This document shows positions 1-64,000 of a stretch of DNA of 64,000 nt, one piece after another. The stretch is from positions 113,541 to 177,540 of the forward strand of contig SVHW01000002.1 in NCBI GenBank assembly GCA_015055655.1, read 5' to 3'. How positions within the stretch are numbered: the stretch's first letter is position 1; each line of letters starts with the position of its first letter. This DNA is from Clostridiales bacterium (GTDB taxonomy: Bacteria; Bacillota; Clostridia; Christensenellales; Borkfalkiaceae). Position numbers and translations under genes: made by a program. The notes under the pieces are model-generated. The model saw only the letters and a list, made by a program, of their open reading frames with translations, did not search any database and was not told the origin of the DNA.

Positions 1-1353
1 TACGGGGAGTACGCCCCGTTGCCGGTTATTCCGTCCGCGCCCGACGAAGTGGAGATTGTTTTGCCGCAACAATGGGATTTTACGCCGCCTGCAGTAACGA
101 CGCAATACGGATACAAATATTTTTCAACGCTTGCCGACGGGGATAAATTTTGCCGTTTTTACATAGACGTGTACAACGCTTGTCTTGCGCTTGAAGAAGG
201 GGAAGACGTTACGCCTACGACGCAAAAAGTACAGGACGGACACGGCGGCACGCAAGACGTGGATTTGTATATCGTGGACAGCGTGGAATATGCGAAATAC
301 GAACTCACGAGTCAAGAAGCGCTTGCCGTATGGAAGACGGTACGTATGGAATATCCGGAATTTTTTTGGCTGGACAATACGGTGACGTACAGTTCGACGG
401 CGATGAATTTACAAATTTTTAAAGAATACGCTTTGGGCAGCACGCGCGCGACGTTGCAAGACGAAATCGAGGATATGGCAAACGATTTTTATACGTATTT
501 AACGGCGGATATGTCTGCGACGGAGTTCGTGTTGACGGCGTACGATTATATCGTAACGAGGGCGCACTACGCCTATAAAGCAGACGGGAAAACGCCTGAA
601 ACCGCGGTGTGGGCGCACAATCTCGTCGGCGTGGCAAATAAAAACAGCGGCGTTTGCGAAGCGTATGCAAAAACGTTTGATTATCTTTGCAGACTGATGG
701 GGGTTGACGCAGTTACCGTCAGCGGAAAAGCGTCGTTGAAGGAAGGCGAAACGCCCGTTGGGCACGCGTGGAATATTGTCAATATCGACGGGGTTTGGTA
801 TAACGTGGACGCTACGTGGGCAGACCAGACGATATTGTATCGAAATTTCTTTGGTAGAGCGAATACCGACTTTATAAAAACGCACGAGGCGGACGACAGC
901 AGCGTTTACGGCAGTTCTTGGCAGTTCCCGTTGCCGACGGCTTCGGAAAAAGAGCTTTCCCCCGTGCGGATGAGCGAAAACGCAGGAAAAGGCAAGATGT
1001 ACGCTTGTGTAGATTACGCGTTTGCGGAGATGACCAACGAAGAAGCGGTATATACGCTGACGTTGCATCCGCATACCACCGTTACGCAAGCGAAGCATAA
1101 AGAAATTTATCTTTCGCCCGTATCTTTCGAACGGACGGATTTGCCCAAGGTTAGTCAAATAACAATTATGGGCGGACGCGCGCCCGGCAGCCTTAACCCC
1201 GTGCAGTTGAAAGCGTTAAACGGGCTGACGCTGAACAGCAATATTAATCTGCAAGACGTCGCGTGGACGTATCCTTCGCTGTCGTTGAACGGATACGAAA
1301 TTCACAAGAGTACGTTTTCTTCCTATCGCACGGAAGAAGAAACAACCGTATAA
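1..1353 (+). CDS. Transglutaminase-like domain protein (5'-truncated by window edge)
   Basis: Frame 1 is open from base 1 (YGEYAPLPVIP...). Contains NSGVCEAYAKTFDYLCRLMGV...GHAWNIVNIDGVWYNVDATWAD, i.e. Cys/His/Asp transglutaminase-like core. Confidence 0.8.
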   Translation, partial: YGEYAPLPVIPSAPDEVEIVLPQQWDFTPPAVTTQYGYKYFSTLADGDKFCRFYIDVYNACLALEEGEDVTPTTQKVQDGHGGTQDVDLYIVDSVEYAKYELTSQEALAVWKTVRMEYPEFFWLDNTVTYSSTAMNLQIFKEYALGSTRATLQDEIEDMANDFYTYLTADMSATEFVLTAYDYIVTRAHYAYKADGKTPETAVWAHNLVGVANKNSGVCEAYAKTFDYLCRLMGVDAVTVSGKASLKEGETPVGHAWNIVNIDGVWYNVDATWADQTILYRNFFGRANTDFIKTHEADDSSVYGSSWQFPLPTASEKELSPVRMSENAGKGKMYACVDYAFAEMTNEEAVYTLTLHPHTTVTQAKHKEIYLSPVSFERTDLPKVSQITIMGGRAPGSLNPVQLKALNGLTLNSNINLQDVAWTYPSLSLNGYEIHKSTFSSYRTEEETTV

Positions 1354-1427
1354 TCCCGTTTTTTGGTTTAAGAAACCGAAAAAAGCGGTATATATTATAG
1401 GACGAAGTTGTAAGGGATACAAAAGTT

Positions 1428-2147
1428 ATGTTAGAGCTTAAAAACGTAAGCTACGTCGTACAAGAGGACGGCAAAGAAAAATATATCATCAAAGACGTCA
1501 GCCTGACGTTAAACGAACGTTTCGTGGCGTTTACCGGGCCGAACGGCGGCGGTAAATCCACGTTGGCAAAATTGATTGCCGGGATACTTACGCCCACGTC
1601 GGGAAGTATTTATTTGGACGGCGAAGATATTACGTCGCTGACCATTACCGAGCGCGCGAAAAAAGGGATTTCGTACGCTTTTCAGCAACCCGTGCGTTTT
1701 AAGGGGATGACGGTGCGCGATTTAATCAATATTGCCGCAGGGAAAAATATTAAAATCGCCGACGCGTGCAGTTATTTATCCGAGGTGGGTATGTGCGCGA
1801 GAGATTATATCGATAGAGAAGTGAACGCTTCGCTGTCGGGCGGCGAGTTAAAGCGTATTGAAATTGCCACGATTTTGGCGCGCAGTACCAAACTTTCCGT
1901 GTTTGACGAACCGGAGGCGGGTATCGATTTATGGAGCTTTGGCAACCTTATCAAAGTGTTTGAGAAAATGCACGAAAAAACGCAGGGGAATATTTTGATT
2001 ATTTCCCACCAAGAACGCATTTTGAATATTGCGGACAAGGTGGTGGTTATTGCCGACGGGCAGGTACGCGAACAAGGAAAAAAAGAAGACGTACTTCCCA
2101 AACTTTTGGGGACGGAAGCCTGCCGCGTATTGACGGAAAAGATGTAA
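1428..2147 (+). CDS. sufC: Fe-S cluster assembly ATPase SufC
   Basis: ABC ATPase with GPNGGGKSTLAKLIAG Walker A, LSGGELKRIEIA signature; directly followed by a SufB/D-family gene. Confidence 0.85.
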   Translation: MLELKNVSYVVQEDGKEKYIIKDVSLTLNERFVAFTGPNGGGKSTLAKLIAGILTPTSGSIYLDGEDITSLTITERAKKGISYAFQQPVRFKGMTVRDLINIAAGKNIKIADACSYLSEVGMCARDYIDREVNASLSGGELKRIEIATILARSTKLSVFDEPEAGIDLWSFGNLIKVFEKMHEKTQGNILIISHQERILNIADKVVVIADGQVREQGKKEDVLPKLLGTEACRVLTEKM

Positions 2148-2157
2148 GGAGAGGGGT

Positions 2158-3084
2158 ATGGACGCAATAGAGAAAGATTTATTGATGCAAATTGCCGATT
2201 TGCACGGCGTACCCGACGGCGCGTACAATATCCGTAAAAACGGCGAATTGGAAGGCCGAAACACGACGGCGAATATTGACGTCGTCACCAAAACGGACGG
2301 AAAATCGGGGATTGATATTATTATCAAACCGGGCACGAAAAACGAGAGTATGCATATTCCCGTAATTATCAGTAAAGCGGGGTTACAGGAAGTTGTTTAC
2401 AACGATTTCTATATCGGTGAAGACGCAGACGTGGTTATCGTGGCAGGGTGCGGCATTCATAACTGCGGCGGCAAGGAAGTGGAATCCCGTCACGACGGCG
2501 TACACACCTTTTACGTAGGCAAAAACGCCAAAGTGAAGTACGTGGAAAAACACTACGGTTCGGGCGACGGGAACGGAAAGAACGTAATGAACCCCGAAAC
2601 GGTGGTACATTTGGACGAAAATGCGTATATGGAAATGGAAACGACGCAAATAAAAGGCGTTGATTCGACGAAACGCATTACGCGCGCGGATATGAAGGCG
2701 GGGGCAAGCTTTATCGTCAAAGAAAAATTATACACCCACGGGGAACAAACGGCAGACACCGATTTCGTGATTGATATGAACGGCAAAGGTTGTCGCGCAG
2801 ACGTCGTGTCCCGTTCGGTGGCGGCGGATAAATCGGTGCAACGCTTCGTATCGACGATGAACGGCAACGCGCCTTGTTACGGACATACCGAGTGCGACGC
2901 AATTATAATGGACAACGCCGCCGTTACGGCAGCACCTTGTCTTTCCGCCAACGATATCGACGCGGAACTTATCCACGAGGCGGCAATCGGGAAGATTGCA
3001 GGCGAACAGCTTATTAAATTGATGACGTTAGGTTTGACGGAAAAGGAAGCGGAAGAGCAAATTATTAAAGGCTTCTTGCATTAA
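2158..3084 (+). CDS. sufB: SufB/SufD-family Fe-S scaffold protein
   Basis: SufB/D-type beta-helix protein, C-terminal HEAAIGKIAGEQLIKLMTLGLTEKEAEEQIIKGFL; adjacent to SufC. Confidence 0.8.
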   Translation: MDAIEKDLLMQIADLHGVPDGAYNIRKNGELEGRNTTANIDVVTKTDGKSGIDIIIKPGTKNESMHIPVIISKAGLQEVVYNDFYIGEDADVVIVAGCGIHNCGGKEVESRHDGVHTFYVGKNAKVKYVEKHYGSGDGNGKNVMNPETVVHLDENAYMEMETTQIKGVDSTKRITRADMKAGASFIVKEKLYTHGEQTADTDFVIDMNGKGCRADVVSRSVAADKSVQRFVSTMNGNAPCYGHTECDAIIMDNAAVTAAPCLSANDIDAELIHEAAIGKIAGEQLIKLMTLGLTEKEAEEQIIKGFLH

Positions 3085-3274
3085 AAACAAAGAATATACG
3101 TCGCAATACGGCGTTGCGTTTCGTTTTTCTTGCTCGTTTACGTCGGTAAACGTCCCCAAGAAAATACTCGCGCGCCTTGTTTTGCTCGTATCTTGCTTTG
3201 TTTTGTGGTGGTTAGCTATCCCATTGGTAATAAGGTGGATTTCAATTTAGAAAATAATAAAGGTAGGTTTATAT

Positions 3275-4651
3275 ATGAGTGCTTTATCGTACAAAAGAAC
3301 GAACGTCTATGAAAAAGCAGACGAAAAATTATTAAAGGACATCTTCGATTATGCGGAAGGGTATAAAGTGTTCCTTGACGAAGGGAAGACGGAACGCGAA
3401 GCTTGCGCTTTTGCAAAGGCAATCGCGATAGAAAAGGGGTATAAACCCTTTAAATTCGGGCAGAAATTAAAAGCGGGGGATAAGGTTTACTACGATAATC
3501 GCGGTAAAAATTTATATCTTCTCAAAATCGGTGAAGAGGACGTGGCGGAAAACGGTATCCGTATTTTGGCGTCGCATATCGACAGCCCCCGTATCGATTT
3601 TAAGCAAGTGCCCCTTTACGAATCGGACGGTATCGCGTTTGCAAAGACGCATTATTACGGCGGTATCCGTAAATACCAATGGGCGGCTGTACCTCTTGCT
3701 TTGCACGGCGCGGTGGCGCTCAAAGACGGCAGCGTTATCAACGTGAAAGTGGGTGAGGACGAAAACGACCCCGTTTTCTATATCAGCGATTTGTTGCCGC
3801 ACTTAGCAGCAAAACAAAACGCAAAGCCGCTTGGCGAAGGCATTGGCGGCGAAGATTTGAATATTTGGCTGGGCAATATCCCGTACACCGCGGCAAGCGA
3901 CGAAAAGGATAAGACGGTAAAGGAAAATCTTCTTAAAATTCTCAACGATAAATACGGTATGGCGGAGGAAGATTTCTTGAGCGCGGAACTTTGCGTAGTG
4001 CCTGCGTTCAAGGCAAAAGATATCGGTTTTGACAGGGCGCTTTTGGGCGCGTACGGACACGACGATAGAGTTTGCTCGTATCCTGCGTTTACCGCGTTAT
4101 TCGACGCGGAAGACAGCAAGCATACCGTAATGGTTATCCTTGCGGATAAAGAAGAAATCGGCAGCGAGGGCACGACGGGTATGCAATGCGCGTTGTTCGC
4201 TGATTTGATTGACGAAATTGCGCGTTCGTTTGATACGACGTCGGCGGCGATTAGAGCAAATTCGAAGTGCTTGTCGGCAGACGTGAACGCTGGATATGAC
4301 CCCAATTTCCCTGACGTTTGCGAAAAGCTGAACTCTGCATACGTTTCCTGCGGCGCAGGCATCACCAAGTTCACGGGTTCTCGCGGTAAAGGCGGTTCTA
4401 ACGACGCGGATGCGGAATTTATCGGGTATTTGCGTAAACTGTTTGACGATAACGGCGTTATTTGGCAAACGGGCGAAATGGGTAAGGTAGACGTCGGCGG
4501 TGGCGGTACGGTGGCGAAATATATCGCCAATATGAACATCGACACCATTGATATCGGCGTGCCCGTTATCTCTATGCACTCTCCTTTCGAACTTGTTTCT
4601 AAGGCAGACGTGTACGAAGTATACCTTGCTTTTAAGGCGTTCGTGAAATAA
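3275..4651 (+). CDS. M18-family aminopeptidase
   Basis: ASHIDSPRIDFK, GAYGHDDRVCSYPAF, DKEEIGSEGTTGM and C-terminal MHSPFELVSKADVYE motifs typical of M18 aspartyl aminopeptidases. Confidence 0.88.
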   Translation: MSALSYKRTNVYEKADEKLLKDIFDYAEGYKVFLDEGKTEREACAFAKAIAIEKGYKPFKFGQKLKAGDKVYYDNRGKNLYLLKIGEEDVAENGIRILASHIDSPRIDFKQVPLYESDGIAFAKTHYYGGIRKYQWAAVPLALHGAVALKDGSVINVKVGEDENDPVFYISDLLPHLAAKQNAKPLGEGIGGEDLNIWLGNIPYTAASDEKDKTVKENLLKILNDKYGMAEEDFLSAELCVVPAFKAKDIGFDRALLGAYGHDDRVCSYPAFTALFDAEDSKHTVMVILADKEEIGSEGTTGMQCALFADLIDEIARSFDTTSAAIRANSKCLSADVNAGYDPNFPDVCEKLNSAYVSCGAGITKFTGSRGKGGSNDADAEFIGYLRKLFDDNGVIWQTGEMGKVDVGGGGTVAKYIANMNIDTIDIGVPVISMHSPFELVSKADVYEVYLAFKAFVK

Positions 4652-4665
4652 GAAAAATATAAAAG

Positions 4666-4699
4666 AAAAAGGCGTAACCAGACTTGGTTACGCCTTTTT
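4666..4699. terminator. Bidirectional intrinsic terminator between convergent M18 genes
   Basis: AAAAAGGCGTAACCA-GACT-TGGTTACGCCTTTTT inverted repeat with A/T tracts on both sides. Confidence 0.85.
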
Positions 4700-4711
4700 T
4701 TTGCGTGACGT

Positions 4712-5989
4712 TTATTTGATAATCACCGTTCCGTTTTCCGCAAAGAAATCGGAGGAATAAAACGCGGTAATGCCGTCGGCAAGCGCTTGATAATCTTTGA
4801 TGGCAAAACACTCGCACGCGGCGTGCATAGCCAGTTGCGCAATGCCTAAATCCACGCCGTACATACCCACTTTGGCAAGGGCGGATACGCCGAGGGTAGA
4901 GCCGCTTTTTGCGTCCGAACGGTTGAAAAAGGTTTGATAGGGAACGCCTGCGTTGTCAAACACCGTTTTAAAGGTGGCTGCCGTCAACGCGTCGGTAACG
5001 TACGCGCCGCCTGCGTGGCTTTTGATAACGACGCCGCCGCCAAGGTACGTTTTATTTGTCGGGTCGCTTTTTTCAGGATGATTGGGGTGCAAGCCGTGCG
5101 CGTTATCCACGGAAACGAAGAAGGAGGAGGATAACGCCTTATCGTATTCGTTATCGTCGAAACGGAGCGCAAACGCTATTTTACGCAACGTCTTTTCCAA
5201 GAAATCGCCGCCGGCGCCTTGCAACGTTTGGCTGCCGATTTCTTCGTGGTTGAAAAACGAAGCTACGCAAACGCCGCGTTCGGTATTCGCGGAAAGGAAA
5301 CCTTCTAAAACAGCGTGTACGCCTACGAGATTATCCACGCGCGGCGCGGCGAAAAATTCGTCGTTTTTCCCAAACGAATACGCTTTTTCCGTGTTGACGG
5401 CAAAAAGGTCGTAAGATACGACGTCCTTTTCAGGAAAAGCGGCTTGGATAAAGGGCACGTCTTCGCCGTCCAACGCGTACATGGGTAACACGTCCGTTTG
5501 CATATTAACGCCAAAACGTTCGTTGGCGTCGCGGTTGATATGCAACGCTTGGGAGGGGATAGATACGAGGAAAGGCGCTTGCGCAGTTTCCGCGATTAAG
5601 CGTCCGTCCCGTTTTACGACGATTTGTCCTGCGATGGCAAGAGGTCTGTCAAAATAACTGTACCAAAGTCCACCGCCGTATTTTTCCACGTTCAAGGTCA
5701 GTAAATTTTCCGTTTTCTTATCGGGGTTTTCTTTCAGTTTCAACGCAGGGGAATCTACGTGCGCCGCTGCAATTTTGTAGGTGAAATGGTCTAAATCGCC
5801 AATGGTAAAGGCGATTAAACTTGCGCCGCGTTCCACGAAAAATTTTCCGCCGTCGCTAATTTCCCAATCTTGCGTGGGGAGGAGTTGTGTAAAGCCCCGT
5901 TCTAAAAGCGTAGCTTTTATGTTGTCTTTTGCGTGATACGCAGTGAGCGAGCTTTCTAAAAACGTTGCTATCTGTTCTTTTGTCGTCAT
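4712..5989 (-). CDS. M18-family aminopeptidase
   Basis: AAAHVDSPALKLKENP, FNHEEIGSQT, SVDNAHGLHPNHPEKSDP, AMHAACECFAIKDY: M18 family motifs. Confidence 0.88.
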   Translation of the reverse strand: MTTKEQIATFLESSLTAYHAKDNIKATLLERGFTQLLPTQDWEISDGGKFFVERGASLIAFTIGDLDHFTYKIAAAHVDSPALKLKENPDKKTENLLTLNVEKYGGGLWYSYFDRPLAIAGQIVVKRDGRLIAETAQAPFLVSIPSQALHINRDANERFGVNMQTDVLPMYALDGEDVPFIQAAFPEKDVVSYDLFAVNTEKAYSFGKNDEFFAAPRVDNLVGVHAVLEGFLSANTERGVCVASFFNHEEIGSQTLQGAGGDFLEKTLRKIAFALRFDDNEYDKALSSSFFVSVDNAHGLHPNHPEKSDPTNKTYLGGGVVIKSHAGGAYVTDALTAATFKTVFDNAGVPYQTFFNRSDAKSGSTLGVSALAKVGMYGVDLGIAQLAMHAACECFAIKDYQALADGITAFYSSDFFAENGTVIIK

Positions 5990-6175
5990 AATTCGTCCTA
6001 ATTCTTATTTTTGCCCAAACGGCGTTTTTTCTCATACATTGTACCACTTTTTATTCCTTTTGACAAGCTTTTCCAAAAAATAATCCAAAAAACTTTTAGT
6101 GAAATAAAAACAGGTGGAAGAGGGGTGAATTAAATGAAAAAAATATGAAAACATATAAAATAAGTTGTTTTCCAC

Positions 6176-6203
6176 TTGACAAAATTTTCGCGTCGCGTAT
6201 AAT
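6176..6203 (+). promoter_or_regulatory. Sigma-A-type promoter of MarR-family gene
   Basis: TTGACA (6176-6181) - 16 bp - TATAAT (6198-6203), 30 bp upstream of the ATG at 6235. Confidence 0.75.
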
Positions 6204-6234
6204 GTATAGTGATACTACAAAGGAGAGAGATGCT

Positions 6235-6738
6235 ATGAAAAGAGAGAAGAGCAACGTTTGTGAAAAACGTACGTTTGAGAGCAAGGAAGAAGAGTATCTC
6301 GCAAAAATATTTGCTATAATGAAAGCGAGAAACCGCATTATTTTCCACGACGGAAAGACGCATTTTAACGACACGGAGTTGCGGTTAATCAGCGAAATCG
6401 TTTCCGCGCAATACGAAGGAAAACGTTTGATTTCTACCCAGCTTGCCGATTTATTGGGGCTTACCCGTTCGGCAATATCACAAATTGTCAACCGTTTGGA
6501 AGAGCAGGGTGTAGTGCAGCGTTTGGCAGACGACGTGGATAAAAAAATTGCTTACGTCGTGCTGGCGGAAGGCGTGTTGGAAAAATACGGTGAGGATTTA
6601 TCGATTTGTTTCCGCTTTTTGAATAAGGTGATTGACAAATTTGGTGAAGAGCGTTTTTTCCGTATGTGTAACGACTTCGAATCGTTCATTTATCTAATGA
6701 ACGACGTGGTGGTTGAAATGAAACAGGAAGAGAAATAA
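6235..6738 (+). CDS. MarR-family winged-helix transcriptional regulator
   Basis: Start chosen at 6235 after GGAGAG; STQLADLLGLTRSAISQIVNRLEEQGVVQRLADDVDKKIAYVVL wHTH; directly upstream of ABC exporter gene. Confidence 0.75.
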   Translation: MKREKSNVCEKRTFESKEEEYLAKIFAIMKARNRIIFHDGKTHFNDTELRLISEIVSAQYEGKRLISTQLADLLGLTRSAISQIVNRLEEQGVVQRLADDVDKKIAYVVLAEGVLEKYGEDLSICFRFLNKVIDKFGEERFFRMCNDFESFIYLMNDVVVEMKQEEK

Positions 6739-6754
6739 GAAAAGGGTATAAAGT

Positions 6755-9454
6755 ATGTTACGTTTAAAAGACATTAAAAAGGATTATAAAGTGGCGGATA
6801 ACGTCGTGCACGCATTGCAGGGCGTTACGCTCAATTTCCGTGAAAACGAGTTCGTTTCGGTGCTTGGCCCCAGCGGTTGCGGCAAAACGACGTTGTTGAA
6901 CATTATCGGCGGGTTAGATAAGTACACGTCGGGGGATTTGGTAATTTGCGGAAAATCGACGAAAGACTATAAGGACAGAGATTGGGACGTATACAGAAAT
7001 CATCGTATCGGTTTCGTTTTCCAATCGTATAACTTAATTCCCCACCAGACGGTACTTGGCAACGTGGAACTCGCTTTAACGATAGCGGGCGTTTCCAAGG
7101 CGGAAAGAAGACAACGCGCCAAAGAAGCGTTGGAAAAGGTGGGCTTGGGCGAAGAATTATATAAGCGTCCCAATCAACTTTCCGGCGGCCAAATGCAACG
7201 TGTGGCAATTGCCCGCGCGCTTGTCAATAACCCCGAAATTTTGCTCGCTGACGAACCGACGGGCGCGCTTGATACGGTGACGAGTTTGCAAATTATGGAG
7301 CTTATCCGTGAAATCGCAGGCGAGCGTTTGGTTATTATGGTTACGCATAACCCTGAAATTGCGGAGAAATATTCTTCGCGTATCGTGCGTTTGCAGGACG
7401 GTTTGGTTATCGACGACACCAACCCGTACGTGCCTACGGAAGAGTACGTAAAGACGGAAGCGGCGGTGGAAATTGCCCCCGAAACGAAGGAAGAAACGGA
7501 AGAAAAGCCGAAGAAGAAAAAGAGAGCGAAGAAGGAGAAAGCGGCGATGTCGTTCAAGACGGCGTTGGGCTTATCCTCGCGCAACCTTTTGACGAAGAAA
7601 GGGCGTACGGCGATTACCAGCGTCGCCGGCAGTATCGGTATCATCAGCGTTTGTTTGGTGCTTGCGCTTTCCAACGGCTTTAACAATTTCATCTTGAAAA
7701 CGGAAGAAGATATGCTTTCGGCGAACCCCGTGCAAATCAAGGAAACCAGCACGAGCATCGAGGCGATTATGTCGGGGCTGGGAGAACGGGAAAAACCTGA
7801 TTTGTCGAAGATACAAGACCAAGTGTACGTCAATTCCTTCTTGACGAGCATCGCCAACGGTATGCAGGTGAAAAACGACCTTTCCGAAGAATACCTCGCT
7901 TATTTAGAGAATATGGACGAGAGTTACTATTCGGCGATTATGTACGATTACGGCGAAACGCTGGTAGACAATTTATATACGCACGTAGAGCTTTCGGAGA
8001 ATATTGAAGAAGAAAACAGCACTAAGATACCGTTAAATATGTCTTTGTCGACGTTAAAACTCACGTACGTTTCGCATCTTGGGATGTTGGAAGACGACGA
8101 GGAAGCGAAGTATGAAGACCTCGTGCCTTTGGTTAGTTATTTAGGTAGCATCGTCAATAAAATTCCTGCGTCCAAAGCGAAGGATATCGAAGGCGGTAAC
8201 TATTTGCAATACGCGCGCTCCCAATACGACGTTGTCCACGGCGATTGGCCGACCAAGGAAAACGAAGCGATTTTGGTCGTCGGGGAAGACAACGACGTCA
8301 CCGATTTAACGCTTGTGCAGTTGGGGTTGTTGGAAGAAAAACAATTCTTCTCGAAATTGTTTGAAGATTCGTGGGAAACGCAGTACGAACCGTACGTGCC
8401 GTTTGAAAAAATATTGCAACAAAAATATACGTTGTTCTACAACGACGCGATATACACGAAAGCTACGACGCCGGGATATCAGTTTAACTACGCGTCGACG
8501 TACGGAAGCAACGTGGAGGATTTAGCCGTAGGGGAAGATAAGGGTATCCAAATCAGCATTTCGGGTATCGTTCGCTTAAAAGAAGGGCGTACGTACGGTT
8601 GTTTGTCCAGCGGTTTGTGTTTGACGGAAGCCGTCGTGGATAAGTACGTAGCCCACAATTTCCGTTCGGAAATCACAGGGTATATGCGGGAAATGTTTGC
8701 GATAGCTCCTCCCAACGCCGACACGCCGATGAAAGAAAACTGGGTGTTTGGTATATCGAATAACCCGAACGTACAGTTGTTGGCAATGCAAGCAATGGGA
8801 CAGGGCGGCGATTATACGCCTATTTTACGCGCGTTTGGCGGCGGTAAAGTGAGCGATAGGCCTACGGACGAGAGAACGATGCCCAGCGTTAGCAATATCA
8901 GTTTGTACGCGGCGGATTTTGAGGCTAAGGAAAATATGCTGGGCTATCTTGACGCGTGGAACACTACGCATAAAGACAATCAAAACAAACAGGTGGAATA
9001 TACCGATACCGTTGGGTTGATGATGGGTATGGTAGAAACGATGTTAGACGCCATTACGTACGTGCTCGTGGCGTTTACGGCAATATCGCTCGTCGTATCG
9101 TCGGTAATGATAGGGATAATCACCTACGTATCGGTTGTAGAGCGTACAAAAGAAATCGGCGTATTGCGTTCGCTTGGCGCAAGGAAGAAGGATATTAGAA
9201 ACCTGTTCAACGCGGAAACGTTTATTATCGGCTTGACGTCGGGCTTGTTCGGGGTGGGCGTAACCTATCTTTTATCGATTGCCATCAATGCGATACTCGG
9301 CGCGCTAACGGGCTTGACGACGCTTGCGGCGCTGCCTATTTTGTCGGCGTTTATTATGGTGTGCGTAAGCGTTGGTTTGACGCTGATTAGCGGTATTATC
9401 CCTGCGCGCGCGGCAGCCAAGAAAGACCCCGTTATCGCTTTGCGAACGGAGTAA
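6755..9454 (+). CDS. MacB-like ABC transporter, fused ATPase and FtsX-type permease
   Basis: GPSGCGKTTLLNIIGG, LSGGQMQRVAIARALVNNPEILLADEPTGALD; C-terminal FtsX permease with VVERTKEIGVLRSLGARKKDI. Confidence 0.9.
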   Translation: MLRLKDIKKDYKVADNVVHALQGVTLNFRENEFVSVLGPSGCGKTTLLNIIGGLDKYTSGDLVICGKSTKDYKDRDWDVYRNHRIGFVFQSYNLIPHQTVLGNVELALTIAGVSKAERRQRAKEALEKVGLGEELYKRPNQLSGGQMQRVAIARALVNNPEILLADEPTGALDTVTSLQIMELIREIAGERLVIMVTHNPEIAEKYSSRIVRLQDGLVIDDTNPYVPTEEYVKTEAAVEIAPETKEETEEKPKKKKRAKKEKAAMSFKTALGLSSRNLLTKKGRTAITSVAGSIGIISVCLVLALSNGFNNFILKTEEDMLSANPVQIKETSTSIEAIMSGLGEREKPDLSKIQDQVYVNSFLTSIANGMQVKNDLSEEYLAYLENMDESYYSAIMYDYGETLVDNLYTHVELSENIEEENSTKIPLNMSLSTLKLTYVSHLGMLEDDEEAKYEDLVPLVSYLGSIVNKIPASKAKDIEGGNYLQYARSQYDVVHGDWPTKENEAILVVGEDNDVTDLTLVQLGLLEEKQFFSKLFEDSWETQYEPYVPFEKILQQKYTLFYNDAIYTKATTPGYQFNYASTYGSNVEDLAVGEDKGIQISISGIVRLKEGRTYGCLSSGLCLTEAVVDKYVAHNFRSEITGYMREMFAIAPPNADTPMKENWVFGISNNPNVQLLAMQAMGQGGDYTPILRAFGGGKVSDRPTDERTMPSVSNISLYAADFEAKENMLGYLDAWNTTHKDNQNKQVEYTDTVGLMMGMVETMLDAITYVLVAFTAISLVVSSVMIGIITYVSVVERTKEIGVLRSLGARKKDIRNLFNAETFIIGLTSGLFGVGVTYLLSIAINAILGALTGLTTLAALPILSAFIMVCVSVGLTLISGIIPARAAAKKDPVIALRTE

Positions 9455-9516
9455 TACGAACGGATAACGAGTTTTTCTATCGTTTAGCCGTGATACGACA
9501 ATAGAATAAACAAACG

Positions 9517-9542
9517 GCAAGGAAGGAACAATCCTTCCTTGC
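9517..9542 (+). terminator. Hairpin / probable terminator
   Basis: GCAAGGAAGGA-ACAA-TCCTTCCTTGC followed by TTTAT. Confidence 0.6.
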
Positions 9543-9560
9543 TTTATAAAAGGGGAAGGT

Positions 9561-10469
9561 ATGGAAATTAAAAATTTGGTGATGATATCGAGATTTGATA
9601 AATTGCCTTTGCATATAACCGTGTACGAGCCGATTGGCGAAAAGAAGGGAATTTTGCAAATTTTACACGGTATGTGCGAATATAAAGAACGGTATTCGAC
9701 GTTTATGGAATATTTTTGCGACCGCGGTTTCGTCGTGATTTGCCACGACCAGCGCGGGCACGGCGACAGCGTAAAAGCGGCGGAAGATATCGGCTATTTT
9801 TACGATAATTCTACGAAAGCGATTGTGGGTGACGCGGTGCAAATTACGGCGTGGGCAAAGGCGGAATATCCCGATTTGCCGATAACGCTTTTTGGACACA
9901 GTATGGGCTCGATGGTGGCGCGTTGTTATCTTCAAGAACACGATACGCTTATCGATAAAGCGATTATATGCGGTTCGCCCAGCAAAAATCCGCTTGTCGG
10001 CGCGGCGATATGCTTAACCAAATGCATAGCTTGTTTGCGTGGAAAACGGCATAGAAGCAAGTTGCTTGCGCATTTATCCACGGGCAAAAGCGACGGTGCG
10101 TTCAAAGGGGAAGGAAAGGGCGCGTGGCTGAGCGCGAACCGCGAAAACATCCGTACGTTTTACGCAAACCCCAAACGCCAAGCGTTTACCTGTAACGGTT
10201 TTGAAAACTTATTCAAGCTGATGAAATACACTTACAAGAAAAAGAGGTATCAGGTAAAAAATCCCAATTTGCCTATTCATTTCGTTTCGGGCGGGGACGA
10301 CCCGTTGATTGGAAACGCGGTGAAATGGGTAAACGGCATAGAACTGTTGAGAAAAGTGGGATACGCGAACGTAACGGGGAAATTGTATCAAGGTATGCGT
10401 CACGAAATTTTCCACGAAGCGGAAAGAGAAACCGTACTTGCCGAATTGCTTGCGTTTATCGTTGCGTAA
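9561..10469 (+). CDS. Alpha/beta hydrolase (monoacylglycerol lipase-like)
   Basis: HGMCEYKERY, DQRGHGDS, GHSMGSMVARCYL nucleophile elbow, GGDDPLIG, H near C-terminus (GMRHEIFHE). Confidence 0.85.
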   Translation: MEIKNLVMISRFDKLPLHITVYEPIGEKKGILQILHGMCEYKERYSTFMEYFCDRGFVVICHDQRGHGDSVKAAEDIGYFYDNSTKAIVGDAVQITAWAKAEYPDLPITLFGHSMGSMVARCYLQEHDTLIDKAIICGSPSKNPLVGAAICLTKCIACLRGKRHRSKLLAHLSTGKSDGAFKGEGKGAWLSANRENIRTFYANPKRQAFTCNGFENLFKLMKYTYKKKRYQVKNPNLPIHFVSGGDDPLIGNAVKWVNGIELLRKVGYANVTGKLYQGMRHEIFHEAERETVLAELLAFIVA

Positions 10470-10523
10470 AAACGGTGTATAAACTTTGCAAAGCGTGGCA
10501 TACTGTCCTTAGGAGGAAAGAGT

Positions 10524-10751
10524 ATGCTGATTGCTAACATTATTGCTTATATTTTGGTAATCGTAGGCGCGATAAACTGGGGTTTGTTCGGGTTGTTCGA
10601 TTTTAACCTTGTATCGACGGTATTTGCCGGTGCGAGAACGGTTGGCTCGATTATCACCTATTCGATTATTGCGCTTGCTGCGCTTTGGCTCATCCTTTCG
10701 CCGATTATCACCAACGGCGTTTTGTGGTTGAGAAACAGAAAAGCGGACTAA
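10524..10751 (+). CDS. DUF378-family small membrane protein
   Basis: IIAYILVIVGAINWGLFGLFDFNLVSTVFAG... matches the DUF378 pattern; two predicted TM helices. Confidence 0.75.
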   Translation: MLIANIIAYILVIVGAINWGLFGLFDFNLVSTVFAGARTVGSIITYSIIALAALWLILSPIITNGVLWLRNRKAD

Positions 10752-10764
10752 ACGTATCAACAAG

Positions 10765-10800
10765 AAAACGGATTTCTCTAAAAGTGGGAAATCCGTTTTT
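10765..10800 (+). terminator. Intrinsic terminator
   Basis: AAAACGGATTTC...GAAATCCGTTTTTTT. Confidence 0.75.
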
Positions 10801-10812
10801 TTGTATAATATA

Positions 10813-10841
10813 TTGACATTTTCTCGCGCGTATAGTATAAT
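10813..10841 (+). promoter_or_regulatory. Sigma-A-type promoter of lemA
   Basis: TTGACA (10813-10818) - 17 bp - TATAAT (10836-10841). Confidence 0.8.
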
Positions 10842-10884
10842 ATAGATATATTAAGAAAGGAAAGCCTTTCAAAAGGAGAGAAAG

Positions 10885-11490
10885 ATGATGGATAATTTAT
10901 TGCTTTCTGGCGGCGCAATAGCAGGCATTATTGTCGGCAGCGTAGTGTTTTTGCTGGCAATTATTTTTGTTTGCTGGTGGATAAAGACGCGTAATGCGTT
11001 CGTACGGTTGAAAAATCGGGTGGAAGAAGCTTGGGCGACGATTGACGTATTTTTGAAAAAGAGATACGATTTAATTCCCAACCTCGTAGAAACGGTGAAA
11101 GGGTACGCCAAGCACGAAAGCGAAACGTTACAAAACGTAGTGGCGGCGCGCAATATGGCGATGAGCGCAAAGACGATAGAAGAAAAGGCGGCGGCGGAAA
11201 ACGGCTTAACGGGCTCGCTTCGTACGTTCTTCTCGGCGGTGGCGGAAAGCTATCCGCAGTTGCACGCAAACACCAATTTCTTGGATTTGCAAAATCAGTT
11301 GAGAAATATTGAAAGCGAATTGGAATCTTCCCGTCGTTATTACAACGGCGTAGTGAAGTCGTTCAATACGAAGTTGGAATTGTTCCCTGCGAATATCGTA
11401 GGCAAACGTATGGGCGAAGAATATACCAAACGTCCTTATTTCGAGCTGGACAGCGCGGAAGAAAGACAGAATATCAAAGTGCAGTTTTAA
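10885..11490 (+). CDS. lemA: LemA family protein
   Basis: N-terminal TM then NRVEEAWATIDVFLKKRYDLIPNLVETVKGYAKHE; classic LemA. Confidence 0.92.
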   Translation: MMDNLLLSGGAIAGIIVGSVVFLLAIIFVCWWIKTRNAFVRLKNRVEEAWATIDVFLKKRYDLIPNLVETVKGYAKHESETLQNVVAARNMAMSAKTIEEKAAAENGLTGSLRTFFSAVAESYPQLHANTNFLDLQNQLRNIESELESSRRYYNGVVKSFNTKLELFPANIVGKRMGEEYTKRPYFELDSAEERQNIKVQF

Positions 11491-11495
11491 GGAAT

Positions 11496-13418
11496 ATGAA
11501 AACGATACGATATAATAAAGGGATGCGTGGCAAGATAATCGCCACGCTTCTCGTTCTATGTATGCTATTCTTTTTGGCAACGCCGTTGCTATTTACAAAC
11601 GGGGCTACGTTTGTTGCGAGGGCGGCGGCGGACGACGTGATGACGATTCAACGTTACGACGTCGATATGTCGGTGCAAACGGACAGGAAGGTGGTTGTCA
11701 AAGAAACGATTGTCATGACGGCGAATAAGACGGGCAGACGTTTTACACGCGCGTTACCCTTGGAGGGCGCAAGGTATTTCGATGTATCTGCAACGTGCGT
11801 AGGTGAAAACGCGTCGTATTACGTGGAGGACGAAGACGAGTATTTAAATCTCGTTTGCGAGTTATATACGCCCTCTGGCACGACGCGCACGTATGAACTT
11901 GCCTATACGATGGAACAACCGCGCGGTGATATTGATAACGGTATGCAAATCGACGTAGTGGGGTTCGGTTGGAGCGTGCCGTTGCATAACGTTTCGGTGA
12001 CGATGCATTTCCCCGATAGGGCAACGATAGAAAAAGCGTGGATTTCCCGCTACGGGGAAAAAGGCCCGTCGCAAGAATTTTCTTTGCAGCAGTTATCCGC
12101 CGACGGTAAAACGCTTGTTTTGAAAGCGGATAAATTGAATACGTATTACAACGTATACGACGAAAAGGTGGCGGAAGGTGTGTACGTGAAATTCACGTTT
12201 GCCGACGGCGTTTTGCAAAGTTATTTTTCTACGCAGGTCTTTCCTGACGGGGCGTGGAAGATACTGGTGTTTGGCGGTATATGCGTGATAATTGCGTTCG
12301 TCATCGGCGTCGTTTTGCGTAAGAAACGGGAGATTATCACGACGGTGAATATTGCCGCGCCTGACGATATGGACCCGATGAAAATGGGCAAGTGGCTCGA
12401 CGGGAACGTGGACAGCGAAGACGTCACCTCGATGATTTATTATTTTGCGCATAAGGGCTATTTAACCATCGATTTTGGTGACGAAAACAATCCGTTTTTC
12501 ACGAAGATAGTGGATAGTTTGCCTGATGACGCGCCTGCGTACGAAAAGACGTTATTCGACGGGTTATTCAAAAGTGGGAAATCGGTGTACGTGTCCGATT
12601 TACAAGAAAAGTTCTACCAATCGGTTGATAAGGCGAAGAAACAGCTGGCAACGCCGAAGATGTACGATGGAAAATCGGTGTTTGCGTTTGTGTTTGGCGG
12701 TATACTGGCGTTGTTATTTGCCCTGCTGATGCCGTTTTGGCTGGGCAGGGAACGGATAGGCGGCGGATACATCTATCTTGCAGGCGTGGCGTTTATCGCG
12801 CCGATAGTGGGCGTCTGGGCGATTGCCACGATACGTGAAAATTACCGCTATAAATGGAAAAAGGGAAAACAAGCAGCAATGCTTGCGTTGCAAATAGCGA
12901 TTATGTTGCTCGGTTGCGTACTCTTCGTCTTTGCCTTCGCGTCACATATATTAACGCGTTGGGAAAAGCTGTATATTAGCGCCTCGGTGGCGTTGACGAC
13001 GTTTGCAACGACGAGGGCGCTGTCACGCACGAAGGAGTATACGGATACGTTAGGGCAAATTCTTGGGTTTAAGGATTTTATCGTCGTAACGGAAGAAGAA
13101 AAAATCAAATTTATGCTGGAAGAAAATCCGCAACTTTATTATAAAGTGTTGCCGTACGCGCAAGTATTGGGCGTCACGGACGAGTGGGAAAAGAAGTTCA
13201 AAAATATTCTTATCGAACCGCCTACGTGGGCGTACGGTTTGCAATTCGACGTCTTTGATTTCCTGATTCTCAACGCTTGTTTACGGCGCGGTATGATAAC
13301 GGCGATGATGCGTCCACGCGCAAAAGGCGGCTCGTTTATCGGTAGAAGCGGCGGCGGTGGCGGTTTCGGCGGGTTTGGAGGCGGCGGCTTCGGCGGCGGT
13401 GGTGGCAGTTGGAGCTAA
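11496..13418 (+). CDS. DUF2207-domain membrane protein with Gly-rich C-terminus
   Basis: Signal peptide, DUF2207-like ectodomain, TM segments, C-terminal GGGGGFGGFGGGGFGGGGGSWS; follows lemA. Confidence 0.8.
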   Translation: MKTIRYNKGMRGKIIATLLVLCMLFFLATPLLFTNGATFVARAAADDVMTIQRYDVDMSVQTDRKVVVKETIVMTANKTGRRFTRALPLEGARYFDVSATCVGENASYYVEDEDEYLNLVCELYTPSGTTRTYELAYTMEQPRGDIDNGMQIDVVGFGWSVPLHNVSVTMHFPDRATIEKAWISRYGEKGPSQEFSLQQLSADGKTLVLKADKLNTYYNVYDEKVAEGVYVKFTFADGVLQSYFSTQVFPDGAWKILVFGGICVIIAFVIGVVLRKKREIITTVNIAAPDDMDPMKMGKWLDGNVDSEDVTSMIYYFAHKGYLTIDFGDENNPFFTKIVDSLPDDAPAYEKTLFDGLFKSGKSVYVSDLQEKFYQSVDKAKKQLATPKMYDGKSVFAFVFGGILALLFALLMPFWLGRERIGGGYIYLAGVAFIAPIVGVWAIATIRENYRYKWKKGKQAAMLALQIAIMLLGCVLFVFAFASHILTRWEKLYISASVALTTFATTRALSRTKEYTDTLGQILGFKDFIVVTEEEKIKFMLEENPQLYYKVLPYAQVLGVTDEWEKKFKNILIEPPTWAYGLQFDVFDFLILNACLRRGMITAMMRPRAKGGSFIGRSGGGGGFGGFGGGGFGGGGGSWS

Positions 13419-13434
13419 CTAAAAAGGAAAAGAA

Positions 13435-13465
13435 AAAGCCCTCGGCGGAGAACGCCGAGGGCTTT
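13435..13465 (+). terminator. Intrinsic terminator
   Basis: AAAGCCCTCGGCG-GAGAA-CGCCGAGGGCTTT. Confidence 0.75.
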
Positions 13466-13588
13466 ACGCATATCAATCGTTTTTTTGTTTTGGTGGACGT
13501 ATTGCCGTGGGAAAGGGCGTCAGCGCCCTGCAAAACGTACGGAGAATAAAACCGAGTAAAAATCCTTTGTTGGATACTTTCCGTGAAA

Positions 13589-13618
13589 AAATCCCCTCGC
13601 AGAGTTGCGAGGGGATTT
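13589..13618 (-). terminator. Intrinsic terminator of the DUF1508 gene
   Basis: AAATCCCCTCGCA-GAGT-TGCGAGGGGATTT immediately 3' of the minus-strand gene ending at 13632. Confidence 0.75.
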
Positions 13619-13631
13619 GTCGTTAAAAGAA

Positions 13632-15167
13632 TTAGTCTTTTACTTGGTCGGACTCGGTGAGTACGGGGGAGGTTTCTGCGAAACGTTTTACCGAATCTAC
13701 TGCGCTTTGGCAACGAACTTTAGATTTGTAATGTTCGCCAAGGCAAAGGAGCTGACCGTTACCGTTGAGGATTTTGTAGATGTAATCGCCTTTTTTGGTA
13801 AGGGTGATACGGAAATTGTCTTTCGCGATATTTTGCTTATGCGTTTGAATACCGTTTACCGCGCCTGCATACGTCGTATATTCTTCGGAAGAGAGAAGTT
13901 TTTCGCCGTTGTTTGCGAACAATTCAAAGAAGAATACTTTATCGCCGTCGCTATCTTCACGGTTGCTGATAATCCACTTGCCGTTTACGCCTTCCGCAGG
14001 GGGAGCGATATACGTGTCCGTATCTACGGGAACTTTCAAGAAGAAGTCTTGTACGTTTTCGTCCAAAACAGCCGTTCTTGCAAAGCGTTTAATCGATTTG
14101 ATAGCGCTTTCGCAACGCGCTTTGTTTGCATAGTTTTCACCCGTGCAAAGAAGTTGACCGCTGCCGCTTAACAGTTTTACGATATAATCGCCTTTCTTGG
14201 AAAGGGTAATCTTGAAATTGCCTTTAAGGATATTTTGTTTGTGCGTTTCAATACCGCGCGTTGCGCCTTGGTAGGAAGTATATTCTTCGGAAGAGAGCAA
14301 CTTTTCGCCGTTAGAAGCGTGCAATTCGAAGAAGTACATATCGTCTTCGGTGTTTTCTTCCGTAAGGATATGATAGATAATCCATTTACCTGCGTATCTT
14401 GCCAACGTATCGGTGTCCGCGTCGTCCGTCAAAATCGGCTTTTCTTCTACCTTTTCAACCGCTTTGGTTTCCTTCTTGGCAGGCGCTTTTTTAGCGGGCG
14501 CTTTCTTTTCTACGGGTTTTTCCGCTGCCTTTTCTTCCTTCTTAGCAGGGGCTTTCTTGGCAGGCGCTTTCTTTTCTACGGGTTTTTCCGCTGCCTTTTC
14601 TTCCTTCTTAGCAGGGGCTTTCTTGGCAGGCGCTTTCTTTTCTGCAGGTTTTTCCGCTGCCTTTTCTTCCTTCTTAGCAGGGGCTTTCTTGGCAGGCGCT
14701 TTCTTTTCTGCAGGCTTTTCTTCCTTCTTTTCTTCCTTCTTAGCAGGGGCTTTCTTCTTCGCGGGAGCTTTCTTTTCTACGGGTTTTTCTTCCTTCTTTT
14801 CTTCCGCGGGGGCTTCCGTTACCGCCACTTCTTCTTTGGCGGGTTCTTCTACTTTCGCTTCTTCCGCTTTCGCTTGCTCTGCGGCTTGTTTCTGTTCGTC
14901 CAATTTGCCGAAAACTTCTTTTCTGATTTCAGCTTGGCGTGCGGATTCTTCTTTTTCTTTTTGTTTTCTAATCACCGCATTTTGTTGTTTTTCTTCTTCC
15001 AACATACGCAAATTTTCGTCGATTTGTTTTTGTTCGCGCGTGTTGTCAGGGTCTTTCTTACGCAATACCTTTAACAAGGTAGAAACGCCAATAGCGACGG
15101 CGATTACGCCAACGATACCAATAGCGAAAAACCAAATCGGCGCTAAGTTTAAGTTTGCAAGATACAT
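13632..15167 (-). CDS. Membrane-anchored protein with K/A/P-rich repeat linker and two DUF1508 (YegP-like) domains
   Basis: Start taken at ATG 15167 (AGGAGA upstream), N-terminal TM (IWFFAIGIVGVIAVAIGV), coiled coil, APAKKAPAKKEEKAAEKPVEKK repeats, then two units with FELHASNGEKLLSSEEYTSYQGATRGIETHKQN. Confidence 0.8.
   Translation of the reverse strand: MYLANLNLAPIWFFAIGIVGVIAVAIGVSTLLKVLRKKDPDNTREQKQIDENLRMLEEEKQQNAVIRKQKEKEESARQAEIRKEVFGKLDEQKQAAEQAKAEEAKVEEPAKEEVAVTEAPAEEKKEEKPVEKKAPAKKKAPAKKEEKKEEKPAEKKAPAKKAPAKKEEKAAEKPAEKKAPAKKAPAKKEEKAAEKPVEKKAPAKKAPAKKEEKAAEKPVEKKAPAKKAPAKKETKAVEKVEEKPILTDDADTDTLARYAGKWIIYHILTEENTEDDMYFFELHASNGEKLLSSEEYTSYQGATRGIETHKQNILKGNFKITLSKKGDYIVKLLSGSGQLLCTGENYANKARCESAIKSIKRFARTAVLDENVQDFFLKVPVDTDTYIAPPAEGVNGKWIISNREDSDGDKVFFFELFANNGEKLLSSEEYTTYAGAVNGIQTHKQNIAKDNFRITLTKKGDYIYKILNGNGQLLCLGEHYKSKVRCQSAVDSVKRFAETSPVLTESDQVKD
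14459..14780 (-). repeat. 66-bp tandem repeats coding 22-aa K/A/P/E units
   Basis: GCTTTCTTGG phase marker recurs at 14551, 14617 and 14683 (66-bp steps), with long near-identical blocks. Confidence 0.8.
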
Positions 15168-15329
15168 AACGCATTCTCCTTTTGTGTTTTGACGGGTTCT
15201 TACACGTCTATCGTATGATAACGACGCGCAGAAAAATGCCAAATAATATTCTATTATAAATATTGTAATATAAAAATTAAAAAAAGTCAATACGTGCGCG
15301 CTCTTTTTTTGGTTATTTTTTTGAAAATA

Positions 15330-15358
15330 TTGACTTTTTTTCACAAATAGTTTACAAT
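15330..15358 (+). promoter_or_regulatory. Sigma-A-type promoter
   Basis: TTGACT (15330) - 17 bp - TACAAT (15353-15358), only 6 bp before the ATG at 15365. Confidence 0.65.
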
Positions 15359-15364
15359 AATGAT

Positions 15365-16603
15365 ATGGCTATAAATCATATGACGAAAATTAAAACGGCA
15401 ATTATCGGTGGTGGCGCGGCAGGCTTGTTTTTAGCAAATGCGTTGTCGAAAAACGACGAAAAAGTCGCTTTGTTCGAACGGAGCGAAAGGGTGGGGAGAA
15501 AATTATCCGCCACGGGCAACGGACAGGGGAACGTCACCAACGCTGCGGTGGGAAATACTCCGTATTTCTCCGCTTCCAAACGCGGCAAGTCGTTGGCGGA
15601 ACGGTTGACGAGTCGCTTTGACGCGCACTCCTTATGCGATTTTTTCAACGCTTTGGGGGTGTTGATTTTTTTTGACGAGCGCGGTAGAGGTTATCCCACG
15701 TCAAGACAGGCGACTGCGCTGACGGACGCGTTGCGTTTTTCCGCGCTGGAAAACGGCGTAAGTTTCTACGTGGATACCGCCATTGTCGATTTGCAAAAAA
15801 CGCCGTCGGGCTTTGTATTGACTTCGGCAAAAGGGGAGCTTTTTCAAGCGGAAACGGTGGCGCTTTGCACGGGGGGAAAAGCGGCGAAAAATTTTGGGAC
15901 GGACGGCTCGGCATACGCTTTGGCGACGGGATTAGGGCATACCTTAACGGCGTTGCGTCCTTCGCTGGTGCAAATAAAAACGGACGTTTCTCAAACGCGC
16001 ACGTTAAAAGGCATACGCGTTTTTGACGTAGGCGTTACGGCGGTGTGGACGGAAAACGGCATAGAGAAAAAGCATACGGTACAAGGGGATATAATCTTTA
16101 CCGATTACGGCGTTTCCGGAGATGCGGTGTTCCGCTTGTCGGCGTTTATTGCCGATAAAACGCAAGCAAAGCTTATCGTGGATTTTTTGCCCGACGTAAC
16201 GGAAGAAACGATTGTACGGTTGTTGGAAAATAAAAGGGCGGCGTTGCCAAAACAGGAAGATGGCGAAAGGCTGTGCGGCATCGTGAATAATCAAGTGGGC
16301 AGGGCGATTATGAAAACGTTGCCTTGCGCCGACGACGAAACGGTGGCAAAACGGGTAAAATCGTTCGTTTTAACGGTGACAGGCTCGTTAGGGTTTGATT
16401 ACGCGCAGGTAACCAAAGGCGGCGTGGCGATGGACGAGGTGGACGACGGGTTGCAAAGCCGTAAGGTGCAAGATTTGTATTTTGCAGGCGAAATTTTGGA
16501 CGTCGATGGCGAGTGCGGCGGGTTTAATCTGCAATGGGCGTACGCTTCTGCGCGCACGGTTGCGGCGGCGATTGCCGAGAAAAATAAAAAAAGGCAGGGG
16601 TAA
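15365..16603 (+). CDS. HI0933/BaiN-like NAD(P)/FAD-dependent oxidoreductase
   Basis: IIGGGAAGLFLANALSK, GRKLSATGNGQGNVTN, LYFAGEILDVDGECGGFNLQWAYASA. Confidence 0.88.
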   Translation: MAINHMTKIKTAIIGGGAAGLFLANALSKNDEKVALFERSERVGRKLSATGNGQGNVTNAAVGNTPYFSASKRGKSLAERLTSRFDAHSLCDFFNALGVLIFFDERGRGYPTSRQATALTDALRFSALENGVSFYVDTAIVDLQKTPSGFVLTSAKGELFQAETVALCTGGKAAKNFGTDGSAYALATGLGHTLTALRPSLVQIKTDVSQTRTLKGIRVFDVGVTAVWTENGIEKKHTVQGDIIFTDYGVSGDAVFRLSAFIADKTQAKLIVDFLPDVTEETIVRLLENKRAALPKQEDGERLCGIVNNQVGRAIMKTLPCADDETVAKRVKSFVLTVTGSLGFDYAQVTKGGVAMDEVDDGLQSRKVQDLYFAGEILDVDGECGGFNLQWAYASARTVAAAIAEKNKKRQG

Positions 16604-16605
16604 GT

Positions 16606-18159
16606 ATGCGTTTAATCACGTTATCTAACGTAACTTTGCCCGTCAATAAAGCGGAAAGCGAGCTGATAAAGATAGCGGCGAAAAAATTGGGGAAACAACC
16701 GTCGTATTTTGCGATTAAGAAAAAGTCGTTAGACGCGCGCGATAAGCGGAATATACGTTTCGTTTACACTATCGAGTTTTCCAGCGAGCCAAAGCCGCAA
16801 GAAAAACGGGAAATCGAGCGTTTGCCCAAAGGTAGGTTGCCGGAAAAGCCCGTATTGGTAGTGGGCAGCGGTCCTGCAGGGTTATTTTGCGCAATTCGGT
16901 TGATAGAAAGAGGTATTTTGCCGTTGGTTATCGAACGTGGCGGCAACGTGGAAGAAAGGGAAAAGGCAACGCGTTTGTTTTTTTCGCAAAGGACGTTGGA
17001 CGAAAATACCAATATTCAATTTGGCGAAGGGGGCGCGGGTACGTTTTCGGACGGTAAATTGAATACGCAAACGCATAGCGCGTGGAATAAGGAAGTATTG
17101 GAAACGTTTGTGCGTTTTGGCGCGCCGAAGGAGATTTTATATCTTAACAAGCCGCATATCGGCAGCGATAAATTAAAAACCGTCGTCAAAAATATGCGCG
17201 AATATATCCTTGCCAAGGGCGGTGAAGTTCGTTTTCACACGCGCTTAGAAGATATATCGGTAAAAGAAGGGCGTTTGGTAGGGGCGACGCTGTACGATTT
17301 AACGGAGAAAAAGGAAGAAAAGTTGGACGTGTCTGCGTTGATTTTAGCGATTGGACACAGCGCGAGAGATACCTTTGAGAAATTGCTTTCCCGTGGTGTA
17401 ACGATGCGCGCCAAGGATTTTGCCGTAGGGGTGCGTATCGAGCATTTGCAAGCGGAGATAGGGAAAACGCAATACGGGGAAGCGTATTCGTTGTTGCCTG
17501 CCGCTGATTATAAGCTTGTTTCGCACGTCAATCAGCGTTCTGCGTTTACGTTTTGTATGTGTCCAGGCGGCTTCGTAATGCCTGCGGCCAGCGAAGCGGG
17601 CGGCGTGGTGACGAACGGTATGAGCAATTACGCGCGCGACGGGAAAAATGCCAACAGCGCCCTCATCGCGCAAGTGACGCGCGCGGATTTTGGCGACGAA
17701 CGTCCTTTGGCTGGGATAGAATTTCAAAGGCAAATCGAGCGCGCCGCTTATCACGTCGGCGGAAGGAATTACGCCGCGCCCGTGCAACGCGTGGGAGATT
17801 TTTTAGAAGATAAAGAGAGCGATTTTTTCGGTGCGGTAGCCCCCACCTACGCGGCAGGCACGGCCTTTGCCGATTTGCGCGCGGTGTTGCCAAGCTTCGT
17901 TGCGGATACTTTAAAACAGGCGATTAAGGATATGGATAAACGCTTGAAGGGATTTGCTTGCCCAGACGCGTTGTTGACGGCGGCGGAAACACGGACGAGT
18001 TCTCCCGTGCGGATTGAGCGAACGGAAACGTTGCAATCGGTGTCTATGCAGGCGTTGTTTCCGTGCGGCGAAGGCGCGGGATACGCCGGCGGCATCACCT
18101 CGTCCGCGGCAGACGGTTTGCGTGTTGCCGACGCGGTTTACGCCTATTTCTTGCAATAA
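16606..18159 (+). CDS. FAD-dependent dehydrogenase (COG2509-like)
   Basis: VVGSGPAGLFCAIRLIERG, IQFGEGGAGTFSDGKLNTQ, GEGAGYAGGITSSAADGLRVA. Confidence 0.85.
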   Translation: MRLITLSNVTLPVNKAESELIKIAAKKLGKQPSYFAIKKKSLDARDKRNIRFVYTIEFSSEPKPQEKREIERLPKGRLPEKPVLVVGSGPAGLFCAIRLIERGILPLVIERGGNVEEREKATRLFFSQRTLDENTNIQFGEGGAGTFSDGKLNTQTHSAWNKEVLETFVRFGAPKEILYLNKPHIGSDKLKTVVKNMREYILAKGGEVRFHTRLEDISVKEGRLVGATLYDLTEKKEEKLDVSALILAIGHSARDTFEKLLSRGVTMRAKDFAVGVRIEHLQAEIGKTQYGEAYSLLPAADYKLVSHVNQRSAFTFCMCPGGFVMPAASEAGGVVTNGMSNYARDGKNANSALIAQVTRADFGDERPLAGIEFQRQIERAAYHVGGRNYAAPVQRVGDFLEDKESDFFGAVAPTYAAGTAFADLRAVLPSFVADTLKQAIKDMDKRLKGFACPDALLTAAETRTSSPVRIERTETLQSVSMQALFPCGEGAGYAGGITSSAADGLRVADAVYAYFLQ

Positions 18160-18294
18160 AAACATTTCTATTTTCATTGTCCTATCACAAACTTTTCATA
18201 CCTGTTTCACAAACGGGGTTTACAATAATAAAAACGATAATAAGAAAATAACAAACGACTATACAAAAACTTTTTTCATATTCTCTCACTATGG

Positions 18295-18324
18295 TACGCG
18301 GCTTGTGATTTTACAAGCCGCGTA
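18295..18324 (+). terminator. Hairpin / probable terminator
   Basis: TACGCGGCTTGT-GATTTT-ACAAGCCGCGTA, extendable outwards with a GT wobble. Confidence 0.6.
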
Positions 18325-18368
18325 TCATATCGTAAACGGTGAATAAAATCGAGGAAAAAGCGTAGAAA

Positions 18369-18402
18369 AAACCGCGGCTTACTTGCTTGTAAGCCGCGGT
18401 TT
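18369..18402 (-). terminator. Probable terminator of PepV-like gene
   Basis: AAACCGCGGCTTAC-TTGCTT-GTAAGCCGCGGTTT just 3' of the minus-strand gene. Confidence 0.7.
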
Positions 18403-18415
18403 GCGTGTGAGATAA

Positions 18416-19807
18416 TTATTTCGTTATTCGACGTGCTTTGATATAACCGATACGGATATACTGCGGTTTTGTCAGTTCTTTGATGGCGTCGTAATACAGG
18501 TTGCCGATAAACTGAATTCTGTCAAAGGTAATGTATTCGTTCGGCTGGTGGATGGACGTTTCTTCGCCGTTGATTTCAGGGCCGAACGCGCAACCGCATT
18601 TTAACGCCCTTGCGTACGTGCCGCCGCCGATTGCAATCGGGGTTTCCTGCTTGCCCGTTGCGTTGTTATAAACGCGGGTAAGGGTGGAGATTAAGCGGCT
18701 GTTGACGTCGTTGTATAAGGGGGCTAAATAGCTGCTGATTTGATAATCGATGCCTGCCTCGTCAAAACGGTCGGTTATCGATTGCAGGGCAAACGTTGCG
18801 GGGAAACGGATATCCGCCGTCACTTTCAATACACCGTTTTCCAAACGCGCCACGTCGGGGGAGATAGTAAGCACGCCCGTTTCGTCTTGGAAAATTTTTA
18901 AGCCGAGCGAGTCGTTAAACAGTACGTCGTAGGCATACGCAAAATCGTCGTTGATAGTCGCAAGGAAAGCGAGCATCGTTTGCAACGCATTTGCGCCTTT
19001 GTCGGGGGTAGAGCCGTGCGCCGATTTACCGCGGGTTTGTAAAACGTTCGTGGTGTTGTCGTAAGAAATGGTGGTGTTTGCTATCGGGTTTTGATAATCG
19101 ACCAACGCCGTTGCGCCTTTTTTCGTTAAAAAGGCGGAAACGTAATCGCATACCATATTTGCCCGTTCACCACCGACGAGCGCCGTCACGGGGGAATTGT
19201 TTATCGGGAAAGAGGCGGTGATATGCGCGATACCCTTTTCTGCGTAGATGACGGGGAAGTTGGCGTCGGGAGTGAACCCTTCGTCGGGCATATGCGCTAC
19301 TTCTTTATAATGCGCGATACAAGCGTTGCCGCATTCTTCGTTGCAGCCGACGATAAGTTTGATTTTGCGATGCGGAACGAAGCCCTCGTCTTTGAGCGCT
19401 TTTAAAGCGTACAGACAAACGACGGCAGGGCCTTTATCGTCCATTGCGCCCCGTCCCCAAATTTTTTTGCCCGTTACGCCGCCGACGGATACGTCGTCGT
19501 TGACGACGCCGCCAAAAGGGGGATATTTCCAACCGTTGCCGGCAGGTACGACGTCAAGATGCGCCAATATAGCGAATTCTTCTCCGTCACCGAACACGAC
19601 TTCGCCGACGTAGTTGTCGTAATTGTGCGTTTCAAAGCCAAAACTTTCCGCGAGGGAAAGGAAGTATTGTAAACAATCTGCCGTTTCTTTGCCAAAAGGA
19701 AACTCTCCGTGTTCGCCTTCCACGCCTTTGAAGGAAGAATCGAATTGGATGATACGGGAGATGGATTGCACGATTTCGTCAAAATATTTTTGCATAGGGT
19801 GTTGCAT
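18416..19807 (-). CDS. M20-family dipeptidase (PepV-like)
   Basis: Start ATG 19807; LAHLDVVPAGNGW, GRGAMDDKGPAV, GCNEECGN, IGGGTYARAL. Confidence 0.85.
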   Translation of the reverse strand: MQHPMQKYFDEIVQSISRIIQFDSSFKGVEGEHGEFPFGKETADCLQYFLSLAESFGFETHNYDNYVGEVVFGDGEEFAILAHLDVVPAGNGWKYPPFGGVVNDDVSVGGVTGKKIWGRGAMDDKGPAVVCLYALKALKDEGFVPHRKIKLIVGCNEECGNACIAHYKEVAHMPDEGFTPDANFPVIYAEKGIAHITASFPINNSPVTALVGGERANMVCDYVSAFLTKKGATALVDYQNPIANTTISYDNTTNVLQTRGKSAHGSTPDKGANALQTMLAFLATINDDFAYAYDVLFNDSLGLKIFQDETGVLTISPDVARLENGVLKVTADIRFPATFALQSITDRFDEAGIDYQISSYLAPLYNDVNSRLISTLTRVYNNATGKQETPIAIGGGTYARALKCGCAFGPEINGEETSIHQPNEYITFDRIQFIGNLYYDAIKELTKPQYIRIGYIKARRITK

Positions 19808-19933
19808 AAAAGCACCGTCCTTATAGTTTATACTATTATTATACACATTTTTTCACGTTTGGTAAAGGAAATAAGGGGGAAAGCGGAAAAATATTTTTTT
19901 CCGCTTGCGCGTAAGGGAATTTCACGGAAAACT

Positions 19934-19962
19934 TTGACTTTTTGCGGAAAGTGTGTTACAAT
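19934..19962 (+). promoter_or_regulatory. Sigma-A-type promoter of radC
   Basis: TTGACT - 17 bp - TACAAT, about 31 bp upstream of ATG 19994. Confidence 0.7.
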
Positions 19963-19993
19963 GGATTTGAAATCAATATACGACGGTGTAAAA

Positions 19994-20752
19994 ATGGACG
20001 AAAAACAAGAAGAAAAACAAGAAGAAAAAGAGAGTTTTGGGGAATTTTTAGCAAAATTAGACTTGCACGGCGGGCATAGAAAACGTCTGTACGAGCGTTT
20101 GGCTAAAGGGGGCCTTTGCGACCACGAATATTTAGAGGCGTTGCTTTTTAGCGGATTGACGCGGCGTAATACAAACGATTTGGCGCATTTGCTATTATCG
20201 GAATTTGGCGATATTCGCGGTGTGCTGACTGCGCCGATAGAAAGGCTTCGTCGCGTAGACGGCGTCGGGGAAAGCTTGGCGGCGTTTATCCGTACGGTGG
20301 GGATTTTGGTGGAGAAATTCGCCTCGTACGAACAAGTGTATTATCCCTCCCATTATAGGGCGGACGAGTTCGTTCGGTTTTTGCGAGAAGAATACGCCTC
20401 GTATGGATTTGAAGTATTAGACGTTTATCTTTTAGACGACGTAGGGAGGATACACGGACGGCAACGGTATACGTCCGGCCGAGAGAAACGGGTGGAGGTG
20501 CAGCTTCGTTGGTTGATGAACGTGCTGCTTGATTTTAACCCGTCGGGCATCGTATTGGTGCATAATCATCCCAAGGGGGATTGCAAGCCTTCGGCGTCGG
20601 ACGATATGACAACGGAAGAGTGCCGCGCGTTGTGCGAGAAAAACGGCGTCATTTTTTGCGACCATTTGATATACTCGCCGGAAGGGATATACAGCTATCA
20701 TTATGAAAGACAAATCCGTGACAATCAAGAGGCGACGGAGGGCTTAGCGTAA
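19994..20752 (+). CDS. radC: RadC-family JAB-domain protein
   Basis: HxHx7SxxD-type motif VLVHNHPKGDCKPSASDDMT; CDHLIYSPEGIYSY. Start moved inside the ORF because 19961 overlaps the -10. Confidence 0.85.
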   Translation: MDEKQEEKQEEKESFGEFLAKLDLHGGHRKRLYERLAKGGLCDHEYLEALLFSGLTRRNTNDLAHLLLSEFGDIRGVLTAPIERLRRVDGVGESLAAFIRTVGILVEKFASYEQVYYPSHYRADEFVRFLREEYASYGFEVLDVYLLDDVGRIHGRQRYTSGREKRVEVQLRWLMNVLLDFNPSGIVLVHNHPKGDCKPSASDDMTTEECRALCEKNGVIFCDHLIYSPEGIYSYHYERQIRDNQEATEGLA

Positions 20753-20756
20753 GCGT

Positions 20757-22061
20757 ATGGATAAGGAAAAAGAAACGCAAATCAATGAACAATCCGCCGA
20801 TAGCGGAGTGAAAAAGAAATCGTTGTTCCGCTGGTTGTTGAAATACGATTTTCGGGATAAAGAACAATTCGTTCAGTTTGGTAAATGGCTATTATTTATC
20901 CTACTCATAGCGATGGAATTATTTATGCTGTTATCCCACGCCAATGCGTACGGCTGGCGGGATTGGAAGATGTTGATAACGATTTTTGCCATAGAAGCGG
21001 TGTTTACGGTGTCGCAGGCGTTGAAGTTATTTGTTTTCCGTGTGGATAAAATGCGGTTGTACGCCGTGGACGCAGCAGTTTCCTGCGTATTTATGTTTTT
21101 AACGGAGGGCGTGTATCCTATCGCTATCTTCCTTATCGTTTTGACGGAGTTTTACATTACGGCGGAAGATATAAAAACGTGCGTAATTATGGTATGTATC
21201 GGCAGCGTTATTTTTGAGGCGGGATATATACTGCGGCATTGGTTGGTGCTGGAAGAGAGGTTGGATTTCTTATCGATGTTTACGCAATCTTCCGGTTCGC
21301 TATTGGCGTTGGTGGTGCATTTCTTTATCGTGCAAATAGGGTTAGGGTTTTATCGACAGTTTTTGAAGTTGAATAAAACGCTGACGGAATTGAACGAGAG
21401 CAAGAAGGAATTGGAAAAGGCGTATGCGGTCGTGGCGGAAGTGACGGTATTGGAAGAAAGACAGCGTATTGCCAAAGACGTACACGATACGGCAGGGCAT
21501 TCGATTACCACCGTTATTATGCAAACGGAAGCGGCGAAACGGATTTTTGATAAAAACCCGGAAGAAGCGAGGGCGAAGATTATCGCGGCGAATTTACAGG
21601 CGAAACACGCGTTGGAAGAATTGCGCGAAAGCGTGCATTTGCTTTCGGGCGCGCAAAGCAGCGAAACGTTGCAACACGCGTTGGAAAATATCGTACACGA
21701 ATCTACGGACGGCACGAATATTACGATTCGTTCGAAAATAGAGGACGTAGAAGTGTCTTCCGCGAAACACCGGTTCCTTTGCAATACGCTTAAAGAGGGG
21801 ATTTCCAACGGTTTGCGGCACGGCGGCGCGACGGCGTTTTGGTTCGAGTTAAAAGAAAGCGACGGACAAATCACCTTCCTGCTTTCGGATAACGGTAAAG
21901 GCGTGGACGTACAAGATATGAAAGAGGGTTTTGGGCTTTCAGCGATGCGGGAACGTGCAAAATCGCTTGGCGGCGAAGTGCGGTATGATTCGACGAAAGA
22001 CGAAGGGTTCGAGTTATATCTCTTCTTGCCTTCGGATGGCAACGATAACGATACGAAATAA
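20757..22061 (+). CDS. NarL/LiaS-type sensor histidine kinase
   Basis: TM region then RIAKDVHDTAGHSITTVIMQTEAA (HisKA_3) and HATPase LSDNGKGVDV...GFGLSAMRERAKSLGG. Confidence 0.85.
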   Translation: MDKEKETQINEQSADSGVKKKSLFRWLLKYDFRDKEQFVQFGKWLLFILLIAMELFMLLSHANAYGWRDWKMLITIFAIEAVFTVSQALKLFVFRVDKMRLYAVDAAVSCVFMFLTEGVYPIAIFLIVLTEFYITAEDIKTCVIMVCIGSVIFEAGYILRHWLVLEERLDFLSMFTQSSGSLLALVVHFFIVQIGLGFYRQFLKLNKTLTELNESKKELEKAYAVVAEVTVLEERQRIAKDVHDTAGHSITTVIMQTEAAKRIFDKNPEEARAKIIAANLQAKHALEELRESVHLLSGAQSSETLQHALENIVHESTDGTNITIRSKIEDVEVSSAKHRFLCNTLKEGISNGLRHGGATAFWFELKESDGQITFLLSDNGKGVDVQDMKEGFGLSAMRERAKSLGGEVRYDSTKDEGFELYLFLPSDGNDNDTK

Positions 22062-22074
22062 GGAGAAACTGGAT

Positions 22075-22719
22075 ATGCAAAAGATAAAGGTGCTTATCAC
22101 GGACGACCAAAAAGAGCTGGCGCAGGAATTGAAGAGCGTTTTGGAAACGGACGAAGCGTTGGAAGTGGTCGACGTTGCGTACGACGGATTTGACGCGCTG
22201 TTGAAAATGAATAAAGTGGCGGTAGACGTAGTGCTGATGGATATTCGTATGCCGCATATGAACGGCGTTGTGGCGACGCAGCGTATCAAAACGGAATATC
22301 CTAACGTAAAAGTGGTTATTTTGACGACGTTTGACGACAGCGATTATATTCTTAACGCTATCAATAACGGCGCAAGCGGATATTTGTTAAAGGACATTGG
22401 CGGCAACGCATTGATAAGCGCGATTAAAAACGCGTACGCTGGGGATACGATTTTGCCTGCGAAAATTGCGCGGCGCATTACGGACGCGGCGAAAAACGTG
22501 GCGGCAGACAGGGAAATAAAGCTGACGCGTGCGTTCGGTTTTTCGGATAGAGAAGTGGAAATTGCGTTGATGATGTACGAGGGTTTTACCAACCGTCAAA
22601 TTTCGTCTGCGCTGAAATTGAGCGAAGGGACGACGAGAAATTACGTTTCCTCTATCTACGTAAAGACGAACAGCGAAAACAGGGTAGAGGCGATTAAGGC
22701 GATACGCGAGGCGTTATAA
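22075..22719 (+). CDS. NarL/LuxR-type response regulator
   Basis: Start ATG 22075 after AAGGAG; VLITDDQKELAQ, VLMDIRMPHMNG, LuxR HTH FSDREVEIALMMYEGFTNRQISSALKLSEGTTRNYVSSIYVK. Confidence 0.88.
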   Translation: MQKIKVLITDDQKELAQELKSVLETDEALEVVDVAYDGFDALLKMNKVAVDVVLMDIRMPHMNGVVATQRIKTEYPNVKVVILTTFDDSDYILNAINNGASGYLLKDIGGNALISAIKNAYAGDTILPAKIARRITDAAKNVAADREIKLTRAFGFSDREVEIALMMYEGFTNRQISSALKLSEGTTRNYVSSIYVKTNSENRVEAIKAIREAL

Positions 22720-22729
22720 AGGAGAAAAG

Positions 22730-23380
22730 GTGTACAAACTGGTAGTATTTGATTTAGACGGTACGCTTTTGGATACGTTGGACGATTTAACGGCGTCGAC
22801 AAACGCGGCGTTGCGTTTGCACGGTTTTCCCACGCGGAATAGGGAAGAAGTGCGCAGTTTTATCGGCGACGGTATCGTAAAATTATTAGAGCGTTCCGTT
22901 GGGATTGAGAATTATCCGCGCATTACGGAAATGGTGGCGGATTTTCGGGCGTATTACGGGGCGCATTGCAAGGACGAAACGAAGCCGTACACAGGGGTGA
23001 TGGACGTATTGCAAGCTTTGCGTCAACGCGGTGTAAAATTGGCGGTGTTATCCAATAAAGTGCACGCGGCTACGCAGGCGCTTATCGCCGATTATTTTCC
23101 CGACGTCTTCGACGAAGTGATGGGGGAAAACGAGGCGGCAGGTATCAAGCGCAAACCTTCGCCCATCGCCCTGTTAAAGATACTGGAAAAGCAGGGCGTA
23201 GAAAAGGCGGAAACGGCGTACGTAGGGGATTCGGAAGTGGATATTCAAACGGCGCGAAACGCAGGCGTGGATTGCGTTTCCGTAACGTGGGGCTTTAAAG
23301 AAGAATCGTTTTTGAAAGAACAGGGCGCAAATCGTATCGCGCGTACGGCAAACGAGTTGTTGGAAAAATTATTAAACTAA
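22730..23380 (+). CDS. HAD-family phosphatase (phosphoglycolate phosphatase-like)
   Basis: GTG start after AAAGGAG; FDLDGTLLDTLDDL, YVGDSEVDIQTARNAG. Confidence 0.85.
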   Translation: MYKLVVFDLDGTLLDTLDDLTASTNAALRLHGFPTRNREEVRSFIGDGIVKLLERSVGIENYPRITEMVADFRAYYGAHCKDETKPYTGVMDVLQALRQRGVKLAVLSNKVHAATQALIADYFPDVFDEVMGENEAAGIKRKPSPIALLKILEKQGVEKAETAYVGDSEVDIQTARNAGVDCVSVTWGFKEESFLKEQGANRIARTANELLEKLLN

Positions 23381-23394
23381 GCGAGGATAAGGCT

Positions 23395-24309
23395 TTGGTA
23401 AAAGAACTGGCTATCGGCAATACGGAATTATTGTCGTTGGAAAAACTGAAAAACAATTTCGGGGCGGTGGGCAATCTTTACGCCAAAGCGGAATATCAAA
23501 ACGTAGGCGGCTCTATTAAAGACCGCGTTGCCGTGGCGATGATAGACGCGGCGGAAAAGGCGGGAAAACTGCGTGCGGGCGGCACGGTGATTGAACCGAC
23601 GAGCGGCAATACGGGGATTGGTTTGGCGCTTGTGGCGGCGGCGCGCGGATATAAAGCGGTGATAGTGATGCCGAATACGATGAGCGTGGAACGACGGGAG
23701 CTGATACGAAGTTACGGCGCGGAAGTGGTGCTTACCGACGGAAAAAGCGGTATGCAAGGGGCGATAGACAAAGCGGAAGAGATTTTAAAAAATACGCCCA
23801 ACGCGATGATTGCGGGGCAGTTTGATAACCCTGCCAATCCGCAAGCGCATTACGATACGACGGCTCCGGAGATATGGAACGCGCTGCAAGGGAAGGTGGA
23901 CGTTTTCGTGGCGGGCGTTGGCACGGGCGGTACGTTGACGGGGGTAGGTAGATATTTAAAGGAGCGCAACCCCAACGTGAAAATCGTGGCGGTAGAGCCT
24001 GCCGCTTCGCCGTTGTTATCCAAAGGCGTAGCAGGGGCGCACGGTTTACAGGGCATTGGCGCAAATTTTATCCCCAAAACGTTGGATACGACGCTGTACG
24101 ACGAAGTGTTGACGGTGACGGAAGAAGAGGCGTACGCTTTCGTTAAAGCGTTGTACAGGGAAGAAAACGCGTTTGCAGGCGTTTCCGCCGGAGCGAACGT
24201 GGCGGCGGCGTTAAGGGTAGCCAAACGCGCGGAAAACGCGGGCAAGAACGTGGTGACGGTGTTGCCTGACAGCGGCGATAGATACCTCTCGTTGGGATTA
24301 TACGAATAA
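23395..24309 (+). CDS. cysK: Cysteine synthase
   Basis: QNVGGSIKDRVAVAMI, EPTSGNTGIGLALVAAARGY, GVGTGGTLTGVGRYLKE; TTG start. Confidence 0.88.
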   Translation: MVKELAIGNTELLSLEKLKNNFGAVGNLYAKAEYQNVGGSIKDRVAVAMIDAAEKAGKLRAGGTVIEPTSGNTGIGLALVAAARGYKAVIVMPNTMSVERRELIRSYGAEVVLTDGKSGMQGAIDKAEEILKNTPNAMIAGQFDNPANPQAHYDTTAPEIWNALQGKVDVFVAGVGTGGTLTGVGRYLKERNPNVKIVAVEPAASPLLSKGVAGAHGLQGIGANFIPKTLDTTLYDEVLTVTEEEAYAFVKALYREENAFAGVSAGANVAAALRVAKRAENAGKNVVTVLPDSGDRYLSLGLYE

Positions 24310-24320
24310 CGATTGAAAAT

Positions 24321-24360
24321 AAAAGGGCAGCCGAACGGTAAACCGTTCGGCTGCCCTTTT
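24321..24360. terminator. Bidirectional terminator between cysK and mgtE
   Basis: AAAAGGGCAGCCGAACGGT-AA-ACCGTTCGGCTGCCCTTTT perfect inverted repeat. Confidence 0.85.
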
Positions 24361-24381
24361 ATTTTGTTTTTGATAATGATA

Positions 24382-26061
24382 TTATAACGTGCCCAACATC
24401 CAAATGGAAAACGCGCAATACACGGTCAGCGAAAGGACGTCGATAATCGTCGTGATAAACGGAGAGGCGACGACTGCAGGGTCCAGCTTGCATTTCTTTG
24501 CAAACAGGGGAAGGAGCGCGCCGATGAGTTTTGCGGCGAGAATCGTTACGAATAACGATACGCAGATAACCAAGGCAACGAGCGTTCCGTTTTCGATGGC
24601 GTATAAGCCGTCGACGAGCATTACTTTGGCAAAGCAAGCCACGGAGAGAATTGCGCCGAGCAGTACGGAAACACGGACTTCCTTCCAGATGACTTTCCAC
24701 GTATCGGAAAATTTTACTTCGCCGATAGCGATACCGCGTATAATCATTGCAGACGCTTGCGAACCGGCGTTACCGCCCGTACCCATTAGCATAGGCATAC
24801 ACGCCGTCAATACGATGCCGTAGATAGGCATATTCAAAGTGCTTTCGTTGGCGGAAATGATAAGGCCGGAAAGGGTGGACGATACGAGGAGAATTAAAAG
24901 CCACGGCAAACGGCTGAGGCAAATTTTCCATACGCTCGTTTTCAAATACGGCTTATCGGTAGGGGTGACGGCTGCCATCTTCGCGATGTCTTCCGTGTTT
25001 TCCGATTCGATGACGTCCATTGCGTCGTCAACGGTAACGATACCCACGAGCCTCGTTTCTCTATCGACGATGGGCAGGGCAAGAAAACCGTAATCGGAAA
25101 TCGTCCGCGCCACTTCTTCTTTGTCGTCTTCCGTGTGTGCGTAGATGACGTTTTCCGTCATAACGTCGGCGATTTTTTTGTTCTTTTTGGCCAGCATTAA
25201 ATCTTTTGCCGTCACTAAGCCGACCAATTTATTCGTTTCGTCCACGACGTAGCAGGTGTATATCGTTTCTTTATCGATTGCCGTTTTACGGATACGTTCA
25301 AAGGCGTCGTCTACCGTCATCGTCGGGTGCAGAGAAACGAACTCTATCGTCATTATACTGCCTGCGCTGTCTTTGGGGTATTTCAAAATTTCATTGATAT
25401 ACGCGCGTGTGGCTTGGTCGCTTTGGGCAAGCACACGTTTGACGACGCTGGCGGGCATTTCTTCGATAATATCGACGGTGTCGTCGAGGAAAAGCTCGTC
25501 CATGACGGCGCGGAGTTCTTTATCGTTTAATTTTTCAATGAGCGTTTCTTTTACGTCGCTGTCCATTTCAACGAACGTTTCCGCCGCCAAATCTTTGGGC
25601 AGGATACGGAAAAGCACGTGCAGTTCCGATTCGTCGCGGATTTCATTGAAAACTTCCGCAAGGTCGATGGCGTTCATTGAGGCGATAAGGGGACGCAAGA
25701 CGGAGAAATTCCGTTCGGAAAGGAGCAGAAGTATATCGTCCGTTTCCGCGATACGTCGCACGATTTCCTGCGGCATATCTTCAATGATGTCCACCGTTTC
25801 GTCAACGGACATTTCATCGAGGACTTTTTCCAGCTCGTCGTCGCGCAAACCGTTGATGACGTCCTCTTGCAGGTCTTTATCCAAAAGCACCAGCGCGTCG
25901 GCAAGCAGGTCGCTGTTCAACGCGCGACAAAAGGCGGGGATATCCGCTTTATCTATGTCCGTTAATAGTTCTGCGAGTTCTTTACTCGTGTATTTTTCGA
26001 CAAACGTTGCCGCTTGTTCGTAGTCCTGCGCTTGCAGGAGTTCTAATAATTCTTTTTGCAT
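24382..26061 (-). CDS. mgtE: Magnesium transporter MgtE
   Basis: MgtE_N repeats, CBS pair, TM domain with LTACMPMLMGTGGNAGSQASAMIIRGIA. Start ATG 26061 (GGAGGT 8 nt upstream). Confidence 0.9.
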   Translation of the reverse strand: MQKELLELLQAQDYEQAATFVEKYTSKELAELLTDIDKADIPAFCRALNSDLLADALVLLDKDLQEDVINGLRDDELEKVLDEMSVDETVDIIEDMPQEIVRRIAETDDILLLLSERNFSVLRPLIASMNAIDLAEVFNEIRDESELHVLFRILPKDLAAETFVEMDSDVKETLIEKLNDKELRAVMDELFLDDTVDIIEEMPASVVKRVLAQSDQATRAYINEILKYPKDSAGSIMTIEFVSLHPTMTVDDAFERIRKTAIDKETIYTCYVVDETNKLVGLVTAKDLMLAKKNKKIADVMTENVIYAHTEDDKEEVARTISDYGFLALPIVDRETRLVGIVTVDDAMDVIESENTEDIAKMAAVTPTDKPYLKTSVWKICLSRLPWLLILLVSSTLSGLIISANESTLNMPIYGIVLTACMPMLMGTGGNAGSQASAMIIRGIAIGEVKFSDTWKVIWKEVRVSVLLGAILSVACFAKVMLVDGLYAIENGTLVALVICVSLFVTILAAKLIGALLPLFAKKCKLDPAVVASPFITTIIDVLSLTVYCAFSIWMLGTL

Positions 26062-26069
26062 AATCAACT

Positions 26070-26205
26070 ACCTCCGAAAATAAACTTGGGTTTAAAAAGG
26101 TAGCGTATAGCGCTTATTTAGCGCGCGAAGCAACGGCGCGCCGCATTACATAGCGGATATACGCTGCTACTACTGTGATAATCTGACATAACGAGCCGTT
26201 CCTCC
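26070..26205 (-). promoter_or_regulatory. Candidate structured leader with uORF upstream of mgtE
   Basis: GGAGG (26201-26205 on + as CCTCC) then 23-codon uORF; helix GUAGC(AGC)GUAUA / UAUACGCUAC (26158-26170 with 26100-26109) and GCGCGC hairpin (26121-26141). Confidence 0.5.
26118..26189 (-). CDS. Putative 23-aa leader peptide (uORF) MSDYHSSSSVYPLCNAARRCFAR
   Basis: ATG at 26189 with GGAGG 11 nt upstream, stop 26118-26120; lies inside the candidate mgtE leader structure. Confidence 0.45.
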   Translation of the reverse strand: MSDYHSSSSVYPLCNAARRCFAR

Positions 26206-26237
26206 TTTTTTGTTATTTTTAGTGGGTTTTCAATGGG

Positions 26238-28625
26238 TTAATCGTCTTTTTTCTTTCGTAAAATCAAGAAATCAACGAGAATACAAACGGCGGCAAAACC
26301 GAGCAATAAATATACCAAACGCCAAACCTCGTCGTTATCGCTAGCGGTGTTTCCAACCACCGTCGTGCTGCTATCTTTGGGGGAAGCGTCGAAAAGCGTG
26401 GCGTACGATTGCGGAATATATCCCGTTTTTACGTTGCCGTTTTCGTCTTCGTACGCGATATGATAATACGCGTGGTCTAATTGGTCAATTTCCCCAAGCA
26501 ACGTCACTTTCGCGCCGCGCGGCAACGATTGCGTCACGATTAAATCTTGGCAAAGATAGGGGAATTTGTATAAAGATAATTCGTTCGTAAGCCAAGCGGA
26601 AACGCGTTCGTTTTCCGCGTATTCCTTGCGGTAATCTTCGGCAGCGATGGTGTCGCAGGAAGATTGTAATACGAGGTAGGTGGAATATTTGCTCGTCTTC
26701 GTGTCGAAATGAGCAATTAAATAATATTTCCCTTGCGTGTCTTCACCAATTTTTAAGGCGGTTTTTTCCGCGGTGCTGCGGTGATAGGATAAATAGGGAT
26801 AAACGTCCGCGCCGTTCAGTTGCTCTACGTCGAAGGCAACGAGCAGGGCGTTGGCTTTCGTCTTGACGATTTCAAAGCTTGCTTCCGTTTCCGCAAAAAT
26901 ACTCTCGTCTGCGCCGTCCACGGGGATATTCGTCACCGTTGGCAAGGCAAACTCGTCCGTTTGCACGACGTAATTGCCGTTGCAAAGCAGATACGATACG
27001 TTGCGTTCTATCCCGAACGCGAACGAGGTGAACGTGGGCGCGTCGCCGTACACGAAACGCTCGTCAACGTTCAATTCCGTTTGAAGATACGTGCCGTCCG
27101 CTTGTTTAAGGTATTTATACACGCCGTCGTGCAGGGCGTATAAATTTCCGTCGTAATCCACGCCGATTTTCGTCGTGTTGGTAGGCAAGGTGTTCAAAAG
27201 TTCTACGCCGTTTCCGTCTGCTTTCATAAACGTGTCTTCGCTGAAAGAGTAGGCGTAAACACCGCTTTTAATATACAAATTTCCGTAAGCGTCCGTCGTT
27301 AACAGCTGCGGAGGGTGGGTGGAAGTTTTCTTTACTTCTGCCTGTTGCCAAACGTTTTCACTATCTTTCGTATAGGCGTAGAAATGATTGTTTTTCGTGG
27401 CGGCGTAGTATTTTCCGTAAACGTTAACTATCCCTACGACGTCGCCGTTAAAGATGTCGAAGTGGGCGGTTTCTTCGCCTGTTTTCGAATAAATATAAAT
27501 TTCCGTTTTCGATGCGGTGGCAACGGAATCGTCGTCAGCGGCTATCCATAAGGCTTCGCCTTTGAGGGGAAAGCGCGCGGCGAGTTTTTTCGTGTCGTTG
27601 TCGTACACCGACAAACGGGAGTTTCCGTTGTCTGCCACAAACAACTCGTTTTTATGCAACGTCATATCCGTGGCTTGCGATAAACGGTGGTTTGCGGAAG
27701 AGTTGGCGGAGATTTCGTACGAAGTAAAGTTTTTATCGGCAGCGGAATACTCTTTCACGATGGCGGCGTCCTTTTGTAAAACGTATAAGGATTTGCCAAA
27801 CGGATAAACGCAGGTGTATCCGCCGCTGTTTTCGCTGAAATGTAAGCCGTTTTCCGTCACGTCCGCCAAAGAATAGGCGTGGAACGCGCCGTGCGCCGTC
27901 GTATAGGCAAGCACGCCTTCGCAAATGGAAAGGGAAGATACCTGTGAAAGCGTGGCAAACCACGTCTTGTTAGGGTCCGGCGTTTCTACGTTGCGAGGGT
28001 TAATTTTGTGCAGATAGGAATCGGAGCGAACGAAATACAACTCGCTATTATAATAAGCGAGGGCGGAAACGTCGTCCCATAAAAGGGAGGTTTTTGCGCC
28101 GTCGTTTTCCGCGTCTTGCAACGTCGTTGCGTACAGCGCGCCCGACGCGTTGGTGAAATATAAATTTTCATCAACGATGAGGAAGGTGCCGCAAGCAATG
28201 TCTTCGATTTCCAATGCGGGTTCCATCGTCGTTGCGTTCAGTTTATAGAAATTATCCCCCGTAGAATTGTCGGCGAAATATAACGTATTGCCGTCGTGGA
28301 ATTGCATCGTTTTTACTTGGTCTTGCGTACGCCCGTCGCCGTGCTCGTACGTTTTATATTCGCCGTAAGCACGGTCGAATACGTAGATGAGGTTTCCGTC
28401 TGCTATCGCCGTATAGTTTTCGCAAACGGCAATGCAAGAAGGGGAGTTCAGGGCTAAATATTCCTCGTACGTTTGCGGCGCAACAAGTCCGTTTTGCGTA
28501 TGTTCCGCAACGCTGATAGGAGCGGCGTCAGCGACAACTTGATTTTTGGCAAAGTGTATCGCCGTCCCCGATGCAAGGACGGTAACGGCCAAAAAGGATG
28601 CAATTGTCACGCCAATTTTTTTCAT
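26238..28625 (-). CDS. Secreted/membrane-anchored beta-propeller-like protein with SH3-like segment and C-terminal TM
   Basis: Signal peptide; repeated propeller-like motifs (e.g. ATDMTLHKNELFVADNGNSRLSVYD); RGAKVTLLGEIDQLDHAYYHIAYEDENGNVKTGYIPQSYA; C-terminal TM + KKKDD. Confidence 0.6.
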   Translation of the reverse strand: MKKIGVTIASFLAVTVLASGTAIHFAKNQVVADAAPISVAEHTQNGLVAPQTYEEYLALNSPSCIAVCENYTAIADGNLIYVFDRAYGEYKTYEHGDGRTQDQVKTMQFHDGNTLYFADNSTGDNFYKLNATTMEPALEIEDIACGTFLIVDENLYFTNASGALYATTLQDAENDGAKTSLLWDDVSALAYYNSELYFVRSDSYLHKINPRNVETPDPNKTWFATLSQVSSLSICEGVLAYTTAHGAFHAYSLADVTENGLHFSENSGGYTCVYPFGKSLYVLQKDAAIVKEYSAADKNFTSYEISANSSANHRLSQATDMTLHKNELFVADNGNSRLSVYDNDTKKLAARFPLKGEALWIAADDDSVATASKTEIYIYSKTGEETAHFDIFNGDVVGIVNVYGKYYAATKNNHFYAYTKDSENVWQQAEVKKTSTHPPQLLTTDAYGNLYIKSGVYAYSFSEDTFMKADGNGVELLNTLPTNTTKIGVDYDGNLYALHDGVYKYLKQADGTYLQTELNVDERFVYGDAPTFTSFAFGIERNVSYLLCNGNYVVQTDEFALPTVTNIPVDGADESIFAETEASFEIVKTKANALLVAFDVEQLNGADVYPYLSYHRSTAEKTALKIGEDTQGKYYLIAHFDTKTSKYSTYLVLQSSCDTIAAEDYRKEYAENERVSAWLTNELSLYKFPYLCQDLIVTQSLPRGAKVTLLGEIDQLDHAYYHIAYEDENGNVKTGYIPQSYATLFDASPKDSSTTVVGNTASDNDEVWRLVYLLLGFAAVCILVDFLILRKKKDD

Positions 28626-28663
28626 ACACTATTATTATAACACAGCGCGCGAAAAAAAGCAAT

Positions 28664-28693
28664 AAAACCGCGCTATTTTTTTTGCGCGGTTTT
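28664..28693 (-). terminator. Terminator of the minus-strand TCS operon
   Basis: AAAACCGCGC-TATTTTTTTT-GCGCGGTTTT. Confidence 0.6.
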
Positions 28694-28700
28694 GAAAGAG

Positions 28701-29090
28701 TTAACGGGCTTCGTTTTGTAATAAATCGTTAGACAAAGCAAGGATTTCTTCGCTGTATTGGCGTTTGCGTTTGTTCAGCGTTTTTTTATAAATGGGATAG
28801 GCAAGTGCGAGGGGAATAAACCCGACGAGCGCCACGACGACGCCCCAAAGCAACAAGGCCCATTGCAAAATCATCGTAAGCCCCAGCCCGAAAATCAGCG
28901 TGCCGATAATCCCGAAAAGTATCCCGAGGGCGGTGGGGAAATTTTGGACTTTTTTGTCCAGCAAACGCAGCTTGGTTAAGCTGTCGATTTCCCGTTTTTC
29001 TTGCAGTAAATATTTGTTGCGTAACGCCTCAATTTCCTTGCGTTCCGCTTGCGTTGGCGCGGTGTAATTATAATCGAATTTTTTATCCAT
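28701..29090 (-). CDS. Small membrane protein, unknown function
   Basis: Start ATG 29090 (MDKKFDYNYTAP...), two TM segments; start overlaps the stop of the upstream gene. Confidence 0.6.
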   Translation of the reverse strand: MDKKFDYNYTAPTQAERKEIEALRNKYLLQEKREIDSLTKLRLLDKKVQNFPTALGILFGIIGTLIFGLGLTMILQWALLLWGVVVALVGFIPLALAYPIYKKTLNKRKRQYSEEILALSNDLLQNEAR

Positions 29091-29796
29091 TGTTTTGATT
29101 GATTCCTTGTATATTACGTATATTTTTATGTGCGTCGACAATGGCGAATATGCCAAGCGTAACGGTGAGCAGCGATACGGCGATGCCCGTAATCGTATTG
29201 AACAACGAAGCGTTGACGTCCTCGCTGCCAAACGTGGACAACAACGCCGTTTGTAAGGCAAGGATAGATACGGCGGCGTCGGCAAGGTTGGCGGTGCGGA
29301 TGGCGCGCAAGGTGAAATTTTCGTGTTTGCGCACCTTTTTAATTTGGATAATCGATACCGTTATCCGCGTAAAGGCGTACGCCGCCGCGCCGTAAATCGT
29401 CCAGCCTGCATAGGTGAAATGCTGATTGTCGAAAATCATTTGCGCCGTGGCAACGGATAACGAGATTTGTAAAAACAACAAAACGACGCCGCTGTTTCTG
29501 TACGTTTTTGCTTGCAATAACAATTCCGTTTTCCCGTCTTCCGTATCTTCGGTTGCATTTCGCGCTTTCCACTTTTTATGCTGATACAATACGCCGCCGC
29601 GCAAAAAAGCCAGCGACACGTAATACGCGGCAAGCGCGCCGTTCCAGATAGAGGAATATAGAATACCTTGCGCGCCGTTAAACAGCCCGAACGCTATGCT
29701 GACGCTAAAAGAAATGCTTGCGAAAAACAGCGTTCGAAAAGCGTACTCCGTTTTTATGCGGCGTAAAAGATTTTGCAATTTACGGTTCATAAACAA
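29083..29796 (-). CDS. Multi-TM membrane protein, unknown function
   Basis: About six hydrophobic helices; overlaps the HK gene end. Confidence 0.6.
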   Translation of the reverse strand: MFMNRKLQNLLRRIKTEYAFRTLFFASISFSVSIAFGLFNGAQGILYSSIWNGALAAYYVSLAFLRGGVLYQHKKWKARNATEDTEDGKTELLLQAKTYRNSGVVLLFLQISLSVATAQMIFDNQHFTYAGWTIYGAAAYAFTRITVSIIQIKKVRKHENFTLRAIRTANLADAAVSILALQTALLSTFGSEDVNASLFNTITGIAVSLLTVTLGIFAIVDAHKNIRNIQGINQNNG

Positions 29797-30832
29797 CCTC
29801 TTTTAAGGTCACGGTGAAACGGCTGCCTTTGCCTACTTCGCTTTGTACGGAAATTTCTCCGCCAAGCGTGTCAATTACCTTTTTGACGAGGGCCAATCCC
29901 AACCCGTTGCCTTCCGTGGCGTGCGACGTATCGCCTTGATAGAATTTTTCAAAGATGCGTTTTCCCGTTTCTGGAGAAATGCCGCAGCCGTCGTCTTGAA
30001 CGCAAACGCTGACGTTTGCGCCTGCTTTGCTTACCGTTAAGCGTACGTTTCCGCCAACGTTGGTGAATTTGACGGCGTTGGAGAATAAATTATTCCAAAC
30101 CATTTCCAACAGCTCGGGGGAAGAATATACGGACACTTCTTGTAAAGCGCAATCCAGCGTGACGTTCTTTCTTTCCATTGCCGTTTCAAACCCGACGGCG
30201 ATTTCCGCCAGCTGTTCGTCCAAACGGAAAACTCGCTTTTCGGGGAGTAGCCCCGCATTTTCCAATTTATTCAATTTTAATATATTGCTAATGAGCGCGT
30301 TTAATTTTTCCGTCGCAACGAGCAACGTTTGCAGATACGTTTTCTTCGTTTCTTCGTCCAAAGCGACGTTTTGCAAAGCTTGCGCGTAATTTCGTATGAC
30401 GGAAAGCGGGGTTTTTAATTCGTGCGAGAGATTGGCGACGAAATTGGTTTTCAACGTTTCCGTCTGTCCCAATTCTTTGGCGAGAGCGTTGACGTTTTCC
30501 ATAATCGAATCGTACGGGTCGTGCTTATCGTACGGGCGCAAAGGACGCAGACGTACGTTGAAATCGCCGTGCGCAATTTTTTCCGTCGCTTCTAAAATTT
30601 GTTCGACGGGCCTATCAATCATCACCCTTCTGCGGATGACGTCTGCTATGGCAAACAAAAGGGATAAAAACAGCACGACGAGCAGCATTACGATGGCAAT
30701 CGTCCTTCTGTCCCCGTTGGATTTTTTATCGACTACCACGTAAATACAAATCGCCACCGTAACGGCAATGGCTACCGTACAAAAAAAGATGAGCGCGCCT
30801 ACGAAAGAAATCCTTGCGTTGCGGCGTTTCAT
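29780..30832 (-). CDS. Sensor histidine kinase (HAMP + HisKA)
   Basis: NLSHELKTPLSVIRNYAQAL, NLFSNAVKFT, DDGCGISPETGKRIFEKFYQGD, GNGLGLALVKKV. Confidence 0.9.
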   Translation of the reverse strand: MKRRNARISFVGALIFFCTVAIAVTVAICIYVVVDKKSNGDRRTIAIVMLLVVLFLSLLFAIADVIRRRVMIDRPVEQILEATEKIAHGDFNVRLRPLRPYDKHDPYDSIMENVNALAKELGQTETLKTNFVANLSHELKTPLSVIRNYAQALQNVALDEETKKTYLQTLLVATEKLNALISNILKLNKLENAGLLPEKRVFRLDEQLAEIAVGFETAMERKNVTLDCALQEVSVYSSPELLEMVWNNLFSNAVKFTNVGGNVRLTVSKAGANVSVCVQDDGCGISPETGKRIFEKFYQGDTSHATEGNGLGLALVKKVIDTLGGEISVQSEVGKGSRFTVTLKEVVYEP

Positions 30833-31500
30833 TGTAACACCGCCTTATAACCAAGCCCGTGTACGGTAACGATTTCAAAACCGTTACACGCCGCCGTTTT
30901 TTCTCGTATTTTTGCCATATATACGTCTACCGTGCGCGAAGTGGCGGAAGAATCGTAATCCCAAAATTCCGCCATCAGCGCCGAACGGGTAAACGTCTTT
31001 TTGGGATAGGATAATAATTTGAATAATAAATCGAATTCCCTCGTCGTCAAGGGCAATTCATTGCCGTCGACGTAGGCGCAACGCTCTTCTGCGTTCATTA
31101 CGAAATTGCCGATTTCCAGCTTGTTCTCCGCGTGAATTTTCGCACGGCGCAACAACGCGTTCACCTTTAACGTCAATTCGTCCAAATCAAACGGTTTGAC
31201 GACGTAATCGTCGATGCCGAGTTTATAACCGAGCATTTTGGAGGGTTTGTCGTCGCGCGCGCTAATAAATAGAATAGGCACGCTTTCGTTTTGCGCGCGT
31301 ACCGCTTCCGCCAAAGCAAATCCGTCCATATTTGGCATCATAATATCGCTAATCAATAATGAAAACGTTCCGTTTTCAAACGCTTGCAAAGCTTGCGCGC
31401 CGTCAAAACACGCCGTCGTTTCGTATCCGCAACCGCGAAGATACGCGCAAATTAAATCGTTTAACGCTTTATCGTCTTCTGCAACAAGAATTTTAACCAT
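30829..31500 (-). CDS. OmpR-family response regulator
   Basis: ILVAEDDKAL, LLISDIMMPNMDG, winged helix EFDLLFKLLSYPKKTFTRSALMAEFWDYDSSATSRTVDVYMAKIREK. Confidence 0.9.
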   Translation of the reverse strand: MVKILVAEDDKALNDLICAYLRGCGYETTACFDGAQALQAFENGTFSLLISDIMMPNMDGFALAEAVRAQNESVPILFISARDDKPSKMLGYKLGIDDYVVKPFDLDELTLKVNALLRRAKIHAENKLEIGNFVMNAEERCAYVDGNELPLTTREFDLLFKLLSYPKKTFTRSALMAEFWDYDSSATSRTVDVYMAKIREKTAACNGFEIVTVHGLGYKAVLQ

Positions 31501-31882
31501 AGCTTTCTCCTTGTCCTTCTATTATAACATATTATAACGATTTCGTCATTAAAAAGTTTCGAAAATGTTAAAATTTTGTAAAAATTATATTTTTTTTAGC
31601 ATTTCTTTAAAAAAAACAATCAATGTTGTCCGTTCGATTCTCGATAACGAAAAAAAAGAAAAAAAGGCAAATTTTTCCAAAAACAGGCATACTTCTGTCA
31701 TATTTAACGTGATAAAATACACACAAAAGCGAACAAATGTTCGTGTTTATATCAAAAAAGCGAAAGGGTTGTCTTGCAAAAAACAGCTTTCGTGGCATAA
31801 TGCGTTTGCCTGCGAGGGAAGCAGGAAATCGATTGAAAAAAGGGAAAAAAGAATACGGTTTTTCGTAAGGGGGTGGTTTATT

Positions 31883-32389
31883 TTGAAGAAATACGTAAAG
31901 GTGGTGTTGTACGCTTACCCAACGTTAAAATTGATGGGTGAAGAATATCAAATACATATTTCAAACAAAGCGTTGCTTTCCTACAAAAGCCAAAAGCCGA
32001 CGGAAGAGTTGGTGGAATATATCGCGAAAGAGATTATCTGCAAACAGCGTTTAGATTGGCTGAAAAAGCTGTTGGAGAAATTGATGGACAAGCTAAGCGA
32101 AACGGAAAGAGCGTTGTTACAGCTCCGTTATTTTTCCCCGACGAAAAGTCGTAAACGCTGTGAAGAGAAAGGCGGAATTTTTGCGGAGATTGCCTCTTGG
32201 ACGGATAGCACGTATTATCGAAAGCAAAACGCGTTGGGAGAGAAAATGGAAAGGATGTTGGAAGGTGTAGGGTTCAGCGAAGAAATCTTTGAAAAGGATT
32301 TTGCTTTTATCGACGTGTTTCGCTGCGTGGTGCGGTTTATGGAACGGGGCGGGGAAGATTCGTTGCGAAAAAGGGAACGGAAATCATAA
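31883..32389 (+). CDS. Sigma-70 region-4-like helical protein, phage-type regulator-like
   Basis: TTG start after AAGGGGGTGG; LSETERALLQLRYFSPTKSRKRCEEKGGIFAEIASWTDSTYYRKQNAL resembles sigma-like HTH proteins of phages. Weak assignment. Confidence 0.45.
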   Translation: MKKYVKVVLYAYPTLKLMGEEYQIHISNKALLSYKSQKPTEELVEYIAKEIICKQRLDWLKKLLEKLMDKLSETERALLQLRYFSPTKSRKRCEEKGGIFAEIASWTDSTYYRKQNALGEKMERMLEGVGFSEEIFEKDFAFIDVFRCVVRFMERGGEDSLRKRERKS

Positions 32390-32396
32390 GATAGCG

Positions 32397-33122
32397 TCAA
32401 TCTTTTTCCTCGATATCGTACACGTTTTTTTTAGAGGTTTTTAACACGAGCGCGGCAAGGATAGGGACGAGTAGGCAGAGGGTAACGAGAATTGCAATTT
32501 GCGCCGCGCTCATACCCTCGCCTTTCGTGCCGTCGTCTTGTTCCACCGACGCGGCGGCGTCTTCTTCCAATTTGGCAAGATAATCCGCGTATTCGGTATT
32601 TTCTTGATAATACAGGCCGTCAGGTTTGGGGATATAGCCAAACGATTCGCCGCGTAAAACGTAGCAATAGGATTTCGAGCCGATTTTGTAATCTCCGTAA
32701 TAGGCGCAGGTAACGACGATTTGGTCTAGGAAAGCGTCGTCGTTAGAAAAGCTGCCGTCGATGGTATAACGCACTTCGAAAAGATGTCGAAGGTACGGTT
32801 CGTTAGGGACGAAATCCACGAAAGTAAGTTCTTCCTTTTTGGCGTAACCGGTCAATTTTTTGGTGTATTCACCGTCGTATAGATACTCTACGCGGCAATA
32901 TTCGCCTTCGACGGAAAGGATTTTGACGAAATACGTTTGCGGCAGCAAAAACAAACCGCTGTTTTCGTTTTTCGTGGCGTAGAAAAAGGCGTTGTCTTGG
33001 CAAACGCAAGCGTAAACGTCCCCGTCGGCGGAGGCGGTGCGCAAACGCAACGGCTTAGGGGATAAGAATAAGAGCAATACATATAAAAAGAGCGCGCAAA
33101 AGGCGAAAATACGTTTTTTCAT
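32397..33122 (-). CDS. Secreted membrane-anchored protein, unknown function
   Basis: Start ATG 33122; signal peptide MKKRIFAFCALFLYVLLLF; C-terminal TM IAILVTLCLLVPILAALVL. Confidence 0.6.
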   Translation of the reverse strand: MKKRIFAFCALFLYVLLLFLSPKPLRLRTASADGDVYACVCQDNAFFYATKNENSGLFLLPQTYFVKILSVEGEYCRVEYLYDGEYTKKLTGYAKKEELTFVDFVPNEPYLRHLFEVRYTIDGSFSNDDAFLDQIVVTCAYYGDYKIGSKSYCYVLRGESFGYIPKPDGLYYQENTEYADYLAKLEEDAAASVEQDDGTKGEGMSAAQIAILVTLCLLVPILAALVLKTSKKNVYDIEEKD

Positions 33123-33177
33123 AAATATTATTATACTCGCGCTTGTGGGTGCGATTTTAGACAAAAGCGAGGGAGTT

Positions 33178-34620
33178 ATGGGAAATCTTGTAGAAAAGTT
33201 ATATAAAATACGCGCCATTGAGGCAGAGCAAAAACGGCGGAAGGAAAGCGACAAATTGGCGCGTTATAATACGGGGGAAATCGTACACGAAAAACAGGTG
33301 CTTTTCCATAAATGTCCAAAGCGTAACCGTTGGGTTTTTGGGGGAAACCGTTCGGGAAAAACGGAGTGCGGCGCGGTGGAAACGGTGTATATGGCAAGGG
33401 GCACGCACCCTTATCGAAAAAACAGGAAAGACGTACACGGCTGGGTGGTGTCCCTTTCGCAACAGGTGCAAAGGGACGTGGCGCAAAAGAAAATTTTATC
33501 CTATTTGCGAAAGGATTGGATAGAAGAAATCGTGATGCTAAGCGGCAGAAAGGACGCGCCGGAAAGCGGCGTTATCGATTTTATCCGTGTGAAAAACGCG
33601 CTTGGCGGTACGTCGGTTATCGGGTTTAAAAGTTGCGACCAAGGCAGGGAAAAATTTCAGGGAACCTCGCTGGATTTCGTATGGTTTGACGAAGAGCCGC
33701 CGGAGGATATTTACGTGGAGTGCCGTATGCGTGTGCTGGATAAAAAAGGGGATATTTTCGGCACGATGACGCCGTTGAAAGGCTTGACCTTCGTATATAA
33801 CGAAATTTATCTCAACCGTTCGAACAACCCCGAGATTTGGTACGAGTTTATTGATTGGAGTGATAACCCGTATTTGGACGAGGATGAGGTGGCGACATTG
33901 GAAGGGTGCATGGACGAGCGCGCTTTGCAATCGAGAAAGTTCGGTCGTTTCGGCGCGAGCGAAGGGTTGGTGTATCCTGAATTCGAAGAGAGCGTACACG
34001 TTATCGAACCGTTTGCGATTCCGCCCGAGTGGCAAGATACTATTTCTATCGACCCAGGGTTAAACAATCCGCTTTCCGCGCATTGGTACGCCGTGGATTT
34101 TGACGACAACGTGTACGTGATATACGAACATTACGAGGCGGGACGGGATATCGATTACCACGCGGACGCCATCAAGAAGGTTTGCGAGAAATTGGCGTGG
34201 AAAAGGGATAGGCAAGGAAGGGTGTGCGCGTTGATAGACAGCGCGGCAAAACAGCGCACGCTGTCGGGCAGGCAAAGCGTAGCGGAACTGTTTTACGAAA
34301 GAGGTATTTTGGTGAACCCCGACGTGGAAAAGGATTTGTTTTCAGGGATAGCAAGGGTAAAGAGTTATCTCAACCAAAAAAACGGGTTGCCCAATATCTA
34401 TATTTTCAAAAACTGCGTGCATTTGATTGCGGAAATAAAGGGGTATTATTGGGGGAGTGGCGATACGCCGAAAAAGGTGGACGACCATAGTTTGGACGAA
34501 ATGCGGTATTATTTAATGAGCAGACCGAAAAAGACGCCGCTGCGGACGGAAAAAACGGCGATTCAACGGGATAAAGAAACGATGATTAGAAGGCTGAAAG
34601 GTGGCCGTTTTGGGGGATAG
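33178..34620 (+). CDS. Phage terminase large subunit
   Basis: Start ATG 33178; WVFGGNRSGKTECGAVET Walker A, LDFVWFDEEPPEDIY Walker B, nuclease motifs SIDPGLNNP, ALIDSAAKQRT, VDDHSLDEMRYYL. Confidence 0.88.
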   Translation: MGNLVEKLYKIRAIEAEQKRRKESDKLARYNTGEIVHEKQVLFHKCPKRNRWVFGGNRSGKTECGAVETVYMARGTHPYRKNRKDVHGWVVSLSQQVQRDVAQKKILSYLRKDWIEEIVMLSGRKDAPESGVIDFIRVKNALGGTSVIGFKSCDQGREKFQGTSLDFVWFDEEPPEDIYVECRMRVLDKKGDIFGTMTPLKGLTFVYNEIYLNRSNNPEIWYEFIDWSDNPYLDEDEVATLEGCMDERALQSRKFGRFGASEGLVYPEFEESVHVIEPFAIPPEWQDTISIDPGLNNPLSAHWYAVDFDDNVYVIYEHYEAGRDIDYHADAIKKVCEKLAWKRDRQGRVCALIDSAAKQRTLSGRQSVAELFYERGILVNPDVEKDLFSGIARVKSYLNQKNGLPNIYIFKNCVHLIAEIKGYYWGSGDTPKKVDDHSLDEMRYYLMSRPKKTPLRTEKTAIQRDKETMIRRLKGGRFGG

Positions 34621-35032
34621 AAATAAGGCGATGGAAGACAAGGAAAAAATTGAAAAAGCGCTGTTGAAAGTGGCGCTTGGATACCAAGTTGCCGAAGTCA
34701 CGGAAGAGTACGCGGAAATAGACGGGGAATTGAAGTTGACGAAGCGCAAACGGACCAAAAAGGATATTCCGCCCGATTTGAAGGCAGTACAACTGCTCTT
34801 GGCGGAAAACGGGGGCGATTACGCCGTGATGAGCGACGAGGAATTGGAAAGTGAAAAATGCAGGCTGCTTGCCGAATTGCAAAGGACGGAAAGGGAAACG
34901 TTGAAAAAAGAAAGCGGAGGGCAGGTATGCGTTGAAGGGGCGATGACGGCGGAGAAAAAGGAGCGAAAGCCACGTTCGAAGCCGAGAAAGCGAATTTATA
35001 GAAATGAAAAAGAGGGGGAGAAAACAAAATGA
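34601..35032 (+). CDS. Terminase small-subunit-like protein
   Basis: GTG start overlapping terL end; ALLKVALGYQVAEVTEEYAEIDGELKLTKRKRTKKDIPPDLKAVQLLL resembles TerS family patterns; basic C-terminus. Confidence 0.5.
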   Translation: MAVLGDRNKAMEDKEKIEKALLKVALGYQVAEVTEEYAEIDGELKLTKRKRTKKDIPPDLKAVQLLLAENGGDYAVMSDEELESEKCRLLAELQRTERETLKKESGGQVCVEGAMTAEKKERKPRSKPRKRIYRNEKEGEKTK

Positions 35033-36924
35033 CGAAAGACGACGAAAAAAGATTGCAAAAGGAAAGGGAAGAGGCAAAAGAACGCGAACGGGTGAAAAAA
35101 GCGAAAGAAATTCTCGAAGATTTCACCGCGCGTCGCGAGGCAAGGCGTAACGTGGAAAGCGGTTGGATATTAAATATGAATTTCTTTGCGGGAAATCAAT
35201 ATTGCGACGTTTCGCCGTTTGGGGGCGTCGTGGCGGAAGATAAGCAATTTTATTGGCAATCGCGCAGGGTGTTTAATCATATTGCGCCGATGGTCGATTC
35301 GCGTATCGCGAAGTTGGAAAAGTTACGTCCCGTATTAAGCGTACGCGCTTTTTCCGACGAGGAGGGGGATATCAAAGCGGCGAAACTCGCCACGGGCGTA
35401 TTGCAGTACGCGCAGGACAGAATCGGGTTTGCGGAAACGGTGTCAAGGTGTACCGTTTGGTCGGAAACGTGCGGCAGCGGTTTTTATAAAATTGCGTGGG
35501 ACGAGCAAGGCGGCAGACAGGTGGCGGTGGACGAAGCGGGAAATCCCGTTTACGAGGGGGAAGTCACCGTTACTACGGTGTCCCCGTTTGAAATGTATCC
35601 CGATAGATTGGACGTGGAAGGCATTGAGGAGTTGGAGAGTTTAATACACGCGCAAGCGGTATCCGCCGATTACGTTTTCGAGCGTTTTGGTGTGGCGGTA
35701 AAAGAGCAAGATTTGGACGGGCAAACGGCGTGTTATAGCGAACCGTCTGCGGGAAAGTTACCTTTACAAACGGTTGGCGTCGTTGCTTCGCCTACGAGAA
35801 AGGGCGTGCTTTTAATCGAGCGTTACACCCGTCCGTGCGAGGCGTTTCCCGCAGGTAGATTGGAAATCGTGGCTGGAAATACGCTTGTTTACGAGGGGGA
35901 TTTGCCCTATTGCAACGGGGATAGAGGGGAAAGGACGTTTCCTTTTGTAAAACAAGACTGTCTGCGTTTGCCTGCGGCGTTTTTCGGCAGCAGCGTGATT
36001 GATAGACTTATCCCCGTGCAAAGGGCGTATAACGCCGTGCGCAACCGCAAACACGAGTTTTTAAATCGTTCCGCAATGGGGGTACTTACCGTAGAAGACG
36101 GCTCGGTGGACACGGACGAGCTGACGGAAGAGGGATTATTGCCCGGGAAAGTACTTGTTTATAGACAGGGTGGAAAAGCGCCTGCTATGCTCGATTGCGG
36201 TAGCGTACCTGCTGAATTTGCGGCGGAAGAAGAGTGGTTGGAAAAGGAATTTTCGTTGATTAGCGGCGTTAGCGATTTATCGCAAAATTCTACGCCGACG
36301 CGGGTTACCAGCGCGACGGGTTTACAATTATTGCTGGCGCAAGACGAAACGCGTTTATCGGCCACGCTCGGCAGCCTCGAACGCGCTATTAAAGGGGTAG
36401 GTAAACAGATTTTGCGTTTGTATAAGCAGTTTGCCGGTTCGGCACGGTTGATGACGCTTGCCGGAGAAAATAAAAAGACGCAAGTACATTATTTTAACGC
36501 GGCAGACCTGGACGTAAGCGATTTGCAATTTGATTGTCAAGACGGCGTTACGCCCGAGGAAAAAAAGAGCACGATTTTGCGTTTGTACGAGGCGGGCTTG
36601 CTCACCGACGAGGACGGCAAAATGTCTACGGAAAACAAAAACCGCGTTTTGGAAGCGTTCGGGTTTGGTTCGCTGGAAAACGCGAGGGATATTTCCGCGC
36701 TGCATATTGCTAAGGCAGGCGAAGAAAATCTATTGATGAAAAAAGAAGAAATTTTGCCCGACGATTACGACGAGCATTCGTTGCATATCACCGAGCATAC
36801 CAGATTTTTGCTTTCTTCCGAATTTAAGAAGTGTCAAGACAAAGAAGGGTTAAAGCGTCGTTACGTGGCGCATATTGCAGCGCATAAAGCCGCGGCGAAG
36901 AAACAGGCTCTTGAAGAAAAGTAA
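35029..36924 (+). CDS. Phage portal protein (P22-like)
   Basis: 631 aa; FFAGNQYCDVSPF...RRVFNHIAPMVDSRIAKLEKLRPVLSV, VSPFEMYPDRLDVEGIEEL, LQLLLAQDETRLSATLGSLERAIKGVGKQILRLYKQFA. Confidence 0.8.
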   Translation: MTKDDEKRLQKEREEAKERERVKKAKEILEDFTARREARRNVESGWILNMNFFAGNQYCDVSPFGGVVAEDKQFYWQSRRVFNHIAPMVDSRIAKLEKLRPVLSVRAFSDEEGDIKAAKLATGVLQYAQDRIGFAETVSRCTVWSETCGSGFYKIAWDEQGGRQVAVDEAGNPVYEGEVTVTTVSPFEMYPDRLDVEGIEELESLIHAQAVSADYVFERFGVAVKEQDLDGQTACYSEPSAGKLPLQTVGVVASPTRKGVLLIERYTRPCEAFPAGRLEIVAGNTLVYEGDLPYCNGDRGERTFPFVKQDCLRLPAAFFGSSVIDRLIPVQRAYNAVRNRKHEFLNRSAMGVLTVEDGSVDTDELTEEGLLPGKVLVYRQGGKAPAMLDCGSVPAEFAAEEEWLEKEFSLISGVSDLSQNSTPTRVTSATGLQLLLAQDETRLSATLGSLERAIKGVGKQILRLYKQFAGSARLMTLAGENKKTQVHYFNAADLDVSDLQFDCQDGVTPEEKKSTILRLYEAGLLTDEDGKMSTENKNRVLEAFGFGSLENARDISALHIAKAGEENLLMKKEEILPDDYDEHSLHITEHTRFLLSSEFKKCQDKEGLKRRYVAHIAAHKAAAKKQALEEK

Positions 36925-36966
36925 AGGGCAGGTATCGATTGAAAAAAATAGAAAGGAGAGAATAGG

Positions 36967-37743
36967 ATGATAGAAAAGGATAACGGTTGCGTGGAAAATA
37001 CCCAAGCGGAGGCAATCGCAACGGCGATTACGGGAGTGGAGAGAAAAGAAGGCTGCCCGACGGAAGCTTCGACGGCGATTGGGAAATTTAAGGACGTGGA
37101 CGCCCTTTTAAAAGCGTACGACTGTTTGCAGGCAGAATTTACGCGGCGCAGTCAAAGACTAAAACAACTCGAAAAAGAAACGGAGAATTCTGGCGAGAAG
37201 AGCGCATCGGCGGAGGCGGTGGAAAAGCTGCGAAAAAACGCCGAACGGACGAAATTGAAAAAGACGGCTTTTAACGGTTTCGTTGCGGAATTAGAGCAGG
37301 CGAACGTATGCGACTGTGCTAAGCGCGTAAACGACGCCGAACCCGTGGAAAAGGTGACGAAGAATAAGGAACAGCCCACGCAAGGCGAACGGGAAAACGT
37401 TGTGGAAGCTTCGTCGACGGGCGCAGAGGAGGTCTGCGCGGCTGAGGATACGGCTAAGGAAAGCGAGGGGGGAAAGGCGTCGGCTTTAGAAGAAACGTCC
37501 GTTGCGGCACGCTGCGAAAAGCAACCGCCTTCGTCGGACGAGCTGTATCGTTTGGCAAACGAAAACGAAGAGGTGCGTTTGAAGATTATCGGGGAGTATT
37601 TACAATCGGTAGGGAAATCGGGCGCACCTTTGGCGAGGGGCGGCAGCGGCGTGCTTTCCGCGCCGCCTATCAAAGCCAAAACGCTGCGAGAAGCAGGGGA
37701 AATGGCTTTGCGTTGGTTTCAGCGTGAGGGCGTAGAAGCGTAA
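36967..37743 (+). CDS. Scaffold-like protein
   Basis: Acidic, low-complexity, helical protein between portal and capsid; position-based assignment. Confidence 0.55.
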   Translation: MIEKDNGCVENTQAEAIATAITGVERKEGCPTEASTAIGKFKDVDALLKAYDCLQAEFTRRSQRLKQLEKETENSGEKSASAEAVEKLRKNAERTKLKKTAFNGFVAELEQANVCDCAKRVNDAEPVEKVTKNKEQPTQGERENVVEASSTGAEEVCAAEDTAKESEGGKASALEETSVAARCEKQPPSSDELYRLANENEEVRLKIIGEYLQSVGKSGAPLARGGSGVLSAPPIKAKTLREAGEMALRWFQREGVEA

Positions 37744-37786
37744 ACGCATAGGTCGAATTAAAAAATAAAAATAGGAGTAAAAAATT

Positions 37787-38953
37787 ATGGTAACGATGGA
37801 AACGGCGAATAACGCATTAAAAACTTTTTATTTGGACGCGGTGACGGAGGCATTGGATAAAAAGGCAAATCCTTTGCTTGCGCAAATTGAGCAAACGACG
37901 TCGGACGTGGTAGGTAAAGACGTTAAAAAATTGGTAAAACTTGGAATGAACGGCGGCATTAGCGCGGGGAGTGAAACGGGTGAATTGCCTGCATCTTCTT
38001 CGGAAACGCGAGTGACGTTTACGTCCACGTTAAAAAATCTTTACGGTACGATTCAAATTTCCGATAAGGCAATTCGCGCGTCGGCGAACAACGAAGGCGC
38101 GTTTGTGAATTTGCTCAACGACGAAATGCAAGGCTTAATCAAAAGCGCAAGATTTAATTTTGGCAGAATGCTCTTTGGCGACGGCACGGGGAAAATAGGT
38201 CTTATCTCCAACGCTTCGGGCAACGTGGCGACGCTTATTGACGGAACGGGCCTTCTTGAAGGCTTATACGTAGACTTTTTCTCGTTTGACGGGACGACGG
38301 CGCTCGGCCGCAATTTTAAGATTGTCAGCATCGACCGTGAAGCGAATACGATGACCGTGTCTGGGATGAAACAACTTTCCGATGTGGTAACGGGCCCTGC
38401 GGCGGTGTATTTGCACGATTCGCGTGGGTACGAAATCACCGGCTTGAAAGCGATTTTCGAATCGCCGATTTTGTACGGCGTAGATACGACGGCAAATCCT
38501 ATGTTGAAGCCTTATAACGCCATTGACGTGGGTGAAATCAGCGAAAATATTATTCAAACGGCTATCGATAGAATTGAAGAAAATTCCGGCAGCAGGGTTA
38601 ACTTTATCGTATGTTCTTGGGGTGTAAAACGCGCGCTTGCGGAGTATTTCCGTGAACAAGGCGTTTCGCTTCCTTCCCTTTCGTTTGAAGGCGGTTTCAA
38701 CGGACTTAGCTTTAACGGTATCCCCGTCGTTGCGGATAGATTCTGCCCGAAGGGCGTGATGTATTTATTGAATACGGAAGATTTTAAGTTGCATCAGCTT
38801 TGCGATTGGAAGTGGTTGGAAGGCGAAGACGGCAAAGTGTTAAAACAAGTGCCCGGTAAGCCTGTTTATACGGCTACTTTGGTTAAATACGCCGAATTGA
38901 TGTGCGAACGTCCTTCCGGACAAGGTATGATTTCGGGTATCACCGAGGCGTAA
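37787..38953 (+). CDS. Phage major capsid protein (HK97-fold likely)
   Basis: ALKTFYLDAVTEALDKKANPLLAQIEQT...SETRVTFTSTLKNLYGTIQISDKAIRAS...NFGRMLFGDGTG typical of phage coat proteins; cassette position. Confidence 0.78.
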   Translation: MVTMETANNALKTFYLDAVTEALDKKANPLLAQIEQTTSDVVGKDVKKLVKLGMNGGISAGSETGELPASSSETRVTFTSTLKNLYGTIQISDKAIRASANNEGAFVNLLNDEMQGLIKSARFNFGRMLFGDGTGKIGLISNASGNVATLIDGTGLLEGLYVDFFSFDGTTALGRNFKIVSIDREANTMTVSGMKQLSDVVTGPAAVYLHDSRGYEITGLKAIFESPILYGVDTTANPMLKPYNAIDVGEISENIIQTAIDRIEENSGSRVNFIVCSWGVKRALAEYFREQGVSLPSLSFEGGFNGLSFNGIPVVADRFCPKGVMYLLNTEDFKLHQLCDWKWLEGEDGKVLKQVPGKPVYTATLVKYAELMCERPSGQGMISGITEA

Positions 38954-39058
38954 TTTGGCGTAGTACAATTCTTTTATAAAGAATTGTCAAAGGGAACGGC
39001 GCTCGCGTCGGCGTGGGAACCGCGCGTCGCGGGCGCTGCATTTTTTGAAAAGGAGGAA

Positions 39059-39625
39059 ATGGCATTGAAGACGATTACGGTGAAAGAAGTGTTGCTGATT
39101 GCGGCGGCGGAATTGGGATTGTACGATACCGTGCGTTCGTATATAGAAGAACAAAACGAAACGGGGAAGGAGGAAACGGAAGCCCTGCTTCGCTGTTTTA
39201 ATCTTGTGGAAAACGAGGTGGCGCTTGATTATTTGCCTCTTTATGCGGAAGAAGTGGTGGAAACGGATACGGGCAGCGTATATTATTCGCAGCTTTCTCG
39301 CTCTGCCGTGCGCGTGGTTAAAGTGACGGACGAGTGGGATAACGACGCTCCGTTTAGGCTCTTTCCGGAATATATTAAAACGCAGGGTGGAAGGTTAAAA
39401 ATCCGTTACGCCTACGCGCCGGAGAAAAAGGGAATTGCCGACGAGAGCGATTATCTTACGCAGGTTTCCCCACGTTTATTTGCGTACGGCGTTGCGGCGG
39501 AATACTGCTTGGCGTTGGGAATTTTTGAGGACGCGGCGGTATGGGATAAAAAATACAAGGACGCGATTACGGCTACGTATCGGGCAAAACCCGTCCGCGT
39601 AATACAATCGAGGCGGTGGGTGTAA
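39059..39625 (+). CDS. Head-tail adaptor (P22 gp4-like)
   Basis: ATG 39059 after AAAGGAGG; helical adaptor-like protein, position after capsid. Confidence 0.5.
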   Translation: MALKTITVKEVLLIAAAELGLYDTVRSYIEEQNETGKEETEALLRCFNLVENEVALDYLPLYAEEVVETDTGSVYYSQLSRSAVRVVKVTDEWDNDAPFRLFPEYIKTQGGRLKIRYAYAPEKKGIADESDYLTQVSPRLFAYGVAAEYCLALGIFEDAAVWDKKYKDAITATYRAKPVRVIQSRRWV

Positions 39626-40980
39626 TGGCGGAGAAAAGATTGTTTGGAAAAAAGATAATCGATAAAGAGATTTTTTTTGGCAAATTTCTCGTCGGCGGCG
39701 AACGTGAAAAATACGCGCTCACGGCAAGCTCGTCTATCAACTGCGACTGTGCGGACGGGACGATTGCTCGCGGTGTGGGGATGGAATCGTATACCGTCAA
39801 CGACGCGGCTGTGACGCTTTCGCCAACGTTGCAGGCGAGGTTTTTTATCACCTTGGAAAAGGACGACGGTGGGGAGAAGAAAGAGACGATAGGATACATT
39901 ACCCACAAAAACGCCGCGTACGTATACGACGAAACCCAAGGCACGTTTTATAACATCGGGACGCTGCAAGGCGGCGGCGTGATGACGCCGGCTATTGATA
40001 AGAACGGGGATTTCAAGACGCTTTTCGCTTGCAAAACGGGCGCATACCGATTGGAGCAAAAGAGATTGTTGCAATGTACGGACGCGGCTTGTCAAACGGC
40101 GATTTGTTTTTACGGTGGCAGGGTGTTTATCGCTACGCGTGATTTTTGGGTGCTGTATTCTGCGCCGTACGCGCCGACGGACTTTACCGAGAACGCAGAC
40201 GATAGCGGTATGATAGCGTTACGAAACGACTGTGGGAAAATCGTCGGGTTGCTCGGGCTGAAAAACCGTTTATGCGTTTTGTACGAGTATGGGATTTCGA
40301 TGATAACTTTGGACGGCAGCGCGCGCTCGTTCGAGCGAAAAGACGTCGTTTATAACGGTGGAAAAATTTTTGGCGAAACGGCGTGTGTGGCAAACGTCGG
40401 TGGCGAAAAAGCGTACTTTTTGGCGGAGGACGGCGTGTACCGTTTTGACGGTGTAAAGCTGGAAAAAACTTGTAAAAACGTGACGATTTCCGCAACGAAA
40501 AATTATTCTTGCGGTAGGGCGATTGCCGAGGGAAAATATTTCGTAACGTATACGGATAAAGACGGGGTTTGGCGTACGTTGGCGGTGGATTTGGAAACGG
40601 GTAAAGGCGACGAAACGTTCGTGATGAACGGGCTATATTCTTGGAACGGAAAAACGTTGTTTGGCAAAGACGGGGTACTTTACAAAATTGTAAAGTACGG
40701 TGACTTACCAACGGGGGAGAAAGCGGAGTTTACCGTAGAGAAAACGGATTTTTCCGTAAGGGGAAGTAAGACGTTGAAAGCGTTGCGTTTTTGCGGAGAA
40801 GGGAGTTTTGATTTGACGGTTACGGGCGGCAAAAAAACAAAGCGTATATCCGTTCTTTTCGAGGGTGGATTGGCGCGTGTTCCGTTGGCGATTCGGGCGA
40901 CGGATTTTACGATTGCCATCGAGCCGCACGCGGGGGTGAAAATTCGCAATATGACGGCGGAATTGCAAACGCTGGAGTAA
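39625..40980 (+). CDS. P22 gp10-like tail-hub / DNA stabilisation protein
   Basis: Propeller-like repeats: RVFIATRDFWVLYSAPYAPTDFTENADDSGMIALRNDCGKIVGLLGLKNRLCVLYEYGISMITLDGSARSFERKDV. ATG overlaps preceding stop (TAATG). Confidence 0.55.
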   Translation: MAEKRLFGKKIIDKEIFFGKFLVGGEREKYALTASSSINCDCADGTIARGVGMESYTVNDAAVTLSPTLQARFFITLEKDDGGEKKETIGYITHKNAAYVYDETQGTFYNIGTLQGGGVMTPAIDKNGDFKTLFACKTGAYRLEQKRLLQCTDAACQTAICFYGGRVFIATRDFWVLYSAPYAPTDFTENADDSGMIALRNDCGKIVGLLGLKNRLCVLYEYGISMITLDGSARSFERKDVVYNGGKIFGETACVANVGGEKAYFLAEDGVYRFDGVKLEKTCKNVTISATKNYSCGRAIAEGKYFVTYTDKDGVWRTLAVDLETGKGDETFVMNGLYSWNGKTLFGKDGVLYKIVKYGDLPTGEKAEFTVEKTDFSVRGSKTLKALRFCGEGSFDLTVTGGKKTKRISVLFEGGLARVPLAIRATDFTIAIEPHAGVKIRNMTAELQTLE

Positions 40981-40990
40981 AGGAGGAAGT

Positions 40991-41464
40991 ATGGATATTA
41001 ACGTTATTACTTACACGGACGAGCAGTACGCTACGCTTACGGAATCGCAGTTGCAAGAAGTGTATAAAGCGCAAGAAAAGAAGGACCGTCTTACCTGGAA
41101 ATTGGAAGAGGAGAAGCAGCGTGAAAAACAAAAGCTGGTTAAAAACGGCGTTTTTGCCTCGGGGCTATGGGACGCGTATTGCGCCAAATTGCAGGCGCAG
41201 TACGAAAGAGAGGTGGCGTTTATTCGAGAAGCGCTGTTGTTCTATTTGCGCTTTAGCGTGAAACCGACGGAAGAAGCGCCGTACGAAGTGAATTACGCGT
41301 TGACGGAAACGGAACGCGCTGCCATTGTAAAAGCGTATTATTTGGAGGAATACGCAAATGCGGCCGAACGTTTTTCTGCATTTAAGCAAGATGCGGTGGC
41401 GGTACAATATTTAGGGGAAATGTACGCGCCGTTGTGGGATTATTTTTATCTGCAAACGCAATGA
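40991..41464 (+). CDS. Hypothetical protein, last gene of phage-like cassette
   Basis: AAAGGAGG RBS; helical protein of 157 aa. Confidence 0.6.
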   Translation: MDINVITYTDEQYATLTESQLQEVYKAQEKKDRLTWKLEEEKQREKQKLVKNGVFASGLWDAYCAKLQAQYEREVAFIREALLFYLRFSVKPTEEAPYEVNYALTETERAAIVKAYYLEEYANAAERFSAFKQDAVAVQYLGEMYAPLWDYFYLQTQ

Positions 41465-41476
41465 CGCGGCGCAGGG

Positions 41477-41507
41477 AAAAAGCAGGGTTGTATGGCTCTG
41501 CTTTTTT
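41477..41507 (+). terminator. Intrinsic terminator ending the phage-like cassette
   Basis: AAAAAGCAGGG-...-GCTCTGCTTTTTT. Confidence 0.7.
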
Positions 41508-41550
41508 ATAAATTTATTTTATAAAAGATGTGAAACTTGATAAAAATTAC

Positions 41551-41579
41551 TTGCAAAAAGGGAAAATATGTGATAGAAT
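41551..41579 (+). promoter_or_regulatory. Promoter of LRR gene 1
   Basis: TTGCAA - 17 bp - TAGAAT, with about 130-nt 5' UTR and GGAGG before ATG 41721. Confidence 0.55.
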
Positions 41580-41720
41580 AATGTTAATATGCGTAAAAAT
41601 GCCTGTAAAAAGTAAAATAAAGCTCGTGAAAGAGTAAAAAAGGCAAATACGCGGCAAGGCGAAAACGTTTATCAATGCCGTTCGCTTTGTGGACGGTATC
41701 ATATTTTCCGGAGGTATTTT

Positions 41721-44700
41721 ATGAAAATCAAAGGATTGCTGTTGGGATTAGCTGGAGTTTGCGTAGTAGGCGCAGGCGTTTGGGCTATCGGTTCTGGCAT
41801 TAAGAAAAATGCCGAAGCCAACGAGTACGGATGTTCGTTTGAAAAAATTGTTTCCGAAGGCGCGTTGGCGACTCCGGCAACGTGTACGACGAAAGCGACG
41901 TACTATTATTCCTGCAGCGCTTGTGGTGCGATGGACACGTCGAGGACGTTCGTAGACGAAGCGGGTGCGTTTGGCGCGCACACCGGTGGAGAGGCTACCT
42001 GTACGGAAAAAGCAACCTGTACGGTATGCGGCGAGGTTTACGGCGAGTATGGGGAGCACGTATTCGACCAAGAAGTGGTTGAAGAAGCGAACAAGGCCGA
42101 GGACGCTACTTGCACGACGCCGGCGACGTATTATAAATCTTGCGTATGCGGCGAGGTTAGCGACGAAGAAACGTTTGAAAGCGGTAAATGCATCCCTCAC
42201 GTTTACGACCAAGAAGTAGCGGAAGAAAAGTATAAACACAAGGATGCTACTTGCACGACGCCAACGACGTATTATAAATCTTGCGTATGCGGCGCAACGG
42301 GAACGAAAACGTTTGAAAGCGGTAAATGCATTCCTCACGTTTATGACCAAGAAGTCGTTGCGGAAGAGTATAAGGCAACGCCTGCTACCTGCATGGAGCT
42401 CGCTACATATTATAAATCTTGCGTATGCGGCGATAGCGAACATAGCGAAGAAACTTTTGAGGCTGGCGGATTTGGCGCACACGTATTCGACCAAGAAGTG
42501 GCTGTAAATGCGTATAAAGTCGAGGGCAAGGATGCTACTTGTACGAAGTTAGCGAAGTATTATAAATCTTGCGTATGCGGCGAACGTAGCGAAGAAACTT
42601 TTGACGGTGGTGATTATCTTCCTCACGTTTACGACCAAGAAGTCGTTGCGGAAGAGTATAAGGCGACGGAAGCTACTTGCTTGGCACAAGCAACCTATTA
42701 CTATACCTGTATCTGTGGCGCGGTTGACCGTACGAGAACGTTCGTAGACGAGACTGGGGCGTTTGGCGAACACGTTGGCGGTACGGCGACGTGTTTGAAA
42801 AAAGCTACGTGTACGGTTTGTGGCGAGGGTTACGGCGAATACGGCGAACACGTTTACGACCAAGAAGTAGTGGACGACAAACATAAAGTTACAGATGCTA
42901 CCTGTATAGCGTTGGCGACCTATTACAAATCTTGTATTTGCGGATTGGATAACAAAGACAGCGAAAATACGTTTGTAGGGGGCGAATTAGCGGACCACGT
43001 TGGTGGTACGGCTACCTGCACGGCGTTGGCGGTTTGTGACGTTTGCGGTAACGAATACGGACAATTTGCTGCCCACGTTTACAATAAAGAGGTGGTTGCG
43101 GAAGAGTACAGGGCAACGGTGGCTACTTGCCAAGCGAAAGAAACGTTCTATAAATCTTGCGTATGCGGTGTGGCAGACCCCGCGTTGCGTACGTTCGTAA
43201 ATCAAAAGAGCAATTATGCAAAACACAACGTCGTTGACGGAGCTTGTACGGTTTGCTTGCAGGAAGAAACGCAAGGCTTGGCGTATGAGTTAAACGAAAC
43301 GGGAGAATATTATATTGTCACGGGCATAGGCACGTGTATAGGTAGAGTCAGGAAGATTATTATTCCTGCAATGTACGAAGGCAAGGAAGTTAGAGAAATA
43401 GCAAGCAACGCGTTTGCAAACAACGATTACATCGACGAAATTACGATGGGCGTAAACGTTACGACGATTGGTAGCGGCGCGTTTGCCAATAGCGTGAAAT
43501 TGAGCCGTATCGACCTTTCCAATAAAGTAGAGATTATCGGTGCGGATGCGTTTAAAAATTGTTCCAACGTTGACAGCTTGGTGCTTTCCGAAGCGTTGAA
43601 TACGATTGGTAGAAACGCATTTGAAGGTTGTTCTTCGTTGTCAGTGGTTACGATTCCCGCTTCGGTGGACGTCGTAGGCGCGGCAGCGTTTAAGGATTGT
43701 GTGAATTTAGAAACCGTTACGGCAGAGGCTGGGGTTCGCACGATTGCAAGAGAAGCCTTCTACGGTTGTGAAAACTTGAATACGTTGACGCTTGGCGAAG
43801 GCTTAGAAACGATTGACGCCGGCGCATTTGGCGGTTGCAAAGCGTTGAGCACACTTGTCGTTCCCAACAGCGTTGCGTTTATTAAAGAAGACGCGTTTAA
43901 CGGTTGCGCCGCTTTGGAAACGGTAACGATTGGTTCGTCTGTAAAAGAAATCGGCGAATTTGCGTTCGACGGCTGCAACGTGAAAGAAATTTATTACGTT
44001 GGCGACGTGGTGGCTTGGTGCGCTATCGACGGGCTGGAAACGTTGATGACCAACGGTTTGACCGAGCTGAAAGAGGACGGCATTAAGCTGTATATGTCTG
44101 CAGACGGCGCAGAAGGCACGTTTGCGGAAGTGACGGAAGTGGTAATTCCTGCCGGCGTAAACGTGAAGGAATACACGTTCTATAATTGTAGCAGCATACA
44201 AAAGGTTACGATTGAAGAAGGCGTAGAAAACATTGGCGAGTATGCTTTCCACGGTTGCAATAATTTGGTGGAAGCGGTATTTGGTGATAATATTAAATCC
44301 ATTGGCGAAAACGCGTTTACCAATTGTGCAACCTTGAAACAAATTACGATTGGCAATAGCATTACGTCGTTTAGCGAAAACGCATTTGACGGTTGCGCTT
44401 TAGAGTGGGTAATTTACACGAAGACGGTAGAAGATTGGTGCGATTTGGATTTCGTCGCTTTGACGGCAAATCCTATGTACTATGCGGAAAACATTGAAAT
44501 TGACGGTGAGACGGTTGTTGATTTGGTGATTCCTGAAACGGTTACGGAAATCAAGGAAAATGCCTTCTATAATTTCCGTACGTTAAAGACAGTCGTCGTT
44601 CCTAAAACGGTTACGAAAATTGGCGCAGGCGCATTTGCGGGCTGTGTTTCGTTGGAAAACATGACGTTGCCGTTTGTCGGTGGCAACGTATATGATAGCA

Positions 44701-46631
44701 GAACGTTTGGATATATCTTCGGTGAAGAGGAAGTTATCGGCTGGGATAAATACGTCGATATGGCAAGAACCGGACAAAACGGCAATACATACTATATCCC
44801 CGTAGCGTTGACGGAAGTTACGTTGATGGGCGGCGGTATTGTAGACAACGCTTTCTACGGCTGTGAATATATCAAGACCGTTGTGTTGGCGGATACGGCT
44901 ACGTCGATTGGCGATTACGCGTTCTATAATTGTGTGTCGCTTGAAACCGTGACGGTCGCAGCGCATATCGAATCTATCGGTGACGGCGCATTCTACGGTT
45001 GTGAGAATTTAACGTACATTATCTTAAAAATTGAAGGCACGGAAGAAGTATTACCTTCCGCAAGCATTGAGCTTGGTGTCGGCAACGTGACGATAGGCAA
45101 GGAAGCGTTCTTTGGATGCGTGAAATTGGTGAACTTGGCGTTCAACGAAGGCGACGTAACGATTGGCGATAAAGCGTTCTACGGTTGCGAGGCATTGGAA
45201 AGCGTGCAGTTTGAAAAGGGCAACGTGACGATAGGCAAGGAAGCGTTCTTCGAATGCGTGAAAGTGGTGAACTTGACATTCGACGAAGGCGACGTAACGA
45301 TTGGAGATAAAGCGTTCTACGGTTGTGATACATTGGAAAGCGTGCAGTTTGAAAAGGGCGACGTGACGATAGGCAAGGAAGCGTTCTATAATTTAGACAA
45401 ATTGACTGACGTGAAATTTGGCGAAGGTAACGTGACGGTTAACAATGGGGCGTTCTATCATTGCGACACTTTGACAACCGTAACGTATGCAGGCGGCAAC
45501 GTAACGATTTTGGACAGTGCGTTCTCTTTCTGTAAAGCTTTGGAAGATTTTACGGTTGGCGAAGGGGAAGTATTTATCGGTGTCAACGCTTTCTATTGTG
45601 CGGCGGTGAAAAACGTCACGTTTGAGGGCGGTAGCGTATATCTGAGCAGTAACGCGTTTAACGATTGCGACGGATTGAAGACGGTGACGTTTGATTGCGA
45701 CGAAGTGTTTATTAATACTAGCGCGTTTAGAAATAGCAGCGGTTTGGAAACGGTAACGTTTGCGGACGGCGATATCGAAATGGCGTATAGCGCGTTTGAA
45801 AACTGTGATTCGTTGTCGAACGTAACGCTTGGCGAAGGGCTGATTGTAATTCCCGAAACGGCGTTTGCTTATTGCGAAAACTTGACTCAAATCGTTATTC
45901 CCGATTCGGTAACGACGATAAAAGCAGGCGCGTTTAAGGGTTGTACGAATTTGACGCATATTACGCTTGGCGCAGGCGTTAAAACGATTGCCGACGACGC
46001 GTTTGAGGGTTGCTATAGATTGGTAGAAGTTGTCAACAATAGCTCGAAAATCTATGTAACGAGCAGCGCTGACACGAACGGTGGCGTAGGGAAATACGCG
46101 ATGGCAATTTATAATGTTGGCGATACCTTTAACGGCACGAAACTCTCCAACATCGACGGCTACATCGTTTATACGGACGATACGAACGTGAGCTTGATTG
46201 CCTATATGGGCACGAGCATTACGTTGACCGTTCCCGAAGAAGTAACGATACTCAATACGAACGCCTTCAAAAACTACGTTGGTTTAACGAGCGTTACGAT
46301 TACGGATAACGTGAAAATTATCGGCGAAAATGCCTTCGAGGGTTGCATCAGCTTGACGAAGATGGAAATTGGCGATGGCGTAACGACGATTGAGAAAAAT
46401 GCGTTTGGCGGTTGCAGCGGTTTGACGAGTGTAATCATCGGTGAATCGGTAAAACGAATTGAAGCGAACGCATTTGACGGTTGTATCGGTTTATCCAGCG
46501 TTGATTTCGGCGCAAATACCGAGGGCTGGAACGTGTTAGGCGTAGATATTAGCGCGGCTATCACGGATATGACAACGGCGGCTAGCTATTTGACGGATAC
46601 GTACGTTGGCGTTACTTGGACGCGCGCGTAA
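41721..46631 (+). CDS. BspA-like leucine-rich-repeat surface protein with N-terminal C-x-C-G repeats
   Basis: Signal peptide; 8 units of HVYDQEVVxxxYKxxxATCxxxATYYKSCVCG type; LRR_5-type repeats (IGxxAFxGCxxLxxVxI) to the C-terminus. Confidence 0.85.
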   Translation: MKIKGLLLGLAGVCVVGAGVWAIGSGIKKNAEANEYGCSFEKIVSEGALATPATCTTKATYYYSCSACGAMDTSRTFVDEAGAFGAHTGGEATCTEKATCTVCGEVYGEYGEHVFDQEVVEEANKAEDATCTTPATYYKSCVCGEVSDEETFESGKCIPHVYDQEVAEEKYKHKDATCTTPTTYYKSCVCGATGTKTFESGKCIPHVYDQEVVAEEYKATPATCMELATYYKSCVCGDSEHSEETFEAGGFGAHVFDQEVAVNAYKVEGKDATCTKLAKYYKSCVCGERSEETFDGGDYLPHVYDQEVVAEEYKATEATCLAQATYYYTCICGAVDRTRTFVDETGAFGEHVGGTATCLKKATCTVCGEGYGEYGEHVYDQEVVDDKHKVTDATCIALATYYKSCICGLDNKDSENTFVGGELADHVGGTATCTALAVCDVCGNEYGQFAAHVYNKEVVAEEYRATVATCQAKETFYKSCVCGVADPALRTFVNQKSNYAKHNVVDGACTVCLQEETQGLAYELNETGEYYIVTGIGTCIGRVRKIIIPAMYEGKEVREIASNAFANNDYIDEITMGVNVTTIGSGAFANSVKLSRIDLSNKVEIIGADAFKNCSNVDSLVLSEALNTIGRNAFEGCSSLSVVTIPASVDVVGAAAFKDCVNLETVTAEAGVRTIAREAFYGCENLNTLTLGEGLETIDAGAFGGCKALSTLVVPNSVAFIKEDAFNGCAALETVTIGSSVKEIGEFAFDGCNVKEIYYVGDVVAWCAIDGLETLMTNGLTELKEDGIKLYMSADGAEGTFAEVTEVVIPAGVNVKEYTFYNCSSIQKVTIEEGVENIGEYAFHGCNNLVEAVFGDNIKSIGENAFTNCATLKQITIGNSITSFSENAFDGCALEWVIYTKTVEDWCDLDFVALTANPMYYAENIEIDGETVVDLVIPETVTEIKENAFYNFRTLKTVVVPKTVTKIGAGAFAGCVSLENMTLPFVGGNVYDSRTFGYIFGEEEVIGWDKYVDMARTGQNGNTYYIPVALTEVTLMGGGIVDNAFYGCEYIKTVVLADTATSIGDYAFYNCVSLETVTVAAHIESIGDGAFYGCENLTYIILKIEGTEEVLPSASIELGVGNVTIGKEAFFGCVKLVNLAFNEGDVTIGDKAFYGCEALESVQFEKGNVTIGKEAFFECVKVVNLTFDEGDVTIGDKAFYGCDTLESVQFEKGDVTIGKEAFYNLDKLTDVKFGEGNVTVNNGAFYHCDTLTTVTYAGGNVTILDSAFSFCKALEDFTVGEGEVFIGVNAFYCAAVKNVTFEGGSVYLSSNAFNDCDGLKTVTFDCDEVFINTSAFRNSSGLETVTFADGDIEMAYSAFENCDSLSNVTLGEGLIVIPETAFAYCENLTQIVIPDSVTTIKAGAFKGCTNLTHITLGAGVKTIADDAFEGCYRLVEVVNNSSKIYVTSSADTNGGVGKYAMAIYNVGDTFNGTKLSNIDGYIVYTDDTNVSLIAYMGTSITLTVPEEVTILNTNAFKNYVGLTSVTITDNVKIIGENAFEGCISLTKMEIGDGVTTIEKNAFGGCSGLTSVIIGESVKRIEANAFDGCIGLSSVDFGANTEGWNVLGVDISAAITDMTTAASYLTDTYVGVTWTRA

Positions 46632-46650
46632 CGCGTAAATAATAATAATG

Positions 46651-46678
46651 AAAAGCAGAGCTTCGGCTCTGCTTTTTT
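46651..46678 (+). terminator. Intrinsic terminator of LRR gene 1
   Basis: AAAAGCAGAGC-TTCG-GCTCTGCTTTTTT. Confidence 0.85.
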
Positions 46679-46830
46679 CATGGTATCAAGGAAAACCGTG
46701 GCGCGCTATATAGAAAATATACGTATTTATCAAGAAAATGGAACGCCGTTGTTGCTTTTTTCGACGAAATTTGCTATAATGATATCGAAAAGGATGTATT
46801 TTGGCAATCAGCTAAAAAAAGGAGAAGTTT

Positions 46831-47271
46831 ATGCCCAAGGTAGCTATTAAAAAATTGGACGAAAACGCCGTGCTTCCCACGTACGGCTCGCAGTATTCCG
46901 CAGGCGCAGATTTATACGCGTTGACGGATACGGAAATCACATTTGCGCCGCACGAAACGAAACTGATTCGTACGGGGCTTGCTATGGAAATCCCCGAAGG
47001 GTATGCGGGGTTGATTTATGCAAGAAGCGGATTGGCTTCTAAACGTTCGCTTGCGCCGGCAAACAAAGTAGGGGTTGTGGACGCCGATTATCGCGGTGAA
47101 GTAATGGTCGCGTTGCACAATCACTCGGATAAACCGCAAACGATAGCGCCCAAAGAACGTATCGCGCAGTTGGTTATCGCTCCCTTCTTAAAGGCGGAAT
47201 TTTGCGAGCAGGACGAGCTTTCTCAAACGGTGCGCGGAGTTGGCGGATTTGGTAGTACGGGTACGAAGTAA
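46831..47271 (+). CDS. dut: dUTP diphosphatase
   Basis: SAGADLYAL, ARSGLASKRSLAPANKVGVVDADYRGEV, ERIAQLVIAPF, GVGGFGSTG. Confidence 0.93.
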   Translation: MPKVAIKKLDENAVLPTYGSQYSAGADLYALTDTEITFAPHETKLIRTGLAMEIPEGYAGLIYARSGLASKRSLAPANKVGVVDADYRGEVMVALHNHSDKPQTIAPKERIAQLVIAPFLKAEFCEQDELSQTVRGVGGFGSTGTK

Positions 47272-47280
47272 GGTGATAGT

Positions 47281-47967
47281 ATGTCAATGAGGATGCGTAA
47301 AAAGCGCAATTTCGATGCGCGTATGGAGGCGTGTGGGGATTTACTCCTCGCGCACGGCGCAAACGGAATTTTGAATATGAAAGAGGCGGCGGAAAATTAT
47401 CGCGCGCTGATAGATTTTTCCGCTGTTTTTGGGAATAATAACCCCGTGGCCTTGGAAATTGGTTGTGGCAAGGGCGGTTTTGTTATCGCAACGGCGAAAA
47501 AGCAAAAGGACGTCAATTTTCTCGCGCTGGAAAAAATGAGCAACGTCATTTTGACGCCGATGGAAGAGGTGAAAAAACAAGGCGTAGAAAACGTCCGTTT
47601 TTTAAATATCCGTGCGGAGTGTTTGCCTTGCTATATCCCTGAAAAGAGCTTGGATTGTATTTATCTCAATTTCTCTACGCCGCTGCCCAAGCTTGGGTAC
47701 GCGACGCAAAGATTGACGCACAGAAATTTTTTAGAGGTCTATAAAAGACTGCTTAAAAAAGGCGGCAAAATCCTGCAAAAAACGGACGATAGAGATTTCT
47801 TTGAGTTCTCGCTTGAAGAGTATCGTGCGTGCGGTTTTGCGCTGGAAAACGTGACGTATGATTTGCACGAAAAGGGTAATCCCGATTGGAACGTTGTGAC
47901 GGAATACGAACAAAAATGGGTAGAACGCGGTTTGCCTATTCATCGGGTTGAGGCAGTTTTGCAATAA
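47281..47967 (+). CDS. trmB: tRNA (guanine-N7-)-methyltransferase
   Basis: VALEIGCGKGGFV, NFLALEKMSNVI, LNFSTPLPKLGYATQRLTHRNFLEVYKRLLKKGGKILQKTDD. Confidence 0.9.
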   Translation: MSMRMRKKRNFDARMEACGDLLLAHGANGILNMKEAAENYRALIDFSAVFGNNNPVALEIGCGKGGFVIATAKKQKDVNFLALEKMSNVILTPMEEVKKQGVENVRFLNIRAECLPCYIPEKSLDCIYLNFSTPLPKLGYATQRLTHRNFLEVYKRLLKKGGKILQKTDDRDFFEFSLEEYRACGFALENVTYDLHEKGNPDWNVVTEYEQKWVERGLPIHRVEAVLQ

Positions 47968-48154
47968 GTTCCTTACTCGTGCGTTACCAATCGACGTATT
48001 TTGACGTTTTACGGGGGCAGGTATGCGGCAAAGCGCAAATGCGGTTGCCGATATATGCCCGTTGATACACAGGATAAAAATAGCGAAAAAACGCCTCGTT
48101 TAGTCGTTTTTTGCGTGGGAAAATGTGAGAAAATAAAAGGTTGTAGGTTGTTGT

Positions 48155-49180
48155 ATGAAAAAAAGATTTTTTGCATTTCTTTGCGCTGTTGTATGCAGTA
48201 TCGGTATGTTTGGGGTAGGCTGTAAAAAAGCGCCCGAAGGAGAAATTACGGTGTATATGCCCGACGGCGCGCCTGCGCTGGCTTTTGCAGGGCTGATGCA
48301 CGAAGACACGGCGGAGGACGGCGTGTCCTATTACGTAACCAACGCGGCGCAAATTGCAAGCAAGGTTTCTTATAATAATATGGAAGACAACGCCGATTTT
48401 TGCGTGCTTCCGTTGACGGCGGCGACGGCAAAAGTGGGCAATGGGGAACGTTATCAAATGGTGGGTGCGGTGACGCACGGCAATTTGTATATGATTTCCA
48501 AAAACGCGGATATCACGTATTCCGTGGATAACCTTTCTTCCCTTATCGGGAAAAAAGTGGGAGTGTTGCAGCTTGCTTCTACGCCTGGTATGATGTTCAA
48601 AAGTATGTTGAAGAAAAACGGCGTTGCGTATAACGATTTGACGGGCGGTGGAGAGCTTGCTGCGGATAAAATCAATCTAACGCCTATCGTCATCCCTGAA
48701 GGGGCAAAACCTGCGCAAATATTAAACGGTATGATAGGGCAAGGCGTCAACGTTTTCGTGATGGCAGAGCCGGCAGTAACCGCGCTGAAAAACGGCGGCT
48801 TTGTAACGGTAGGCGACGTGCAAGCGCTGTATGACGTAAACGGCTTTACGCAAGCGGTGCTCGTGGCGAAAAAATCGCTTTTAGAAACGCATACCGATTG
48901 GGTGAAAGATTTTCTGGACGATATAAACAATAGCGCGGATTGGGCGCTTTCGCAAAGCGGCGAAACGCTGGTAAACGCCGTGCAAACGCATATGGAAGAT
49001 AGCACGGCTAAAACGTCGCTTAACGCGGCAACGCTTGGCGGAGAGGTGGTTGCTCGCAGTGGCGTACGCTTTGAAGCGACGAGCATTTGCAAAGCGAAAA
49101 CGGAAGACTTTTTGCAAATTGCAAAATCGGTGGAAAGTAAAACGGCAATTCCAAACGAAAATTTTTATTGGATTGGTTAA
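48155..49180 (+). CDS. ABC transporter substrate-binding lipoprotein (NMT1/THI5-like)
   Basis: Lipobox FGVGCKK; ITVYMPDGAPALAFAGLM; adjacent permease and ATPase. Confidence 0.75.
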   Translation: MKKRFFAFLCAVVCSIGMFGVGCKKAPEGEITVYMPDGAPALAFAGLMHEDTAEDGVSYYVTNAAQIASKVSYNNMEDNADFCVLPLTAATAKVGNGERYQMVGAVTHGNLYMISKNADITYSVDNLSSLIGKKVGVLQLASTPGMMFKSMLKKNGVAYNDLTGGGELAADKINLTPIVIPEGAKPAQILNGMIGQGVNVFVMAEPAVTALKNGGFVTVGDVQALYDVNGFTQAVLVAKKSLLETHTDWVKDFLDDINNSADWALSQSGETLVNAVQTHMEDSTAKTSLNAATLGGEVVARSGVRFEATSICKAKTEDFLQIAKSVESKTAIPNENFYWIG

Positions 49181-49190
49181 AGGATAAAAT

Positions 49191-49949
49191 ATGAAAAAGA
49201 CGGTATGGAAAAACGTATGGCAAACGGCGGTTGCGCTTGGCGTTCTCGTTTGCCTTTGGCTCGTCGTATGGGCGATTGTAGGGAATGATATGCTCTTCCC
49301 GTCGTTTTTCGATGCCGTAAAAGCTTTCTTTGGTTATTTTATAAACGGCGCGTTTTGGGGCGCTCTTGCCACGACGCTTTTACGGGTATTGTTGGCGTTT
49401 TTAATCTCGTTTGTATTGGCAGGCGGATTGGCGTTCGTTGCATACCTGTATCCCTCGTTTGCGCGTATTTTTGCGCCTGTGGCGGCGGTAATCCGCGTTT
49501 TGCCCGTGTTTGCCATCGTGTTTTTGTTGCTCGATTGGACGAACGCGGCCATTGCGCCCACGCTGGTGGCGTTTTTGTCCCTCTTTCCTATGCTGTATAC
49601 GGCGTTTTTAGGCGCGTTTTCGGGCGTGGATAAGGGACTTGTGGAAATGAGCAAAGCGTATAACGTGCCGCTGAAAAAACGAATAACGGGGCTGTATTTG
49701 CCATCCGTTGCGCCGTTTGTCGTAAGAGAAATTGGTGCAGGGCTTGGCTTTGCCGTAAAACTCGTTGTGAGCGCGGAAGTGTTGGTGCAAACGGCGAAGA
49801 GCGTAGGCGCGCTCGTGCTGGAAACGCAGTACGTATATACGGAACTTTCTAAGACGTTTGCGTTGGTGATAGCGGTATGCTTGATTGGCTTTTTGCTGGA
49901 AAGCCTTGGCGTACTTTTGGCGAAGGCAATCGAGAGGAGGTTGCAATGA
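49191..49949 (+). CDS. ABC transporter permease
   Basis: BPD-type permease; SKAYNVPLKKRITGLYLPSVAPFVVREIGAGLGFAVKLVVSAEVL. Confidence 0.85.
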   Translation: MKKTVWKNVWQTAVALGVLVCLWLVVWAIVGNDMLFPSFFDAVKAFFGYFINGAFWGALATTLLRVLLAFLISFVLAGGLAFVAYLYPSFARIFAPVAAVIRVLPVFAIVFLLLDWTNAAIAPTLVAFLSLFPMLYTAFLGAFSGVDKGLVEMSKAYNVPLKKRITGLYLPSVAPFVVREIGAGLGFAVKLVVSAEVLVQTAKSVGALVLETQYVYTELSKTFALVIAVCLIGFLLESLGVLLAKAIERRLQ

Positions 49950-50608
49950 AAGCGGTTATCAATAAAGCGTTTGGTGTAAAACGAGTTTTTGACAATTTGG
50001 AGATAGAAATTTTTGACGGCGAAGTGACGTGCGTGCTTGGCGCGTCAGGGGTAGGCAAGACGACGTTGCTGCGGATTTTGGCTGGGTTAGAGCCGTTTGA
50101 GGGCAACATTGAAAACGCGCCGCAAAAAAGCGCGTTCGTCTTTCAAGACGCAAGGCTGTTGCCTTATATGACGGTGGAAGAGAATTTGCGTTACGTAGGG
50201 GCGCAAGAAGACGAGATGGACGAAATTCTCGCCAAGGCGGAGATACTTGCATTAAAAAACCAAAAAGCAAGTACGCTGTCGGGCGGTGAAAAACAACGCG
50301 CGTCCTTTGCAAGGGCGTTTGCCGTAGAAGCGGATACTTTGCTTTTGGACGAGCCGTTTAGCTTGCTGGATACGGCGCTTAAAATACGGCTTTGGAAGAC
50401 GTTTGCGGCGCTGTGGGATAAAAAGAAACCGACGACGGTGCTCGTCACACACGATTTAGAAGAAGCGTGGGCGCTTGGGCATAGAATTTTGCTTTTAAAA
50501 GACGGAAAAATCGCGTTGGATATCCGTCCAACGAGAACAACCTATCCTACGCCGTATGGAGAAAATTCGTTAGAAAAAGAAGACTTTATCAAAAAGGTAT
50601 TGCAATAA
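49946..50608 (+). CDS. ABC transporter ATP-binding protein
   Basis: ATG 49946 overlaps permease stop; GASGVGKTTLLRILAG, LSGGEKQRASFARAFAVEADTLLLDEP. Confidence 0.88.
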   Translation: MKAVINKAFGVKRVFDNLEIEIFDGEVTCVLGASGVGKTTLLRILAGLEPFEGNIENAPQKSAFVFQDARLLPYMTVEENLRYVGAQEDEMDEILAKAEILALKNQKASTLSGGEKQRASFARAFAVEADTLLLDEPFSLLDTALKIRLWKTFAALWDKKKPTTVLVTHDLEEAWALGHRILLLKDGKIALDIRPTRTTYPTPYGENSLEKEDFIKKVLQ

Positions 50609-50610
50609 AA

Positions 50611-50638
50611 AAAGCGGAGCTTGCGCAAGCTCCGCTTT
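50611..50638. terminator. Bidirectional terminator
   Basis: Perfect palindrome AAAGCGGAGCTTGCGCAAGCTCCGCTTT between convergent genes. Confidence 0.85.
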
Positions 50639-50643
50639 CCTAT

Positions 50644-50850
50644 TTAACCGTCCGTTTTTCCAACGAGATAATCAATGGATACGTCAAAAAATAGCGAAAG
50701 AGTGATTAACTGAGAAATGCTCGGTTCGCTGTGACCTTTTTCCCAATGCGAAACCGCCATTTTTGAAACGTTCAGTAATTTTCCCAAATCCTGTTGGGAA
50801 GCGCCCTTTTCTATGCGTAATTCTTTTAACCTTTCACAAAACCCTGCCAT
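50644..50850 (-). CDS. XRE-family (Cro/CI) HTH regulator
   Basis: FCERLKELRIEKGASQQDLGKLLNVSKMAVSHWEKGHSEPSISQLITLSLFFDVSIDYLVG. Confidence 0.9.
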   Translation of the reverse strand: MAGFCERLKELRIEKGASQQDLGKLLNVSKMAVSHWEKGHSEPSISQLITLSLFFDVSIDYLVGKTDG

Positions 50851-50858
50851 ACCTAAAT

Positions 50859-50877
50859 TGTAACATTTTTTGTTACA
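50859..50877. promoter_or_regulatory. Operator-like inverted repeat 1
   Basis: TGTAACA-TTTTT-TGTTACA. Confidence 0.7.
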
Positions 50878-50883
50878 AAATAC

Positions 50884-50912
50884 TTGACAGTAACAAGAAT
50901 TGTTACTATAAT
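50884..50912 (+). promoter_or_regulatory. Promoter of LRR gene 2
   Basis: TTGACA (50884-50889) - 17 bp - TATAAT (50907-50912). Confidence 0.85.
50889..50907. promoter_or_regulatory. Operator-like inverted repeat 2 in the -35/-10 spacer
   Basis: AGTAACA-AGAAT-TGTTACT; same arm motif and 5-bp spacer as repeat 1, centres 30 bp apart. Confidence 0.7.
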
Positions 50913-50943
50913 AAAAACATCAAACAAAAATGGAGAATTTGTT

Positions 50944-53900
50944 ATGAAGAAAAAGTGGTTAATAGGTTTAATGGCGTTATCGATGTCTTTTGCCACGATT
51001 GGCTTTACTGGCTGCGTAGGTGGGGAAAATCCCGACGACGGCGACGGCGCGCAAACAGAACAGCCTAATAACGGCGGAAATACGGGTGGTACGACGGACG
51101 GTGGAAATACGGGCGGTGGGACGTCCACGCCTGAAAATCCTGAAAAGCCTGAACAAGGCGGTGAGGGTGGAACGACTACGCCTGAAAAGCCTGAACAAGG
51201 CGGTGAGGGTGGAACGATTACGCCTGAAAAGCCTGACGTACATACGTGCGTGTTCGACCAAGAAGTGGTGGAGGCCGAATATAAAGCAAGCGACGCTACG
51301 TGTACGGCAAAGGAGACCTATTATTATTCTTGCGAGTGTGGCGCGTCAAACGAAGGTGAAACGTTTGAATATGGTGATTACGCGGAACATGTCTATGACC
51401 AAGAAGTGGTGACGGACGAGTATAAGGCAAGCGACGCAAGTTGTATAGAAAAGGCAACGTATTACTATTCTTGTGCCTGCGGTTTAGCAAGCGAAGACGA
51501 AACGTTTGAATATGGTGATTACGCGGAACATGTCTATAACCAAGAAGTGGTGACGGACGAGTATAAGGCAAGCGACGCAAGTTGTATAGAAAAGGCAACG
51601 TATTATTATGCTTGCGAGTGCGGAAAAAAAGGGATTGAAACGTATGAAGAAGGAGAGTTAAACGCGCATAATGTTGTGGATGGAAAGTGTAGCATTTGTC
51701 AAATAACGGAATCTAAAGGATTATCGTATACATTAAGCCAGGATAATACCTATTATAGTGTTTCTATAGGTACTTGTACGGATACAATTATTATTATTCC
51801 CAGCGAACATGAACAATTACCAATAAAAAGTATTGAAAAAGAAGGATTTAAAGGTTGCTCGAATTTAACAAGTATTATACTTCCCGATAGTATAACAAGT
51901 ATTGGTAAAAATGCATTCTTTAATTGTGGAGCGTTGACAGATATTATTATTCCTGATAGTGTAACGAGTATTGGGGAGAAAGCGTTTTATTTGTGTGGTA
52001 GTTTAATGCAAATTACAATTCCCGGCAGTGTAACATCTATCGGGAATGATGCCTTTTCTGAATGCTACGCCTTGACAATATTTTGTGAAAGAACAAGCAA
52101 ACCTAGTGGTTGGCGGAGTAGTTGGAATGTGTCTTCTTGCCCGATTGTTTGGAATTGTAATAATACGGATGTGGCAAGCGATAAATTAGTTTACACGGTA
52201 GTAAATGGGATAAGATATACCATCGATAAAGAAAATATGGTAGCTACAGTTGCTGCTGGTCGGAGTGTTTCTTATTCATTGTTTGTTTCGGGGCAGGCAA
52301 GCAATATCGTAACGGCAAATATTCCCACAAGCATTAGGTATAAAGATGCTGATTATATAGTAAGAGAAATTGGTGCAAATGCATTTAAAAATTGTAATAG
52401 TCTAACGACGGTTGTTATACCTAACAGTGTGACTAGTATTGGCAACAATGCATTTGAAGGGTGTAATAAATTGCTGTATACGATAGAAGGGGCTTGTAAA
52501 TATTTGGTATTCAATGAAAATCCCTATTTCTATTTAACAGAAATTATAGATAAAACCATCACTTCGGTGACTGTAAATGAGAATTGTCAATTTATAAAAT
52601 CTGGAGTTTTTAATGGGTGCGCCAATTTGGAAAGTATGACGTTGCCGTTTGTGGGATTAAGCAAAACAGAAGATAAGGGTTATTATCAAGTGTTTGGTGC
52701 GATTTTTTTAATCAATAAGAGTACGAAAGAGAATAACGCGGATAGTAATACTTCCCCTGGATATATTGGTGTGTATCAATATTATGATGATACAAACGTA
52801 GTAAATCCAAATCACAAGTATTATCATTATTACATACCTGTAAAATTGAAAGAAATAACGATAACTGGCGGAGATATTCCGTTTAGTGCATTTAAAAATT
52901 GTAGCACATTGGAGAGGATTACGATGCCAAATATTTTGGAGAGTATAGACTCCTATGCGTTTTATAATTGTAGTGGTTTACAGGAAATAGTGATTCCCGA
53001 GGGGGTAACAAATATTGGGGATTACGCATTTTATAATTGCAGTGGTGCACAAGAAATAGTGATTCCCGAGGGGATAACAAATATTGGGGATTATGCTTTC
53101 GATGGTTGTAATATACAATACAACGTAGAAGGGAATTGCAAATATTGGGGAAATAAAGACAATCCATATATGTATTTGGTTGCAACGACGTCCAAAGCTA
53201 TTACTGCGGCAACGATTAATGACGGTTGTAAAATTATCAATAAAAGAGCCTTTTTGGATTGTAGTGCTTTGGAAGAAATTGTTATTCCCGATAGTGTAAT
53301 AAATATTGATGTTGGCGCATTTGAAGGATGTACTAATTTAAAAAGTGTAACCTTTGGCGCAAACAGCGAATTGCAGACTATTGGAGATAATGCATTTTAC
53401 TTTTGTAGTAGTTTAATGGAAATTATTATTCCAAATAGTGTAATAAAAATCGGGGCAAGTGCATTTTCTAATAGCGGATTAAACAGTGTATCCCTTTCGG
53501 ATAACATAGAAAGTATTGATACACGTGTGTTTGAGAACTGTGGCAGTTTAACTCGAATTGTGATTCCAGACAATGTAACGAATATTGGCACGAATGCGTT
53601 TTCTGGTTGCGATAGCTTGTCGTGTGTAATGTTTGGAGAGGGGAGCCAATTAACAAGGATTGAATCTTATGCGTTCGCTCATTGTGGGTTGCAGGAAATT
53701 GTCGTTCCCGACAGTGTGACGAGTATAGATAAAGGGGCATTCTTAGGATGTAACGTATTAGAAGATATTATGTTGCCTTTTATAGGGGGCAATGTTAGTG
53801 ATAAGAAATGGCATTTTGGCTATATTTTTGGCGCGGATTACTATTATCAAAATGGCTCTAACGTACCCGCCTCTTTAAAAACTGTGACGTTAACGTCAGA

Positions 53901-54549
53901 AAGTAGTATCAGTAATCAAGCCTTCTATTCGTGTAAGAATTTAATGAGGATAGTCATTCCCGAGAGTGTAATCAATATTGGAGTTGACTCCTTCGAGTCT
54001 TGTGATAACTTAACAATATATTGTGAAGTGGAAAGTCAGCCGACCAATTGGAGGAATTCTTGGAATAATTACCGCCCTATTGTTTGGAATTGCAACGCTA
54101 ATGATGTGGCGGATGATGGATATACTTATATTATACAAGACGGGGTGCACTATAGAGCAAAAGGTGAAAACGCGGAGTTATATAGGCAGTCAGACGATAT
54201 AACATCGATAAGTATTCCTGAAACGATTATTTATAAAGATATTTCTTATAATGTAACAGGTATTTTGGATTATGCATTTGATGGTTGTAAAAAACTGACT
54301 GGAATCATTATTCCTAATACCATAACGTATATAGGCTCTATGGCATTCAATGATTGTGACGACTTAACTGAAATGTACATTCCTAAGAGTGTAACGCATA
54401 TTGGTTATAGTGCGTTTAGAGATTGTGATAATATTCAGTCTATTATTTGTGGGGCAAGTTCTAAGCCTAGTGGTTGGCATAGTGAATGGGCAATAAAGGA
54501 CTTTCAGAATTATAAAACCATCTATCATTGGGTATTTTGGGGACATTAA
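50944..54549 (+). CDS. BspA-like LRR lipoprotein with N-terminal C-x-C-G repeats
   Basis: ATG 50944; lipobox GFTGCVG; G/T/P/E-rich stalk with EKPEQGGEGGTTTP repeats; HVYDQEVVTDEYKASDASCIEKATYYYSCACG units; LRR_5-type repeats. Confidence 0.85.
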   Translation: MKKKWLIGLMALSMSFATIGFTGCVGGENPDDGDGAQTEQPNNGGNTGGTTDGGNTGGGTSTPENPEKPEQGGEGGTTTPEKPEQGGEGGTITPEKPDVHTCVFDQEVVEAEYKASDATCTAKETYYYSCECGASNEGETFEYGDYAEHVYDQEVVTDEYKASDASCIEKATYYYSCACGLASEDETFEYGDYAEHVYNQEVVTDEYKASDASCIEKATYYYACECGKKGIETYEEGELNAHNVVDGKCSICQITESKGLSYTLSQDNTYYSVSIGTCTDTIIIIPSEHEQLPIKSIEKEGFKGCSNLTSIILPDSITSIGKNAFFNCGALTDIIIPDSVTSIGEKAFYLCGSLMQITIPGSVTSIGNDAFSECYALTIFCERTSKPSGWRSSWNVSSCPIVWNCNNTDVASDKLVYTVVNGIRYTIDKENMVATVAAGRSVSYSLFVSGQASNIVTANIPTSIRYKDADYIVREIGANAFKNCNSLTTVVIPNSVTSIGNNAFEGCNKLLYTIEGACKYLVFNENPYFYLTEIIDKTITSVTVNENCQFIKSGVFNGCANLESMTLPFVGLSKTEDKGYYQVFGAIFLINKSTKENNADSNTSPGYIGVYQYYDDTNVVNPNHKYYHYYIPVKLKEITITGGDIPFSAFKNCSTLERITMPNILESIDSYAFYNCSGLQEIVIPEGVTNIGDYAFYNCSGAQEIVIPEGITNIGDYAFDGCNIQYNVEGNCKYWGNKDNPYMYLVATTSKAITAATINDGCKIINKRAFLDCSALEEIVIPDSVINIDVGAFEGCTNLKSVTFGANSELQTIGDNAFYFCSSLMEIIIPNSVIKIGASAFSNSGLNSVSLSDNIESIDTRVFENCGSLTRIVIPDNVTNIGTNAFSGCDSLSCVMFGEGSQLTRIESYAFAHCGLQEIVVPDSVTSIDKGAFLGCNVLEDIMLPFIGGNVSDKKWHFGYIFGADYYYQNGSNVPASLKTVTLTSESSISNQAFYSCKNLMRIVIPESVINIGVDSFESCDNLTIYCEVESQPTNWRNSWNNYRPIVWNCNANDVADDGYTYIIQDGVHYRAKGENAELYRQSDDITSISIPETIIYKDISYNVTGILDYAFDGCKKLTGIIIPNTITYIGSMAFNDCDDLTEMYIPKSVTHIGYSAFRDCDNIQSIICGASSKPSGWHSEWAIKDFQNYKTIYHWVFWGH

Positions 54550-54629
54550 GATAGTGGCTGATATGTTAAAAGAGGACGAGTTGGCAGAATAGTTTGGGGT
54601 ATGAAAGCGTAATATACGCAATAGTAAAC

Positions 54630-54659
54630 AAAAGCGGGGCTTGTGCAAGCTCCGCTTTT
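54630..54659 (+). terminator. Intrinsic terminator of LRR gene 2
   Basis: AAAAGCGGGGCTTGTGCAAGCTCCGCTTTT. Confidence 0.8.
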
Positions 54660-54775
54660 CGTATGAAAAAATTTATTCATAATTCTTGCGTTCGCATTAT
54701 ATAAACCGTTTGACAATTTATAAAAACTTCGTTATAATACTCTTTAAGAGTATATATTGGAGAAAGTTTTGATTT

Positions 54776-55618
54776 ATGTATCAAATCGTGAGTAAAAAGC
54801 CGTTGAATCCAACGGTTACGCAAATGGAAATTCTTGCGCCGTTCGTGGCGAAGAAAGCACGTCCTGGGCAGTTTATTATTTTGCGCGTGGACGAGGACGG
54901 AGAACGTATTCCCCTTACTATCGCAGGGTATGATAGAGAACGGGGGACGGTGACGATTATTTTCCAAATCGTGGGCGGTTCTACCGAGAGATTAAACCAT
55001 AAAAACGAAGGGGATTTTCTTCCCGATTTCGTTGGGCCTTTGGGCAAAGCTACGCACCTTGACGGCTTGAAAAAAGTATGCGTTGTAGGCGGCGGCGTGG
55101 GTTGCGCTATTGCGCTCCCTGTGGCAAGAGCTTTGCACGAACAGGGCACGCACGTGACGGCGATTATCGGGTTTAGAAATAAGGACCTCGTGATTTTGGA
55201 AGACGAGTTTAAGGCGGTGTCCGACGAGTTTTATATGATGACGGACGACGGTAGTTACGGACGCCAAGGCAACGTCACCGTGCCTTTGAAAGAAATGCTT
55301 GAAAGCGGCGAAACGTTTGACGAAGTAATCACTATCGGGCCGTTAATTATGATGAAATTCGTGTGCTTGACCACCAAGCAATTTAACGTGAAGACGATTG
55401 CAAGTATGAACCCGATTATGATTGACGGAACGGGGATGTGCGGCGGTTGCCGTCTTACGGTTGGCGGGCAAATGAAGTTCGCTTGCGTGGACGGGCCGGA
55501 ATTCGACGGGCACGAAATTGATTTTGACGAAGCGATGAGCCGTTCTCGTATGTATTCGGAATTTGAACTGCACGAGCGCGACGACGCGTGCAACCTCTAC
55601 AAAAAGGAGGTGGAATAA
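54776..55618 (+). CDS. nfnA: FAD/NAD-binding electron transfer subunit (NfnA-like)
   Basis: FAKKARPGQFIILRVDEDGERIPLTIAGYD; C-terminal CGGCRLTVGGQMKFACVDGPEFDGHEIDF; followed by GltD-like subunit. Confidence 0.8.
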   Translation: MYQIVSKKPLNPTVTQMEILAPFVAKKARPGQFIILRVDEDGERIPLTIAGYDRERGTVTIIFQIVGGSTERLNHKNEGDFLPDFVGPLGKATHLDGLKKVCVVGGGVGCAIALPVARALHEQGTHVTAIIGFRNKDLVILEDEFKAVSDEFYMMTDDGSYGRQGNVTVPLKEMLESGETFDEVITIGPLIMMKFVCLTTKQFNVKTIASMNPIMIDGTGMCGGCRLTVGGQMKFACVDGPEFDGHEIDFDEAMSRSRMYSEFELHERDDACNLYKKEVE

Positions 55619-55619
55619 A

Positions 55620-57038
55620 ATGGCGTTTAATATGAATCCATTAAAAAACCCTATGCCCACGCAGGACGCGCAGGTGCGCAACGGGAATTTTGACGAAGTG
55701 GCGCTTGGGTATACGGCGGAACAGGCGATTGACGAGGCGAAACGCTGTATTCGTTGTAAACACCGTCCTTGCGTATCCGCTTGTCCCGTCAATATTGATA
55801 TTCCCGAATTTATTGCAAAAGTGGCGGAAGGGGATTTTGAGGCAGCGTATCAAATTATCGCGAAAGATTCTTCCCTCCCTGCCGTTTGCGGACGTGTTTG
55901 TCCTCAAGAAAACCAATGCGAAGGCAAATGCACGCGCGGTATCAAAGCGGGTTGCGAAGCGGTGGGTATCGGCAGATTAGAGCGTTTCGTCGCCGATTGG
56001 CACAATGCCAACGTTACGGAAAAACCCGTAAAACCTACGCCTAACGGCCATAAAGTAGCTGTGGTGGGCAGCGGCCCTGCTGGCTTGGCTTGCGCAGGGG
56101 ATTTGGCGAAAATGGGATACGACGTAACCGTTTTCGAGGCGCTCCACGTGGCTGGTGGCGTACTTGTGTATGGTATTCCGGAATTCCGTTTGCCCAAAGC
56201 TATCGTGCAAAAAGAAGTGGACAATTTGAAGGCGCTCGGCGTAAAAGTGGAAACGAATATGGTTATCGGCCGCGTTATCACGATTGAGGAGCTGAAAACC
56301 GAATACGGTTTTGACGCCGTGTTTATCGGCTCTGGCGCGGGTTTGCCAAAGTTTATGAATATCCCTGGCGAGAGCTTGAAAGGCGTGTATTCGGCAAACG
56401 AGTTTTTGACGCGTTCTAATTTGATGAAGGCGTATAAAGAGGGTAGCCATACGCCTATCCAACACGGTAAATGCGTGGCGGTGGTAGGCGGCGGCAACGT
56501 AGCGATGGACGCTGCGCGTACGGCAAAGCGTTTGGGCGCAGAGGTGCATATCGTATATCGCCGCAGCGAGGAAGAACTGCCTGCGAGAAAGGAAGAAGTG
56601 GAACACGCAAAAGAAGAGGGGATTATCTTCGATTTGCTCACCAATCCTACGCGTATTTTGGCGACGGACGTAACTGACCCCAGAAGCCCGTATTACGGTT
56701 GGGTTAACGGTATCGAGTGCGTGCGTATGGAACTTGGCGAGCCGGACGCCAGCGGCAGACGTTCGCCTGTCGAGGTAAAGGGAAGCGAATTCGTTATCCC
56801 CGTGGATTGCGTCATTATGTCGCTTGGCACTTCGCCGAACCCCTTATTGAAAGCGACGACGCCAGGCTTAGAAACGCTGCGCCGCGGCGAAATAGCGGTG
56901 GACGAAAACGGCAAGACGTCGATGGAAGGCGTTTATTGTGGCGGCGATGCGGCTACTGGTGCGGCTACGGTTATCAAAGCCATGGGCGCAGGGAAAGTGG
57001 CGGCGAAAGCGATTGACGAATATATAAAAAATAAATAA
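55620..57038 (+). CDS. nfnB: Glutamate synthase small-subunit-like oxidoreductase (NfnB/GltA-like)
   Basis: CIRCKHRPCVSACPVNIDIPEFI, VCPQENQCEGKCTRG, VVGSGPAGLACAGDLAKMGYDVTVFEA, VVGGGNVAMDAARTAKRLGAEVHIVYRRSEEELPARKEEVEHAKEEGI. Confidence 0.88.
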   Translation: MAFNMNPLKNPMPTQDAQVRNGNFDEVALGYTAEQAIDEAKRCIRCKHRPCVSACPVNIDIPEFIAKVAEGDFEAAYQIIAKDSSLPAVCGRVCPQENQCEGKCTRGIKAGCEAVGIGRLERFVADWHNANVTEKPVKPTPNGHKVAVVGSGPAGLACAGDLAKMGYDVTVFEALHVAGGVLVYGIPEFRLPKAIVQKEVDNLKALGVKVETNMVIGRVITIEELKTEYGFDAVFIGSGAGLPKFMNIPGESLKGVYSANEFLTRSNLMKAYKEGSHTPIQHGKCVAVVGGGNVAMDAARTAKRLGAEVHIVYRRSEEELPARKEEVEHAKEEGIIFDLLTNPTRILATDVTDPRSPYYGWVNGIECVRMELGEPDASGRRSPVEVKGSEFVIPVDCVIMSLGTSPNPLLKATTPGLETLRRGEIAVDENGKTSMEGVYCGGDAATGAATVIKAMGAGKVAAKAIDEYIKNK

Positions 57039-57206
57039 ACGAGAGTTTTGGACGGAGCGCAAAGGAGTTTGCGCTCCGTAATCTTTTCTTAGACGGAATT
57101 TTTTGAAAAAAGTTGCAAAAGGAGTGAAAAAACGCTTGACTAAACGGTTTGTGATAAGTATAATGGATTATGCTGTCAGGCGGAAAAGCTTGCGGCGAAT
57201 ACATAT

Positions 57207-57283
57207 TGAGGCGTAGCGCAGCTTGGTAGCGCGTTTGGTTAGGGACCAAAAGGTCGTGGGTTCAAGTCCCGTCGCCTCAACCA
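57207..57283 (+). tRNA. tRNA-Pro (anticodon AGG), CCA encoded
   Basis: Cloverleaf: TGAGGCG/CGCCTCA acceptor, GCGC D-stem, TTTGG-TTAGGGA-CCAAA anticodon arm, GTGGG-TTCAAGT-CCCGT T-arm, A73, CCA. Confidence 0.88.
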
Positions 57284-57321
57284 AAATAGACCTTACTTGA
57301 CAGTTCAAGTAAGGTCTATTT
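57284..57321 (+). terminator. Terminator after tRNA
   Basis: AAATAGACCTTACTTGA-CAGT-TCAAGTAAGGTCTATTT, 17-bp perfect arms then TTTT. Confidence 0.85.
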
Positions 57322-57524
57322 TTTAGCTGTGGCAACGCGCGGAAGCTAAACGGATTATCGTGGGTTCACGCGACGAACGAGAAACGAAAAAAAATCAAAT
57401 AAGGTACGAAAGTTGGCGAGTGAGGAAGCCCTGCCGAGGCTCCGCAAAGCGGAAACGGCAGATACCTGTTTAGATATAATATCTTGTTTTTTACGTCAAA
57501 AATTGCGCGAATTTAATTTAGGTA

Positions 57525-57553
57525 TTGAAAAAGGCGTTTTAATATGATACAAT
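57525..57553 (+). promoter_or_regulatory. Promoter of FRG-domain gene
   Basis: TTGAAA - 17 bp - TACAAT. Confidence 0.6.
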
Positions 57554-57574
57554 ATTTGCAAAGAGGGGACACAA

Positions 57575-58612
57575 ATGAAGCCGATTGGAAATTTAATTGA
57601 ATTTATTCAAGTTATTCAGAAAAAAGATATTGCCGATAATAATACTTATTATGAAAATCTACGGATGACCAAAGATGAAATTCAAAAAAAAGAGGAACTT
57701 GTTTCTGAGTTGCATAAATTCGTTGTGGAAAAAGGAAATTTGGAAGATATAATGTTCCTTTTTAAGGATCACTTTTCAGTGTTATATAAGTATAAAATGT
57801 TGGAGTCCTATAAAGGCAAAAACAACTCAATCCCGCTTAGAAGGTTTTTTTATCGTGGCATTAGCAATAATAAACATAATCTCGTTTCAGGAGTTTATAG
57901 AAAGACTGAGCGACATGATGAATTTTATTACTGCAATGAAATAAATGTTCGCTGTCCTGAGGTTTTTAGACGATATCAAAATTTGGATAAACTTGTTTAT
58001 ATGCAACATTATGGATGTCCTACAAGGCTTTTGGATATAACCTCAAATCCGCTGGTTTCTTTATATTTTGCTTGTAGTGGGAATATTGAGCAAGATGGTT
58101 CGGTTTATATTTTTGGGATAAATGAAGAGGACATTCGATATGCTCAAAGTGATAGAATACATATGTTATCGAAATTATCAGAGCTAAAAAGGAGCGAACA
58201 AATAGATTTGTTTTTTTTGGCGTATGAAAATATTTTGAAAGGCAAATTTCCGCAAGATTCCCATGGAAAGTATAAAGATATTTTAGTTGAAAGATTTTAT
58301 CATGCAATCAAAAGAGAAAATGGTGCATTTGAAAGAGAGATTGTACCTTTTGATTTGTTAAAGCCTCAATTCGTCCAGCCATATAAAGACAATCCTCGTA
58401 TTTTAAAACAAGATGGAGCTTTTATTGTTTCAGGCTTAGATATTGACGAAGAAGATAGTGATAGAAAGATTCGGCATTATATGGTCAATGAAATCATAAT
58501 AGACAAAAATGCAAAAAAACAAATATTAAACGAATTAGAAGATGTAGGTATTAATAAAGCGACGCTTTTTCCTGAGGTGGATAAGGTTGCTGAATATTTA
58601 AAGGGTAAGTAA
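57575..58612 (+). CDS. FRG-domain protein
   Basis: RRFFYRGISNNKHNLVSGVYRKTER...DKLVYMQHYGCPTRLLDITSNPLVSLYFACSG is the FRG signature. Confidence 0.85.
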   Translation: MKPIGNLIEFIQVIQKKDIADNNTYYENLRMTKDEIQKKEELVSELHKFVVEKGNLEDIMFLFKDHFSVLYKYKMLESYKGKNNSIPLRRFFYRGISNNKHNLVSGVYRKTERHDEFYYCNEINVRCPEVFRRYQNLDKLVYMQHYGCPTRLLDITSNPLVSLYFACSGNIEQDGSVYIFGINEEDIRYAQSDRIHMLSKLSELKRSEQIDLFFLAYENILKGKFPQDSHGKYKDILVERFYHAIKRENGAFEREIVPFDLLKPQFVQPYKDNPRILKQDGAFIVSGLDIDEEDSDRKIRHYMVNEIIIDKNAKKQILNELEDVGINKATLFPEVDKVAEYLKGK

Positions 58613-58629
58613 TAATTGGAGGTTAAACA

Positions 58630-58977
58630 ATGAAGAGAATAGATTTATTTGAACTATTGGATAATGAAATTGGGGTAGAACAAAAGAAGTGGGTGGAAGA
58701 CTGGTTATTTGAAAAAGAGAAGAATGGAGATTGGGATCAATCAAATAAGGGCAAGTCGTGGACGGATGAAGAATTAAAAGTGGTTCTTTCTTTTGCACCT
58801 ACGAAAGAGAATTGCCTACTGTTAGCTAAAGCCTTTAAACGTGGATATGGCAGTATTGAACAAATTTTTCGTTGGGCAACTACCGATATGCAAACTATTA
58901 AAAATTCCGATAGAAAAGATGATGCTTTTGTTTTGCAGGTAAAGCGCATTTATAAAGAAATGGGATGGAGAGCATAA
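58630..58977 (+). CDS. Small protein with Myb/SANT-like WTDEEL segment
   Basis: KSWTDEELKVVLSFAPTKENCLLLAKAFKRGYGSIEQIFRWATT; 17 bp downstream of the FRG gene. Confidence 0.6.
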   Translation: MKRIDLFELLDNEIGVEQKKWVEDWLFEKEKNGDWDQSNKGKSWTDEELKVVLSFAPTKENCLLLAKAFKRGYGSIEQIFRWATTDMQTIKNSDRKDDAFVLQVKRIYKEMGWRA

Positions 58978-59010
58978 ATCGGTTCAATATAGGTGCAAAC
59001 TGTTCAACCA

Positions 59011-59046
59011 AAAATAACGGATAGCCAGTAGGCTGTCCGTTATTTT
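59011..59046 (+). terminator. Terminator after FRG module
   Basis: AAAATAACGGATAGCC-AGTA-GGCTGTCCGTTATTTT. Confidence 0.8.
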
Positions 59047-59163
59047 TTTGTTTACGACTATGCAACGGGATTTAGGGGTGGACGAAAATGAAAAAATGGT
59101 ATGCGACGTTTCGGTGAGAGGGAGATTATAAAGAAGGCTTTTTATAAAATTAAAGTTTTGTTA

Positions 59164-59192
59164 TTGACAAATGGGCGGTTCTATTATACAAT
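59164..59192 (+). promoter_or_regulatory. Promoter of metallophosphoesterase gene
   Basis: TTGACA - 17 bp - TACAAT; RBS AAAGGAG before ATG 59255. Confidence 0.75.
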
Positions 59193-59254
59193 ATTTGTGA
59201 ACCAATTAATTTTGTTTATAACAAAATATACACAGCGCGTAAAAGGAGATTTGT

Positions 59255-62200
59255 ATGGCGAAAATATGGAAAAAGACGTTGACGAGTATTGTTTTTATTT
59301 TGTTGACGTTATGTCTTTGGGCAGGGATTGCCGTTGCGCCCAAACGGGCGGTGGCGGACGGGGGCTCTTTTACGCTTGAAAAAACGACGTTTGAAGAAGG
59401 GGAGGCGATTACCGTTACGGCAAACGGCACGGGCGCTGACTGGATAGGCATTTTCCGTGAAGGGGAAGAAACGTCCGTGTATTGGTATTACGTGGCGGAA
59501 CATCCCGGTGCGTTCAACGTATTAAACGGTACGCCAAACGCAGGAACGGTAAATCACAGTATCACGGCAGGTACATACGTTATCGCATACGTCCCCAACG
59601 ATATGTCGGGGCTTTCCAACGCCACGCAAACGCAAACGATTAGCGTTACGGCTGCGACAACGGCGCTTCGGGTAGAGAAAACGAAGTTTATAGAAGGAGA
59701 GGCTATCAACGTTACGGCGACGGGCTCCGGTACGGACTGGGTAGGTATTTATCGCGAGGGGGAAACGGTTTCTGCGCGGTGGTATTACGTGGCGACGGCA
59801 GGCTCGGGCGTGTGCGTTAATTTGGCGACGTACGGCAATAATAACGAGGGAAGCGGTGTTTCTGCCACCATCAGCGCGGGGAAATATACGATATATTTGA
59901 TAAGAAACGACGGCAGTTATACGGACGCGGAAGTCGCTATTCCCATAACGGTTACCGCCGCTTCGGGACTGTACGTAGAAAAGACGGAATATGCGTTGAA
60001 AGAGCCTATTTACGTCACGGCTACGCATAGCGACCCGACGGCTTGGGTAGGGCTGTATCGAGCAACGGAAAGCAGTTATTGCAGATGGTATCCCGTTCCG
60101 TCGGCGAATAACGTTCCTTTTGATATTACGCAAGGTCAAGCCAATATAGAAGCGTCGTATTCTCCAAACGTTATGCGAGGGGAGTATATCTTAAAATTAT
60201 TCGTTTCAAAAACGGGCGTATCTTCCTCCAACGAGGCGGATTATAACGTGGTTGCTACGGCGGAGATTTCTGTGATTGCCGACCCGACTGTGCCGTCTGC
60301 GCCCCTTGCGGCAACGTATGCCTTGATAAACGATACGGACGGATACGCGACGGGTACGGTGACGGTGGTGATGCCAACGGAGGATATGGCAGACCGTTGT
60401 ATCGCGCTGTTTTGGGGGGACGACAACGGCGCCTTTGCGGAGTATTCGTATATTAAATTCCACGTAACGGGACAAACGACGTCGTTTACTTTTGGCAAAA
60501 ACGTCATAATTCCTTACGGCGCAACAAAATTGTACGTCTATGCGAAAAACACCAACGGTGACGCGCTGAGCGAAGATTGTGTTATCGTTGATTTACCACG
60601 TGGCGCGGCAGCGAAAAATCCGATGTACGCAGACGGCGGCGAAACGTTTTGGATAATCAGCGATACGCATATCGACCAAGACGTCAATCACACGCATAAC
60701 CAGCATTTTAAGAACTTGCTTGGGGATATTGCTCGCATTGACAAGGACGCGATGTCGCTGATTGTTAACGGGGATATGACCAATCGTGGACGCGACCAAG
60801 ACTTTGCCAATTTTCAGGCGATTTACGACGCGGCGACAAACGTTCCGCCAATGGTGCTGGCGATGGGCAACCACGAGTATTATAGCGGAACGTACGAGTA
60901 CGTTTGCAATAAATTTTACGAGTTGGCAAAATATCCCGACGGCACTTTTGTAAATAAGATGCATTTTGATTATTGGCAGGGCGGATATCATTTTGTTTTC
61001 CTTGGTACGGACGCTTGGCCGCAAAACAACACACACGCGGTACTCAGCGAAGAAACGCTAAATTGGTTTGATGACGTATTAGACGAAGGCAAGGACGAGG
61101 GGAAACCCACCTTTGTTTTCTTGCATCAGCCGCTTTATAACACCGTGGCGGGTAGCCGACCGGGCGAAGATTACAGCGGCGTAGAAGCGAGCGCTGAAAC
61201 TCGGTTGCGTGAAATTTTAAGTGACCATCCCGAAGTGATGATGTTCAACGGGCATACGCATTGGACGATGAACGCTGAAGCGAATATGTACGAAGGCACG
61301 GAAGAACTGCCTGCGCGTATTTTCAACACTTCGTCGGCGGGGTATCTTTGGACGACGTACGACAACGCCAGCGGCGATTATTTGTATGGCAGCGAAGGAT
61401 ATTACGTGCGCGTCTATGGCGGAACGCTGTATATTATGGGGTATGATTTCGTAAACGATAAATGGATTTCCGCGGCGCAGTATTGTATTGAGTTGTCAAA
61501 TTGTGCCCCCTGTAAAGATAATAATAACGACCATACCTGCGATATCTGCGGCGCGATTTTGGCGACCTGCGTGGATAACGATAACAATCACAACTGTGAC
61601 GTATGTGGTGAAAAATTAAGCGAATGCGTTGATAATGACAAAGACCATAATTGTGATGTTTGCGGTGAAACGTTGACGACCTGTGCAGACAGCAATAACG
61701 ACCACAACTGTGACGTTTGTGGTGACAAGTTAAGCAATTGCGCAGACGAAGACAGTGACCACGCTTGTGACGTATGCGGCGAAACGTTAACCGAATGCGC
61801 AGACGAAGACAGCGACCACCTTTGCGACGTTTGCGGCGATAAGTTAAGCAATTGTGCAGACAGCAATAACGACCACGCTTGTGACGTATGCGGTGAAACG
61901 TTGAGTGAATGTGCTGACAACAATAAAGACCATAAGTGCGATATTTGCGGCACGGCTATGGGCACGCACGAGGCGGCAAGCGGTAAACATACCTGCGATT
62001 ATTGCGGTCAAAAGGTAACTGATTGTGCAGACAATAACAAAGACCATAAGTGCGATGTTTGCGGCGCGTCTATGGGCACGCACGCAGCGGCAAGCGGTAA
62101 ACATACCTGTGATTATTGCGGTCAAAAGGTAACTGATTGCGCTGACAACGATAACGACCATAAGTGTGATACTTGCGGTACTACGTTGAGTGAATGTGCT

Positions 62201-64000
62201 GACAGCAACAACGACCATAAGTGTGATACCTGTGGAACGACGTTAAGCGAATGCGCAGACAATAACAAGGACCATAAGTGTGATACCTGCGGTACGACGT
62301 TAAGTGAATGCGCTGACAATAACAAGGAACATAAGTGCGACGTTTGCGGTGACAAGTTAAGCAATTGCGCAGACAGCAATAACGACCACAACTGCGACGT
62401 TTGTGGCGACAAGTTAAGCGATTGTGCAGACAGCAATAACGACCACGCTTGTGACATCTGCGACGAAACGTTAACGACCTGCGCGGACGAAGACAGCGAC
62501 CACAACTGCGACGTATGCGGTGAAACGTTGACCACCTGCGCAGACAACGATAACAACCATAACTGTGATATCTGCGGTGATAAGTTAAGCGACTGCGCTG
62601 ACGGCAATAACGACCATAAGTGCGATACTTGCGGTGAAACGTTGACGACCTGTGCAGACAACGATAACGACCACAACTGTGATGTTTGTGGCGTAGGCAT
62701 ATCCTCTTGCGCAGACGAAGATAGCGACCACAATTGTGATATTTGTGGCACGGCGTTGAGCGAGTGTGCTGACAATAACAACGACCATAATTGTGATATT
62801 TGTGGTGATAAAGTAAGCGATTGCGTAGATAACGACAATGACCATAACTGCGATATTTGTGGTGAAACGTTAACGACCTGTGCGGATAACGATAAAGACC
62901 ACCTTTGCGATACTTGCGGTACTACGTTGAGTGAATGCGCTGATAACAATAACGACCACAACTGTGACGTATGCGGTGAAACGTTGAGCGAATGCGTTGA
63001 TAATGATAACAATCACAACTGTGATATTTGTGGTGAAACGTTGAGCGAATGTACGGATAATAACAACGACCACAATTGCGACGTCTGCGGCGAAACGTTG
63101 ACGACATGTGCAGACAACGATAACGACCACAATTGCGATGTTTGTGGTGAAACGTTGACGACCTGTGCAGACAGCAATAACGACCACGCTTGCGATATCT
63201 GCGGTGAAACGTTAAGCGAATGCGCTGACGAAGACTGTGACCACGCTTGCGATGTCTGCGGTGACAAGTTGAGCGATTGCGCGGACGAAGACAGCGACCA
63301 CCTTTGCGACGTTTGTGGTGACAAGTTAAGCAATTGTGCTGATAATGATAACGACCATAACTGCGACATCTGCGGTGAAACGTTAAGCGAATGCGCTGAC
63401 GAAGACAGTGACCACGCTTGCGATGTCTGCGGTGAAAAATTAAGCGAATGTGTTGATAATGATAACAATCACAACTGTGACATCTGTGGTGACAAATTAA
63501 GTGATTGTGTAGACGGCAATAACGACCACGCTTGTGACGTTTGTGGTGATAAATTAAGCGACTGCGAAGACAACGATAACGACCACAACTGTGACGTTTG
63601 TGGCGACAAGTTGACGACCTGTGCAGACAACGATAACAACCATAACTGTGATATCTGCGGTGAAACGTTAACGACCTGCGCGGATGAAGATAACGACCAT
63701 AATTGTGACGTTTGCGGTGAAACGTTAACGACCTGTGCTGATAATGATAACGACCACGCTTGTGACGTTTGTGGTGATAAATTAAGCGATTGCGCTGACA
63801 GCAATAACGACCACAATTGCGATATTTGCGGTGACAAAGTAAGCGATTGTGCAGACAGCAATAACGACCACGCTTGTGACGTTTGCGGTGAAACGTTAAC
63901 GACCTGTGCTGATAATGATAACGACCACGCTTGTGACGTTTGTGGTGATAAATTAAGCGATTGCGCTGACAGCAATAACGACCACAATTGCGATATTTGC
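59255..64000 (+). CDS. Secreted calcineurin-like metallophosphoesterase with N-terminal beta-sandwich-like repeats and a giant C-terminal Cys/His/Asp repeat array (3' end outside window)
   Basis: Manual translation is open from ATG 59255 to the window end; SDTHID, NGDMTNRG, GNHEYY, LHQPLYN, NGHTHWT metallophosphoesterase motifs; signal peptide. Missing from the ORF track because no stop lies in the window. Confidence 0.9.
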   Translation, partial: MAKIWKKTLTSIVFILLTLCLWAGIAVAPKRAVADGGSFTLEKTTFEEGEAITVTANGTGADWIGIFREGEETSVYWYYVAEHPGAFNVLNGTPNAGTVNHSITAGTYVIAYVPNDMSGLSNATQTQTISVTAATTALRVEKTKFIEGEAINVTATGSGTDWVGIYREGETVSARWYYVATAGSGVCVNLATYGNNNEGSGVSATISAGKYTIYLIRNDGSYTDAEVAIPITVTAASGLYVEKTEYALKEPIYVTATHSDPTAWVGLYRATESSYCRWYPVPSANNVPFDITQGQANIEASYSPNVMRGEYILKLFVSKTGVSSSNEADYNVVATAEISVIADPTVPSAPLAATYALINDTDGYATGTVTVVMPTEDMADRCIALFWGDDNGAFAEYSYIKFHVTGQTTSFTFGKNVIIPYGATKLYVYAKNTNGDALSEDCVIVDLPRGAAAKNPMYADGGETFWIISDTHIDQDVNHTHNQHFKNLLGDIARIDKDAMSLIVNGDMTNRGRDQDFANFQAIYDAATNVPPMVLAMGNHEYYSGTYEYVCNKFYELAKYPDGTFVNKMHFDYWQGGYHFVFLGTDAWPQNNTHAVLSEETLNWFDDVLDEGKDEGKPTFVFLHQPLYNTVAGSRPGEDYSGVEASAETRLREILSDHPEVMMFNGHTHWTMNAEANMYEGTEELPARIFNTSSAGYLWTTYDNASGDYLYGSEGYYVRVYGGTLYIMGYDFVNDKWISAAQYCIELSNCAPCKDNNNDHTCDICGAILATCVDNDNNHNCDVCGEKLSECVDNDKDHNCDVCGETLTTCADSNNDHNCDVCGDKLSNCADEDSDHACDVCGETLTECADEDSDHLCDVCGDKLSNCADSNNDHACDVCGETLSECADNNKDHKCDICGTAMGTHEAASGKHTCDYCGQKVTDCADNNKDHKCDVCGASMGTHAAASGKHTCDYCGQKVTDCADNDNDHKCDTCGTTLSECADSNNDHKCDTCGTTLSECADNNKDHKCDTCGTTLSECADNNKEHKCDVCGDKLSNCADSNNDHNCDVCGDKLSDCADSNNDHACDICDETLTTCADEDSDHNCDVCGETLTTCADNDNNHNCDICGDKLSDCADGNNDHKCDTCGETLTTCADNDNDHNCDVCGVGISSCADEDSDHNCDICGTALSECADNNNDHNCDICGDKVSDCVDNDNDHNCDICGETLTTCADNDKDHLCDTCGTTLSECADNNNDHNCDVCGETLSECVDNDNNHNCDICGETLSECTDNNNDHNCDVCGETLTTCADNDNDHNCDVCGETLTTCADSNNDHACDICGETLSECADEDCDHACDVCGDKLSDCADEDSDHLCDVCGDKLSNCADNDNDHNCDICGETLSECADEDSDHACDVCGEKLSECVDNDNNHNCDICGDKLSDCVDGNNDHACDVCGDKLSDCEDNDNDHNCDVCGDKLTTCADNDNNHNCDICGETLTTCADEDNDHNCDVCGETLTTCADNDNDHACDVCGDKLSDCADSNNDHNCDICGDKVSDCADSNNDHACDVCGETLTTCADNDNDHACDVCGDKLSDCADSNNDHNCDIC
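61511..64000 (+). repeat. 57-bp tandem repeat array (43 complete + 1 partial unit)
   Basis: 19-aa units, e.g. CADNDNDHNCDVCGETLTT; unit 1 Cys codon at 61511, unit 44 at 63962 = 43 x 57 bp exactly. Confidence 0.93.

Follow-up and report, generated by a model that had tools for sequence, protein, structure and literature searches.

The locus analysed here raises the question of what a long series of 19-residue units rich in Cys, His and Asp is doing behind a secreted phosphoesterase. The gene lies at the end of the window, i.e. the whole 64,000-nt stretch of DNA that was analysed. The earlier note had claimed a + strand frame open from 59255 to the window end over at least 1582 codons, and this was borne out: the ORF begins with an ATG at 59255, closely preceded on its 5' side by AAAGGAGA, and runs without a stop to 64000 (1582 codons). 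Its features are the following.

59164..59192, + strand: sigma-70-like promoter match, TTGACA-17-TACAAT (consensus match only)
59255..59359, + strand: signal peptide, residues 1-35 (approximate), MAKIWKKTLTSIVFILLTLCLWAGIAVAPKRAVA, without a lipobox, judged by eye
59375..60271, + strand: three related domains (starts 59375, 59672 and 59975) sharing the motif V/LEKTxxxxxExIxVTAxGxxxDWVGIYR
60644..61261, + strand: calcineurin-like metallophosphoesterase (PF00149, 1.5e-14; all active-site motifs)
61484..61504, + strand: N-terminal array cap (C744 and C750), predicted to supply the ligand replacing the absent H8 of a preceding unit (sequence, cap statistics)
61511..64000, + strand: array of 19-aa units, 43 of them complete and the last partial, with 44 complete predicted four-ligand sites (sequence, TRF)
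61967..62023, + strand: unit without the Asp loop, HEAASGKHTCDYCGQKVTD, with position 1 changed from Cys to His (unit alignment)
62081..62137, + strand: second unit with His at position 1, HAAASGKHTCDYCGQKVTD (unit alignment)
63874..64000, + strand: exact 127-bp copy of 63703-63829, with the contig end inside the array (sequence comparison; contig terminus)

The promoter match agrees with the consensus at 11 of 12 positions, while about 1.5 such sites are expected by chance in the region. It should be noted that position 64000 is also the end of the contig, and that the gene therefore runs off the contig and not merely off the window. The exact repeat formed by the final 127 bp is typical of an assembly break inside an array. 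Because the contig terminates there, the stop codon and the anchor of the gene lie beyond the available sequence; a search for its continuation in another contig found none.

In the N-terminal half the signal peptide was recognized, and the three repeats described as sandwich-like are indeed related to each other; a sandwich fold is putative at most, the match being only to a SKICH-like W[VI]GIY motif, with no single stretch passing alone. The calcineurin-like phosphoesterase was confirmed by a PF00149 (Metallophos) score of 55.3 bits against a gathering cut-off of 21.5, and by the presence, in the expected order, of all five metal-ligand motifs D-x-H, GD, GNH[ED], H and GHxH, found here as ISDTH (DTH at 60656), NGD (GD at 60767), GNHE (60866), LHQP (H at 61121) and GHTH (61247). 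Judged from these motifs, the domain is intact. The nearest solved structures are those of the phosphohydrolase 2zo9/2dxl. Assignment to the SpdA cyclic nucleotide phosphodiesterases (NF050112) was considered and rejected, the score being 46.5 bits against an equivalog cut-off of 400.

The array follows the consensus [CH]-A-D-x-[DN]-x-D-H-x-C-D-x-C-G-x-x-L-x-x. As previously stated, its 44 units are in phase and free of indels, since all 43 spacings counted from 61511 are exactly 19 aa (57 bp); TRF recovers the same array, with a superperiod of 171 bp. H8, C10, D11 and C13 occur in all 44 units, position 1 is Cys in 42 and His in two, and positions 3, 5 and 7 are jointly D/N in 41. All 44 predicted sites have their four Cys/His ligands. 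Comparison of the units with each other gave a pS of about 0.8 and a pN of 0.21, with no nonsynonymous difference at H8, C10, D11 or C13. The ligand residues are under strong selection, with synonymous sites saturated and amino acids fixed, and for this reason an origin of the array by chance, or as artefactual repetition, was ruled out.

Which of these residues share a site was addressed with about 750 units from some 55 array loci, a set that is partly non-independent, since several of the pectinesterases in it are homologous to each other, as are several of the LRR proteins and of the solute-binding proteins. H8 is present in 654 of the 677 units that have a successor and in only seven of the 41 terminal units (Fisher 5e-36). 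Where a unit lacks H8, an extra Cys or His stands at position -2 of the next unit in 19 of 28 cases, against 2/534 otherwise (1e-26), although about a third of such units (9/28) have no ligand there. In each of the 19 internal units so compensated, -2 and position 1 hold one Cys and one His between them (p=2e-5), and the CCCH set is thereby preserved. In addition, 25 of 40 first units carry Cys/His caps at -3 to -1. Because terminal units lose H8, the next unit compensates at -2 and first units are capped, we infer a CCCH site composed of H8(i-1), [C/H]1(i), C10(i) and C13(i), which would join adjacent units. The earlier note had placed C1, H8, C10 and C13 in a Zn-type site within one unit; the residue set stood, but the grouping probably did not, H8 pairing with the next unit. 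A chain of flexible, independent zinc beads, each unit binding its own metal, would agree with the conservation of all four residues inside a single unit, but leaves unexplained both why only the terminal unit loses H8 while retaining C1, C10 and C13, and why the loss of H8 is made good at -2 in the following unit; we hold it to be unlikely.

The same statistics bear on the nature of the sites. Exchange of C1 for His is found both within and between species, and together with the capping rules it supports metal ligands over disulphides. A disulphide-stabilized array resembling thrombospondin type 3 (TSP3), with paired Cys and only the Asp loop binding a metal (Ca), would fit the extracellular location, the identical D-x-D-x-D-[G/H]-x-x-D spacing and the G8 of many terminal units, which gives a canonical DxDxDG loop. 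It is difficult to reconcile with the three Cys per unit, with position 1 being freely His (across the entire array at one locus), with units that lack the Asp loop and retain every Cys and His, and with caps in which Cys and His are swapped; moreover, neither the TSP_3 nor the dockerin HMM matches. As the main reading it was ruled out by the Cys/His exchange, and its overall chance appears as small as that of independent beads. The likeness of DxDxD to TSP3 Ca-binding loops, also pointed out earlier, holds for the spacing DxDxD[H/G]xxD and not for an HMM match. An array of rubredoxin-like sites holding Fe rather than Zn, possibly as an electron-conducting wire, would suit a presumably anaerobic host and the Cys-rich CxxCG knuckles, and rubredoxin is among the fold matches (E=9.2). 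These matches lack significance, however, CCCH is a typical Zn ligand set, and the cargo consists mainly of hydrolases and binding proteins with no redox pattern, so that this explanation is barely plausible.

The position of the arrays in related proteins points to a role as a stalk. In 17 of 24 lipoproteins no more than 30 aa separate the start of the array from the lipobox Cys, and in eight of nine TM-anchored proteins its end lies no more than 85 aa from the C-terminus; none of 20000 random placements matched the observed pattern. The genome also encodes a complete paralogue with more than 110 units, of which the terminal one has G8 and is followed by a TM-KRKKEN tail. The cargo includes pectinesterases, LRRs, solute-binding proteins, a trypsin-like protease and a thioredoxin-like protein. 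One of the roles suggested earlier, that the array provides the phosphoesterase with metal, was not sustained, as relatives of the enzyme lack the array and the same arrays occur on other cargo; anchor-proximal arrays with unrelated cargo favour a generic stalk instead. A stiff or spacer-like stalk fits best, and storage, also suggested earlier, is less favoured. A surface metal store, in which the number of sites matters and the stalk is incidental, would account for 44 to more than 110 sites per protein and for the presence of several of these genes in a single genome of 1.38 Mb, but many arrays have just 3-8 units, they adjoin the anchor and carry diverse cargo, and a site buried between units would exchange metal poorly. 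We consider it very unlikely.

The window protein appears to be a surface enzyme of a gut bacterium, placed on a long stalk of at least 44 repeats, in which metal would pin neighbouring units together. From the array and its conservation and selection, the ligand-exchange and capping statistics, the anchor proximity and the cargo diversity, all of them observed, we infer the metal and its identity, the stiffness of the rod and the anchor of this gene. In the proposed architecture, the protein would be secreted and probably held in the cell wall or membrane, with the C-terminal array as its stalk. Each unit would consist of a knuckle (a short beta bridge around C10-D-x-C13-G) and an Asp-rich loop, and is predicted to hold one divalent metal, most likely Zn2+, through H8 of the preceding unit together with C10, C13 and the Cys or His at position 1 of its own sequence. 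As each metal would bridge two adjacent units, the array is proposed to be a continuous metal-crosslinked rod; the DxDxD[H/G]xxD loop may bind an additional Ca2+ per unit. AF2 models of the cap and first five units (mean pLDDT 88, pTM 0.62) contain one beta bridge in each unit, flanking C10/C13, and a natural capped five-unit lipoprotein gave a like pattern (pLDDT 75). Near the anchor, such an array would serve as a generic spacer raising varied extracellular domains above the surface. Taken as a whole, an anchored secreted phosphoesterase on a metal-stapled spacer stalk is the probable reading.

Cys-rich arrays of this type are recurrent in MAGs of herbivore-gut Clostridia, and yet no family model exists for the unit. 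No array was found in 18 genomes of the same genus; phage and plasmid collections gave no match, and a mobile carrier is therefore not indicated there. That they form an undescribed repeat class of metal-held, wall-spanning rods, with metal stapling neighbouring 19-aa units between dedicated N- and C-terminal caps, is a tentative idea with the chances against it. If true, the stiffness or reach of the stalk could track metal availability in the gut, and members with more than 100 sites could also act as a surface metal reservoir. The four-ligand rule and the caps, deduced from sequence alone, define a structural class that lends itself to testing, that of short, modular rods crosslinked by metal, which would explain how pectinases, LRR proteins and transport receptors stand off the membrane. 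They also caution that an extracellular, Cys-rich protein need not be disulphide-rich.

No entry covering the unit was found in Pfam, NCBIfam or the PDB, where a known family fully describing the repeat, named in the earlier note as grounds for abandoning its reading, was sought. Searches of the PDB by sequence and by fold gave nothing significant for the array, and the literature nothing relevant on the unit sequence or on metal-repeat stalks. The window enzyme shares its catalytic motifs with GpdQ-like and class III cyclic-nucleotide phosphodiesterases (2zo9; NCBIfam NF050112), but differs in being secreted and in its three N-terminal repeats and C-terminal array. Nearly every array unit has the DxDxD[G/H]xxD spacing of TSP_3 and dockerin/EF-like Ca loops, although the TSP_3 HMM has no match at E<=1 to the full protein or a six-unit piece, and the dockerin HMM gave none either. 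With respect to the TSP_3 loop DxDxDGxxD, the predicted loop has H8 in place of G except in terminal units, and compared with thrombospondin type 3 each unit adds three Cys and one His, with a Cys/His exchange that is not disulphide-like. Zinc ribbon and knuckle families (zf-C2H2_6, DZR, HVO_2753, rubredoxin-type CxxCG) share the CDxCG knuckle and short beta bridge, but zinc ribbon and C2H2 families match only as knuckle-sized fragments below cut-off, most of about 8-15 residues, and the predicted site is completed by the adjacent unit; the whole-protein 30 bits of zf-C2H2_6 are due to repetition, no individual stretch passing. A further parallel is with periscope proteins and fibrillar adhesin stalks, in which highly similar tandem repeats, made of folded domains such as SHIRT or Rib, extend from an anchor to a distal functional domain, and unit number differs among genes (PMC8201768, PMC9704523, PMC9210967). 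Tandem repeats between anchor and functional domain are likewise found here, given the array in the window, whose own anchor is predicted, and the anchor proximity in relatives, and unit number also varies from gene to gene; the difference lies in the enzymatic cargo and in the repeats themselves, which are 19 aa long and predicted to be stapled by metal.

All the parts described in the earlier note were present at 59255-64000: the + frame is open from the ATG at 59255 to 64000 (1582 codons) and its product begins with a signal peptide, followed by three related domains, a calcineurin-like phosphoesterase domain (PF00149, 1.5e-14) in which five of five active-site motifs were found, and the repeat array.

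59010-59047, behind the preceding gene: terminator-like hairpin (consensus match only)
59164-59192, + strand: promoter-like TTGACA-17-TACAAT (consensus match only)
Directly upstream of ATG 59255, + strand: AAAGGAGA
Starts 59375, 59672 and 59975, + strand: three related domains
From 61511, + strand: 19-aa repeat array

The contig ends exactly with the window (G000:C2:113541-177540). Its terminal 127 bp exactly duplicate 63703-63829, so that it breaks off within the array at a point which an assembler could not be expected to resolve; no continuation was seen on another contig. The repeats at 59375-60271 share a W[VI]GIY motif and match the eukaryotic SKICH domain (28.5 bits, cut-off 23.4), with no single stretch passing; similar repeats occur in array-less phosphoesterase relatives. 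Upstream lie an FRG-domain protein gene (57575-58612; PF08867, 1.9e-17) and, adjoining it, a tRNA-Pro (57207-57283).

Up to the contig end, the window array runs to 43 full units plus a partial one at a constant spacing of 19 aa, so that the unbroken 57-bp phase noticed earlier is confirmed. Position 1 is Cys in 42 units and His in 2, while H8, C10, D11 and C13 are invariant. Cys, His and Asp make up 15.8%, 5.5% and 20.6% of the array; the 744 residues ahead of it contain 7 Cys. Synonymous differences among units are saturated (pS 0.8) and no nonsynonymous difference occurs at position 8, 10, 11 or 13; therefore, the array is old and maintained by protein-level selection, and is not a product of recent slippage.

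The grouping of these residues was examined in 748 units from 83 arrays (window and relatives), called by a procedure in which Asp and His positions are scored and H8 is optional. Of 677 units with another Cys/His unit after them, 654 have H8, as against just 7 of the 41 terminal units, which keep C1, C10 and C13 (Fisher 5e-36; the sample includes some homologous loci, and this and the following p-values overstate independence). By locus, 29 fully obey this rule and 7 contain an exception. An extra Cys/His occurs at position -2 of the next unit in 19/28 cases after a unit lacking H8, as opposed to 2/534 after a unit with H8 (1e-26). All 19 compensated cases pair a Cys with a His at -2 and position 1 (12 HxC, 7 CxH; p=2e-5), which preserves a ligand set of three Cys plus a single His. 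First units, which have no predecessor, carry Cys/His at -3 to -1 in 25/40 cases (C750 in the window, NCAPC), with looser pairing (17 mixed, 8 alike). The Cys/His exchange at position 1 is typical of metal ligands and impossible for disulphide cysteines. The simplest reading is one predicted metal site per unit, formed by H8(i-1), [C/H]1(i), C10(i) and C13(i), under which 44/44 window sites are complete. The single-unit C1/H8/C10/C13 site proposed earlier thus had the right residues but probably the wrong grouping, as terminal loss and -2 compensation assign H8 to the next unit. Our confidence in the array and the ligand rule is high; zinc as the metal, and stiffness of the stalk, are what we infer.

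An AF2 model of the window cap (the segment with C744 and C750 before the first unit) and five units (32-sequence alignment; mean pLDDT 88.4, pTM 0.62) shows in each unit a single beta bridge that links positions 9 and 16 around CDxCG, as would be expected of a metal knuckle. The same bridges were predicted for L047, a natural five-unit lipoprotein (pLDDT 74.5, reached only by the best of five models). A PDB fold search returned no similar structure: its matches, an RNA polymerase II subunit and a rubredoxin among them, were at chance level, with a best E of 7.8. A PDB sequence search gave no related solved chain. The likeness of DxDxD to Ca-binding TSP3-like loops holds for spacing (D3, D5, D7, D11, as in EF/TSP3 loops), but the loop is missing from H1-variant units such as HEAASGKHTC, which keep all Cys/His; it looks accessory.

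Anchors, assigned by simple rules devised for this analysis, lie close to the arrays: 17/24 lipoprotein arrays begin no more than 30 aa from the lipid Cys, and 8/9 arrays of proteins with a C-terminal TM segment end within 85 aa of the C-terminus (matched by 0/20000 random placements). The cargo types are mutually unrelated: pectinesterase with Big_3 and CBM77, BspA LRRs, ABC solute-binding proteins, trypsin-like protease, exo/endonuclease-phosphatase, DUF6273 and carbohydrate-binding Cthe_2159. Relatives of the phosphoesterase have no array at their end, and the N-terminus of most is lipobox-like; the 59255 gene therefore seems to have given up an N-terminal lipid anchor and to carry a C-terminal stalk instead. 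Taken together, anchor proximity, unrelated cargo and array-less relatives point to a generic anchor-proximal stalk. The last two speak against the array as a helper of the phosphoesterase, and with it against the earlier idea of metal supply to this enzyme. By eye, the C-termini of four array proteins (L023, L028, L035, L043) resemble SLH or dockerin-like modules.

The window's genome (1.38 Mb, 18 contigs) encodes other array proteins as well.

L016, 5294-14866, - strand: complete 3177-aa surface protein, over 110 units
L017, 8302-16173, + strand: 2623-aa lipoprotein, about 41 units
L018, 1-8905, - strand: lipoprotein of at least 2968 aa, 6 array units
L020, 5409-6881, + strand: lipoprotein with thioredoxin-like domain

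L016 closes with a terminal unit bearing G8, a hydrophobic (TM) segment and KRKKEN. L018 also has fibronectin-like repeats, more than 25 similar copies of LxAPVVTLxxNVAxWxxVxNAxGY. L017 and L020 contain two further Cys/His motif families with four C/H positions each, HTGGxATCxxxAxCxxCGxxYG and HxCxFxxxVxxxxYxxSDATCxxKATYYYSCxCGxxGxETFxYG, neither with a Pfam match above cut-off. In L020, knuckles of this kind are combined with a thioredoxin that is TlpA-like by eye (WCGPC).

The distribution is patchy. From 85,462 species genomes, a single scan retrieved 74 loci; nearly all of them are in Clostridia and Oscillospiraceae MAGs, of which many come from the gut of goat, sheep, deer, yak, cattle, horse or rabbit. 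At E<=1e-8, and counting the window's genome, the array occurs in 6/297 genomes of the order and 2/388 of the class; among 398 phylum genomes only the window's own matches. Within the family sample, none of the 18 genomes from the same genus has it, and phage and plasmid collections gave no match.

The earlier note had allowed for a known family describing the unit; none was found in Pfam, NCBIfam or PDB, where searches returned only sub-threshold knuckle fragments, and a literature search for the repeat string found no paper containing it. Periscope and fibrillar-adhesin stalks (PMC8201768, PMC9704523, PMC9210967) resemble the window array in that it, too, would work as a repeat stalk, but they consist of folded domains. 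New relative to known repeat stalks would be that predicted inter-unit metal sites hold the stalk together.
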